DNA of 42,066 nt from Myxococcales bacterium (GTDB lineage Bacteria > Myxococcota_A > Polyangia > Polyangiales > Polyangiaceae): assembly GCA_013297655.1 (NCBI GenBank), contig JAAFHV010000050.1, positions 1-42,066 on the forward strand, read 5' to 3'. Each line of letters starts with the position of its first letter. Position 1 is the first letter of the stretch. The translations under genes were made by a program, and so were the position numbers. Positions 1 to 42,066 of the stretch are shown here, in pieces. The notes under the pieces were generated by a model that did no database searches, was not told the DNA's origin, and saw nothing but the letters and a program-made list of their open reading frames with translations.

Positions 1-108
1 GCGCGTCGGTTTTCCTTCGTCCTCGTCACGAACTTGCGGACTCGTAGCGTCGTCGGCCAATCCCTCGTCCGGGATTAGCTGCCTTTCGCGTCGTCGTCGC
101 CGCGTCAT
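1..108 (-). CDS. Possible N-terminal fragment of a gene cut by the left edge
   Basis: On the minus strand an ATG at 108 opens a frame that stays open for 36 codons to the window edge, encoding a hydrophilic, Arg-rich then Asp/Glu-rich start (MTRRRRRERQLIPDEG...). A GAAGG sequence lies about 9 bases upstream and could be its ribosome binding site. I recognise no family, and 36 open codons in such GC-rich DNA are weak evidence. It is listed because the repeat element at 158-177 sits 49 bases upstream, the same arrangement seen at two other genes in the window. Confidence 0.25.
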   Translation of the reverse strand, partial: MTRRRRRERQLIPDEGLADDATSPQVRDEDEGKPTR

Positions 109-157
109 CCCGGCCGCCTTCGTTGCGGCTCTCCGGTGCGTGCTCACCTAAAAAGCA

Positions 158-177
158 ACCCTTGGAAGTCCCCGACG
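158..177 (-). repeat. Dispersed element copy A (GGGACTTCCAAGGG core)
   Basis: Read on the minus strand this 20-mer is CGTCGGGGACTTCCAAGGGT, identical to the 20 bases at 21071-21090 in the alanine dehydrogenase leader. The core recurs at 40603-40616. All three copies point toward a start codon, here the possible ATG at 108. Confidence 0.75.
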
Positions 178-249
178 AGGCGTCTTGACGTGAAGCGCTC
201 CTCGGATCGCGCCGGCCTTCGACGCGCGACGACGGGACGACGACCTCGC

Positions 250-334
250 GTCCGCAAGTCCACGACGGGGACGGAGAGTCATCCGAGGGGCGGCAACTAC
301 GACGCCGAGCGTCCGCACGTCGCCGACGGGGACG
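250..334 (-). repeat. Two diverged units related to the dispersed element
   Basis: The segments 250-273 and 311-334 match at 21 of 24 positions with a 61-base period. Read on the minus strand both begin CGTCCCCGTCG and end TGCGGAC. The first contains GTGGACTT, resembling the GGGGACTT of copy A. They may be degenerate copies of the same element or repeated binding sites. Confidence 0.45.
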
Positions 335-484
335 CGTCGCGAGCAGGCCAGAAAACGCGCGAAGGCCGACCGGCTCCGAGCGCTTCGGGGCCGACGACCA
401 TGGACGTTTTCGGTGAGGCGCGGGACTCTGTGCTTGCCTTCGTTGCGCGTTTCAAGGCCATCACTCGGAGAACGGTTCGGCGCT

Positions 485-1681
485 CTAGAGGCCTCGCCGG
501 CGGATCATCTCGACGAGCGTCGTGCGGTTGAGGCCGAGGAGGCGCGCCGCCTTGTTCTTATTTCCACCCGTGCGAATGAGCGCCTGAACGATTAAGCTAT
601 TTTGGTGTCGTTCGACGCACGACGAAAGGACGATCCCTTCCGCCGGAAGACGTCCGTCGGGTACCGCCGTCGGCGCCGCGCGCACCGTCGGCGGAGCGGG
701 GTTGGAGCTTGTATCGTTCGGCGCGGTCGGCGTGCTGCCACGCGGTCCGCTCCCCGTCGCGCGGGCGGTTGTCTCTTCGCCGAAGATGCTCTCTGCTTCG
801 ATGTAGGGGCCTGGAGCGAGGAGCACGGCGCGCGCGATTCCGTTTTCGAGCTCACGAACGTTTCCTGGCCAATCGTAGGTCGCGATCGCTTCGAGCGCCG
901 CTTCCGACAAGCCGTGTAGGTCGGTGCGGGCCGCCTCGGCGACGAAACCGCGGTAAAAGTGCTCCGCCAGGATGCACACGTCGTCTCCGCGCGCGCGGAG
1001 GGGCGGGAGCGCTATGTGAATAACGTTCAATCGGTAAAAGAGGTCCTCACGGAACCGACCAGCGGCGACCTCCGACGCGAGCTCTCGGTTCGTCGCCGCG
1101 ACGACCCGCACGTCGCACCGAAAGGCGCGCGACTCCCCGAGAGGCGTATACTCGCGCTGCTGGAGCACGCGGAGGAGCTTCACCTGGGCCGCGAGCGGGA
1201 GCTCGCCCACCTCGTCCAAGAAGAGGGTGCCTCCGTCGGCGGAGGCGATGTGACCACGACGGTTGTGCAGCGCGCCGGTGAACGCGCCACGCACGTGTCC
1301 GAAGAGCTCACTTTCCACCAAATCGTGCGGGATAGCGCCGCAGTTGATCGTCACGAGCGGCTGCGAGGCTCGTTCGCTCGCGTCGTGAATGGCGGCGACG
1401 GCGAGCTCCTTGCCAGTCCCGCTCTCGCCGGTGACGAGAACGGTGCAAGTCGAGCGGCCCACACGATCCACGATCTCGAGGACTCGCCGGATCGACTCGT
1501 GTCGGCCGAGGATCATGCCGCGGCTCGTCATCCGGAGGGAGAGGGGCGCGCGGCGAATACCCGACACTTCCTCTTCGAGCTGCCCGTCCAGATCCCCGCG
1601 ATCTTCGCCCGCCGCGTCCGCGGGGTGGCCGTTCGACGGGCGGAGGAACGGCCACGCGCGTCGCGCGGCGACGCCGGTCAC
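485..1681 (-). CDS. Sigma-54-dependent transcriptional activator, AAA+ and Fis-type HTH, no sensor domain
   Basis: This is a bacterial enhancer-binding protein that remodels sigma-54 RNA polymerase by ATP hydrolysis. With the GTG at 1681 it is 398 aa. Visible are Walker A GESGTGKE (about 85-92), the sigma-54 contact loop GAFTGA (132-137), Walker B GGTLFLDE (150-157), an arginine-finger region, and a C-terminal Fis helix-turn-helix (GGNKNKAARLLGLNRTTL). Only about 50 residues precede the AAA+ domain, so there is no receiver, GAF, PAS or FHA sensor. The start was chosen because the GTG overlaps the upstream stop as GTGA, with GAGG a few bases before it; the first ATG is at 1531. Control must come from a partner protein or from expression level, as in PspF-type activators. 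Three sigma-54 promoters lie close by and are its likely targets. Confidence 0.93.
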   Translation of the reverse strand: MTGVAARRAWPFLRPSNGHPADAAGEDRGDLDGQLEEEVSGIRRAPLSLRMTSRGMILGRHESIRRVLEIVDRVGRSTCTVLVTGESGTGKELAVAAIHDASERASQPLVTINCGAIPHDLVESELFGHVRGAFTGALHNRRGHIASADGGTLFLDEVGELPLAAQVKLLRVLQQREYTPLGESRAFRCDVRVVAATNRELASEVAAGRFREDLFYRLNVIHIALPPLRARGDDVCILAEHFYRGFVAEAARTDLHGLSEAALEAIATYDWPGNVRELENGIARAVLLAPGPYIEAESIFGEETTARATGSGPRGSTPTAPNDTSSNPAPPTVRAAPTAVPDGRLPAEGIVLSSCVERHQNSLIVQALIRTGGNKNKAARLLGLNRTTLVEMIRRRGL

Positions 1682-2247
1682 GCGACCTCGAGGAGGTACG
1701 CCCCGACGGCGGCGCGATGGCGACTCGAAGTCTCCACTCCGGCGATCGTCGGGTAATCGACCGGCCGCGCGAGCAGGTCCGCCGCGACGAGCGAGCTTAC
1801 CCGATCGACGAGGCGCCGCGGCCGGCTCGTGGGAATCCATCCGACGGCGCCGCTCGAGTCCTCGAATCGCGCAATGAATCCGAACGAAAACATCGTGAGT
1901 CCTAGGCCTTCGGCGTAGCGTCGGTCCCGGAGACGCTCCAGGCGGGACCTCGCCTCCGAGTGCGCAGCCGACAAGATCGCCCGAACCGATGCTTCGGACG
2001 CGCTCGCGATCGCGGTGAAGTCGGCTGTTTCGGCGCCGTCCATCGCGGTGTGGCGCGTGAGCGGAAGATAGGCATTTCGGAGCCAACGGAGGAGGTCCGA
2101 GCGCCGCCAATCCGGGGCATCACGAGCGAAGGCGAGGGCGGCGGACCGACAGGCATCCGCGACGCTCGCCGCGTCGAGGGGCGTCCTGAGGTGTACGAAG
2201 CTGGTGGGGATAGATCCGAGAGGGACCGAATACGTTGGGAGATTCAT
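1678..2247 (-). CDS. Unknown 189-aa protein, paralogue of the product at 3084-3710, coupled to the sigma-54 activator
   Basis: The ATG at 2247 follows AAAGGACG. Thirty codons of in-frame sequence upstream also contain an ATG (2277), but that one has no ribosome binding site. The protein aligns by eye with the 208-aa protein encoded at 3084-3710. Shared features are a helical segment with C33, an LAF, W47 and W55-L...AY, and a block G-x-x-G-[WY]-[IV]-P-T-x3-R-R-L (133-146) followed by RP..DY (161-165). No catalytic motif, signal peptide or membrane segment is visible and I recognise no family. The stop overlaps the GTG of the activator, so production of the two is coupled; a role as modulator of that activator is an inference. 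A sigma-54 site ends about 14 bases before the ATG. Confidence 0.85.
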   Translation of the reverse strand: MNLPTYSVPLGSIPTSFVHLRTPLDAASVADACRSAALAFARDAPDWRRSDLLRWLRNAYLPLTRHTAMDGAETADFTAIASASEASVRAILSAAHSEARSRLERLRDRRYAEGLGLTMFSFGFIARFEDSSGAVGWIPTSRPRRLVDRVSSLVAADLLARPVDYPTIAGVETSSRHRAAVGAYLLEVA

Positions 2248-2260
2248 CTCGTCGTCCTTT

Positions 2261-2276
2261 TGCAGTCGCCGTGCCA
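2261..2276 (-). promoter_or_regulatory. Sigma-54 promoter (-24/-12) upstream of the 189-aa gene
   Basis: On the minus strand the sequence is TGGCACG-GCGA-CTGCA, one mismatch from TGGCACG-N4-TTGCA with correct GG-to-GC spacing. The -12 C is at 2262, predicting a transcript start near 2250, only about 3 bases before the ATG at 2247. Confidence 0.75.
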
Positions 2277-2353
2277 TTGGGGTCGAATCGCTGACGTGCA
2301 AAGACGCCGCCTTGGCGGTGGCAAACGGCCGCCCGTCGCGACGGCTCGTTCGG

Positions 2354-2728
2354 CTACGCGCCGTCCTTCGGGGTCGTGCGTTCTTTTGGGCACACGCCAA
2401 GTTTCGCGTCGAGCGCGGCGCGTAGAACGCGTCTGGGGTCTACGCCAGACGCCATTATCGCGGCGAGGAGATCGCGGAGGAAAGCGTCGAGTCGACGCGC
2501 GACGACCTCCTCCACTCGGGCGAGGAGTCGCGCTTCTGCGCGCGCGAGTCGTGTCTCGACGAGGCCGTGTACTGCCCGCACGAGCTGCTTCATACCGCTC
2601 GAGACGAGCTCCGCGTCGAGGAGCTCTACGGTGAGCTCGGTCGGCACAGCGAGGGGGCGCGCGTTTGCGTCCGGCCGCGTGCTACGGCGGCGACTCTTCG
2701 ATTCTACGGGTGGGCGGAGAGTGGGCAT
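2354..2728 (-). CDS. Unknown 124-aa helical protein, first gene of the sigma-54 operon
   Basis: The start at 2728 is preceded by AAGGAG at ideal spacing. The first 30 residues are Arg/Pro/Ser rich and probably disordered. Residues about 31-110 are almost entirely predicted amphipathic helix with alternating Arg/Glu and Leu/Val/Ala (for example RLARAEARLLARVEEVVARR), suggesting a coiled-coil or oligomerisation region. A single Cys occurs near the C terminus. There is no signal peptide. I do not recognise the family. It lies 106 bases upstream of the 189-aa gene on the same strand and has its own sigma-54 promoter, so it is likely a structural or adaptor component of the same system. Confidence 0.7.
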   Translation of the reverse strand: MPTLRPPVESKSRRRSTRPDANARPLAVPTELTVELLDAELVSSGMKQLVRAVHGLVETRLARAEARLLARVEEVVARRLDAFLRDLLAAIMASGVDPRRVLRAALDAKLGVCPKERTTPKDGA

Positions 2729-2750
2729 GGGGAGCTCCTTCGCACCAAAA

Positions 2751-2766
2751 TGCGAAGGACGTGCCA
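2751..2766 (-). promoter_or_regulatory. Sigma-54 promoter (-24/-12) upstream of the 124-aa gene
   Basis: On the minus strand the sequence is TGGCACG-TCCT-TCGCA, one mismatch from consensus with correct spacing. The predicted transcript start near 2740 falls exactly at the AAGGAG ribosome binding site of the gene starting at 2728. Confidence 0.75.
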
Positions 2767-2785
2767 ATCGTCGCGGAGCGATTGG
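2764..2785. repeat. Inverted repeat CCAATCG-N8-CGATTGG
   Basis: Perfect 7-bp arms at 2764-2770 and 2779-2785 with an 8-base spacer. It abuts and partly overlaps the -24 element of the minus-strand sigma-54 promoter. It could bind a regulator; its position overlapping the promoter fits repression better than a typical remote enhancer. Confidence 0.4.
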
Positions 2786-3055
2786 GCGACGAAGACAGCG
2801 CCATTTAGCTGTTCCCCGAACGTGGCCGACAACCGTTTGACGTTTGTGCCATCAATCGCCGCCGCGGCGGTGAGTCGTCAATCTTCCGTCGGTCCCCCGC
2901 GCCGACCGGAGCCGCCCTTCGCGGCGGCGCCGCCGAGCGTGGCGAGTGACCGGCGCTACGAGCGGCCGCGCGGCAGGGGCGGAGAGCGCACGTGCGACTG
3001 ACCATTTTCCCCGCTTCGTGATCGGCTGCCGCGCGGCGGTGCGCTCGGATTGCGG

Positions 3056-3071
3056 TGGCACGCGCGGTGCA
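3056..3071 (+). promoter_or_regulatory. Sigma-54 promoter (-24/-12) upstream of the 208-aa gene
   Basis: The sequence is TGGCACG-CGCG-GTGCA, one mismatch from consensus with correct GG-to-GC spacing. The -12 C is at 3070, predicting a transcript start near 3082, two bases before the ATG at 3084. Confidence 0.75.
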
Positions 3072-3083
3072 AACTCGCTTGTC

Positions 3084-3710
3084 ATGATGTTCAATCCGCC
3101 CCAATCCTCCGCTGCCACTCCGTTCCTCCTCCCACACACGACTACGACGCCCGAGGTCGTCGCGCTCTGTCGCCACGCCGGTCTCGCATTCGTGAACGGC
3201 GCCGAGCGATGGTCGAAGCGTCATCTCACTGACTGGCTCTCCGGCGCTTACCGCGACTGCGCCGGCGCCGGTCGATCTTCGTCCGGATCGTGGAGCCCCA
3301 TTCCGCTCCTCGAAGAGATCGACTCGCGCATGGTCGTCCGTCTACTCCAGGTTTCGAGCACCGAAGTGCGTGACGTGCTCACGAAGGTGGCCGCCGAGGG
3401 CGGTCACTCGTTCGGCGCTGCCATGCGCGAAAGCGACCTCGTTCGTCCGTGCCGTGACCTCGCCGGTCGCATCGGTTACGTACCCACCTACGGCGCGCGA
3501 CGCCTCGCGGAGATGGTACTCGCCCTCTTCGGCGCCGACTATCTGACGCGTCCCTCCGACTACGAGCTCGAGCTGTCGATGTGTCGCTACTGCGGCACGA
3601 CTGACTTCGATCTGGAGGCGCGCACGCGTGGCCACTGCGAGAGGCACGAGAGCGCGTTCGGTCTCCGTCGGCTCGACGGGACGATGACGCTTTTGCCCGA
3701 AGGTGCGTGA
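3084..3710 (+). CDS. Unknown 208-aa protein with C-terminal Cys/His cluster, paralogue of the 189-aa protein
   Basis: The start is the first of two tandem ATGs (3084, 3087). No ribosome binding site precedes it, and the sigma-54 site at 3056-3071 predicts a leaderless or nearly leaderless message. The protein shares with the 189-aa product at 1678-2247 the C29, LAF, W43, W51-L..AY, V-R-x-x-L and G128-x-x-G-Y-V-P-T-x3-R-R-L blocks, plus RP..DY at 156-160. It then adds about 45 residues with C167-x2-C170 and H184-C185-x2-H188, a plausible zinc site absent from its paralogue. It could be a DNA- or protein-binding effector of the sigma-54 module. No known family is recognised. Confidence 0.85.
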   Translation: MMFNPPQSSAATPFLLPHTTTTPEVVALCRHAGLAFVNGAERWSKRHLTDWLSGAYRDCAGAGRSSSGSWSPIPLLEEIDSRMVVRLLQVSSTEVRDVLTKVAAEGGHSFGAAMRESDLVRPCRDLAGRIGYVPTYGARRLAEMVLALFGADYLTRPSDYELELSMCRYCGTTDFDLEARTRGHCERHESAFGLRRLDGTMTLLPEGA

Positions 3711-3773
3711 GGTCCCGTCACCGGGCGCTCGTCGTTCGAGCGGAGTTTGACACCCTTGTCGATAGGTTTCCCC

Positions 3774-5486
3774 ATGAGAGTATGTCGAATTGTCACGAGG
3801 ACCGAGCGCCGCGAGTCGCGGGGGTCACGACGCGTCGCTCCGCGTGCTCTCCTGCTGAGTGTCGCGATAGGCCTGTTCGCCTGTACGGCGGTGTCGGAGA
3901 CGACGGAAGAACGCCTCGCGACGGGCGCGGGCACGACCCCCGTTTTTGTTCCCGCGGGCGCGGCGAGCACGCCCGCTTCGACGCGGAGAATCACACCTGC
4001 GCGCGCGGATCGTGGCTATCTCGGTGTCCTAACCGATTCGTATCGGGGTGGCACCGCCGTCGCCGCGACGCCATGGGCGAAGGAGAGTATTCACCCGATT
4101 TCTTGGGAGATTCCCGTGGACCTCGGCCAGCTCGACTTCAGCGTGACGCTCGAGGCGAGCTTCGATTCCGGGGCGACGTGGAGCTTCGTGTCGGAGGAGT
4201 ACCTCGAAGGGAAGCGCGCCCTCTGGACCTTGCCGAACGGCGCCGAGACCCACGGTCGAGCGCGAATCGTCTTCCACCGCACGGACAGCGCGGGGGTCAG
4301 CACTTCGCTCCGCACTTTGGAGACTCCCGATATCGCGTTCTCCGCGAGCCAACGCCGAGATTACGCTTGGACCCGGGTCGCCGCGGACGCGCCATTCGGC
4401 CCTCGCGATGGGGCGGGCGGAATCGTGTACGGCGGCAAGATGTGGCTCATCGGCGGCTGGAATGGCGACCGCTTCCCGCTCACGTGTGCGAACGACGTTT
4501 GGAATAGCGACGATGGCGCGACCTGGACGCAGGTAAAGGCAAATACCTTCCTCGACGCCGCCACGTTCGACGCGACGACCGATTGGGAAGGGCGCCACTT
4601 CGCGGGATATCACGTGCTCAATGGGAAAATGTGGATTGTGGGCGGCGACCCGGTGCAAGGCTATTACCAGTCCGACGTCTGGTCTTCCGTCGACGGCGTT
4701 CACTGGGCGCGGACGGACGTCCACACGACGACCCCGCGTGTCGACCCCACCGGAGCTCCTTACCCGGCGTCGGAGTGGAGGCCGGTCGAAGAGGCTCAGT
4801 TCGGGCTCCGTACGGTTCCGGTGACGGGAGTATTCCAGAATCGATTGATCGTGATGGGCGGGCAGCTCGTCGAGGGGATCGTCGACCGCGATTGGCCCGG
4901 TAGGCCTGGCCGTGCATTCAATGACGTCTGGGCATCGGGCGACGGCGCGACGTTCACCCAAGTTCCGACGAGCGGCCCGATGTGGGCGCCGCGCGGCCTC
5001 GTATCCCAATCGGTCGAGCACGACGGGCGCATGTGGCTCGTGGGCGGTGGGCTTCACGAGGACCCCGCCGCCGGCCTAGCGGACCGTGTGTATTACAACG
5101 ATGTTTGGCACACGACCGACGCCCGAACGTGGGAGCGCGTCGCGGACGAGGCTCCGTTCGTTCCGCGGATATGGCACGACGTAAAGTCTTATGACGGGCG
5201 CATTTGGGTCATCAACGGCTACGATGGCGGGCCACTGGGCGGAGGGCGGATCGCCGACAACCACGCCGACGTCTGGTATTCGGTCGACGGCACGAACTGG
5301 TACGAGGCGTCGCCGCCGGCAGCGTTCCCGGGGCGGCACGCGGGCACGGGTTGGGTTCATCGCGGCGCGTTGTTCGTCGGCTCCGGAAACGCGATGGGGC
5401 CCGACCCGCAGCGACCGGCCGTGGGGAAGTGGTTCGCCGACGTTTGGCGGCTCGCTCCCGCGCCGCGCGGCCCTTCGGGAAGCTGA
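3774..5486 (+). CDS. Kelch/beta-propeller-type lipoprotein
   Basis: A 570-aa secreted protein. The N terminus is Arg rich followed by a hydrophobic stretch ending in a lipobox (IGLFAC), indicating export and lipid anchoring. From about residue 190 onward it contains repeated blades of the form G-x-M/R-[WI]-[VL]-x-GG followed by N/D-DVW..DG..W (for example KMWLIGGWNG, KMWIVGGDP, RMWLVGGGL, RIWVINGYDG), characteristic of kelch-like or galactose-oxidase-like propellers. The N-terminal third (about 60-180) is a separate domain with an SFDSGATWSF motif resembling sialidase-type Asp boxes. I chose the ATG at 3774; an in-frame TTG at 3747 is possible. Function is probably binding or recognition at the cell surface. 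Confidence 0.85.
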   Translation: MRVCRIVTRTERRESRGSRRVAPRALLLSVAIGLFACTAVSETTEERLATGAGTTPVFVPAGAASTPASTRRITPARADRGYLGVLTDSYRGGTAVAATPWAKESIHPISWEIPVDLGQLDFSVTLEASFDSGATWSFVSEEYLEGKRALWTLPNGAETHGRARIVFHRTDSAGVSTSLRTLETPDIAFSASQRRDYAWTRVAADAPFGPRDGAGGIVYGGKMWLIGGWNGDRFPLTCANDVWNSDDGATWTQVKANTFLDAATFDATTDWEGRHFAGYHVLNGKMWIVGGDPVQGYYQSDVWSSVDGVHWARTDVHTTTPRVDPTGAPYPASEWRPVEEAQFGLRTVPVTGVFQNRLIVMGGQLVEGIVDRDWPGRPGRAFNDVWASGDGATFTQVPTSGPMWAPRGLVSQSVEHDGRMWLVGGGLHEDPAAGLADRVYYNDVWHTTDARTWERVADEAPFVPRIWHDVKSYDGRIWVINGYDGGPLGGGRIADNHADVWYSVDGTNWYEASPPAAFPGRHAGTGWVHRGALFVGSGNAMGPDPQRPAVGKWFADVWRLAPAPRGPSGS

Positions 5487-5631
5487 GCACGCCGGAGCCC
5501 GCTTCGATACCGCTTCGCACGGAGACCACCCTCCTACGTGGAGGCGAGCACGAGGAGCGCTCCGAGCCGCGCCCTCCGCTGTCCCCACCGCACCACGTGA
5601 CGAGAGCACCTGCGTTTGGTAGGGCGAGAGG

Positions 5632-6462
5632 GTGGAAATCCTGCTCTCTCGCCTCGAGCGACGCTTCGGGCGCTTCGCGATCCCCAACCTGACGATGTTC
5701 GTCGTCGGGGGCATGACGCTCACGTTTTTGCTCGGCTTCATGCGGCCAGGGCTGCAACAGGCGATGGCGCTCGACATGGCCGCCGTGCGCGCGGGCCAGG
5801 TGTGGCGCCTCGTCAGCTACCTCTTCCTCGTCGGCACCGACAACCTGCTGTTCGTCTTCTTCAAGCTCTCGTTCACCTGGTTCATCGGCCGCACGCTCGA
5901 GGCCGAGTGGGGCGCGTTCAAGCTCAACGTTTATTACCTCGTGGGTATGATCGGCACCACGCTCGCGGCCACGCTCGCGGGCGAGGCAGTAGGAAACAGC
6001 TACCTCAACGCGACCCTATTTTTTGCCTTCGCCACGCTCTATCCCGATTACCAAATCTCCATTTTTCTGATCATCCCCGTCCGCGTGAAATGGATCGCGC
6101 TCCTCAGCGCGCTCGCGCTCCTCGTCTCGGGGGTGCTCGGCTCGTGGGGCGATCGCGCGGGGCTCGTCGCGGCCACGTCGAACTACTTCCTCTTCTTCGG
6201 CGGTACCCTCGTCGACACGGTCCGCGGTCGTATCCGCGCGCGCGGCTCCAGGCAGAAGCTCGACGACATGACGCGCGGCCGCTCGGTGTCTGCCACCGCC
6301 CCCGAAAAAGGCGTCGAGCGCGCCTGCACCTCGTGCGGCAAGACCGAGGGCGAGGGGGCCGATATTCGCGTCTGCTCCTGCGAAAAGTGCGGAATTCCCA
6401 CGCTATTTTGCCTCGAGCACGCCCGCGAGCACCAAAAGCCTCCCGCAGAATCGATAAACTGA
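5632..6462 (+). CDS. Rhomboid-like membrane protein lacking catalytic residues, with Cys-rich tail
   Basis: A 276-aa protein starting at GTG 5632 just after GAGAGG. It has about five or six hydrophobic segments (about 20-38, 58-88, 98-118, 125-150, 155-170, 178-195) arranged as in rhomboid or derlin-type proteins, with WRLVSYLFLVG in the place of the typical W-R-x-x-T segment. The catalytic GxSG is replaced by GNSYLN (121-126) and no His occurs in the last membrane segment, so it is unlikely to be a protease. The cytosolic tail carries C232-x2-C235, C248-x-C250-x2-C253, C260, H263 and H267, a likely metal site. It is followed by a strong stem-loop at 6468-6494. Role unknown; pseudo-rhomboids often act in membrane protein handling. 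Confidence 0.8.
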   Translation: MEILLSRLERRFGRFAIPNLTMFVVGGMTLTFLLGFMRPGLQQAMALDMAAVRAGQVWRLVSYLFLVGTDNLLFVFFKLSFTWFIGRTLEAEWGAFKLNVYYLVGMIGTTLAATLAGEAVGNSYLNATLFFAFATLYPDYQISIFLIIPVRVKWIALLSALALLVSGVLGSWGDRAGLVAATSNYFLFFGGTLVDTVRGRIRARGSRQKLDDMTRGRSVSATAPEKGVERACTSCGKTEGEGADIRVCSCEKCGIPTLFCLEHAREHQKPPAESIN

Positions 6463-6467
6463 CGGAA

Positions 6468-6494
6468 CGTTCGGGCTGCGCCCAAGCCCGAACG
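6468..6494 (+). terminator. Stem-loop, probable terminator
   Basis: Perfect 10-bp arms (CGTTCGGGCT / AGCCCGAACG) with a 7-base loop, starting 5 bases after the stop codon at 6462. There is no T-tract after it, which is common for stem-loops in this window. Confidence 0.6.
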
Positions 6495-6576
6495 CATGCA
6501 CACTCGGTCTTGGATGTTCACCCAGGGGGAGCCACGCGCGCAGCTCGATGGGCGCCATCCGCTCACGGAGCGTGGC

Positions 6577-8166
6577 ATGCGGTCGACGGGGCGCCTCTTC
6601 ATGTTGGCTATCGCGAGCGCGCTCGCCACCTCCGTGGTGGCCTGCGAGCCTGGCAGCGCCGCGCGCCCCGATGGCCAGCCGCCCACGTCCACCGCCCCGC
6701 TTCGCCTGCGCCGCCTCAGCGCGCGTGAGCTCCGCCTCGCCCTGGAAGACGTCACCGGCGTCGAGGTCGACGAGACAGCGCTCCCCGAGCGCGCCGACGC
6801 CCTCGGCTACGACAACGGCCCCGGGCTCCTCGATTTCTCTTTCGACGACGCACAAAAGGTCTCGCTCGCTGCGGAGCGCGCGGTGCGTGAGGCCACTCGA
6901 AGGAGCGCAGGTTGGGTCTCGCCCGCGTGCGCGAGTGTGCAGCACCCGCAGTGCCGCGCCGCCACCCTCGCCCTCGCGGCGCGCGCCTACCGAAGGCCGC
7001 TCGGCGCAGAAGACGAGGCCAGCCTCGGCGCCGTCTACGACGCGCGTGTCGCCGCAGGTCCGGTCGGGCCGCGTCCCTTCGAGACCACCCTCCTCGCCGC
7101 CCTCGTCAGCCCGAGCTTCCTCTACCGCGAAGAGCTCGGCTCCTCTGCCGCCGGCCCGCGCACCCTCTTGCCAAACGAGGTCGCGGTCGGGCTCGCGTTC
7201 ATGACCACCGGCGCCGCACCAGACGACGGCCTCGTCGGCGCCGCGAGCGACGGCTCGATCCTCGACGGCGAAGTGCGTCGCCGCGAAGCGACTCGCCTGC
7301 TCGCGACCCCGCGCGGTCGCCTCACGATCCGCGCGTTCCTCGAGCAGTGGCTCCACACGCGAAACGTGACCCGCCTCGCGAAAGATCCCCGCACTTACCC
7401 CGAGTTTCGCACCGAGCTCGCCGCCGAAATGCGCCGCGACGTGATCGCCACCCTCGACGACACGATCGCGAACGAGGGCTCGCTTCGGCTCCTCCTCACG
7501 ACCCGCGCCGCGTTCCCCGGAAAGCGCCTCGCCGAGGTCTACGGCGTGGGTCTCGCCGCCCCGTTCGCGAAGGTGGAGCTCGACGAGAGCCGCGCCGGCA
7601 TCCTCACCCGCGCGGGTTTGTTGTCCGTGCACTCTGCAAGCGATGGATCGGGGCCTATCGCGCGCGGCCTCGCGGTTCGTTCGTCGCTCTTGTGTGCGTC
7701 GCTCCCGCCGCCGCCGCCGGGTATTCCGCGCGCGGTTCCGTCGCAGAAGGCGCGCACCACACGCGAGCGCTTCGCCGAGCACACCAGGGATCCACGCTGC
7801 CAAAATTGCCACGCGCGCATCGACGGCGTCGGCTTCGGGTTCGAGCGCTTCGACGGCATCGGTCGCGCGCGCACGATGGAAAACGGCGTCCCGATCGACG
7901 ACTCGGGCACCCTCTACGACGCCGACGTCGCCAACGGTCCGTTCCATGGCGTCGCGGAGCTCGAGCGAAACGTGCTCGCGAGCGACGCGCTGCGCGCCTG
8001 CTTCGTGACCCACGCGATGCGGTTCGTCTTCGGGAACGGCGAGAGCGAAGCCGACTCCGCGCTCCTCCGTGAGCTCACCTCCGCGTTCGCGGTCGACGCG
8101 CCGATCGCGAAGCTCTTCGCCGACATCGCCGCCCACGAGGCCTTCGTACGGAGGACCGCGCCATGA
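6577..8166 (+). CDS. DUF1592/DUF1588 family cytochrome-like lipoprotein
   Basis: A 529-aa exported protein. The start at 6577 has GGAG 8 bases upstream and gives a lipoprotein signal ending ATSVVAC. It shows the order of the planctomycete/myxobacterial multi-DUF family: DUF1587-like N terminus, DUF1595, DUF1592 (LLAALVSPSFLYR), DUF1588 (AGILTRAGLLSVHS, then a single CQNCH haem-binding motif at C408-C411-H412), and a C-terminal DUF1585. A c-type haem attached at CQNCH is expected from the family. The stop overlaps the next start as ATGA, coupling it to the DUF1552 protein, its usual partner. The physiological substrate is not known. Confidence 0.92.
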   Translation: MRSTGRLFMLAIASALATSVVACEPGSAARPDGQPPTSTAPLRLRRLSARELRLALEDVTGVEVDETALPERADALGYDNGPGLLDFSFDDAQKVSLAAERAVREATRRSAGWVSPACASVQHPQCRAATLALAARAYRRPLGAEDEASLGAVYDARVAAGPVGPRPFETTLLAALVSPSFLYREELGSSAAGPRTLLPNEVAVGLAFMTTGAAPDDGLVGAASDGSILDGEVRRREATRLLATPRGRLTIRAFLEQWLHTRNVTRLAKDPRTYPEFRTELAAEMRRDVIATLDDTIANEGSLRLLLTTRAAFPGKRLAEVYGVGLAAPFAKVELDESRAGILTRAGLLSVHSASDGSGPIARGLAVRSSLLCASLPPPPPGIPRAVPSQKARTTRERFAEHTRDPRCQNCHARIDGVGFGFERFDGIGRARTMENGVPIDDSGTLYDADVANGPFHGVAELERNVLASDALRACFVTHAMRFVFGNGESEADSALLRELTSAFAVDAPIAKLFADIAAHEAFVRRTAP

Positions 8167-9521
8167 ACCGCATCGGACGACGCCCGTTCCTCTTCGGTGG
8201 CGCAGCGGGGCTCGCTTCGCTCATGTTCGGCGGCAGGCTCGCGGGCGCACCACCTCCCGGCCCGCAGCCCCGTCTCGTCCTCATCCTCCAAAACAACGGC
8301 ACTCAACAAGCCAACTTTTGGCCGCGCGCGGGCTTCACGTCTCCTATCCTCGAGCCGCTCCTTCGTGATCCGCGGATCGCCTCCAAGTGCCGCTTCGTGA
8401 AGGGCGTGTCCATTCCGGCCGACGCGAACGGCACCGACGGCAACGAGCACGACGTGGGTTTCGCTCGTATTTTTACGGGTCAGAAGCTTCTCTCGGTCGG
8501 CGGCAAGCCCATGGGCGGCGCGCGCTCGGTCGACCAAACGGTCGCGCGCGCCTTTCAGCAAGAGTCGATGGCCCTCGCGATCTTGTCGTCGTCGGTGGAG
8601 CCGTTCCCGAAGGTGGGCTTCGATCATCGGCGCAGCTTTTCGTACGTCGCGCCGGGCGTGCAGAACCCGCCGTTCGTCGACATGGTGCAAGCCTACGATC
8701 GGTTCTTCGCGCCGCCGCCCACCCTCGGCGCCGACGCACGCGCGGTCCTCGTCGCACGCAAGAGCGCGCTCGACGCCAGCCTCACCGACTTGGCGCGGCT
8801 CCGCGCGAGGGTGCCCGCGATCGAGCGCGAGAAGCTCGATCGCCACGCGGAGGCCATCCGCGACGTAGAGCTCGGCCTCACCCGCGACATCGAGGGTCGT
8901 CGTGGTGTGGGCGCGCTCTCGCCGTATCGTCCCGAAAAGCCAAAGGATATTGGCGCCAACCCATCGGCTCTCGTCACCGAGGAGCGCTTCGTTCCCGAGC
9001 TCGTCGGCGACGCGATCGACCTCACCGCCGCGGCGGTCCTCTCTTCGGCCGCGCGCGTGTGCACGGTGCAGCTCGGGTACGGAGGCGGCAAGTGGCGCTT
9101 CGCGTGGGAGGGCCTCGACATCGACTTCCACCAAGAGATCGCGCACCGCGACACCGGCGACGCGGGCTCCACACCCGAGAACACCGCGAAGGTCGTCACC
9201 GTGAACCGCTGGTACGCGTCGATGGTCGAGCGCCTCGCCGCGAAGCTCGAAGCGGTGCCGGAGTCCGACGGAACCACCGCGCTCGATCACACGCTCATCG
9301 TGTGGGCGAACGAGTTCGGCCGCGGAGACCACAGCCTGGAGAACGTGCCTATCGCGCTGATCGGCGGGGGAGCGCTCCACGGCCTCGGCAAGGGCGGGCG
9401 CACGATTGACGTGGGAATCCAGCCGTTCCAGCGCCTCGGGTGCACCATCCTGCGCGCGATGGGGCTGCCCGCGCGCGGCTTCGGCGACTTGCCGGAGTGC
9501 GGGCCATTTCAAGGGCTCTAA
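8163..9521 (+). CDS. DUF1552 family protein, Tat-exported
   Basis: A 452-aa protein whose ATG overlaps the preceding stop (ATGA). The N terminus GRRPFLFGGAAGLASLMFG fits a twin-arginine signal, implying export in folded form, often with a cofactor. The body matches DUF1552: LVLILQNNGTQQANFWP near the start, repeated histidine/aspartate positions, and ALDHTLIVWANEFGRGDHS followed by a GGG-rich stretch, which gives it the look of the alkaline-phosphatase/sulfatase-related DUF1501/DUF1552 group. It is almost always encoded next to DUF1592 proteins, and the pair probably forms a periplasmic redox or hydrolytic complex. The exact reaction is unknown. Confidence 0.9.
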   Translation: MNRIGRRPFLFGGAAGLASLMFGGRLAGAPPPGPQPRLVLILQNNGTQQANFWPRAGFTSPILEPLLRDPRIASKCRFVKGVSIPADANGTDGNEHDVGFARIFTGQKLLSVGGKPMGGARSVDQTVARAFQQESMALAILSSSVEPFPKVGFDHRRSFSYVAPGVQNPPFVDMVQAYDRFFAPPPTLGADARAVLVARKSALDASLTDLARLRARVPAIEREKLDRHAEAIRDVELGLTRDIEGRRGVGALSPYRPEKPKDIGANPSALVTEERFVPELVGDAIDLTAAAVLSSAARVCTVQLGYGGGKWRFAWEGLDIDFHQEIAHRDTGDAGSTPENTAKVVTVNRWYASMVERLAAKLEAVPESDGTTALDHTLIVWANEFGRGDHSLENVPIALIGGGALHGLGKGGRTIDVGIQPFQRLGCTILRAMGLPARGFGDLPECGPFQGL

Positions 9522-9543
9522 GCGCCTTAGCTAAGCGCTTTAG
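9518..9543. repeat. Tandem 13-mer at the DUF1552 stop codon
   Basis: CTAAGCGCCTTAG is followed directly by CTAAGCGCTTTAG (one mismatch). Each unit is nearly self-complementary and the first includes the TAA stop of the DUF1552 gene. It can fold as a hairpin and may help end transcription. Confidence 0.5.
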
Positions 9544-9568
9544 CCAAAGCCCCTATCGAAACGAGCTA

Positions 9569-9732
9569 GGCGCCCGGTCGAAATAAGTGTGTCAGCTTCC
9601 GTCGAGACCGACGCGAGGCAGGTGCTACCGGTGCTCGCTCCTACTCCCGTAGTTTGAGGAGCGGAGCGACGAGGCCACCTGCCGCAGCGAGAGGATCGGC
9701 GGGAGATGGCACACTTATTTCGACCGGGCGCC
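9569..9732. repeat. 164-bp imperfect palindrome with perfect 23-bp terminal inverted repeats
   Basis: Bases 9569-9591 are the exact reverse complement of 9710-9732 (beginning GGCGCCCGGTCG and ending AAGTGTG on the left). Inside are two further paired arms: GGCAGGTG/CACCTGCC (9617-9624 with 9676-9683) and CGCTCCT/AGGAGCG (9636-9642 with 9657-9663), closing on a 14-base loop. The whole element therefore folds into one long hairpin. It fills the gap between convergent genes and its right end abuts the stop codon of the next gene. There is no ORF in it and no clear target-site duplication. It resembles a palindromic MITE or a large bidirectional terminator. Confidence 0.8.
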
Positions 9733-10350
9733 TTAGGTCGACCACTCGTCGTCGACCACGATTTCGGGGAGCGGCGGGGGCGCGAGGGAGTCCACGAGCT
9801 CGGCCATCTCGGAGATGTCGAGGGTGGAGAGCGCGACGGGGCGAGTCTTGGGCGCGGCGGGGGACGCGGGGAGCGGCGGAGGCCCCTTTGGGGTGGGCAC
9901 GCCGACCGCGCCGCGGAGACGCAACGCGATGTCGGCGAGCGCTTCACGGCCGGCTTCGGACAGGCCTCCCTCGAGGGAGCGAACGCGGTCGACGTCGGCG
10001 GCGATCGTGGCGACGAGTGTCTTCAGCTCGGCGAGAGAGAGACCGAGGGACTCGATCGCGACGGCGCGCTCGACGCTCGGTCGCGTAGAAGGACGGGGCG
10101 GAGCGCGGCCGGGGGACGAGGACGACGGGGGCCGTGAAGCCTGGCCCGGCCGTGTGCTCGCGGGGGCTCGCGACGAGCTCGGCCCCGACGGCGCTTTGGC
10201 GCCCGGGATCGGCGGCGGCCTGACGCCTGGGATCGGCGGCGGCTTGACGCCCGGGATCGGCGGCGGCTTCGCGGCCGTGCGCGCGCTCGATCGGAGCGGT
10301 AGAGACGACTTCGTCTCAGGATTGGTCTCGCTCGCCGTCTTCTTGCTCAT
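9733..10350 (-). CDS. Proline-rich hypothetical protein with three PPPIPG repeats
   Basis: A 205-aa protein. The N-terminal half is low complexity, Ser/Pro/Arg/Ala rich, with three tandem PPPIPG[VA][KR] units. The C-terminal half has a short helical region (LGLSLAELKTLVATIAADVDRV) and ends in an acidic tail (EIVVDDEWST). No signal peptide or membrane segment is present. I recognise no family; proline-rich repeats of this kind often serve as flexible linkers or SH3-like ligands. It is convergent with the DUF1552 gene and downstream, on the same strand, of the quinone oxidoreductase. Confidence 0.7.
   Translation of the reverse strand: MSKKTASETNPETKSSLPLRSSARTAAKPPPIPGVKPPPIPGVRPPPIPGAKAPSGPSSSRAPASTRPGQASRPPSSSSPGRAPPRPSTRPSVERAVAIESLGLSLAELKTLVATIAADVDRVRSLEGGLSEAGREALADIALRLRGAVGVPTPKGPPPLPASPAAPKTRPVALSTLDISEMAELVDSLAPPPLPEIVVDDEWST
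10205..10276 (-). repeat. 24-bp in-frame tandem repeat, three units
   Basis: Units starting at 10205, 10229 and 10253 each begin GGGATCGGCGGCGGC on the plus strand. They encode the PPPIPG repeats and, being in frame, can expand or contract without disrupting the protein. Confidence 0.75.
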
Positions 10351-10434
10351 CCCGCGCCCCCCATACCCAGTCGCATCTTCTCACGAGCTCGACCCGCGCT
10401 CAAAGCGCGGAGTTAACCCTGGATGCACACTCGC

Positions 10435-11409
10435 TCACGACGCGCAGGTGATCACGACCTTCCCGAAGCCCTCGTTTTTGGCCACGATCGCGATCGCAGC
10501 CTCCACTTGCGCGAGCGGGAACGAGGCGTGGATCACGGGAGTGAGGCGCTTCTCCGCGAACAGCGGAGCGAGGTGCCGTTCGAGCACACGGCCGGCGAGG
10601 ATCTTCTCCTCGAGGGGGCGCGAGCGGAGCACGGTGCCCTTGATCGTGAGTCGCTTGCGGAGCACCGCGCCGAAATCGATCTCCCCCGATGCGCCCGCGA
10701 GGAGGCCGACCAGCACGAGGCGCCCCTTCGGAGCCATGCACGCGAGCGACTCGTTCACGTACGCGCCACCGACCAGATCGAGCACCACGTCGACCCCGCG
10801 CCCGCCGGTCGCCTCGAGCACCGCCGCCGAGAAGCGTGCATCCTTCACCAATATGCCGGTCCCGAGGCCGAGGGCGCGCGCGTCGTCCAACTTGTCCTCG
10901 GTGCGCGCGGTCCCGATCGCCGTCGCGCCGATCGCGCGCGCGATTTGCAGCGCCGCTGTGCCGACCCCGCTGCCCACCGCGTGCACGAGCACCGTCTCGC
11001 CGGCCGCGAGCCCCATCTGCGACACCATCGCGTCGTAGGCCGTCAAATAAGCCTCCGGGAGGGCCGCGGCCTCCTCGAACGAGAGGTTCGTGGGCAGCCG
11101 CGCGACCGTCTCCGCGTGCACCACGAGCGACTCGGCATACGCCCCGCCGCCGACGAGCCCGAACACACGATCGCCGATCGCGAGCCCGAGCACCTTGTCG
11201 CCGAGCGCGTCCACCACGCCGGCGTACTCGAGCCCGGGCACGTCTTGCACCGCGTCCTTCGGGGCGGGGTATCCGCCACGAATCTGCAAGAGGTCGGCGC
11301 GGTTCACCGCGGTGGCGTGCACACGAACGCGCACCTCGCCGGTGCCAGGGGTGGGCTCGGGACGCTCTTCGACGACGAGGGAACCTTCACGAATGACGGC
11401 AGCGCGCAT
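10435..11409 (-). CDS. NAD(P)H:quinone oxidoreductase, PIG3-type, zinc-free MDR family
   Basis: A 324-aa medium-chain dehydrogenase/reductase. It shows the family signature NRADLLQIRGGYPAP (36-50), the GLEYAG motif (59-64) and the cofactor-binding HAVGSGVGTAALQIA (143-157). The Cys and His zinc ligands of alcohol dehydrogenases are absent, consistent with the quinone oxidoreductase branch that reduces quinones or enals with NADPH. It is cytosolic, lacking a signal. The start ATG at 11409 matches the family start. Gene identity is confident at family level; the natural substrate cannot be told from sequence. Confidence 0.93.
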   Translation of the reverse strand: MRAAVIREGSLVVEERPEPTPGTGEVRVRVHATAVNRADLLQIRGGYPAPKDAVQDVPGLEYAGVVDALGDKVLGLAIGDRVFGLVGGGAYAESLVVHAETVARLPTNLSFEEAAALPEAYLTAYDAMVSQMGLAAGETVLVHAVGSGVGTAALQIARAIGATAIGTARTEDKLDDARALGLGTGILVKDARFSAAVLEATGGRGVDVVLDLVGGAYVNESLACMAPKGRLVLVGLLAGASGEIDFGAVLRKRLTIKGTVLRSRPLEEKILAGRVLERHLAPLFAEKRLTPVIHASFPLAQVEAAIAIVAKNEGFGKVVITCAS

Positions 11410-11458
11410 TCGGGGAATCTACACGCGTTTCGTTCCCCACGTCACGGGCGCTCGCGCG

Positions 11459-11983
11459 CTACTCGTGGGAGGGGAAGAGGTGGTCACGGCCCTGCGGCGC
11501 GTCGTCGTGGCAGCCCCAGCAGCGCTCCGATTTGCCGTCGAATACGAGGTTTCCGGCGGCGCCGACCACCACGTAGCGCCAGTCCCCGTGCTCAGGATCG
11601 AAGCCTTTTTCGCGCTTCTCCATCGCCATCGTGGGGCCTTTGTCGCCGCTCGGGCGCTCCACGTGCTCCATCAGGATCTTGGCGCCGACCTTCGCCTCGC
11701 GGACCTTCCCCTCGAAGGCGGCGCGGCCATCGTCGTTCGCGAGGAGCGTGTATTCCCAGCGGCCACCGGCGTGCCCGAGCGACGTGAAGCGGCCGGGGAC
11801 TGCGGTCACGCCGTCGCGGAGATCTTTCGGCGCGCCGTTCGCGACCTTCGCCTCCACCTTGGGCTTCGGCGCGGTGCGAGCCTTGTCCGAGGTGCCGACC
11901 GGATCGAGCGGGGGCGGGGGGCAGGCCGTGAGCAGCGCGCACGCGAGGGCTGCGAACGAGAGCAGCGAGACCGAACGAAGCAT
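11459..11983 (-). CDS. Cytochrome P460-like lipoprotein with one CxxCH motif
   Basis: A 174-aa protein from ATG 11983; further codons upstream are open but lack a signal. The N terminus is a lipoprotein signal (LLSFAALACALLTAC followed by PPPP). The C terminus carries CWGCH (155-159), a c-type haem site, followed by DDAPQGRDHLFP. The middle section (VPGRFTSLGHAGGRWEYTLL, EGKVREAKVGAKILMEHV, DWRYVVVGAAG) matches the cytochrome P460 pattern. Family members oxidise hydroxylamine or bind NO, but most lipoprotein versions are uncharacterised. It is divergent from trmL, only 46 bases away. Confidence 0.82.
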   Translation of the reverse strand: MLRSVSLLSFAALACALLTACPPPPLDPVGTSDKARTAPKPKVEAKVANGAPKDLRDGVTAVPGRFTSLGHAGGRWEYTLLANDDGRAAFEGKVREAKVGAKILMEHVERPSGDKGPTMAMEKREKGFDPEHGDWRYVVVGAAGNLVFDGKSERCWGCHDDAPQGRDHLFPSHE

Positions 11984-12029
11984 CGGCCGCGACCCTACAC
12001 GATGGCGCGAGCTTTGGTAGCGTGCGCCC

Positions 12030-12566
12030 GTGCCCCGCACCACCAACGAAACGAAGCGCCTCCGCGCGAGCCCCCCCGCGCGTCCGTTCCACGTCGTGCT
12101 CGTGGAGCCCGAGATCCCGCCGAACACGGGCAGCATCGCGCGCCTCTGCGCCGCCACGCAGTCCCCGCTCCACCTCGTCGGCAAGCTCGGCTTCCGCATC
12201 GACGAGCACGCCGTCCGCCGCGCGGGGGTCGATTATTGGCACTTGGTCGACGTGCAGACGCACCCGGATTTCGACGCGTTTTTGGCGCGATTCGCAGAGG
12301 TGTCCCCCGAAGGTGCGCTCCACTTGTTCACCGGCACCGCGACCGCGAGCTACTCCGAGCCTCGTTATGCAGGGGGCGACGCGCTCGTCTTCGGGAAAGA
12401 GAGCGTCGGCCTCTCGGACGAGCTCTTGGCGCGTTTTCCCGATCGTCAGGTCGCTATCCCCACGATTGGCGCAGTGCGCTCGTTGAACCTCGCCAACGCG
12501 GCGGGCATCGCGCTCTTCGAGGCCCTCCGCCAAGTGGGCACTTGGGAGAACGCGACCTTGGGGTGA
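12030..12566 (+). CDS. trmL: tRNA (cytidine(34)-2'-O)-methyltransferase, TrmL-like SPOUT enzyme
   Basis: A 178-aa SPOUT methyltransferase from a GTG at 12030. It shows the three conserved blocks: PPNTGSIARLCAA, LVFGKESVGLS and VRSLNLANAAGIALFEALRQ, which form the knotted S-adenosylmethionine site. TrmL methylates the 2'-OH of the wobble nucleotide of tRNA-Leu isoacceptors. The short length without an N-terminal RNA-binding domain favours TrmL over TrmH or RlmB. Residues 1-18 are a basic extension. Confidence 0.9.
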   Translation: MPRTTNETKRLRASPPARPFHVVLVEPEIPPNTGSIARLCAATQSPLHLVGKLGFRIDEHAVRRAGVDYWHLVDVQTHPDFDAFLARFAEVSPEGALHLFTGTATASYSEPRYAGGDALVFGKESVGLSDELLARFPDRQVAIPTIGAVRSLNLANAAGIALFEALRQVGTWENATLG

Positions 12567-12689
12567 GGCTCGCGACGCGACGCCAACACTCGCGCGATGG
12601 CCGGTCGGTCGCGAACACAACGCAACGCGACGCGACGCGTCGCTACGTGCCCATTGTCTCGCGCGGCGGAAGACGAGACGCTGTCGAGA

Positions 12690-13847
12690 ATGCCAGCGAA
12701 CGAGCCCCGCCGCGAGCCCACCCAAATCCACGTGCTCGTCGGGTGCTCCGACGCGCGCGACGTGGGTCAAGTCCACCTCGAGGTCGTCGAGAAGGTGCGC
12801 GCGGAGTACCTCGCCCGCGGCGTGCGGAGCGAGCTTTACGTGCTGCGTACGCCGGGCACGTTCGTCACGAAAGACGTGCTCCTCGACATCAAACGTGTCG
12901 TCGAGACCACCCGCCGCGAGGTAGGGCCAGACGAGCCGCTCGAGTACTTCGTGCATCTTTTGTCGCACGGGGAGCTCTCGATCGAGGGGGCGGAGCGTTT
13001 CCGCTGCGGGGTCCACGACCTCACGGTCGAACAGGGCTCCATGTTCAACTGTGGAATGCTCCAGGCCACGCGCGTGGCGGTCGATCTCGAGCGGCTCATC
13101 ATCGGGATAAAGCCCACGTTCGCGCTCCCGGACGGCACCTCGCTCACGGTGGAGGACGAGCGAGGCGTGCGCCGGCTCTTGCTCGCGCACTACGGCTACG
13201 ACGGGCACCTCGCCGGCGACTGGGTCAAAAGTGTCGACGATCTCCGCACCCACACGCGCCTCCAGAAGTCCGTCGTCGAGCGCGCCTTCCGCGACGATCC
13301 GGATTTGCGAAGGCTGAGCCTGCGTGTCACCGCCGGCATTCAGGATTATCGCCGCAACGCCTACGTGCGCGTCGACGGCGGTGAGCCGGATGGCAAATTC
13401 TGGGACGAGGGGCAGCGCCTCATCAATCAAACGTTGTCCGATTTGCCGCCCCATAGCATCGATCGCGCGCGCCAGTCGGAGGGCCAAATGCCGCTCGTCG
13501 GCCTCTTCGCGATGAGCGACATTCGTGGCTCCCGCGCGCGCGCCCTCGCCACCTACGCCGCGCTCCACCAGCGCCCCGTCACGAGCTACGAGCCGAACAC
13601 CGTATTCGCGATAAGCGGCAGCGCCCTCGACCTCCCCGACACGCCGTTCGGCCCCTATGCCGTGTGTGGCCTCTACTACAGCGCGCAGAGCCTAGGGCTC
13701 CGGCAATACCTGGTCATGGGCAGCTCCGATGCGCAGGTGGCGCGCATGATTCGGAAGGTAGAGTCCGATCCGCTCGTGTCGCTCGTGGTCAATCACTTCC
13801 GGATCGCGCTCGTGCCGTCCGTCGTCGAAGCGCCGCGCACCGCATGA
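12690..13847 (+). CDS. Two-lobed protein with beta-carbonic-anhydrase-like motifs, coupled to bestrophin
   Basis: A 385-aa cytosolic protein. The N-terminal lobe has HVLVGC19-S-D21-A-R23, then VLRTPGT (51-57) and FVHLLSH93GEL, in the order of the beta-CA signatures CxDSR, RNxxN and GHxxC. The Cys of HxxC is Leu here, so the zinc site is altered. The C-terminal lobe repeats the layout in degenerate form: GLFAMSDIR (271-279, Met for Cys) and LGLRQYLVMGSSDAQV (335-350, like beta-CA LG-x-x-x-I-x-V-x-GH-x-x-C-G-A). One partial plus one decayed lobe recalls the layout of carboxysomal CsoSCA and LCIB-like proteins. The stop overlaps the bestrophin ATG. The ATG at 12690 is chosen; an in-frame ATG at 12597 adds an unlikely basic leader. 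The carbonic-anhydrase link is inference from motifs. Confidence 0.75.
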   Translation: MPANEPRREPTQIHVLVGCSDARDVGQVHLEVVEKVRAEYLARGVRSELYVLRTPGTFVTKDVLLDIKRVVETTRREVGPDEPLEYFVHLLSHGELSIEGAERFRCGVHDLTVEQGSMFNCGMLQATRVAVDLERLIIGIKPTFALPDGTSLTVEDERGVRRLLLAHYGYDGHLAGDWVKSVDDLRTHTRLQKSVVERAFRDDPDLRRLSLRVTAGIQDYRRNAYVRVDGGEPDGKFWDEGQRLINQTLSDLPPHSIDRARQSEGQMPLVGLFAMSDIRGSRARALATYAALHQRPVTSYEPNTVFAISGSALDLPDTPFGPYAVCGLYYSAQSLGLRQYLVMGSSDAQVARMIRKVESDPLVSLVVNHFRIALVPSVVEAPRTA

Positions 13848-14782
13848 TCCTCTACGAGCGTACGACGTGGCTCAAGATGGTCTTTCGTGTGCACGGCAGC
13901 GTCGTGCGGCGTATTTGGCCACGGTTCTTCGTGACCACCCTCATCGCGGCGGCGCTCACTGCGTTGCAGACCGACCCCCGTTTCAAGATATCGCTCACCG
14001 TCGCGCCATTTCTTATTACCGGCTTGCCGCTCGGCATCATCCTCGGCTTCCGAAACTCGTCCAGCTACGACCGGTTTTGGGAGGGGAGGAAGCTCTGGGG
14101 CGCGCTCACCAACCAGTGCCGTACGTTCGTCCGCCAGCTCCACACCATCGTCGTGCCGCCGCAGGGGGAGGCCGAGGGGGCGGCGCTCGATGCCTATCGT
14201 AAGGAAATGACGTACACGCTCGTCGCGGTCGCCCTTTCGCTGCGAATGCACCTCCGCCGCGAGACGAACCGTGAAGAGCTCGGCCCCTATTTGCCAGCGG
14301 GCGACATCGAAGCGCTCGCGACGGAAGCCTCCCCCCCGAGTGCGCTCGTTCATCGCCTCGGCCTCGTGCTTCGGCGCGCCGCGAGCGAAGGCTACGTGCA
14401 CCCGATGCACGTCCCGATACTGGAGAGCACGCTCGCCCAGCTCACCGACGTGATCGGCGGCTGCGAGCGAATCAAGAACACGCCCACCCCCATAAGCTAC
14501 ATCATCTTCATTCACCGTGCGGTCGCGGTCTACGCGGTTCTCCTCCCGTTCGGCCTCGTCGACACCGTTCATGCGCTGACGCCGGTGGTCGTCTTTTTTA
14601 TCTCGTATGCCTTCTTCAGCCTCGACGCGATAGGCGACGAGCTCGACGATCCGTTTCGCCACTCCGAAAATGGGCTCCCGCTCGCCACCCTCGCGCGGGG
14701 AATCGAGATTTACGCTAGGAAGCGCCTCGGCGACACGGAGCTGCCCGCGCCGATGGTCCCGGTCAACGGCGTCTCGCTCTGA
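13844..14782 (+). CDS. Bestrophin family anion channel
   Basis: A 312-aa membrane protein. It has the bestrophin signatures SYDRFWEGRKLWG, the NTPTPISYIIFIHR helix and DELDDPF near the C terminus, with about four membrane segments. Bacterial bestrophins form pentameric channels conducting anions or cations, and algal thylakoid members carry bicarbonate. The ATG at 13844 overlaps the preceding stop (ATGA), so it is translated together with the carbonic-anhydrase-like protein. Codons upstream remain open in frame but overlap the other gene entirely, and the protein start MILYERTTWLKMVFRVHGS is typical for the family. Confidence 0.93.
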   Translation: MILYERTTWLKMVFRVHGSVVRRIWPRFFVTTLIAAALTALQTDPRFKISLTVAPFLITGLPLGIILGFRNSSSYDRFWEGRKLWGALTNQCRTFVRQLHTIVVPPQGEAEGAALDAYRKEMTYTLVAVALSLRMHLRRETNREELGPYLPAGDIEALATEASPPSALVHRLGLVLRRAASEGYVHPMHVPILESTLAQLTDVIGGCERIKNTPTPISYIIFIHRAVAVYAVLLPFGLVDTVHALTPVVVFFISYAFFSLDAIGDELDDPFRHSENGLPLATLARGIEIYARKRLGDTELPAPMVPVNGVSL

Positions 14783-14831
14783 TCCCGCCGTCGCGCGGTC
14801 ATCGGCCACGACTCGTCTGCGAAGGCCCGCT

Positions 14832-14846
14832 GCGCTCCCGAAGCGC
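14832..14846. terminator. Small stem-loop between convergent genes
   Basis: GCGCT-CCCGA-AGCGC lies between the bestrophin stop (14782) and the end of the converging dehydrogenase gene (14870). It is short and lacks a T-tract. Confidence 0.3.
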
Positions 14847-14869
14847 CTACGAGCCCGTCGCGATCATGC

Positions 14870-16033
14870 TCACTCGAACGCGGAGATCCCCGTCACGTGC
14901 TGGCCCAAGATCAGCGTGTGAACGTCGTGTGTTCCCTCGTACGTCGACACCGTCTCCAAATTGCAGAGGTGGCGCATAATCGGGTATTCCAGCGTAATCC
15001 CGTTGCCGCCGAGGATGTCGCGGCAGGTGCGGGCCACCTCCAGCGCGGTGCGCACGTTGTGGCGCTTGATCATGCTCACGTGCTGGGGGAGCATCTTCTT
15101 TTCGGCCTTGAGGCGGCTCGTCTCCATCACCATGAGCTGCCCGGCCGAGATCTGCGAGAACATCTCCGCGAACTTGGCCTGCACGAGCTGGTGCGACGCG
15201 ATCGGCTTTCCGCCGAACTGCACGCGGTGTTTGGCGTAGTCGAGGGCACAGTCGAAACAAGCCTCCGCCGCGCCGAGCACGCCCCACGCGATCCCGAAGC
15301 GGGCAGAGGTGAGCGTCGCGAGGGGGCCCTTCATGCCGCGCACGTTCGGCAACATGGCGCTCTTCGGGATACGCACGTCCTCCATGATGAGCTCGCTCGT
15401 CACGCTCGCGCGGAGGCTCATCTTCTTGTGAATCAGGCGCGCCTCGAAGCCCTTCGTCTCCGTCGGGACGACGAAGCCACGAACCTCGCCGGTCGTATTT
15501 CCCAGCTTCGCCCACACGATGGCGATTTGGGCCAAGTTGCCATTCGTGATCCAGCGCTTCGTCCCGTTCAATACGTAGGAGTCGCCGTCGTCCACCGCGG
15601 TGGTGATCATGCCGCCCGGGTTCGAGCCCCAGTCCGGCTCGGTGAGGCCGAAACAGCCGATGATCTTCCCCTTCGCCATCTCGGGGAGGTAGCGGTTCTT
15701 TTGCTCCTCCGAGCCCCACGAGTGAATGGGATACATCGCGAGGCTGCCTTGCACGCTCGCGAAGCTGCGAATCCCGGAGTCCCCCCGCTCGAGCTCTTGC
15801 ATCGCGAGGCCGTAACCGATGTCGGAGAGGCCAGCGCAGCCGTATCCTTGTAGATTGCACCCAAGGAGGCCGAGCTCGGCGATCTCGGGGATGAGCTCAC
15901 GCGGGAACGTCCCGTGCTCGAAGTGCTCCGCGATGATAGGGAGCACGCGAGCGTCCACGAACTTGCGGACGCTCGTCTTGATGGCGCGTTCTTCGTCGGT
16001 CAGGTGGCGAGCGATATCGAAAAAGTCGGGCAT
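14870..16033 (-). CDS. gcdH: Glutaryl-CoA dehydrogenase (acyl-CoA dehydrogenase family)
   Basis: A 387-aa flavoprotein. FGLTEPDWGSNPGGM is the FAD/substrate loop, RWITNG follows, and TYEGTHDVHTLILGQHVTGI near the C terminus carries the catalytic Glu in the context typical of glutaryl-CoA dehydrogenases. These oxidise and decarboxylate glutaryl-CoA to crotonyl-CoA in lysine and tryptophan breakdown, passing electrons to ETF. Length and start match the family. No pathway partner lies next to it. A decarboxylating role is likely, but specificity for glutaryl-CoA over other acyl-CoAs is from motif resemblance. Confidence 0.9.
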   Translation of the reverse strand: MPDFFDIARHLTDEERAIKTSVRKFVDARVLPIIAEHFEHGTFPRELIPEIAELGLLGCNLQGYGCAGLSDIGYGLAMQELERGDSGIRSFASVQGSLAMYPIHSWGSEEQKNRYLPEMAKGKIIGCFGLTEPDWGSNPGGMITTAVDDGDSYVLNGTKRWITNGNLAQIAIVWAKLGNTTGEVRGFVVPTETKGFEARLIHKKMSLRASVTSELIMEDVRIPKSAMLPNVRGMKGPLATLTSARFGIAWGVLGAAEACFDCALDYAKHRVQFGGKPIASHQLVQAKFAEMFSQISAGQLMVMETSRLKAEKKMLPQHVSMIKRHNVRTALEVARTCRDILGGNGITLEYPIMRHLCNLETVSTYEGTHDVHTLILGQHVTGISAFE

Positions 16034-16139
16034 AGCGAGGCCGTCTTACCACGGCTCCACGCGCCGAGCCCGCGCGCGGACTCGGTTGTCTGCAGCTTCG
16101 TGCCTTCTCCCTCGCGCGGCTCACGTCGCGCAGCCGCGC

Positions 16140-17885
16140 TCAGCGCTGGACGCGGACGGTGGGGCTCGCGCCGGTAAAGTCTGCGCGCATCGTCACCTGT
16201 TCACCGCCCCGCGTCACGATCCGCTCCCCGCGCGACTCGCCGGTAGGGTCGAACACGAAGCGAATGTCGTGCGGGCCCGGATCGAGCAACGCGCGGGTGG
16301 GGGTCTTTCCTCGCGCGACGCCGTCCACGGTCACGCGCGTGCCGAGATCGCCGAGGAGCAGCACGGTCGCCTTCGGCACGTTCGCTTGCACCACCGTCGG
16401 CGTCGCGCTCACGTGCGCTGGAGGCGCCGAGCCGCTCGGGGCAGGGGCCTCGACCGACGGCGTCGGCCTCGCGGTCTCCATGGTCGCAACGGGACCTGCT
16501 TCGACCAGCGTCGCGACCGCCGCGACCGCCGCATCGGCGCCGACCGTCTGCGGGAGCGTGCCCGTGTTCTGTGCGTCTCGCACCCGCGAGAGCACGACCA
16601 CGATCGCCGCCGCCGCCACCAGCCCCGCGACGGCCAACGTTCGGTTTTGATTCGATTTTTGAGCGATCGACGGCGGCGCTTCGGTGAGGCGCGCGGGGGT
16701 CTCGATCGGCCTCGTCGCGATGGTCTCGGTGTGCTCGGGCGACTCCTCTGGAGGGAGCGGGGCCTTCGCCGCCTTCACCGCGGGCGGCTTTTCGCTCTCG
16801 ATTCGTCGCGTGCTCGGGACGACCTCGTCGTCGCGCGGGGAGACTCGTCCGCTCGCGGAGCTTCGGGTTGCGGGGGCGCCGCTCGACGGCCCCGTGCCGC
16901 GGGTCGCGAACGTCTTGGTGAACGGCCCCTCTGCCTCTTCGCTGAGCCTGCGCGTGCCGGGGAACGACGACTCGGGGATCCCGTCGCGTGAGTCGCTCGC
17001 CTCTCGGAAAGCACGCACGCGCTCGCCGAGCTTTCGCGCCACGTCCTCCGTCTCGCGGCCCTTCAAGTAGCTGCGTAGTGCGCGCCCGAGCTCGTCTGCT
17101 TCTTGTTGCCGCTCGCCCGGATCGAGGCTCATCGCGCGCGCGAACGTGTCGTCGAGCGACACGAGATCGGCGTGCGATTCGCTCGGCTTCGGGTGCGGCG
17201 CGGCCATCGCTTTTTCGCACTCTTCGAGCGAGCCGCGGCGAAACGGCGCGCGCCCGCTCCACGCCTCCATCAAGAGCACCGCGAGCGCAAAAACGTCGGT
17301 CGGCGGGCCCAGCTCGCGGCCAGCCATCTGCTCCGGCGGCATGTGCCCCGGCGAGCCGAACACCTCGTGATTGGCGACCCGCGCGGGCGCCGCGATCCCG
17401 AAGTCGATGAGCTTCACTTGCCCTTCTTCGTCGACCATCACGTTGCGCGGCGTGATGTCGCGGTGGACCACCTTCATGCGTCGGTGCGCGTAGTCGAGCG
17501 CGCGACAGACCTCCGCTCCGAGGTACGCGCCCTCTTCCGGCGAGAGCCCCACGCGCTTGCCTGCTGCTTCGCGATCGGCTTTCAAAAGCTCGGCCACGCT
17601 CACGCCGGCGACGAGCTCCATCGCGAGGAAGTACACGCCCTCTTCCACGCCGAGCTCGTACACGGGCACGATGTTCGGGTGGCTCAGCGCGACGGTGGTC
17701 TTCGCTTCGTCCACGAACCGGCGCACGAACTCCCCGTCATGGGAGAGCTCGTCGCGGATCTGCTTCACGACGAGCTTCTTCTCGAAGCCTCCCGCGCCCT
17801 TCAACGTGGCGAGCAGCACACGCGCCATCCCTCCGCGGGACAGCTCGCGCTCGAGCACGTATTTTCCGAAGGGCCTCGGGAACAT
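16140..17885 (-). CDS. Ser/Thr protein kinase with membrane segment and PEGA domain
   Basis: A 581-aa Hanks-type kinase. It has the glycine loop SRGGMARV (16-23), Lys41, HRDITPRNV (141-149), DFG (161-163) and PPEQ (183-186). The HRDITPRN catalytic loop has Thr where most bacterial kinases have Lys, a variant common in myxobacteria. After a long Ser/Pro/Glu linker (about 280-412) there is one hydrophobic segment (about 416-434), and an extracytoplasmic part ends in a PEGA-like domain (about 507-575: VTVDGVARGKTPT...DPGPHDI). PEGA domains bind surface structures. It is divergent from a large lipoprotein (start 18039), which may be a partner. Confidence 0.93.
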   Translation of the reverse strand: MFPRPFGKYVLERELSRGGMARVLLATLKGAGGFEKKLVVKQIRDELSHDGEFVRRFVDEAKTTVALSHPNIVPVYELGVEEGVYFLAMELVAGVSVAELLKADREAAGKRVGLSPEEGAYLGAEVCRALDYAHRRMKVVHRDITPRNVMVDEEGQVKLIDFGIAAPARVANHEVFGSPGHMPPEQMAGRELGPPTDVFALAVLLMEAWSGRAPFRRGSLEECEKAMAAPHPKPSESHADLVSLDDTFARAMSLDPGERQQEADELGRALRSYLKGRETEDVARKLGERVRAFREASDSRDGIPESSFPGTRRLSEEAEGPFTKTFATRGTGPSSGAPATRSSASGRVSPRDDEVVPSTRRIESEKPPAVKAAKAPLPPEESPEHTETIATRPIETPARLTEAPPSIAQKSNQNRTLAVAGLVAAAAIVVVLSRVRDAQNTGTLPQTVGADAAVAAVATLVEAGPVATMETARPTPSVEAPAPSGSAPPAHVSATPTVVQANVPKATVLLLGDLGTRVTVDGVARGKTPTRALLDPGPHDIRFVFDPTGESRGERIVTRGGEQVTMRADFTGASPTVRVQR

Positions 17886-18038
17886 CGTCGTCGCCGCGCG
17901 CCAAAAGCGCCACGGCTCTTCGTACTTTACCGCGAAGCGGCCCGGGATCGCGACTCTCCGGTGCGTGGCGCGCAGCCTTGTCCCCGGCGGCGCCTCACGA
18001 GGACTTCCGTGGCCCTTGGTGGTAGATTCTCGAAGCCG

Positions 18039-19910
18039 ATGGCCCCTCCCTTCGTGACGCGGCGCCTCTGGCCAGCGACGCTGCTCGCTGGTGTGGCGGG
18101 CCTATGCCTCGGGGCCTGCCAGCGCGACACGCAGGTGATCGATCGGCCGGTCAGGTTGAACTCACCGAAGGGCTGCGCGGTAGCCGGCGAGCGAGGATAC
18201 GCGTCGCTGTACGCGCACGGGGACTTCGAGCCCACCGCCGAGGCACCCTACGTGGAGAGCCTCTACCTCCGCGACGCGGCGGAGCTCGCGGGGCTGCCTC
18301 TCGCCACCAAGAGCCTCCTCGCCGATGTCTCGCAACCTGGCGCACCTGCTGGGTTTTTTGGTCTCGCGCGCGTTCCCGAGGCCGGGCCGGTGGACGTGCT
18401 CTTGTTGCCGAAGCTCGCCTCCTGCGCGCTCACGACCCGCATCGAGCGACGCACGAGCTCCACGATGGCGGCGATCGATCCGGGCCACGTGCTGCTCGTC
18501 GGGGGCAAGACCGAGCTCGGGCAGGTCCCTCGCACGTACGTCGCGAACTTGGGTGATGGCACGATCACCGCGCTCCCGATCGGGCTCGGCACCCGTCGTC
18601 TCGCGCCTACCGTGACGCGCTTCGACAAGGGACCCGATCCGGTCTTCGCCTCTGCCGCCGTGGTCGCGGGCGGGGCCGATCCGGACAGCAACGGTCCGCT
18701 CCGGACGGCGGAGGTCTACCTGCCGGGTGCAGACGGCGCGATCGGCGACATCGCGGCGAGCAAGATCGAGCTGAACGAAGCGCGCGCGGAGCACGGCGCG
18801 GTGGTGCTCGCCTCGGGCGAGACGCTCCTCGTGGGAGGCCGTGGCGCGACCGGTCTCCTCGCTACGATGGAGATCGTCGATCCGATCGCGAGCCGCGCGC
18901 GCACGACTGGCCTCGCGATCCTCGAGGTTGCGCGAAAAAATCCGACCGTGCTTCGCCTCGCGTCCGGAGAAATCCTCGTCGCGGGCGGAGAAGACGCCGC
19001 CGGTGTGCCGGTCTCTACCCTCGAGTGGTTCGCGCCGGATGCCTCGCGGTCGACCAAGCGTCGCCGCGATTTGGTCGCGAGCAAGCGTCGCATGTTCGTC
19101 CCGCTCGACACCGGCGGAGCGCTCGCGGTCATCTCCCCGGACAACCCGCAGGCCACGTTCAAGAGCGTGTGGGTCATCACCGCCGACGGCGCGCTCGAGT
19201 CGGGAATTCCCGTGCAAGATCTCGAAGAGGTGCGGCTCTTTCCCGCCGCCGACGCGTCGCCGCTGCTCTTTACCGGTCGCCGCTGGCTTCGATGGCAGCC
19301 GTGGTTCGGCGCGTTCCAGCAGCTCCTCGACGCGCCAGAGCCGGTGCTCGGATCGGGAGGCCCCGCGACGGCGAGCATCGCCGCCCCCGATCCTGGGCTC
19401 GCGATCTGGCTCGAGGACCGACCCGACGGCTCCTATGTCCGGGCCTACCGCCACGGCTCGCGAGGGCCGTATGCGTCGGTGCCGCGCCCGCTCCTCGTGA
19501 AGGACGAAATGTCGCTCGCGCCGGATCGGCTGCCTTCGCGCGACGCGTACCGGTTCGAGCTCGAGCGAGGGCTCCTCCTCGGTCCTGGCGCGAGCGCGTT
19601 CCTCCCCGACGTCACCTTCGCGAAGGTGACGATCGAGCTTCGAGTGACGGCGACCACGCCGATCGTGATCTTGCGTGACGACCGCGGCGTCGAGCTCGAG
19701 GTCGGCGGTCCGTTCTGCCCGGTCGGCGTCGCGAAGGAGACGCTCACGGTGAGCCGCGCCGGCGCGCGAGTCACGTTCGTCGCAGACGGCCGCGAGGCCC
19801 GCGAGTGCACGCGCGGCGTCGCAGAAAATGCACGTGTTTCCATAGGTTTGCGTGGTGCTTCGGGGGTCGAGTCGTCCGGCGCGCGCAACCTGTTCGTTCG
19901 TCGCGATTAA
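18039..19910 (+). CDS. Large lipoprotein with kelch-like repeats
   Basis: A 623-aa exported protein. The ATG at 18039 is followed by a lipoprotein signal ending GLCLGAC. Repeats of the form V-L-x-V-GG-x-x-x and G-E-x-L-L/V-x-GG (HVLLVGGKTE, GETLLVGGRGA, GEILVAGGEDA) with intervening E-[VI]-[YV]-[LD]-P indicate a kelch or galactose-oxidase-like propeller over residues about 140-360. The C-terminal 130 residues look like a concanavalin-like or jelly-roll fold (FAKVTIELRVTATTPIVILRDD). The ribosome binding site is weak. It is divergent from the PEGA kinase at 17885, 153 bases away. Confidence 0.85.
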   Translation: MAPPFVTRRLWPATLLAGVAGLCLGACQRDTQVIDRPVRLNSPKGCAVAGERGYASLYAHGDFEPTAEAPYVESLYLRDAAELAGLPLATKSLLADVSQPGAPAGFFGLARVPEAGPVDVLLLPKLASCALTTRIERRTSSTMAAIDPGHVLLVGGKTELGQVPRTYVANLGDGTITALPIGLGTRRLAPTVTRFDKGPDPVFASAAVVAGGADPDSNGPLRTAEVYLPGADGAIGDIAASKIELNEARAEHGAVVLASGETLLVGGRGATGLLATMEIVDPIASRARTTGLAILEVARKNPTVLRLASGEILVAGGEDAAGVPVSTLEWFAPDASRSTKRRRDLVASKRRMFVPLDTGGALAVISPDNPQATFKSVWVITADGALESGIPVQDLEEVRLFPAADASPLLFTGRRWLRWQPWFGAFQQLLDAPEPVLGSGGPATASIAAPDPGLAIWLEDRPDGSYVRAYRHGSRGPYASVPRPLLVKDEMSLAPDRLPSRDAYRFELERGLLLGPGASAFLPDVTFAKVTIELRVTATTPIVILRDDRGVELEVGGPFCPVGVAKETLTVSRAGARVTFVADGREARECTRGVAENARVSIGLRGASGVESSGARNLFVRRD

Positions 19911-20038
19911 CCTCGCGGTCGGGAGCCAGCGGAGCCCCCGAGGGCTTCTCACGAACCTGACGAATCCGTCGTCCACCTCGAACCTCGGCGGACGCGCGAA
20001 GTCCCCTTTTGATCGAGAATCGTCTAACCTCTACGCCG

Positions 20039-20761
20039 ATGGCCATCTCCCGCTCCACGGCTCGGCTGGAGAAGAGCGAGCCCCCGCTCGCTTCGATCGC
20101 GAGCCCGCGCCGCGAGCGAAACGCCGCCGAGACCAAGCGCCGCATCCTCGACGCCGCGGGCACCGAGTTCGCGGCCAAAGGTTATGACGGCGCGCGCCTC
20201 GGCAACATCGCGCGGCAGGCCGCGGTGCAGCAGGCGCTCATCCACCACTACTTCGAGGACAAGGCCCGCCTCTTCGACGCCGTGCTCCAGCGTGGCCTCG
20301 ACGGCATGACGCAGGGCATTTGGGACCTGCTCGAGGTCTTGGGCTTCCGCGCCAAGGCAGAGCAAAAAGGCCGCGTCACGAAGGACGACATTCGCACCCT
20401 CTGCGAGGCCTTCATCGGCGTGCTCTTCGGGTTCTACTCGAACAACAGCGTATTCCTCGCCATGGTCGGGCACGAGTCGCAGACCAACCGCGAGCAAGCC
20501 CACCGCGTCCTCGAGGAGAACGTGCGGCCCCTCTTCGAGGCGATCGTGCGTCGCATCCGTGAGCTCGGCGAGAACGGCGACATCCGCCCCGACGTCGACG
20601 CGCCCAACCTCGTGCTCTCGTGCATCGCGATGTCGTCCTTCGCGTTCCAACAAGAGGGCTTCGTGAAGGCGCTCTGGCGCTCCGATTTGACGGACCAAGC
20701 CTCGATCGAGAAGCGCAAGGCGTCGATCGTGCAAATGGTCCTCGATCACCTGCTCGTCTGA
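20039..20761 (+). CDS. TetR family transcriptional regulator
   Basis: A 240-aa repressor-type protein. Residues about 34-80 form the TetR DNA-binding domain (ETKRRILDAAGTEFAAKGYDG, then LGNIARQAAVQQALIHHYFEDKARLF). The rest is an all-helical ligand-binding and dimerisation domain. I chose the ATG at 20039; a TTG at 20009 in the same frame is possible. The ligand cannot be told. It lies 405 bases upstream of alanine dehydrogenase on the same strand. That long gap and its structured leader suggest separate transcription. Confidence 0.92.
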   Translation: MAISRSTARLEKSEPPLASIASPRRERNAAETKRRILDAAGTEFAAKGYDGARLGNIARQAAVQQALIHHYFEDKARLFDAVLQRGLDGMTQGIWDLLEVLGFRAKAEQKGRVTKDDIRTLCEAFIGVLFGFYSNNSVFLAMVGHESQTNREQAHRVLEENVRPLFEAIVRRIRELGENGDIRPDVDAPNLVLSCIAMSSFAFQQEGFVKALWRSDLTDQASIEKRKASIVQMVLDHLLV

Positions 20762-21064
20762 TTTCCCCGTGCGCGCTGCGTCGCGAATCCGATGGCAGCT
20801 CGCACACGCCTGCGCGGTGCGCGCACCCTCGAAGCTCGACGCTCGGAGACGGGCCGCCGCGTCGACGAGTATGGCGCATCGCATCGCGAAAAAAGCCCCT
20901 GGGCGACCGCGCTGGCGGGACTATGCTCCGCGCCGTCCGCCTCTCTCGCCACGCGATTATCGCCCGCGAGCCCTCGAGGCCGACCTGATTCCAACAAGGA
21001 GGGGCTGAACGATTTTCGTCGAGACCGAGCCTGGGCTAGGAGGATCGCCCGGAACCGACTCCCT

Positions 21065-21159
21065 GTCCCCCGTCGGGGACTTCCAAGGGTCGTCGGTCGA
21101 GGACGTCCGACGACGGTCAGGCGAAGGTATCGGCGAAAAGCGTCAGCTCCTCAAGGAGC
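21065..21159 (+). ncRNA. Structured 5' leader of ald, candidate cis-regulatory RNA
   Basis: Three stem-loops lie in a row: GTCCCC-CGTC-GGGGAC (21065-21080), TCGTCGG-N10-CCGACGA (21090-21113) and GCTCC-TCAA-GGAGC (21146-21159). The third pairs with the AAGGAGC ribosome binding site of the GTG at 21167, so opening it would switch translation. It does not match a riboswitch consensus that I know (glycine, SAM, c-di-GMP and TPP considered). Confidence 0.45.
21071..21090 (+). repeat. Dispersed element copy B (GGGACTTCCAAGGG core)
   Basis: CGTCGGGGACTTCCAAGGGT, identical over 20 bases to copy A (158-177, minus strand). It sits 76 bases upstream of the ald GTG, spanning the 3' half of the first leader stem-loop and the linker to the second. 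Confidence 0.75.
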
Positions 21160-21166
21160 GTGCGCT

Positions 21167-22276
21167 GTGATCATCGGAGTCCCCAAAGAGATCAAGACCC
21201 GTGAGTACCGTGTCGGCATGACCCCCGCGGGCGTGCGGAGCCTCACCCAGCGTGGTCACAAGGTCCTCGTCGAGACGAACGCGGGCATCGGCTCCGGCCT
21301 CTCGGACGAGCAATACGTCGCGCAAGGCGCTCAAATCGTGGGCTCCGCGAAGGAAGCCTGGGGCGCCGACATGGTCGTCAAGGTGAAAGAGCCCCTCCCC
21401 GGCGAGTACGGCTTTTTCCGTGAGAACCTCATCCTTTACACGTACCTCCACCTCGCCCCGGAGCCGGAGCTCACCCGCGAGCTCGCCGCGAAGAAGGTCG
21501 CCGGCGTCGCCTACGAGACCATCGAGCTCGCCGACGGTTCGCTCCCGCTGTTGAAGCCGATGAGCGAAGTCGCGGGCCGCATGGCGGTGCAAGTCGGCGC
21601 CTCGTGCCTCCAGAAGGAGCACGGCGGCAAGGGTGTCCTCCTCGGCGGCGTGCCCGGCACCCGTCGTGGTCGTGTCGTCATCCTCGGCGGCGGCGTGGTC
21701 GGAAAAAACGCCGCCACCATCGCGGTCGGCATGGGCGCGCAGGTCACCGTGCTCGACGTCCGCGCCGAGACGATGGCGTACCTCGAGGACGTCTTCGGCG
21801 GCGCGATCGAGACCCTCTACTCGAACCCCACCAACATCGAGTACTGCGTCCAGCGCGCAGATCTCGTCGTCGGCGCGGTGCTCGTCACCGGCGCGCGCGC
21901 ACCCAAGCTCGTCACGAAGGAGCTCATCGAGCGCATGGAGCCCGGCAGCGTCGTCGTCGACGTCGCGGTCGATCAAGGCGGCTGCATCGAGACGTGCCGC
22001 CCCACCACCCACGACAACCCCACCTACGAGATCGGCGGAGTGGTCCACTACTGCGTCGCGAACATGCCGGGCGCGGTCGCGCAGACCAGCACCTGGGCCC
22101 TCACGAACACCACCGCCGCCTACGCGATCAAGATCGCGGACATGGGCCTCGTCGCCGCCGCCAAGGCCGACAAGGCGCTCCTCAAGGGCATCAACACCTA
22201 CGCCGGCCACGTCGTGTACGAGCCCGTCGCGCAGGCGCACAAGCTGCCCTACAAGTCGATCGAGAGCCTGCTCTGA
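21167..22276 (+). CDS. ald: Alanine dehydrogenase
   Basis: A 369-aa enzyme that interconverts L-alanine and pyruvate plus ammonia with NAD. The N terminus [20 protein letters not shown] is diagnostic, with the catalytic KVKEP and [11 protein letters not shown] segments. The Rossmann motif is [27 protein letters not shown], and [23 protein letters not shown] is a further family block. The GTG at 21167 follows AAGGAGCG at good spacing and gives the standard family length. It appears to head an operon with the HAD hydrolase and the isocitrate/isopropylmalate dehydrogenase. Expression is probably controlled through the leader hairpin covering its ribosome binding site. Confidence 0.96.
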
Positions 22277-22302
22277 GCGTTCCCGAGTCGCTCGTTTCCG
22301 GC

Positions 22303-23028
22303 GTGGAGGTCTTGTGCCTCGACGCCGGAAACACTGTGATTTTCCTCGATCACGCGCGCCTCGCAAAAGAGACGAGCGCCCTCGGTTACCACGTCGAGGT
22401 CGACGTGCTCGTGCGCGCGGAGGGCGAGGCGAAGCGGCTTCAAAGTGGCGGCCCGCAGATCGACGTCGTTTTTCCCGGCACCGAGAAACAGGGAATCGCG
22501 AGCTGGGGCCGCACCGTCGCGACCATGCTCGTGTGCGCCGGCCTCCCCGCCGCCGACATGTCGACCGTCGTCGGCAAGCTGTTCCATTCGCATGTAGAGT
22601 ACAACTTCTGGTCGAAGGTCCCCGAGGGGCTCGGCGACGCGCTGGAAGCGTTTCGCGCCACCGGCGGCAAGGTCGCGATCGTGTCGAACTCGGAGGGCAT
22701 GCTCGCGGGGCTCTTCGATCGCCTCGGCATCGCGCGCCATTTCGATCTCGTGGCCGACAGCGGCCTCCTCGGGATCGAGAAGCCCGATCCCCGTATTTTC
22801 CAGCACGTCCTCGATCATTTCTCCGTCTCGAGCGGTGCCGCGCTTCACCTCGGCGACATCGTCGCGACCGACGTAGATGGCGCCCGCGCGGCCGGCATTC
22901 GTCACGCGCTCCTCGATCCGTTCGGCTTCTACGAGGGGCTCTCGCTCGACGTGCCTCGCATCCCGGACGTGGTCACCGTCGCGCGCGCGCTCACGCACCA
23001 TCGCACTTCCAAAAAATCGAAGGTTTAA
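22303..23028 (+). CDS. HAD superfamily hydrolase
   Basis: A 241-aa HAD phosphatase-like protein. Motif I is VLCLDAGNT: the nucleophile Asp is present but the second Asp (D-x-D) is Gly, a variant seen in many DAGNT-type HADs that may lower phosphatase activity. Motif II is VAIVSNSEG, motif III GIEKPDP and motif IV HLGDIVATDVDGA. An insert between motifs I and II forms the helical cap of subfamily I. The start is uncertain. GTG 22303 puts motif I right at the N terminus as usual; a CTG at 22273 overlapping the ald stop is less likely. It is 26 bases after ald and 3 bases before the next gene. Confidence 0.85.
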   Translation: MEVLCLDAGNTVIFLDHARLAKETSALGYHVEVDVLVRAEGEAKRLQSGGPQIDVVFPGTEKQGIASWGRTVATMLVCAGLPAADMSTVVGKLFHSHVEYNFWSKVPEGLGDALEAFRATGGKVAIVSNSEGMLAGLFDRLGIARHFDLVADSGLLGIEKPDPRIFQHVLDHFSVSSGAALHLGDIVATDVDGARAAGIRHALLDPFGFYEGLSLDVPRIPDVVTVARALTHHRTSKKSKV

Positions 23029-23031
23029 GGC

Positions 23032-24099
23032 ATGTCGAAGAAGCTCGTCGCGCTCATTCCCGGGGACGGCATCGGCCCCGAGGTCGTCGCTCAGGCCAAG
23101 CGTGTGCTCGTCCACTACCGCGACGTTCGCGGCCTCCCGCTCGACCTGTGGGACCTCGATCTCGGCGCTGACCGTTATTTGCGCGACGGCACCACGTTCC
23201 CGAAGGAGGTCTCGGAGCGCATCGAGAACGAGGCCTCCGCGGTGCTCCTCGGCGCGCTCGGCGACCCGCGCGTTCCGAACCTGGAGCACGCGCGCGATAT
23301 CCTCTTCGGGCTTCGTTTCGGCCTCGATCTCTACGCGAACATCCGCCCCATGAAGGCGCTCGACGATCGCCTCGTGCCGCTGAAAAATCGCAGCGCGAAA
23401 GACGTAAACGTGACCGTGTTCCGCGAGAACACGGAGGGCATCTACGTGGGCATGGGCGGCCAGTTCAAGCGCGGCACGCCAGACGAAATCGCGATCAACG
23501 AAGACGTGAACACGCGCAAAGGCGTCGAGCGCTTGATCCGCGCCGGCTTCGAGTTCGCCAAGAAGAACGGCAAAAAGACCGTCCACATGGCCGACAAATC
23601 GAACGCGATGAAACACGCGCACGAGCTCTGGTACCGCTGCTTCTTCGAGGTCGCGAAGGAGTACCCGGGCATCGAAGCGAAGCACGTCTACGTCGACGCG
23701 CTCTGTCTTTACCTCATCCAAGATCCCTCGCCGTTCGAGGTGGTCGTCACGTGCAACCTCTTCGGCGACATCGTCACCGACCTGGGCGCCGCGCTCCAAG
23801 GTGGCCTCGGCATGGCCGCGAGCGCGAACGTGCACGCCTCGGATCCGTCGCGTGTCGCGATGTTCGAGCCCGTTCACGGCTCCGCTCCACCGCTCGCGGG
23901 CAAAGATCTCGCGAACCCGCTCGCGAGCGTGCTCACCGTCGGCATGCTCCTCACCCACCTCGGTTACCCCGACGAAGAGGCGAAGCTCGAGGGCATCGTC
24001 ACGAAGGCGATCGTGGAGAAGAAGTGCACCCGCGACGTCGGGGGCGAGCTCGGCACCCGCGCGGTCGGCGATTTTGTGATGGCCCAGCTCCAGGGCTGA
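23032..24099 (+). CDS. Isocitrate/isopropylmalate dehydrogenase family protein
   Basis: A 355-aa beta-decarboxylating dehydrogenase. IPGDGIGPEVV starts the protein, DLYANIRPMKAL holds the substrate arginines, FRENTEGIYVGMG follows, CNLFGDIVTDLGAALQGGLGMAASAN carries the metal-binding Asp, and FEPVHGSAPPLAGKDLANP binds NAD. The GALGDPRVPNLEHARDIL segment differs from classical LeuB (GxVGGPKW), so it could be a 3-isopropylmalate, tartrate or NAD-isocitrate dehydrogenase. No leuC or leuD is adjacent. The gene follows the HAD gene with a 3-base gap, and an AAGG lies right before its ATG. Confidence 0.9.
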   Translation: MSKKLVALIPGDGIGPEVVAQAKRVLVHYRDVRGLPLDLWDLDLGADRYLRDGTTFPKEVSERIENEASAVLLGALGDPRVPNLEHARDILFGLRFGLDLYANIRPMKALDDRLVPLKNRSAKDVNVTVFRENTEGIYVGMGGQFKRGTPDEIAINEDVNTRKGVERLIRAGFEFAKKNGKKTVHMADKSNAMKHAHELWYRCFFEVAKEYPGIEAKHVYVDALCLYLIQDPSPFEVVVTCNLFGDIVTDLGAALQGGLGMAASANVHASDPSRVAMFEPVHGSAPPLAGKDLANPLASVLTVGMLLTHLGYPDEEAKLEGIVTKAIVEKKCTRDVGGELGTRAVGDFVMAQLQG

Positions 24100-24412
24100 G
24101 AGCCGGCCGCTCCCGGGCGCCCGTTCAGCTGTGGGTGGGCCTCGCTCCCATTTCGAGCGTTCGCCCAAGGACCTCGAATCTTGGGTGTTTTCGCTCTGAT
24201 CCGTCTGTTCGGGAGGCGCTTCGCCCCCGCGCGAAATAAATGAAGCTCGTCGGGAACTTCTCTCCCCTGCGCTCTGTCTGGCCCAAACCCGCGGGGCTCG
24301 GCCACGGGGAGAGTGGAATTCGACGCGAGTCGTGCCACACTTTTTTTCGCGTCGGTTGAAGCGCGACGGTCCTAGGCCGTCGGACTTGGTCACTCTGTAG
24401 GAGGCGGCTCTG
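24100..24412. other. Intergenic region, 313 bases, no gene found
   Basis: After the dehydrogenase stop is a GC-rich self-complementary stretch (CGGGCGCCCG near 24114). Further on are a run of eight T near 24340 and a stem-loop CGACGG-N7-CCGTCG (24364-24382) about 30 bases before the next ATG. It probably contains a terminator and the promoter of the next gene, but I cannot place a -35/-10 with confidence. Confidence 0.4.
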
Positions 24413-24937
24413 ATGGGTTTGAAAGTGTGGAACGGCGTCGTCCTCGCAGCGCTCGCGGTTCTCTGGGTTGCGTCCGGCACGCAACGCGAGAAGCCCGTGC
24501 TCGGCCTCACCCACGCGCGGGCCGAGGTGAGCGCTCTCGAGACGGAGCTCGCCTCCGCACCGAACGACCCACTCAAAGTGCAAGCCCTCGCCCAGAAGTA
24601 CATCGAAGCCAAGACCCCGGGACTCGCTCTCCGTCTCATCGAGTCCCAGCCCGTCGCCGTCCGCACCGAGCCGGTCGTCGAGCACGTCTATGCGCGCGCG
24701 CTCCTCGAGCAGGGCCGCTCGGGGGATGCGCTCGCCGCCGAGCAACGCGTCCTCGCCCGCTGCGCCAGCGGTCAGGTCACCTGTTCCTCGTTCCTCGTGG
24801 CCCAAGCCACCCGCCGTGCAGACATCCTCCGCGAGCTCGGCAAGCTCGGGGTGGAAGACGCGCAGGCTTATCCGGAGAAGAGTCAGCTCGCGTACCAAAA
24901 CGCTACCCGCTCGGTGGGTCTCGTCGAATCGCACTGA
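24413..24937 (+). CDS. Hypothetical TPR-like protein with N-terminal anchor
   Basis: A 174-aa protein with a strong AGGAGG site 8 bases before the ATG. Residues 5-22 are hydrophobic (VWNGVVLAALAVLWVASG), a signal or membrane anchor. The rest is helical and looks like two tetratricopeptide-like repeats (PLKVQALAQKYIEAKTPGLALRLIES, then VVEHVYARALLEQGRSGDALAAEQRVLARC), with two Cys (CASGQVTC) that could form a disulphide. It likely acts in protein-protein contacts at the envelope. No family is recognised. Confidence 0.75.
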   Translation: MGLKVWNGVVLAALAVLWVASGTQREKPVLGLTHARAEVSALETELASAPNDPLKVQALAQKYIEAKTPGLALRLIESQPVAVRTEPVVEHVYARALLEQGRSGDALAAEQRVLARCASGQVTCSSFLVAQATRRADILRELGKLGVEDAQAYPEKSQLAYQNATRSVGLVESH

Positions 24938-25022
24938 TTTTCCCTCGGATAGCGCCCACGCGAACGGTCCGCGCGGGTGATGACGATGGCCCCTTCTCGA
25001 GGCACTGACCTCACGAGGCCGC

Positions 25023-25901
25023 GTGCACGATCCCTTTCGGTCGTCTGCTTCCAAAGCCCAAGAGAGCCGCCCGGCGCGACGTTCGTCCGTCCCGCCTTCG
25101 AGCGCGCTCGCGGTCGCATTCGGGCTCGCCGCCGTGAGCACGCTCGGCTGCGCGACCGCCAAGCCGCATCCGGTGGTCCGTCCCGCGGCCGAGAATCGAT
25201 CGACCCCGCGGTTCGCACCTCCGTTCGCCCTCGCGAACCCAGAGGACGCGATCGTGCGCCTCGTGCTCCCGAACATGACCTGCACCGGCACCGCGGTCGA
25301 CGAGGATCTCATCCTCACCGCGCACCACTGCGTCGTGAAGCGCGGGCCGCGTGGTGAGTTCCTCTCCGAGGACGTGGACCCTTCCACGATCCGGGTCGAG
25401 CTCGGCGGCGACTATTTCGCGTGGGGCGACATCAAAGCGAAGGCCGTGATCTCGCCTCCTTGTGGCGCCAAAGGTGGCGCCGGCGACGTGGCGGTGCTCG
25501 TGCTCGAGCGCAAGCTGGTCGGCCTCCGAACGCTGCCCGTTCGCGACGCTCCGCCTCACATCGGCGAGAACGTCGATCCGGTCGGCTTCGGGCGCTGCGC
25601 CACTTCTGGCGACGCGATCCGCAGGAAAATGCGCGAGGGCGGCCCAATCCGCGCCACGACCGGCGAGACGTTCTTCATGGAGGCGAGCGTGTGTCCCGGC
25701 GACTCGGGAGGCCCCGTGCTCACGCGCGGAACGCACCAGCTCGTCGGCGTGGTGAGCCTCAGCGCGATGGACGGCGACGACCGCACCAAGGCCCCCTCGA
25801 TCATGGCGCGCGTCGACGTGTACCGGAAGGTGCTCGCTCAAGCCCGTCAGATCGGCGATGGCGTCTCGCGCGCCGAGCTCCCGCCGCTCTCGTGTGAGTG
25901 A
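25023..25901 (+). CDS. Trypsin-like serine protease, lipoprotein
   Basis: A 292-aa S1-type protease. The catalytic triad is visible as His102 in LTAHHC, Asp155 in GDVAVLVLE and Ser228 in CPGDSGGP. Paired cysteines (C87-C103 and others) fit the disulphides of this fold. A hydrophobic stretch ending VSTLGC43 suggests a lipoprotein signal with an unusually long basic N-region, so the true start could be further downstream than the GTG at 25023. It probably cleaves proteins in the periplasm or at the cell surface. It converges on the gene at 26046, with a strong stem-loop between them. Confidence 0.88.
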   Translation: MHDPFRSSASKAQESRPARRSSVPPSSALAVAFGLAAVSTLGCATAKPHPVVRPAAENRSTPRFAPPFALANPEDAIVRLVLPNMTCTGTAVDEDLILTAHHCVVKRGPRGEFLSEDVDPSTIRVELGGDYFAWGDIKAKAVISPPCGAKGGAGDVAVLVLERKLVGLRTLPVRDAPPHIGENVDPVGFGRCATSGDAIRRKMREGGPIRATTGETFFMEASVCPGDSGGPVLTRGTHQLVGVVSLSAMDGDDRTKAPSIMARVDVYRKVLAQARQIGDGVSRAELPPLSCE

Positions 25902-25963
25902 GAGCGGCTCGGCTCCACGCCGGTGCGTGTAGTATGCATCTGGGCGGACGGCTTGAACGAACC

Positions 25964-25998
25964 AAGGGACAACGAGCCGTCGCGAGCTCGTGTCCCTT
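25964..25998. terminator. Bidirectional terminator-like stem-loop between convergent genes
   Basis: AAGGGACAACGAGC (25964-25977) pairs with GCTCGTGTCCCTT (25986-25998) with one bulged A and an 8-base loop. It sits in the 144-base gap between the convergent stops at 25901 and 26046, where a shared terminator is expected. Confidence 0.65.
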
Positions 25999-26045
25999 CC
26001 TCGTTCGGCGCGTCTCGTGCGTCTCGCGCAGGTCGCGTCGTGGTG

Positions 26046-26933
26046 TCAGTTCGTGATCGCGGCGGGGATCACCTTCCGGGCGGTCCGTGTCCATGCGCCC
26101 GACGCCGAGCGTCGCCACGTCTCGCGCACGTTGGGCTCGTAGCTCGTCGCGTCCGTTTCCTCCGGCCAGCCTGTCTGAACGACGAGCGCGCCGCTCGCGT
26201 CCGTGGAGATTTCGTCGAGCCGGCCCTCGCCCGGGAACACGATCGGCGTGACGCCGCGGGGCCCGATGCTCGCCAAAAAGACGCCGTTTTGGCCGTGAAA
26301 AATCGAGATCGGGCAGCCCGGAAAGTCGTCCCCGAAGGTGCCCTCTTTCACCAACGACGCGCCGACGATCACGTCGTCGTCGCGCACGAGGACGTGGCTC
26401 GGGAAGAACGCGTACGCCTTCACCGAGAGCTCGAACACCTCCGCGTCCTTGCCCGGTGCCGCGTGCGCGAGGCCGTAGCTCCGCTTGCCGCCGTGACCGA
26501 ACGACTCGAAGTAGTAGACGTCTCCGCGCGACGACGTCGCGTACACCGACGATCGATAGAGCTCGTCGGAGCGAAAGCCGAAGTCGTAGCCGCGCTTGCT
26601 CAGCGCCGAAAAATCGGGGAGCGAGGTCCCCTCGGCGCGCTCGCCTTCGAGTCGGAAATGAAAAGGATCGATCCGCTCGTCCTCGCCCGGGTTCACCGTC
26701 GGTGGCACGAGCGCGGTGCCGCCGAGGTACGCGAGCGGGCTATCGCCGTAGCCGGTGCCGATCGTGCCCGCGGTGCGCGTCGTGTCCTCGCGGACGCTTT
26801 CGGTCGTCTCGACCTGGGACGCGACCGGCGCGGGCACCTCGTCGATCACCTCCGCCGCGCACGAGAGCAACGGCGTGGCGAGGGCGAGGGCGAGCAGGGA
26901 GACCATGAGCGACGACAGCGTGGGAAGGCGCAT
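26046..26933 (-). CDS. Hypothetical lipoprotein
   Basis: A 295-aa protein with GAGGGGG shortly before the ATG. The N terminus is a lipoprotein signal (SLLALALATPLLSC). After a Thr/Val-rich linker the body is rich in beta-strand patterns with aromatic residues (YDFGFRSDELYRSSVYATSSRGDVYYFESFG, HVLVRDDDVIVGASLV) and resembles a small beta-propeller or repeat protein. I recognise no family. It is convergent with the serine protease gene and shares its direction with the next upstream gene at 27109-27486. Confidence 0.75.
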   Translation of the reverse strand: MRLPTLSSLMVSLLALALATPLLSCAAEVIDEVPAPVASQVETTESVREDTTRTAGTIGTGYGDSPLAYLGGTALVPPTVNPGEDERIDPFHFRLEGERAEGTSLPDFSALSKRGYDFGFRSDELYRSSVYATSSRGDVYYFESFGHGGKRSYGLAHAAPGKDAEVFELSVKAYAFFPSHVLVRDDDVIVGASLVKEGTFGDDFPGCPISIFHGQNGVFLASIGPRGVTPIVFPGEGRLDEISTDASGALVVQTGWPEETDATSYEPNVRETWRRSASGAWTRTARKVIPAAITN

Positions 26934-27062
26934 GAGCCCCCTCTTACACGGCGCGCGCCAACAGGTTTCTTCAGCAACTACGGCATCTTACGAATGGCGT
27001 AGGCGCCGTTTCGTGGGCCGCTGGACACGAAGCGTGGGGCCAGCGACGCGCCGTCGTCGCTC

Positions 27063-27106
27063 GTTCGCGTGTCAGCCGTTCGCGCGCAGCCGTTCGCGTG
27101 TGAGCC
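27063..27106. repeat. Three tandem 14-15-bp repeats
   Basis: Units GTTCGCGTGTCAGCC, GTTCGCGCGCAGCC and GTTCGCGTGTGAGCC follow each other directly, ending 2 bases before the stop codon complement of the gene at 27109. Non-coding; function unknown. Confidence 0.7.
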
Positions 27107-27108
27107 GC

Positions 27109-27486
27109 TCAGTTCAGCGCTTTGCTCGGGCGCTCGGCCTTGGTGGCGCCGAAGATCTCGTCCCACCCGTTGCGGTAGCTGCTGGTCGCGACCTGCGCGG
27201 GGCCCTTGCCGCGTGTGCTCGCGGTAGCCCTCGCGGGCGGCGCGTACGTGACGTCGACGTCGCAGACCTGAGGCGCGTCTTTGCGGGGGGTGAGCTTCAC
27301 CACCTCGCCGTGGATGCTCGCGCCGTGCTTGAGCGGACGTACTTCGCCCGCCTCGACGCGATCTTCGCGCGCGCGGAGCACGTGCACTCCTTCACCGTCG
27401 GCCGTGGGCGGACCGAGGAGCACGACGTCCCGTGGCGGAGACTTCGCGGCGTCGTCGCCCTTGGGCTTTTCGGGAGCGTCGGACAT
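27109..27486 (-). CDS. Hypothetical protein, small, hydrophilic
   Basis: A 125-aa cytosolic protein starting at ATG 27486, with an alternative ATG at 27513 adding nine residues. It has an acidic/lysine-rich N terminus, then PPRDVVLLGPPTADGEGVHVLRAREDRVEAGEVRPLKHGASIHGEVVKLTPRKDAPQVCDV in pieces suggesting a compact beta-barrel, and a basic, Ser-rich tail. The pattern (EAGEVRPLKHGASIHGEVVKLTPR) is conserved-looking but I recognise no family. It is divergent from the lipoprotein gene at 27512 with only 25 bases between starts, so the two promoters must overlap the genes or each other. Confidence 0.75.
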   Translation of the reverse strand: MSDAPEKPKGDDAAKSPPRDVVLLGPPTADGEGVHVLRAREDRVEAGEVRPLKHGASIHGEVVKLTPRKDAPQVCDVDVTYAPPARATASTRGKGPAQVATSSYRNGWDEIFGATKAERPSKALN

Positions 27487-27511
27487 CGACCCGAGTATAT
27501 CGTACGTCCCC

Positions 27512-29233
27512 ATGATTTCCACGGCGCGCGCGGCGCGAGCAAGCTTTCTCGTGACGGTCCTCGGGTCGCTCGTTTCGTGCGCCGAGCCGCAAGCCGCGTC
27601 CCCCGCCCCGGCGCTCCCCACCGCAGCGGCCACGACGGCACCCCCCGCGCCGGCCCCCGCGCCGCCCACGGTCGAGAGCCCGTTCGCGATCAAGGGTCCG
27701 TTCCGCGCCGACCTCGTCCCACCGCAACCGAAGGCCGATGTCTCTTCGGTCGTGAGCGGCGTGAAGAAGAGCGCGCCAGCGTGGCGAAAAGCCGTCGGTG
27801 CGCTGCCCGCGAGCTGCAAGGCCTACCTCGAGAAGGCGACGAAGAAGCCCGCCGTCGCGTGCGACACGTTCGCGCCGACCGCGAACGGCCAGGGCGCGCA
27901 AGGTGTCGCGGGGCTGCTCGCCGAGGCGCTCGGCGTCGTCGACCCGGCCAAGCGCGACGAGAAGCTCCGTGAGCTCGCGACCTGCAAGGGAATTTCCGAG
28001 GCGGAGCTCGTCGCGTTGCGCGCGCACCTCGCGCCGCCGGAGTGCTCCGACGCGATCGTCGAGAAGATCGCCGAGAGCCCGGCCGCACTCGCGCCGCTCG
28101 ATAAATCGCTGGCCCATTCGATCGTCGGTCTCTGGATCGCAGGTCAGCTCGCGCGCACCGTGCCCGCGATCCCGCGGATGCCGCCGCCGTTCTCGAAGGC
28201 CGCCGTCATCAAGTTCACGAACGGCGCGATCACGACCTGGTTTCGCACCCAAGCGGCCGCCGTCGACGAGCTCTCGAAGGTGGGCGCCACCCTCGAAGGG
28301 CAGGGGAGGGCCACCGTCGCGATCGAAGCCGGCCTCGCCGACATGCGCTTCGTCGAGCGCGCGCGCGAGGTCCCGATCCCGGACGAATGGAAGAAGGACC
28401 CCGAGATCGCGCAGGTGTATCAAGCCGCCCTCGATCAGGCGATGGAGCCTCGAAAGCTCCGCGGTCGCGACGCGGCGCTCACCGGGCTCAACGACGCAGC
28501 GTCGCTCGGAATACTGCAAGATGCACGTATCGAGCGCGCGCGGAAGGTGCTCGTGCGACTCTACGGCGGCTCGCGGATCGACGCGCTCGACGGCCTCCTG
28601 ATGCCTCCCCCGAAGCCGCAGCTTCAGGGGGGCACCGTTCTCCAGTTGCTCGCGACGCGGCTCCCGCTCGTCACCGGTGAGCGCCTCGTCGTGCTCCCTC
28701 CGGCGGAGCCGGCGACCCTCCACGCGACGTCGGTGCAAGGGCTGCTCCCCGCGTACCGCGCGAAGGAGGCCGCGACGGACGCCACGTTCGAGCGCCTCGC
28801 GCAGCTACGCCTCGACCTCGCGCGGCTCTATTTCCGCGGCGCGGAGGCCGACCAGGTCCTCGCGATGGCGCAGGGACGAACCCTCGCCGACGACGCGACG
28901 CGCTTCTATGTCGCGCTCGCGCTGGCGCTCCGCCACGGGCCCGACGGCGCGGCGCGCATGATGCTCGCGCCCTCTCCCGCGGCGCTCGATCTCCGCCACA
29001 CCGAGGCGCTCGACGCCCTCGCAAAAGAGACCTCGCGCTACGCCGGCATCGCCGCGTTCGACGCCGCGTGGCTCCGTCGCCTCTCGCCTCCGGAGGGCGC
29101 CGGCAGCGAGTACTTCGCCGACGTCGCGAAGCGTTTCCACGAGGCAGAGCAGAAGCTCGAGTCGCCGGGCGACAAAGCGAAGGCAAGAGAGCAAGCCGCC
29201 CTCGCCGACGAGACCGCAAAAGCCGCCCACTGA
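27512..29233 (+). CDS. Hypothetical helical lipoprotein
   Basis: A 573-aa protein from ATG 27512. The signal ends LGSLVSC, followed by an Ala/Pro-rich linker (about 25-55). The rest is nearly all helical and Ala/Leu/Arg rich, with segments that look like TPR or HEAT-type helical pairs (for example RLAQLRLDLARLYFRGAEAD, FYVALALALRHGPDGAARMM). Three Cys lie in the first half. No enzyme motif is visible. There is no Shine-Dalgarno-like sequence; a TATATCG sequence 12 to 18 bases upstream of the ATG suggests a very short leader. It is divergent from the small gene at 27486. Confidence 0.8.
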   Translation: MISTARAARASFLVTVLGSLVSCAEPQAASPAPALPTAAATTAPPAPAPAPPTVESPFAIKGPFRADLVPPQPKADVSSVVSGVKKSAPAWRKAVGALPASCKAYLEKATKKPAVACDTFAPTANGQGAQGVAGLLAEALGVVDPAKRDEKLRELATCKGISEAELVALRAHLAPPECSDAIVEKIAESPAALAPLDKSLAHSIVGLWIAGQLARTVPAIPRMPPPFSKAAVIKFTNGAITTWFRTQAAAVDELSKVGATLEGQGRATVAIEAGLADMRFVERAREVPIPDEWKKDPEIAQVYQAALDQAMEPRKLRGRDAALTGLNDAASLGILQDARIERARKVLVRLYGGSRIDALDGLLMPPPKPQLQGGTVLQLLATRLPLVTGERLVVLPPAEPATLHATSVQGLLPAYRAKEAATDATFERLAQLRLDLARLYFRGAEADQVLAMAQGRTLADDATRFYVALALALRHGPDGAARMMLAPSPAALDLRHTEALDALAKETSRYAGIAAFDAAWLRRLSPPEGAGSEYFADVAKRFHEAEQKLESPGDKAKAREQAALADETAKAAH

Positions 29234-29566
29234 CCGGCGCGCGCAGTCCGCTCGCGTAGGTTCGTGTAGACCGCACACGACTGCAAACGAATCGAGCGTG
29301 TGTAGAGCGCACGATTCGCGCGGTGTCGCTCGCGTGCGGTGTGCACGTATGCGGCTCGTGTACGTCGCATGAGCACGGCATGAGCCATCGTTCTTGATCC
29401 CGAGATCACGCGTGATTCATCGGCTCCTCACGCGCGCCTTTGGGCGTGTCGCGCAAGGTCGCCGTCCATGTTGGGGCGCGGGGGAGGCGGGTGGCCAGGG
29501 GGCCGCGGCGCTCTTCGTGCTCACTCGATGGCCGGGCCCAACCCCGGCCAAAGGACGGATCAAAAG
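29234..29566. other. Intergenic region, 333 bases, palindromes but no gene
   Basis: Two notable structures are present. A stem-loop lies at 29288-29318 (CGAATCGAGCG / CGCACGATTCG, one mismatch, 9-base loop), 55 bases after the lipoprotein stop. A perfect 12-bp palindrome ATCACGCGTGAT lies at 29405-29416. The stretch between is less GC-rich than its surroundings and has short repeats (GCATGAGC twice near 29368-29385). It probably holds a terminator and the promoter of the next gene. Confidence 0.5.
29405..29416. promoter_or_regulatory. Perfect 12-bp palindrome ATCACGCGTGAT, possible operator
   Basis: A symmetric site about 150 bases upstream of the secreted-protein gene at 29567, of a kind bound by dimeric regulators. 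No other copy was noticed in the window. Confidence 0.3.
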
Positions 29567-30103
29567 ATGAAGACGAGCGCCTGTCTCTTCTCGCTGGCGG
29601 TGGTGACTCTCCTCGGTGTCGCCGGCTCGGCGAGCGCCCAGCAGCCCAAGATCGCTCCCACTGCTGCCGCCGCCGCCGCGCGACCGGCCGTCACGCAGTT
29701 CCTCGCCACCCGCGTGACAGGCGTGATCCGCACCGCGGGCACCGCCCCGGGCGAGGCCTCGCTCAACGGATACAACTGCGACGATCTCGACGTGATCGTC
29801 ACGAGCAAGGAGAACAGCTCCACCGCGGGTTTCGCCCCACCGAAGTGGGTGCGGACCCGGCACGCCGTCGGGACGTGGTCGTCGGGCCAATGCACCTTCA
29901 GCGTGCCCGTCGTCGCCAATTCGGAGTTCAACGTCTACGTGAGCGCTGGCACGAAGGACTATCCCTGCCAGTACATCGGGAACCTCGTCGTGTCGCCCGG
30001 ATACTCGGCGTGGACGAAGGTCGCCTTCGGAAAGAGCGTCGCCCTCCCCGACTTCACGATGAGCGCTCAGGGCGGGAAGTTTTACTGCGGCATGATCTAC
30101 TGA
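29567..30103 (+). CDS. Small secreted protein, unknown function
   Basis: A 178-aa protein; ATG 29567 with AAAGGA upstream. It has a clear Sec signal peptide (MKTSACLFSLAVVTLLGVAGSASA, cleavage before QQPK), then an Ala-rich linker and a compact Cys-containing domain of about 130 residues (GYNCDDLDVIVTSKEN, SSGQCTFSVPVVANSEFNVYVSA, YPCQYIGNLVV, KFYCGMIY). Four cysteines could form two disulphides. The strand-rich pattern suggests a small beta-sandwich. I recognise no family. A stem-loop at 30133-30156 follows it. Confidence 0.8.
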   Translation: MKTSACLFSLAVVTLLGVAGSASAQQPKIAPTAAAAAARPAVTQFLATRVTGVIRTAGTAPGEASLNGYNCDDLDVIVTSKENSSTAGFAPPKWVRTRHAVGTWSSGQCTFSVPVVANSEFNVYVSAGTKDYPCQYIGNLVVSPGYSAWTKVAFGKSVALPDFTMSAQGGKFYCGMIY

Positions 30104-30132
30104 CGGCGCGCTGTCACCCGATCGGACGAAGG

Positions 30133-30156
30133 CCGGTCCCCCGAACGGAGGACCGG
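30133..30156 (+). terminator. Stem-loop after the small secreted protein gene
   Basis: CCGGTCC-C-CC-GAAC-GG-A-GGACCGG: 7 bp, one mismatch, 2 bp, then a 4-base loop. It starts 30 bases after the stop at 30103. No clear T-tract follows. Confidence 0.5.
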
Positions 30157-30333
30157 TCTCGGTGTTCCATGTCCTCGTATTCGCGAAGCTTGTCCCCAGA
30201 AAAGGTACCGCGGGCCTTTTGGTGGATGCATTCGGAAGAGGGGAGGTCCAATGACCCGAGGACGGCGGCTCGTCCTCTCCCCGAGGGTTTGCGCATCCTC
30301 GGGGGCGGCTCATTGGCGCACCAAAGGAGAACC

Positions 30334-30870
30334 ATGAAGCGAGGCTTTACCACCGAGCCCTCTACGGTCTTCGTCTTCGACCAGGTCGAGATCGACGAGG
30401 CCCTCTTCGAGCTCCGGATCCACGGGATCCGAGTGTCGCTCCAGCGGCGTGCGTTCGACCTCCTCGTGTACCTGGTGAAGCATCGCGATCGTGTCGTCAC
30501 GAGCTCCGAGCTCCTCGACACCGTGTGGAGCGGGGCGCGTGTCTGCGAGAACGCGATCGCGCAAGCCGTCGCGTCGCTACGAAAGACGTTCGCCGAGGCG
30601 GGCCTCGACGACGTGGTCCACACCGCGCGCGGGCGTGGCTACCGGTTCATGCGCGACGTGGAGGTGCACGAGCCCCCCGCGCGCTCCGAGGTGCGCGCGC
30701 TCTCTCCGCGGCCGGACTTGGTCGTCGTCCTCGTCGAAGGCGCGCCCCCGGGCACGCTGGAAGATCTCGTGACCTTCCTTCGGGAGCGTGTCGGCCGCGA
30801 GCCGAGCATCGTGCCGGTCGACTCCGACGACCTCGAGAAGACCAAGCTCTTCCGCGCCCTCGTCGCGTGA
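30334..30870 (+). CDS. OmpR/PhoB-type winged-helix regulator without receiver domain
   Basis: A 178-aa DNA-binding protein with a strong AAAGGAGA site. Residues about 12-110 are a Trans_reg_C winged helix (FELRIHGIRVSLQRRAFDLLVYLV, VVTSSELLDTVWSG, ENAIAQAVASLRKTF, VHTARGRGYRF), as in the N-terminal domains of CadC/ToxR-like and adenylate-cyclase-type regulators. The last 60 residues are a separate small domain (PDLVVVLVEGAPPGTLEDLVTFLRERVG) with no membrane segment. There is no phospho-acceptor domain, so its activity must be set by a partner or by the C-terminal domain. Target unknown. Confidence 0.9.
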   Translation: MKRGFTTEPSTVFVFDQVEIDEALFELRIHGIRVSLQRRAFDLLVYLVKHRDRVVTSSELLDTVWSGARVCENAIAQAVASLRKTFAEAGLDDVVHTARGRGYRFMRDVEVHEPPARSEVRALSPRPDLVVVLVEGAPPGTLEDLVTFLRERVGREPSIVPVDSDDLEKTKLFRALVA

Positions 30871-30881
30871 CCCGGCCGCGA

Positions 30882-30936
30882 TCGGGGCGAGACGGGGCGA
30901 GGCGAGGCGACGCGACGCGAGACGGGCGAGGCGAGG
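30882..30936. repeat. Low-complexity GCGAG/GCGAC repeat
   Basis: A run of imperfect 5-base units (GGCGAG, GCGAC, GACGGGGCGAG) between the regulator stop at 30870 and pheS. It looks like a slippage-prone simple repeat. Confidence 0.6.
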
Positions 30937-31009
30937 GAAAGGGGCCTGCGCCCGTGGCTCGCCCGATGGACGGTGAAAACCGCGCTTCGTTGCGGTAATA
31001 CCGGCCACC

Positions 31010-32083
<1,074 letters not shown>

Positions 32084-32090
32084 AGAGTTA

Positions 32091-32121
32091 GGGCGACCCG
32101 AAGGATTTCGAGCCGTCGCCC
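32091..32121 (+). promoter_or_regulatory. Two-tier stem-loop between pheS and pheT
   Basis: GGGCGAC (32091-32097) pairs with GTCGCCC (32115-32121), enclosing a smaller CGAA-GGAT-TTCG hairpin. It starts 8 bases after the pheS stop and could be a partial terminator, processing site or mRNA stabiliser. Confidence 0.4.
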
Positions 32122-32168
32122 ACCACGCGATTTCGGAGATCCCCCACGCGGGGAGAGAGACGAACGAG

Positions 32169-32204
32169 ATGAACAAGCAAGTGAGCGGGGCGCGAACGGC
32201 ATGA
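32169..32204 (+). CDS. 11-codon upstream ORF overlapping the pheT start
   Basis: ATG at 32169 opens MNKQVSGARTA and stops at TGA 32202-32204, overlapping the pheT ATG (32201) as ATGA. A GGAGAGAG stretch precedes it. pheT itself has only a weak ribosome binding site, so re-initiation after this short ORF may be how pheT is translated. It contains no Phe codon, so it is not a classical attenuation leader peptide. Confidence 0.4.
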   Translation: MNKQVSGARTA

Positions 32205-34627
32205 AAGCAAGCTTGAAGTGGCTCGTGGAGCTGTTGCCGGAGCTCTCGAAGCTCTCCGCGGACGACGTCGCGAAGAAGCTCACCTTCGCGGGGCTCGAGG
32301 TCGAGGGCGTCACCCCGTTCGGCGCGGGCACCGAGGGGTGCGTCGTCGCGAAGGTCGTCTCGTTCCGTCCGCACCCCACGAAGAGCGGGCTCCGCCTCGT
32401 CACGGTCGACCTCGGCGAAGGCACCCAAGAGATCGTGTGCGGCGCGCCCAACGTGCCGGACGCGGGCGGCCTCGTCGTGCTCGCGAAGCTCGGCGCGTAC
32501 CTCCCCGCGAAAGACATGACGATCGCGCGGCGCGAGATCGCGGGCGTGGTCAGCGAGGGCATGCTCTGCTCCGAGTCGGAGCTCGGCCTGTCCGAGGAGA
32601 GCGCGGGGATCCTGATTTTGCCGCCCGGCACGGGAAATCCCGGGCAATCGCTGATCGAAGCGATCCCGCACGTGCGCGACACGGTGTTCGAGATCAACAT
32701 CACGCCGAACCGCCCCGATGGCCTCGGGCACGTGGGGCTCGCGCGCGATCTCGCGGCGGTGCTCGGTGTCGCGTTCGCGCCGAAGCGCGCGCCCACGTTC
32801 GGCGCGGACGACGTGCCGCTCGACGTCGACGTGAAGGTCGTGGACCAGGATCGCTGCCCCGAGTTTTCTACCGCGCGCGCGGTCGGGATCACGATCGCGC
32901 CTTCGCCCCTCGCGTGGCGCTACAGGCTCCTCGCTCTCGGGGTGCGCCCGATCTCGAACCTGGTCGACATCACGAACCTCGTGCTCCTCGGTCACGGCCA
33001 GCCGATGCACGCCTTCGATCTCGCGAAGGTGCGCGGGCGCGCGATCGTCGTCCGCACCGCGGCGGAGGGAGAGCCCTTCACCACGTTGGACGGCGTCGCG
33101 CGGAAGCTCTCGAAAGACGATCTCGTCGTGTGCGACGGCGAAGGACCGGTCGCGCTCGCAGGCGTGATGGGCGGGGAAAATAGCGAGATCTCCGCGTCGA
33201 CGACCGAGGTGCTCTTCGAGTGCGCGTACTTCGATGCGCGTGGGGTGCGCCGCACGGGAAGGCGTCACGGGCTCCACACCGAGGCGAGCCACAGGTTCGA
33301 GCGCGGCACCGATCCAGGAGGCCTCGAGGCCGCCCTCGCCACCGCCGTGAAGCTCACGCTCGAGGTCGTGCCCGGCGCGAAGCTCTCGCCTCCTCGTTAC
33401 GTCACCGGCGCCACCGCGAACACCACCCCGCGCGAGCTCACCACGAAGGTGGTCTCGCTGCGCTCGTCGTTCATGACGCGCCTCCTCGGGATCGCGGTCC
33501 CGCTCTCGGACGCGCGCGGTATCCTCGAGCGTCTTGGGTGCACAGTGCACGCATCGGGCGAAGGCGCGCTCGACGTCGCGCTGCCGACACACCGGCCCGA
33601 TTTGTCACGCGAGGTCGATCTCGTCGAAGAGGTCATTCGTGTGCGCGGGATCGACACCGTGCCGACGGAGCTGCCCCCCGTGCGTGGCTCGCGCGCGGTC
33701 GGTGGACGCGAAGCGCTGGAGCACTCGGTGCGTCGCGCGGCGGCGAGCGTGGGGCTCTCGGAGGCGATCACGTTCCGCTTCACCTCGGCCAAGGCGCTCG
33801 CCGACGTGTTCGCCAAAGAAGCGACCGTGGTGCTGGAAAACCCCATCAACGAGCATCAAACCGTGATGCGCACGAGCCTCCTCCCCGGGCTCCTCGAGTC
33901 GCTCGCGCAGGCGCGTCGGCACGGGGTGCGCTCGGCGGGGCTCTTCGCGGTCGGGCCCGTGTTCCTCCCGTCGAAGAACGACTTGCCCGAGGAGCGCCCG
34001 GAGCTCTTCGCGGTGCTCGTCGGCGATCGCGCGGCGTACCTGGAGAAGCCCGCGCCGGTCGACGCGTGGGACGCCAAGGGCGTCGCGCTCGCCCTCGTCG
34101 CGGCGCTCACCGGCAAGGAGCCCGAGGTCGTCACGTACACCGCGAGCGAGCGCCCCGCGTACATGCACCCGCGCGCCGCTGCGAAGCTACTCCTCGGGTC
34201 CACGGTGATCGGCTCGTTCGGTCTCTTGCACCCCGACGTGGGCGACAAGTACGACTTCGCCGAGGCGCTCCCGTTCATCAGCCTCGACTTGCCCACCCTC
34301 GCGAAGCACCCGCGCGCGCCGAGGTACAAGGCGATCCCGAAGTTCCCTGCGTCGCCGCGCGACCTCGCCCTCGTCGTGCACGACGACGTCCCCGCCGGCC
34401 AAGTGAAGGCCGCGATCCTCGCGTCCGCGGGCCCCCTCGCGACCGACGTCGAGCTCTTCGACAGGTTCACCGGAGGCGCCAATATCCCGAAGGATCACGC
34501 GAGCTTGGCCTTCCGAGTCATTTACCGCTCGGACGAGCGCACCCTCACCGACGCGGAGGTCGAGAAGGCCCACGCCAAGGTCGTGAAAGAGGTCGAGGAA
34601 CGATTCGGGGCGACGCAGCGTAAGTAA
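32201..34627 (+). CDS. pheT: Phenylalanyl-tRNA synthetase beta subunit
   Basis: An 808-aa subunit, the usual bacterial length. In order: N-terminal B1 region, the EMAP-II-like tRNA-binding domain (about 40-150, with SFRPHPTKSGLRLVTVDLG and IVCGAPNV), the B3/B4 editing domain (about 210-390), the B5 DNA-binding-like domain (about 405-475), the catalytic-like core and a C-terminal ferredoxin-fold anticodon-binding domain (about 715-805, FPASPRDLALVVHDDVPAG...FRVIYRSDERTLTDAEV). Together with pheS it forms the enzyme. The start was set at ATG 32201, MKASLKWLVELLPE, which matches the family. Confidence 0.98.
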   Translation: MKASLKWLVELLPELSKLSADDVAKKLTFAGLEVEGVTPFGAGTEGCVVAKVVSFRPHPTKSGLRLVTVDLGEGTQEIVCGAPNVPDAGGLVVLAKLGAYLPAKDMTIARREIAGVVSEGMLCSESELGLSEESAGILILPPGTGNPGQSLIEAIPHVRDTVFEINITPNRPDGLGHVGLARDLAAVLGVAFAPKRAPTFGADDVPLDVDVKVVDQDRCPEFSTARAVGITIAPSPLAWRYRLLALGVRPISNLVDITNLVLLGHGQPMHAFDLAKVRGRAIVVRTAAEGEPFTTLDGVARKLSKDDLVVCDGEGPVALAGVMGGENSEISASTTEVLFECAYFDARGVRRTGRRHGLHTEASHRFERGTDPGGLEAALATAVKLTLEVVPGAKLSPPRYVTGATANTTPRELTTKVVSLRSSFMTRLLGIAVPLSDARGILERLGCTVHASGEGALDVALPTHRPDLSREVDLVEEVIRVRGIDTVPTELPPVRGSRAVGGREALEHSVRRAAASVGLSEAITFRFTSAKALADVFAKEATVVLENPINEHQTVMRTSLLPGLLESLAQARRHGVRSAGLFAVGPVFLPSKNDLPEERPELFAVLVGDRAAYLEKPAPVDAWDAKGVALALVAALTGKEPEVVTYTASERPAYMHPRAAAKLLLGSTVIGSFGLLHPDVGDKYDFAEALPFISLDLPTLAKHPRAPRYKAIPKFPASPRDLALVVHDDVPAGQVKAAILASAGPLATDVELFDRFTGGANIPKDHASLAFRVIYRSDERTLTDAEVEKAHAKVVKEVEERFGATQRK

Positions 34628-34677
34628 CCTCGAGGAAAGTCGGGACGCCGACCACGCGATCGGCGTAACCTCGAGGA
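34624..34677. repeat. 13-bp direct repeat flanking the pheT stop
   Basis: GTAACCTCGAGGA occurs at 34624-34636 and 34665-34677 (41-base period). The first copy contains the pheT TAA stop; the second contains the GAGGAG ribosome binding site of the next gene. The CCTCGAGG core is self-complementary. Confidence 0.6.
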
Positions 34678-34681
34678 GCCC

Positions 34682-35851
34682 ATGACGATTCACGGAAAGC
34701 TCGGTCCATCCCCCGTCAAAGGCTCGCTCGGCGTTCTCGCGCTGGTCCTCGGCGCCGGCCTCGTCGTCGGCTGCGGCGGCTCGAAGGAGCTCACCGTGCG
34801 CGCCAACGCCACGGTGGTCCGCGAAGGCGCCAACGACGTGATGGAGATCGTGGTCACCACGTCGCCGAACGCGAACGTGCGAATCCACGACTCTACCTAT
34901 GCGCAGTCGTGGACCGCGACCGCGGATTTCATGGGTCAGGCGAAGGTCACGGTGCCCCTCCCGGAGCCGGGGGTCCCCAAGGTGAGCCCGCCGCCGTCCA
35001 AGTACGGCACGGCCTACAGCGGGCCGAGCTACACCGCCGCTCCGAGCTACACCACGCCGCCCCGCTCCGTCCTCCTCGGACCCGAGATCAAGCTCTCCGT
35101 TTCCGCCGATCTCTACGAGCCGCGCAAGCTCTTCAAGTCCAAGTACCGCTCCGCGCAGACGAACGTGACCGTCGTGAGGCCCGCCGCGATCCGCTTCGAC
35201 CCCACCACGCGCACGATCGCATGCCTCGGCAAGGCGTGCACTGGCACGTTCAACGTCTACCAAGAGGCGCGCATCGACTTTTCGGACATCGATCCCATGT
35301 CCACCGTGAGCCTCGGCGCGGAGCAAGCGCGCACCATCACGCGGCAGCTCTCGATCTCGCTCGACATGAAACCGCTCCTCGAGAAGGTGCCCCTCGCCGA
35401 CATCTTCAAGCAGTACCCGATGGGCAACGTCGACGTGCCGCTCGAGCTCGGCTTCGCCGACGGCACCAAGTTGAAGACCAACGTGAACGTGGCCGCCAAC
35501 CAAATGAAGCCCGCGCTCGCGGCCGCCTTCACCAAGGTCGCGCAAGGCGGCGTGCTCTTCGCTGGCGAAGAGGCGAGCCCCGGCAACCACACCTCGCTCC
35601 TCGATCTGTCGCACCAGACGTTGGTCGGAACGGCCGCGAAAGTGCGCGACATCGATCTCGTCGCCGTGCTCACGGACAAAGATCGACCCGGCTGCGGCAC
35701 CGAAGGCACCTCCGAGGCCGACGTGAAGGTGTACGAGCGCCGCACCGGCAAGGTCATCGGGACCCGGCATTTCTCGGCCCCGACGTGCAAGGAAGACTAC
35801 GACGACGCCGCGGTCGAGGCGTGGGTGAAGACGTTCGTGAAGGGAACCTGA
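34682..35851 (+). CDS. Hypothetical lipoprotein
   Basis: A 389-aa protein with GAGGAG before its ATG. The lipoprotein signal is LGVLALVLGAGLVVGCGG. A beta-rich domain follows (ELTVRANATVVREGANDVMEIVVTTSPNANVRIHDS), then a Pro/Tyr/Ser linker (about 100-130: GPSYTAAPSYTTPP), another beta-rich domain with two Cys (CLGKACTGTF) and a C-terminal part with two more. No membrane helices beyond the signal. I recognise no family. It lies between pheT and a Ser/Thr kinase, all on the plus strand. Confidence 0.8.
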   Translation: MTIHGKLGPSPVKGSLGVLALVLGAGLVVGCGGSKELTVRANATVVREGANDVMEIVVTTSPNANVRIHDSTYAQSWTATADFMGQAKVTVPLPEPGVPKVSPPPSKYGTAYSGPSYTAAPSYTTPPRSVLLGPEIKLSVSADLYEPRKLFKSKYRSAQTNVTVVRPAAIRFDPTTRTIACLGKACTGTFNVYQEARIDFSDIDPMSTVSLGAEQARTITRQLSISLDMKPLLEKVPLADIFKQYPMGNVDVPLELGFADGTKLKTNVNVAANQMKPALAAAFTKVAQGGVLFAGEEASPGNHTSLLDLSHQTLVGTAAKVRDIDLVAVLTDKDRPGCGTEGTSEADVKVYERRTGKVIGTRHFSAPTCKEDYDDAAVEAWVKTFVKGT

Positions 35852-35911
35852 GGTCGGTACCTTTCGTGCGTTTCCGGTTCCTTTAACGGTCGCGCTGGAT
35901 AACATCCGGGT

Positions 35912-37219
35912 GTGGTGAATGCGGCCTTCCCCGGGGACGGCGAGCTCGTCGGAGCCGTCGTTTCTCAAAAATTTCGGCTCGCCCGGTTCATCGGCTCGGG
36001 TGGCATGGGCGTGGTCTACGAGGCTCAGCCGCTCGCCGGGGGCCCCTCCGTCGCGATCAAAATGCTCCGCGCGGAGTACCTCGACGACGTCGATGTGCTC
36101 ACCCGCTTCGTGGACGAAGGGCACATGTGCCAGCGCCTCTCGCACACGAACATCGCGCGTGTGTTCGAGGTCGGTCACGCGGAGGACACCACCCCGTACC
36201 TCGTCATGGAATACCTCGACGGAATTCCACTTGCATCTTACACGCATAACGGCGGCAAGGTCCCGCTCCTCCAGTCGGCGACGATCGTGCAAGGGCTCCT
36301 CCAGGGCCTCTCGATGGCGCACGCGCAGGGCATCGTTCATCGCGATCTCAAGCCCGAGAACGTGATCCTCGCCCGCGATCCGAACGGCAAATTTACCCCA
36401 AAAATCCTCGATTTCGGCATCGCGAAGGTCATGGACCAGGCCGGCGGGATGGGGAACAAAACGCGCACCGGCGTGCTCCTCGGTACGCCCGCGTACATGA
36501 GCCCGGAGCAAATCAAGAGCACCAAAGACTGCGACGGCCGCTCCGACCTGTGGAGCGTCGGGGTCATGCTCTACGAGATGCTCGCGGGTCGTTCCGCGTT
36601 CCCTGCGCCCACCGCGTTCGCGCGCCTCGGCGCGGTGCTCAACACCACGCCGCCTCCGCTGGAGACGCTCGACCCCACGCTCGCGCGGATCTCGCCGTTC
36701 GTGCAGCGGGCGATGGCCAAAGATCGAACGCAGCGCTTCCAAACCGCGGTCGAGATGGGGCGCGGCCTCGCCGAAGCGATGGGCGAAACCGAAGCACGCC
36801 GCGACGAAGCCCTCAGCCGCTTGCCCGAGATGCCCGCGATGATGTCGCAGGTCGCGCCGCCGCGCATGGCCGTCGCCGCGATGCCCGCACACCCGAGCCT
36901 CGCGGGGCCGCCCCTTCAGCAGCACGTCACGCCTCCCGGCGGCGCCCATGGTCCCTCCGGTACCCTCGCGAGCAGCCCCGCTTCGCCGCGCGTCACGGAG
37001 CCGCCGCCCCCGCCGCCGGTGCACATCCAGAGCCTCGCGAAACAAGGCGAGACGCTCCCGTCCAACGATCTCCCGATCCTCGATCCGGTCGCGAGCGGAG
37101 TGCCGCGCGTCGGCGGTGGTCACGCTGGGGGCGTTCGCGGCTGGCTCGTCGCGGTCATCGGAGTGTCGGCGTTGGCGGTCGGGTTCGGCCTCGGCTTCGC
37201 GGTCCGCGGGCTCCTCTAG
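35912..37219 (+). CDS. Ser/Thr protein kinase with C-terminal membrane anchor
   Basis: A 435-aa Hanks-type kinase from GTG 35912. The glycine loop is GSGGMGVVY (28-36), Lys50 and HRDLKPEN (143-150) follow, then DFG (167-169) and SPEQ, all intact. After the kinase domain (about 20-290) is a Met/Pro/Ala-rich linker and one membrane segment (about 412-434, WLVAVIGVSALAVGFGLGFAV) at the very end, with almost no extracytoplasmic part. The upstream lipoprotein (34682-35851) is 60 bases away on the same strand and could be a partner at the envelope. Confidence 0.95.
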   Translation: MVNAAFPGDGELVGAVVSQKFRLARFIGSGGMGVVYEAQPLAGGPSVAIKMLRAEYLDDVDVLTRFVDEGHMCQRLSHTNIARVFEVGHAEDTTPYLVMEYLDGIPLASYTHNGGKVPLLQSATIVQGLLQGLSMAHAQGIVHRDLKPENVILARDPNGKFTPKILDFGIAKVMDQAGGMGNKTRTGVLLGTPAYMSPEQIKSTKDCDGRSDLWSVGVMLYEMLAGRSAFPAPTAFARLGAVLNTTPPPLETLDPTLARISPFVQRAMAKDRTQRFQTAVEMGRGLAEAMGETEARRDEALSRLPEMPAMMSQVAPPRMAVAAMPAHPSLAGPPLQQHVTPPGGAHGPSGTLASSPASPRVTEPPPPPPVHIQSLAKQGETLPSNDLPILDPVASGVPRVGGGHAGGVRGWLVAVIGVSALAVGFGLGFAVRGLL

Positions 37220-37249
37220 GGCTCTCCGCAAGCACTCGAAACCAAGTCG

Positions 37250-38176
37250 TTATTTGGCCTCGATGCCCAACGCGGCGAGCAGGTGCGGGGCCACGTCGCG
37301 GAGGTCTTTTGCGTGGGTGATCAGCGCCTCGCTCGTGTGCCCTTTTGCGACGAGGGGCACCCGCGCGAGGGTGTGGCCTCCGGTCCCGAGGTCCTCCAGG
37401 TTGCCGTGGTCGGATGTCATCACCACGAGCTCGTCGTCGTGCGCGAGGGCAAAGAGCGCCTCGAGGAACTGGTCCACCTTCGCGATCTCGGATCGCGCGA
37501 ACGCCATGTCTTGCGAGTGCCCCGCCTTGTCGGTGAGGAAGAGCTCGAAGTACGAGAGATCGAGCTCGCGTGCGCCCGCGAGCACGGCCCGCGCGGCCGA
37601 CTCGGGTGAGCGCAGCGGCGCCGGATAACCGAAGCCGCGCACGATCTCCCCGGTGAGGTCGAACGTCGCCGCCACGCCGCGCTCCACGTCGGCCGCGGTT
37701 CGAAGGCGCCCGCCCGCCGCCGCGCCACAGATGGTGCTCGCGGAGAGGGGGAACGCGCGGGTTCGAGGCTCCTCCCCGCGCACGATGCGGGTCGCGCGTT
37801 CGGCGCGTGCGGTGTCGAAGCCGTTCAGGAACTCGGCCTCGAGCCCGTTCGCGCGAGCCGTCGCGAACATGTTGTTCTCCGCGAGGTAGGCCATGAGGCG
37901 AGGGGAGGGGAACGCTGGCGCGTGGCCCCCTTCCATCCCGATCGTGTCGGACCCGGAAAAGAGCATCGCTTGGCCCGTCGCGCTCTGCGGCAACCCCGAA
38001 TAACCGAGGGTCGCGTCGATCGCGCCGAAACCGAGCCCTCGCGGCGGGTCGGCCTCCCCCCCGAGCGGCCCGAGCACCCGCGTCGGCGCGCCGTGAAAGG
38101 GATTTTGCGCGCCGGGCGCCCCCATCCCGATGCCGTCCACGAAGACGAGCAACGCGCGCGCGATCGACCGAGCCAT
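37250..38176 (-). CDS. Alkaline-phosphatase-superfamily metalloenzyme, phosphoglyceromutase-like
   Basis: A 308-aa protein from ATG 38176. Metal-binding motifs of the superfamily are visible: Asp14 in LLVFVDGIGMG, the LPQSATGQ segment with the active-site Ser/Thr, SDHGN (255-259) and GGH (266-268). It is shorter than cofactor-independent phosphoglycerate mutase (about 510 aa) and phosphopentomutase (about 400), and belongs to the short group usually annotated only as metalloenzyme domain proteins. It is probably a phosphatase or mutase in the cytosol; the substrate is unknown. It is convergent with the kinase gene at 37219. Confidence 0.87.
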   Translation of the reverse strand: MARSIARALLVFVDGIGMGAPGAQNPFHGAPTRVLGPLGGEADPPRGLGFGAIDATLGYSGLPQSATGQAMLFSGSDTIGMEGGHAPAFPSPRLMAYLAENNMFATARANGLEAEFLNGFDTARAERATRIVRGEEPRTRAFPLSASTICGAAAGGRLRTAADVERGVAATFDLTGEIVRGFGYPAPLRSPESAARAVLAGARELDLSYFELFLTDKAGHSQDMAFARSEIAKVDQFLEALFALAHDDELVVMTSDHGNLEDLGTGGHTLARVPLVAKGHTSEALITHAKDLRDVAPHLLAALGIEAK

Positions 38177-38347
38177 AACGGGGAACCCTAGCAGCCCGCT
38201 CCGGTTCCCCACTACCTAGGCACGGGCGCTCGCGGGCGGACCGTGACGCACCAGAGTGCCCGGTCGATTGTCCTGGAATTTCCGTGCGAAAAGCCTCGCT
38301 GCGGTCCTTCCGTTTCAGGTCCGCGCTGTGTAGGCTGCTAGGTCCCT

Positions 38348-38363
38348 GCCCGGCTCGTCGGGC
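38348..38363 (+). promoter_or_regulatory. Stem-loop with T-run just before the DUF1232 gene
   Basis: GCCCG-GCTCGT-CGGGC followed by CCACTTTT, ending 20 bases before the ATG at 38384. It looks like a small intrinsic terminator placed in a leader, hence a possible attenuator. Confidence 0.4.
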
Positions 38364-38383
38364 CCACTTTTATGGGGTCATCA

Positions 38384-38926
38384 ATGACCGAAGAGTCGAA
38401 CTCTCTCGCCAAGTACCTCGAGATCTTTCCTTCGTGGCTCAAGTCGCTCGGGGAAGATGCGTCCCAGCTCGCCGAGGTCGTGAAGGGGGAGGAGCCCGAA
38501 GGCGCACGTCGCCAGGCGATCGCCGGGCTGAACTACATCTTCAAGTCGCTCGATCTCATCCCCGATGGCATCGACGACCTCGGCTTTTGCGACGACGCGT
38601 TCGTGCTGCGTGTCGCGGCCGATCTCGCCTGCACCGACCACCCCGAGGCCAAACAGGGCGTGCTCGGCCGCCTCGCAGAAGAGTCCACCAACGTTCGCGA
38701 GTTCTTGGGCGACGACTACGTTCGCCTCGAGGCCTACGTGAAGAACCTACGCAAGGGCGCCGCTCGTGGCCGCACGGTCGACGACATCGTGACCGACGAA
38801 GGCGCGCGCACCGCGTTCCTCCACGAGGTCGCGGCCTGGTCGCGCGACTACCAAGTGCCGAGCTTCTCCCGCGACGTAAAGACCTTGATCAAGCTCAAGG
38901 CGTTCCTAAGCGCCAAATTGGCCTGA
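38384..38926 (+). CDS. DUF1232 (YkvA-like) protein
   Basis: A 180-aa protein. The DUF1232 core is NYIFKSLDLIPDGIDDLGFCDDAFVLRVAADLA (about 49-81), with the family's DLIPD and a DD pair. Outside it the chain is helical and charged with no signal peptide, and only the DUF1232 helix is hydrophobic. Function is unknown; DUF1232 is widespread in bacteria and plants. The ATG at 38384 has GGGG upstream; an in-frame ATG at 38372 adds four residues. A strong terminator hairpin follows at 38947-38972. Confidence 0.85.
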   Translation: MTEESNSLAKYLEIFPSWLKSLGEDASQLAEVVKGEEPEGARRQAIAGLNYIFKSLDLIPDGIDDLGFCDDAFVLRVAADLACTDHPEAKQGVLGRLAEESTNVREFLGDDYVRLEAYVKNLRKGAARGRTVDDIVTDEGARTAFLHEVAAWSRDYQVPSFSRDVKTLIKLKAFLSAKLA

Positions 38927-38946
38927 AAATTCCGAGTGCTTCACCG

Positions 38947-38972
38947 CGCCGGTGACATCCGTGTCACCGGCG
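38947..38972. terminator. Strong stem-loop, probable terminator
   Basis: Perfect 11-bp arms (CGCCGGTGACA / TGTCACCGGCG) with a 4-base loop TCCG, starting 20 bases after the DUF1232 stop. It lies between convergent genes and could serve both. No T-tract follows. Confidence 0.65.
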
Positions 38973-39109
38973 TCGTCGTGTCCGGGCGCGCTCGAATCGT
39001 GTGTACCCTGCATCGACATGACCCTCGCGCGCGAGGAGGTCGAGCTCGAGCGCGAGCGGCCGAGTAGACACGGTCACGTGCATAGTACATGCGCGTGCCC
39101 TCGTCCGCG

Positions 39110-40519
39110 TCACTCGAGCGGCTTGTAACCGAGGCCTAGCTTGCCAGCGCCGATCGACTTCATGCGATCGGTCGCGGCGTCGTGGAAACGCTGTTGGAAG
39201 TCGGTCCGCGCGCGGCCCTCGACTTGGGCCTGCGAGGACGCGCGCGAAACCGAGAACGTGGGCTTCGCCGGGGTCGCGAACACGAGCGGCCCTTGGCAGA
39301 GCACCTCTCCGCGGCCTGCGTCGACGACGTAGAGCGCGCCGTCGTAGTTGCCCGCGCTCACCGTCCATCCGGTGGCCTTCGCGCCCTTGTCGGTGACCTC
39401 CGGCATCTCGCGGGTCTTGTGCTTGTAGACCACGAGGAGCCCCTCGCCGAGCACCAGCCTCGCGTCGTCCGCGCGCGCTACGACGGCCTTCTTTTTCCCG
39501 GCGACGTAGCGGGCGAGCTCTGCGTCGGAGAGGAACGCGAAGTCGGGATCGTCTTTTCCGTCGAGCGAAGCGAAGTCGATCGCACGGATCACGAGCGGCG
39601 CCTTTGTCTTCTCTTTTTTCGTCGAGGCCGCCGCGATCGCCGTCTCGCTGCAGCCTTTTTCTGTGGTCGGAGCGCGTTCGACGGCCGCCTTCACCGCCGC
39701 CAATCGTTTGTCTGCAGTATGCACACGTTGCGCGTCGAGGAGCTGCGCGTAGTCGTCGCGCGCGAGCTGCTCTTCGATCTCGGTGTCGGCCTTCGGGGCC
39801 TCGTCGAGGCAATCTTCGCGGCCCTCGTCGATGTGGACCAAGAACCATCGCGCTCCCTTCGCGAGACACACGCGGTACGTGGGGGCGACCTTCTTCCCGT
39901 TCGTGATCACCGCGACGTCGTCGAGCCGCGCCGTGGCGCCGTCGACCTCGACTTTGCCCGTGCAGGAGAGCTGCTGCGAGATGTACATCTTCCCGCTGCG
40001 GAGGAAATGCGCCTCCGTGAGCGCACACGCGGTCTTCGCGTCGATGACGGCCCCCGCGCGGCCCTTCGCGCTCGCCGCTTCGAGGTCCGCGATGCGCTTC
40101 TCCTTGTTCTTCGCGTCGCGGTTCGACGCGACGATGACGCCGATCGCGACGATGGTGCCGAGCAGCGAGAGCACCGCCGCCACCTTCGCCGTGACGGGGC
40201 CGGGGATCCCGTTTTTCTTCGCGGTAGAGAGGCTCAAGTAAACGAACAGGAGCGCGAGCCACCCGACCGGAGAGCAGCAGGTGACGAAGCCCACGAGCGA
40301 CAAGACGAGCGCGATGTTCGCGTTCTTCGAGACGTTCTGCGCCGCCTGCGCGTGGGCGATCGACGCGTACGCCGCTTGCCCTGCTTGCCGCTGCCGCGCG
40401 TCGTAGTCGGCGCGTTCGGCCTCTGCACGTCCGCGCGGCGTGAGGTGATTGCAGTAGGGGCACTTGGGCGCGAGAGGCTCGAGCGGCGCCGCGCAGCCTG
40501 GGCAGTTCGGAGGGTTCAC
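39110..40519 (-). CDS. Zinc-ribbon membrane protein of unknown function
   Basis: A 469-aa protein from GTG 40519. It begins with a zinc ribbon (C6-x2-C9 and C20-x2-C23: CPGCAAPLEPLAPKCPYC). Two hydrophobic segments follow (about 68-95 and 108-130), a layout like DUF4190-type proteins. The remaining 335 residues are charged and soluble, with several Cys and repeated short Lys-rich stretches, and end in a helical tail. No enzyme motif was recognised. An element copy (40603-40616) lies 83 bases upstream of its start. Confidence 0.78.
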   Translation of the reverse strand: MNPPNCPGCAAPLEPLAPKCPYCNHLTPRGRAEAERADYDARQRQAGQAAYASIAHAQAAQNVSKNANIALVLSLVGFVTCCSPVGWLALLFVYLSLSTAKKNGIPGPVTAKVAAVLSLLGTIVAIGVIVASNRDAKNKEKRIADLEAASAKGRAGAVIDAKTACALTEAHFLRSGKMYISQQLSCTGKVEVDGATARLDDVAVITNGKKVAPTYRVCLAKGARWFLVHIDEGREDCLDEAPKADTEIEEQLARDDYAQLLDAQRVHTADKRLAAVKAAVERAPTTEKGCSETAIAAASTKKEKTKAPLVIRAIDFASLDGKDDPDFAFLSDAELARYVAGKKKAVVARADDARLVLGEGLLVVYKHKTREMPEVTDKGAKATGWTVSAGNYDGALYVVDAGRGEVLCQGPLVFATPAKPTFSVSRASSQAQVEGRARTDFQQRFHDAATDRMKSIGAGKLGLGYKPLE

Positions 40520-40837
40520 CCCGACAGACTAGAGCGCCGATCAGGTTGAAGGACCGAGGATTTCGGTGCTCTAGCAAGTTGCGGTAGGCGCGACGACGAC
40601 GGCCCTTGGAAGTCCCTGCCGGATAGTCTTCTACCTTGGGAGGAGCAACGATCCGCAGCGCCGCCAAACACGCGAAAGCCGACGGGATTCAACCTGTTCG
40701 GTGAGCCTCTCTCGATCACCGGCACGTCACGCCGCTGACCCTCTCGTCAGGCGGAACAACGCCGCGCTCCCATGGCAAAGGAGCGCGGCGCGGGGGCGCT
40801 CGCGGCGTGCGAGCTCGCGACGTGGGGTGCGCGACGG
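40520..40837. other. Intergenic region, 318 bases, element copy C
   Basis: No gene is seen between the two minus-strand genes. It contains the third copy of the dispersed element and a short inverted pair CAGGTTGAA / TTCAACCTG (40542-40550 and 40688-40696). It is the likely promoter and leader region of the zinc-ribbon membrane protein. Confidence 0.5.
40603..40616 (-). repeat. Dispersed element copy C (GGGACTTCCAAGGG core)
   Basis: On the minus strand GGGACTTCCAAGGG, preceded by CGGCA and followed by C, matches copies A and B at 16 of 20 positions. It faces the GTG at 40519, 83 bases downstream. Confidence 0.7.
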
Positions 40838-42066
40838 TTACGAGTTGGGCTGTCCCGGCGGGCGCGCGGGAGTGCCCTGCGTGCCGTGCATGTTCGTGAG
40901 GAGGTCCTGGAGGAGATCACGCGCCTCGGCTTTGGTCTTCAGGTGCGTGAGCAAGAGCTGCGAGGCGTCGCCGAACGCCTTCTCGAACGCGAGCCCCTCG
41001 CGCGTGCGCCCCGCCACCTTCTCGCGACCCGACGCGAGATCCTCCTCGAGGGCCTCCGCGTAACGCGCGAGCTGGGATCGGAGCTCCTCGATTTGCCTTC
41101 TTAGATCGCGTACTTGCGCGTCTTTTGCGCCTGCCTTGTGCTCACGCTCGGCGAGGGCTTCGCGTCGCGCGTCGACGAGCGCTTGCGCCGCGCCAGCGCG
41201 CTCGAACACGGGGCGCCACTGCGCGCTCGGGGGCTGCATCGCTACTTGGTCGGCTTGCTGCCTCGCTGCCGCCGCGCCGCGCTCGGCCGCCGATACGGCT
41301 TCACGAAGACGGTTCGCTTCGGACTGCTCCGCCGCGAGCTCACGGAGCACGCGTGACTCTTCGTGCGCGAGCTCCTCCACCTTGCGACCGATCTCGGCGC
41401 GGAGGGCGCGACCACGACGCTCGAGCGACTCGAGCTTGCGCGTGTGGCTCGCGACCTCGCCCTCGAGGCGCGTGGCGCGCGAGGCGAGATCCCACACCTG
41501 GTTCATCGCTTGGCCCACGTCCGGAGGCGCGTTGCCACCGGGGTAGGCGCGGCTCACCATTCGCGAGAACAGCCCGGCGCGGTTCGCCCACTCGATGACC
41601 CCGGGCGACTGCGGAGGCGGAGGCGGGGGAGGCGGCGCGTTCTCGCCGAGCTGACCCACTTCCCACGGCACGCTCGGGAGCGCGCGCTGCAGCGCCTTGA
41701 GCTCCTCGTGGAGATGGTGCGCGTCTTGGAAGCGCTTGCGTCGCTCCTTCTCGAGGAGCTTGAGCACGATCGCTTCCGCCGCTGGCAAGATGTCCGGCTT
41801 GATTCCGGTGGGCTTCGGCGGGGGGCTGCTCCGTTGCATCTCGAGGAGCGTCTCGCGGTCGCCGGAGCGGAACGGGAGCTGACCTGTGAGCATCTCGAAG
41901 AAGAGCACCCCGAGGGCGTAAAGATCGCTCGGGGGGCCGGCTTCTTCGCCGCGCGCCTGCTCCGGCGACATGTACTCCGGCGTACCGAACACCGCGCCCT
42001 TCGGGGCGAGGCGCGGGTCCATCGCGAGGTGCGCGAGGCCGAAGTCGAGGATCTTCACGAAGTCTT
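40838..42066 (-). CDS. Ser/Thr protein kinase, C-terminal part, with coiled coil; cut by the window edge
   Basis: The visible 408 residues begin inside the kinase domain at DFVKILDFGLAHL (the DFG motif) and include GTPEYMSPEQARG, SDLYALGVLFFEMLTGQLPF and the C-lobe. The N lobe, catalytic Lys and HRD loop lie beyond 42066. After the kinase come a run of eight prolines (about 145-152), then roughly 220 residues of charged heptad-like helix (ATRLEGEVASHTRKLESLERR, RDLRRQIEELRSQLARYAEAL), a long coiled coil, and a short Gly/Pro tail. No membrane segment is seen, so it is probably a soluble, oligomeric kinase. Confidence 0.92.
   Translation of the reverse strand, partial: DFVKILDFGLAHLAMDPRLAPKGAVFGTPEYMSPEQARGEEAGPPSDLYALGVLFFEMLTGQLPFRSGDRETLLEMQRSSPPPKPTGIKPDILPAAEAIVLKLLEKERRKRFQDAHHLHEELKALQRALPSVPWEVGQLGENAPPPPPPPPQSPGVIEWANRAGLFSRMVSRAYPGGNAPPDVGQAMNQVWDLASRATRLEGEVASHTRKLESLERRGRALRAEIGRKVEELAHEESRVLRELAAEQSEANRLREAVSAAERGAAAARQQADQVAMQPPSAQWRPVFERAGAAQALVDARREALAEREHKAGAKDAQVRDLRRQIEELRSQLARYAEALEEDLASGREKVAGRTREGLAFEKAFGDASQLLLTHLKTKAEARDLLQDLLTNMHGTQGTPARPPGQPNS

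Follow-up and report, generated by a model that had tools for sequence, protein, structure and literature searches.

A divergent β-carbonic-anhydrase-like protein encoded in overlap with a bestrophin channel gene in the Polyangiaceae

In algae, bestrophins have been proposed to bring bicarbonate to carbonic anhydrases (CAs) (PMC6708349). Human bestrophins conduct HCO3− well, whereas the bestrophin of Klebsiella (KpBest) has an I-I-F neck and conducts Na+, the I66F exchange shifting it towards Cl− (PMC8496536). Among the CAs, CsoSCA is described as having the zinc ligands Cys173, His242 and Cys253, with a His-to-Cys spacing of 11, and as comprising a catalytic and a C-terminal domain (PMC12646314). 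In the literature searched, which had most subscription journals outside its range and was in part accessible only as excerpts, we found no description of bacterial operons that join a β-CA and a bestrophin.

Here we analysed a window (the whole stretch of DNA under study, 42,066 nucleotides, which is contig C446 within a 9.9-Mb draft genome of the Polyangiaceae), in which an orphan ORF encoding 385 amino acids immediately precedes the gene of a bestrophin (Table 1). The TGA stop codon of the 385-aa ORF (13845-13847) overlaps the ATG of the bestrophin gene (13844-13846), so that four bases are shared. The overlap of stop and start claimed in the original prediction is therefore borne out, whereas its description of the two proteins as translationally fused is not, the pair being two overlapping ORFs.

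Table 1. Coordinates, in the window, of the gene pair, its two lobes and the adjacent genes.
Feature	Position	Strand	Remarks
SpoU/TrmL-like RNA methyltransferase	12030-12566	+	Below the cut-off of the TrmL model
385-aa orphan protein	12690-13847	+	ATG start; β-CA-like in both halves (β-CA profile tests)
Lobe 1 (residues 7-153 as cut)	12708-13148	+	C19-x-D21-x-R23, R53-T-P-G, S-H93-G, C106, C121-G-M-L
Lobe 2 (residues 236-385 as cut)	13395-13844	+	MSDIR, TVFAISG, GLYYSAQSLGLRQYLVMGSSDAQ
Bestrophin, 312 aa, Bestrophin_2 family channel protein	13844-14782	+	Pfam PF25539, E 3.4e-89
Acyl-CoA dehydrogenase	14870-16033	−	First gene 3' of the bestrophin

The methyltransferase gene lies on the same strand, separated from the 385-aa ORF by a gap of 123 bp, and family searches of the scanned neighbours in the window identified, besides this TrmL-like protein, a quinone oxidoreductase, the acyl-CoA dehydrogenase and a kinase. 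The stretch 11459-12199 on the reverse strand has a weak match to cytochrome P460 (E 0.019, below cut-off) and contains a CWGCH haem-type motif. The acyl-CoA dehydrogenase beside the window's bestrophin, on the opposite strand, has a parallel in two other genomes (L017 and L021), where frames that by eye resemble acyl-CoA dehydrogenases adjoin bestrophins of the window's clade; chance is a possible reason.

A single distinct homologue of the 385-aa protein was found, 76% identical, on contig C737 of genome G028 (locus L002, JABFRG010000085.1 of a Polyangiaceae MAG); the first 3019 bases of a further locus, L003, from the genome_contigs set, are identical to L002. The comparison between the window and L002 makes the 385-aa ORF look like a genuine gene, with 132 codon differences that are synonymous and 94 that are not, and with base differences distributed over the three codon positions as 75/50/186, the third being the heaviest. 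In L002 and L003 the homologue is likewise followed by a bestrophin gene (GTG start, product 68% identical to that of the window) with a 4-base overlap; the two traits singled out in the original prediction, CSDAR and the linkage to a bestrophin, are both kept in the only distinct homologue found. Its other neighbours are a 3' ORF on the opposite strand and, on the 5' side, the apparent start of a divergent gene (by eye). Since these differ from the neighbours in the window, only the two genes belong, as far as the loci show, to the conserved unit, and this pair is kept in two genera.

The distribution of the 385-aa protein is narrow: it was found in 2 of 59 relatives, 2 of the 108 family genomes and 2 of the 183 order genomes, and in the phylum sample in 1 of 377 genomes, which is the window's own. 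No homologue was found in viral contigs, plasmids or phages. With a threshold of E up to 0.1, ten of the 183 order genomes gave a match, namely the two homologues plus eight others, weak and local, which we rejected: by eye, on both strands, these eight are unrelated proteins or low-complexity frames, none with the motifs in order. A six-frame search of 29 other Myxococcota bestrophin loci (L005-L033), covering in most cases about 1.5 kb on each side, gave no homologue of the 385-aa protein. The scan of genome_contigs used two short peptides as query, a design by which distant homologues would be missed.

Searches of NCBIfam (E up to 1) and PHROGs (E up to 5) with the 385-aa protein gave no match; Pfam gave a single weak one, below cut-off (DUF6745, E 0.19), and no PDB sequence scored better than E 0.7. 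The β-CA family PF00484 was absent from the results for the window protein at E up to 5 and for the homologue at E up to 1, and the window protein gave no Pfam match at E up to 5 to PF08936 (CsoSCA), PF18599 (LCIB) or PF00656 (caspase). In an ordinary HMM search with a profile of 15 β-CA sequences neither protein scored significantly (window protein E 2, homologue E 5.7), and two unrelated control ORFs outscored the window protein, which places the β-CA resemblance of the 385-aa protein at the limit of detection. When whole proteins were compared with the same 15-sequence profile using hhalign, both homologues came ahead of 307 control ORFs.

A later profile was built from 31 β-CAs of relatives (32 loci, of which the fragment L058 was left out) and compared by hhalign with 150-aa fragments; 700 of 735 fragments, chosen at random from ORFs of the window and of 20 stretches from the genome of the relative G048, served as controls. 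Half 1 scored 32.1 in the window protein and 31.1 in the homologue, values reached by none of the 700 controls in either case, whereas one and eight controls, respectively, reached the scores for half 2 (26.4 and 21.1), and 37 and 35 reached those for the middle third. Each half of the 385-aa protein is thereby shown statistically, at the level of sequence profiles, to resemble a β-CA above controls, as had been predicted for both halves, and the carbonic-anhydrase lead of the original prediction is better founded than a reading of the sequence alone could show. On these comparisons we call the 385-aa protein β-CA-like, without assigning it to PF00484, CsoSCA or LCIB.

The motifs CSDAR, RTPG and SHGEL, which had been noticed in the first half of the protein, are present there at residues 19, 53 and 92, with MSDIR at 275 and MGSSD at 343 in the second half. 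Lobe 1 shares with β-CAs the order in which these motifs are predicted to follow the secondary structure (CxDxR ending strand 1, R-x-x-G/N after strand 2, and the His ending strand 3), as well as the linkage to a bestrophin gene, which canonical β-CA genes adjoin in at least 11 relatives (see below). The motif C-x-D-x-R is complete (C19-S-D21-A-R23) and kept in L002. The differences are also considerable, since the 385-aa protein combines two lobes in one chain, the distance from the motif-1 Cys to the motif-2 Arg is 34 residues, compared with 22 in all 31 β-CAs, and HxxC is missing. In the 31 β-CAs of the profile, where a GHxxC search located it, the second Cys stands 3 residues after the His; here the sequence reads H93-G-E-L96.

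The replacement of the HxxC cysteine by Leu was therefore correctly predicted (position +3 is Leu96), but a broken site does not necessarily follow, because C121 or C106, which lie 28 and 13 residues after H93, could substitute for it. As the His-to-Cys spacing varies across CA families, either could be the third ligand, and the zinc site of lobe 1 may have shifted to another position instead of being lost. In favour of C121, the profile alignment of the homologue places it opposite the HxxC Cys of β-CAs, and the same pairing recurs in three MAFFT runs and in a second, weak alternative alignment; as all of these draw on common sequences, they do not count as independent. H93 is misplaced in the MAFFT runs, and the profile alignment of the homologue misregisters the middle strands. 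A forced-global alignment pairs C106, and not C121, with the β-CA Cys, while the window protein's own best alignment over lobe 1 ends before C121. The homologue has three Cys only, the equivalents of C19, C106 and C121, and it retains C19, D21, R23, H93 and C121.

Such a displacement would have parallels in two other CA families. In CsoSCA, too, the His-to-Cys arrangement is not HxxC, a C-terminal domain accompanies the catalytic one, the Cys-to-His distance is comparable (69 residues, against 74 in the 385-aa protein), and the spacing of 11 would suit C106. In contrast, an N-terminal domain precedes the catalytic one in CsoSCA, whereas lobe 1 of the 385-aa protein begins at the N-terminus, and the Pfam model of CsoSCA is not matched. 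In three Myxococcota members of LCIB a motif count places C-G-A-L 24 residues after the His, a likeness to H93 and C121-G-M-L, at 28, in the 385-aa protein, and H93 and C121 align with the LCIB His and Cys, with a score that is not significant. We rejected LCIB membership: the likeness of the H...C-G-x-L pattern is one of letters, motif 1 reads CRDE in those members and CSDAR here, and the score of half 1 against a three-sequence LCIB profile did not beat the controls, being reached by 103 of 700 for the window protein and 53 of 700 for the homologue.

Lobe 2 lacks the motif Cys, His and Cys, all three ligand positions being altered. The second half had been called decayed, which is true of the motif letters but not of the conservation, since the window protein and its homologue share 98 of 125 residues in lobe 1 and 91 of 116 in lobe 2, that is 78% in each. 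A lobe without ligands that is conserved like lobe 1 would have been retained for some role. The profile alignment of lobe 2 with β-CAs brings motifs opposite motifs along its length, and its aligned M275 and S309 lie 34 residues apart, as do C19 and R53, so the longer stretch would be common to both lobes; direct comparison of half 1 with half 2 detected no similarity.

The loss of all three ligand positions in lobe 2, together with the absence of a literal HxxC in lobe 1, is what might be expected if the protein were a catalytically dead relative of CAs, gating the bestrophin in response to CO2, HCO3− or some other anion that it senses. The equal conservation of the two lobes might also suit a binding or regulatory protein, and the host genome already encodes three ordinary, canonical β-CAs that would be available for bulk catalysis. 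A dead enzyme, however, need not keep C19, D21, R23, H93 and C121, which the homologue does (two sequences being weak evidence), and elsewhere the partner of the bestrophin is a β-CA with both CxDxR and HxxC. We consider such a sensor fairly unlikely.

Structure prediction was carried out with AlphaFold using alignments of the two sequences only, the β-CA sequences being left out to avoid circularity, and gave low-confidence models (mean pLDDT 40 with the full-length protein and 55 with lobe 1). In lobe 1 the predicted elements run strand, helix, strand, helix, strand and a low-confidence hairpin, an order that suits a β-CA, and also many other α/β folds. Three fold searches with these models found no CA and no clear match among the 50 matches listed for each, an outcome that weighs neither for nor against a CA fold; those listed are generic α/β or other proteins, including caspases, a metacaspase and Rossmann-like proteins. 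These results raise the alternative that the 385-aa protein belongs to another α/β superfamily, for instance a caspase-like one, and resembles CxDxR by chance. SHGE is indeed similar to the caspase histidine motif, and the stretch from motif 1 to motif 2 is 12 residues longer than in every β-CA of the profile. Against a profile built from 23 caspase-family domains of Myxococcota, half 2 reached scores attained by 7 of 700 controls (window protein) and 40 of 700 (homologue). Half 1, however, did not stand out from the controls with this profile (220 and 146 of 700 reached its scores), while none did so with the β-CA profile; half 2 also does better with β-CAs, with which it aligns motif to motif. 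We thus rejected a caspase-like fold, and regard membership of another superfamily in general as distinctly unlikely.

A survey of bestrophin neighbourhoods, as had been proposed, here within the order, did reveal a linkage with CA, in the form of an ordinary β-CA. In at least 11 of the 183 order genomes, all other than that of the window, a canonical β-CA gene adjoins a bestrophin gene on the same strand, with distances from a 4-base overlap to 18 bp (match coordinates were compared by eye and the DNA of the 11 pairs was read, with start codons as chosen). The CA gene comes first in G008 and G033 (cut by the contig end in the latter), and the bestrophin gene in G055, G369, G458, G459, G460, G461, G040, G049 and G222; the loci are L103 to L112 and L094. 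In three of them, from one genus (L109, L110 and L094), the bestrophin that precedes the β-CA is very divergent (24-26% identical to that of the window), with a longer reading frame that was matched in two pieces.

In a tree of 44 bestrophins, whose unlinked members were mostly picked for similarity to the window's bestrophin and are not a random sample, the CA-linked proteins are spread over three clades with support, and a fourth (100/100) holds the two linked to the orphan protein. The four linkage labels need 4 changes on this tree, compared with a mean of 12.3 after shuffling. Two of the three CA-linked clades lie together on one long-branched side, so that three clades are not necessarily three origins.

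These operons also bear on the substrate. Carbonyl sulfide and carbon disulfide hydrolases exist within the β-CA fold, and the 385-aa sequence is far from ordinary CAs, so it could be a hydrolase of this kind, coupled to an anion channel that would carry the product. But the few neighbours scanned are free of sulfur chemistry, and the parallel operons carry an ordinary β-CA, which makes a substrate of this sort very improbable.

KpBest is, to our knowledge, the best studied of the bacterial bestrophins. The window's protein is a full-length member of the prokaryotic bestrophin family to which KpBest belongs (profile positions 1-285 of 288), and matches bestrophin chains in the PDB with E about 1e-50, which would include those of KpBest (4wd7/4wd8). 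Its neck reads L-I-F, a sequence shared by 20 of the 31 unlinked rows of the tree, all 31 of which have Ile in the middle; among the 11 CA-linked bestrophins the middle residue is Leu in six, Phe in four and Ile in one. By the neck rule for ion selectivity, which rests on few proteins, the window channel looks closer to KpBest than to an anion channel, and its middle Ile, as in KpBest, counts against a bicarbonate reading.

Weighing these observations, we give an even chance to the reading that the two genes form a unit handling CO2/bicarbonate at the cytoplasmic membrane, in which the upstream protein is divergent and possibly active as a β-CA-like enzyme. The 385-aa protein would then be a pseudo-dimeric β-CA-like protein in one chain, with the active site in lobe 1, where zinc would be bound by C19, H93 and, as the likeliest third ligand, C121. 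Beside the pore of the bestrophin it would interconvert CO2 and HCO3−, so that one would feed or drain the other. More tentatively, and with doubt outweighing belief, the protein could represent a new subclass of CA, single-chain and pseudo-dimeric, with its third ligand 28 residues past the His (C19-H93-C121), and dedicated through translational coupling to its bestrophin; CA-bestrophin pairs would then have been invented several times in bacteria, this being one case.

The recurrence of β-CA-bestrophin operons in bacteria, together with this orphan variant, makes a bacterial counterpart of the algal system testable in systems of two genes, and the orphan 385-aa protein itself tests how far the active site of a β-CA can be rearranged.
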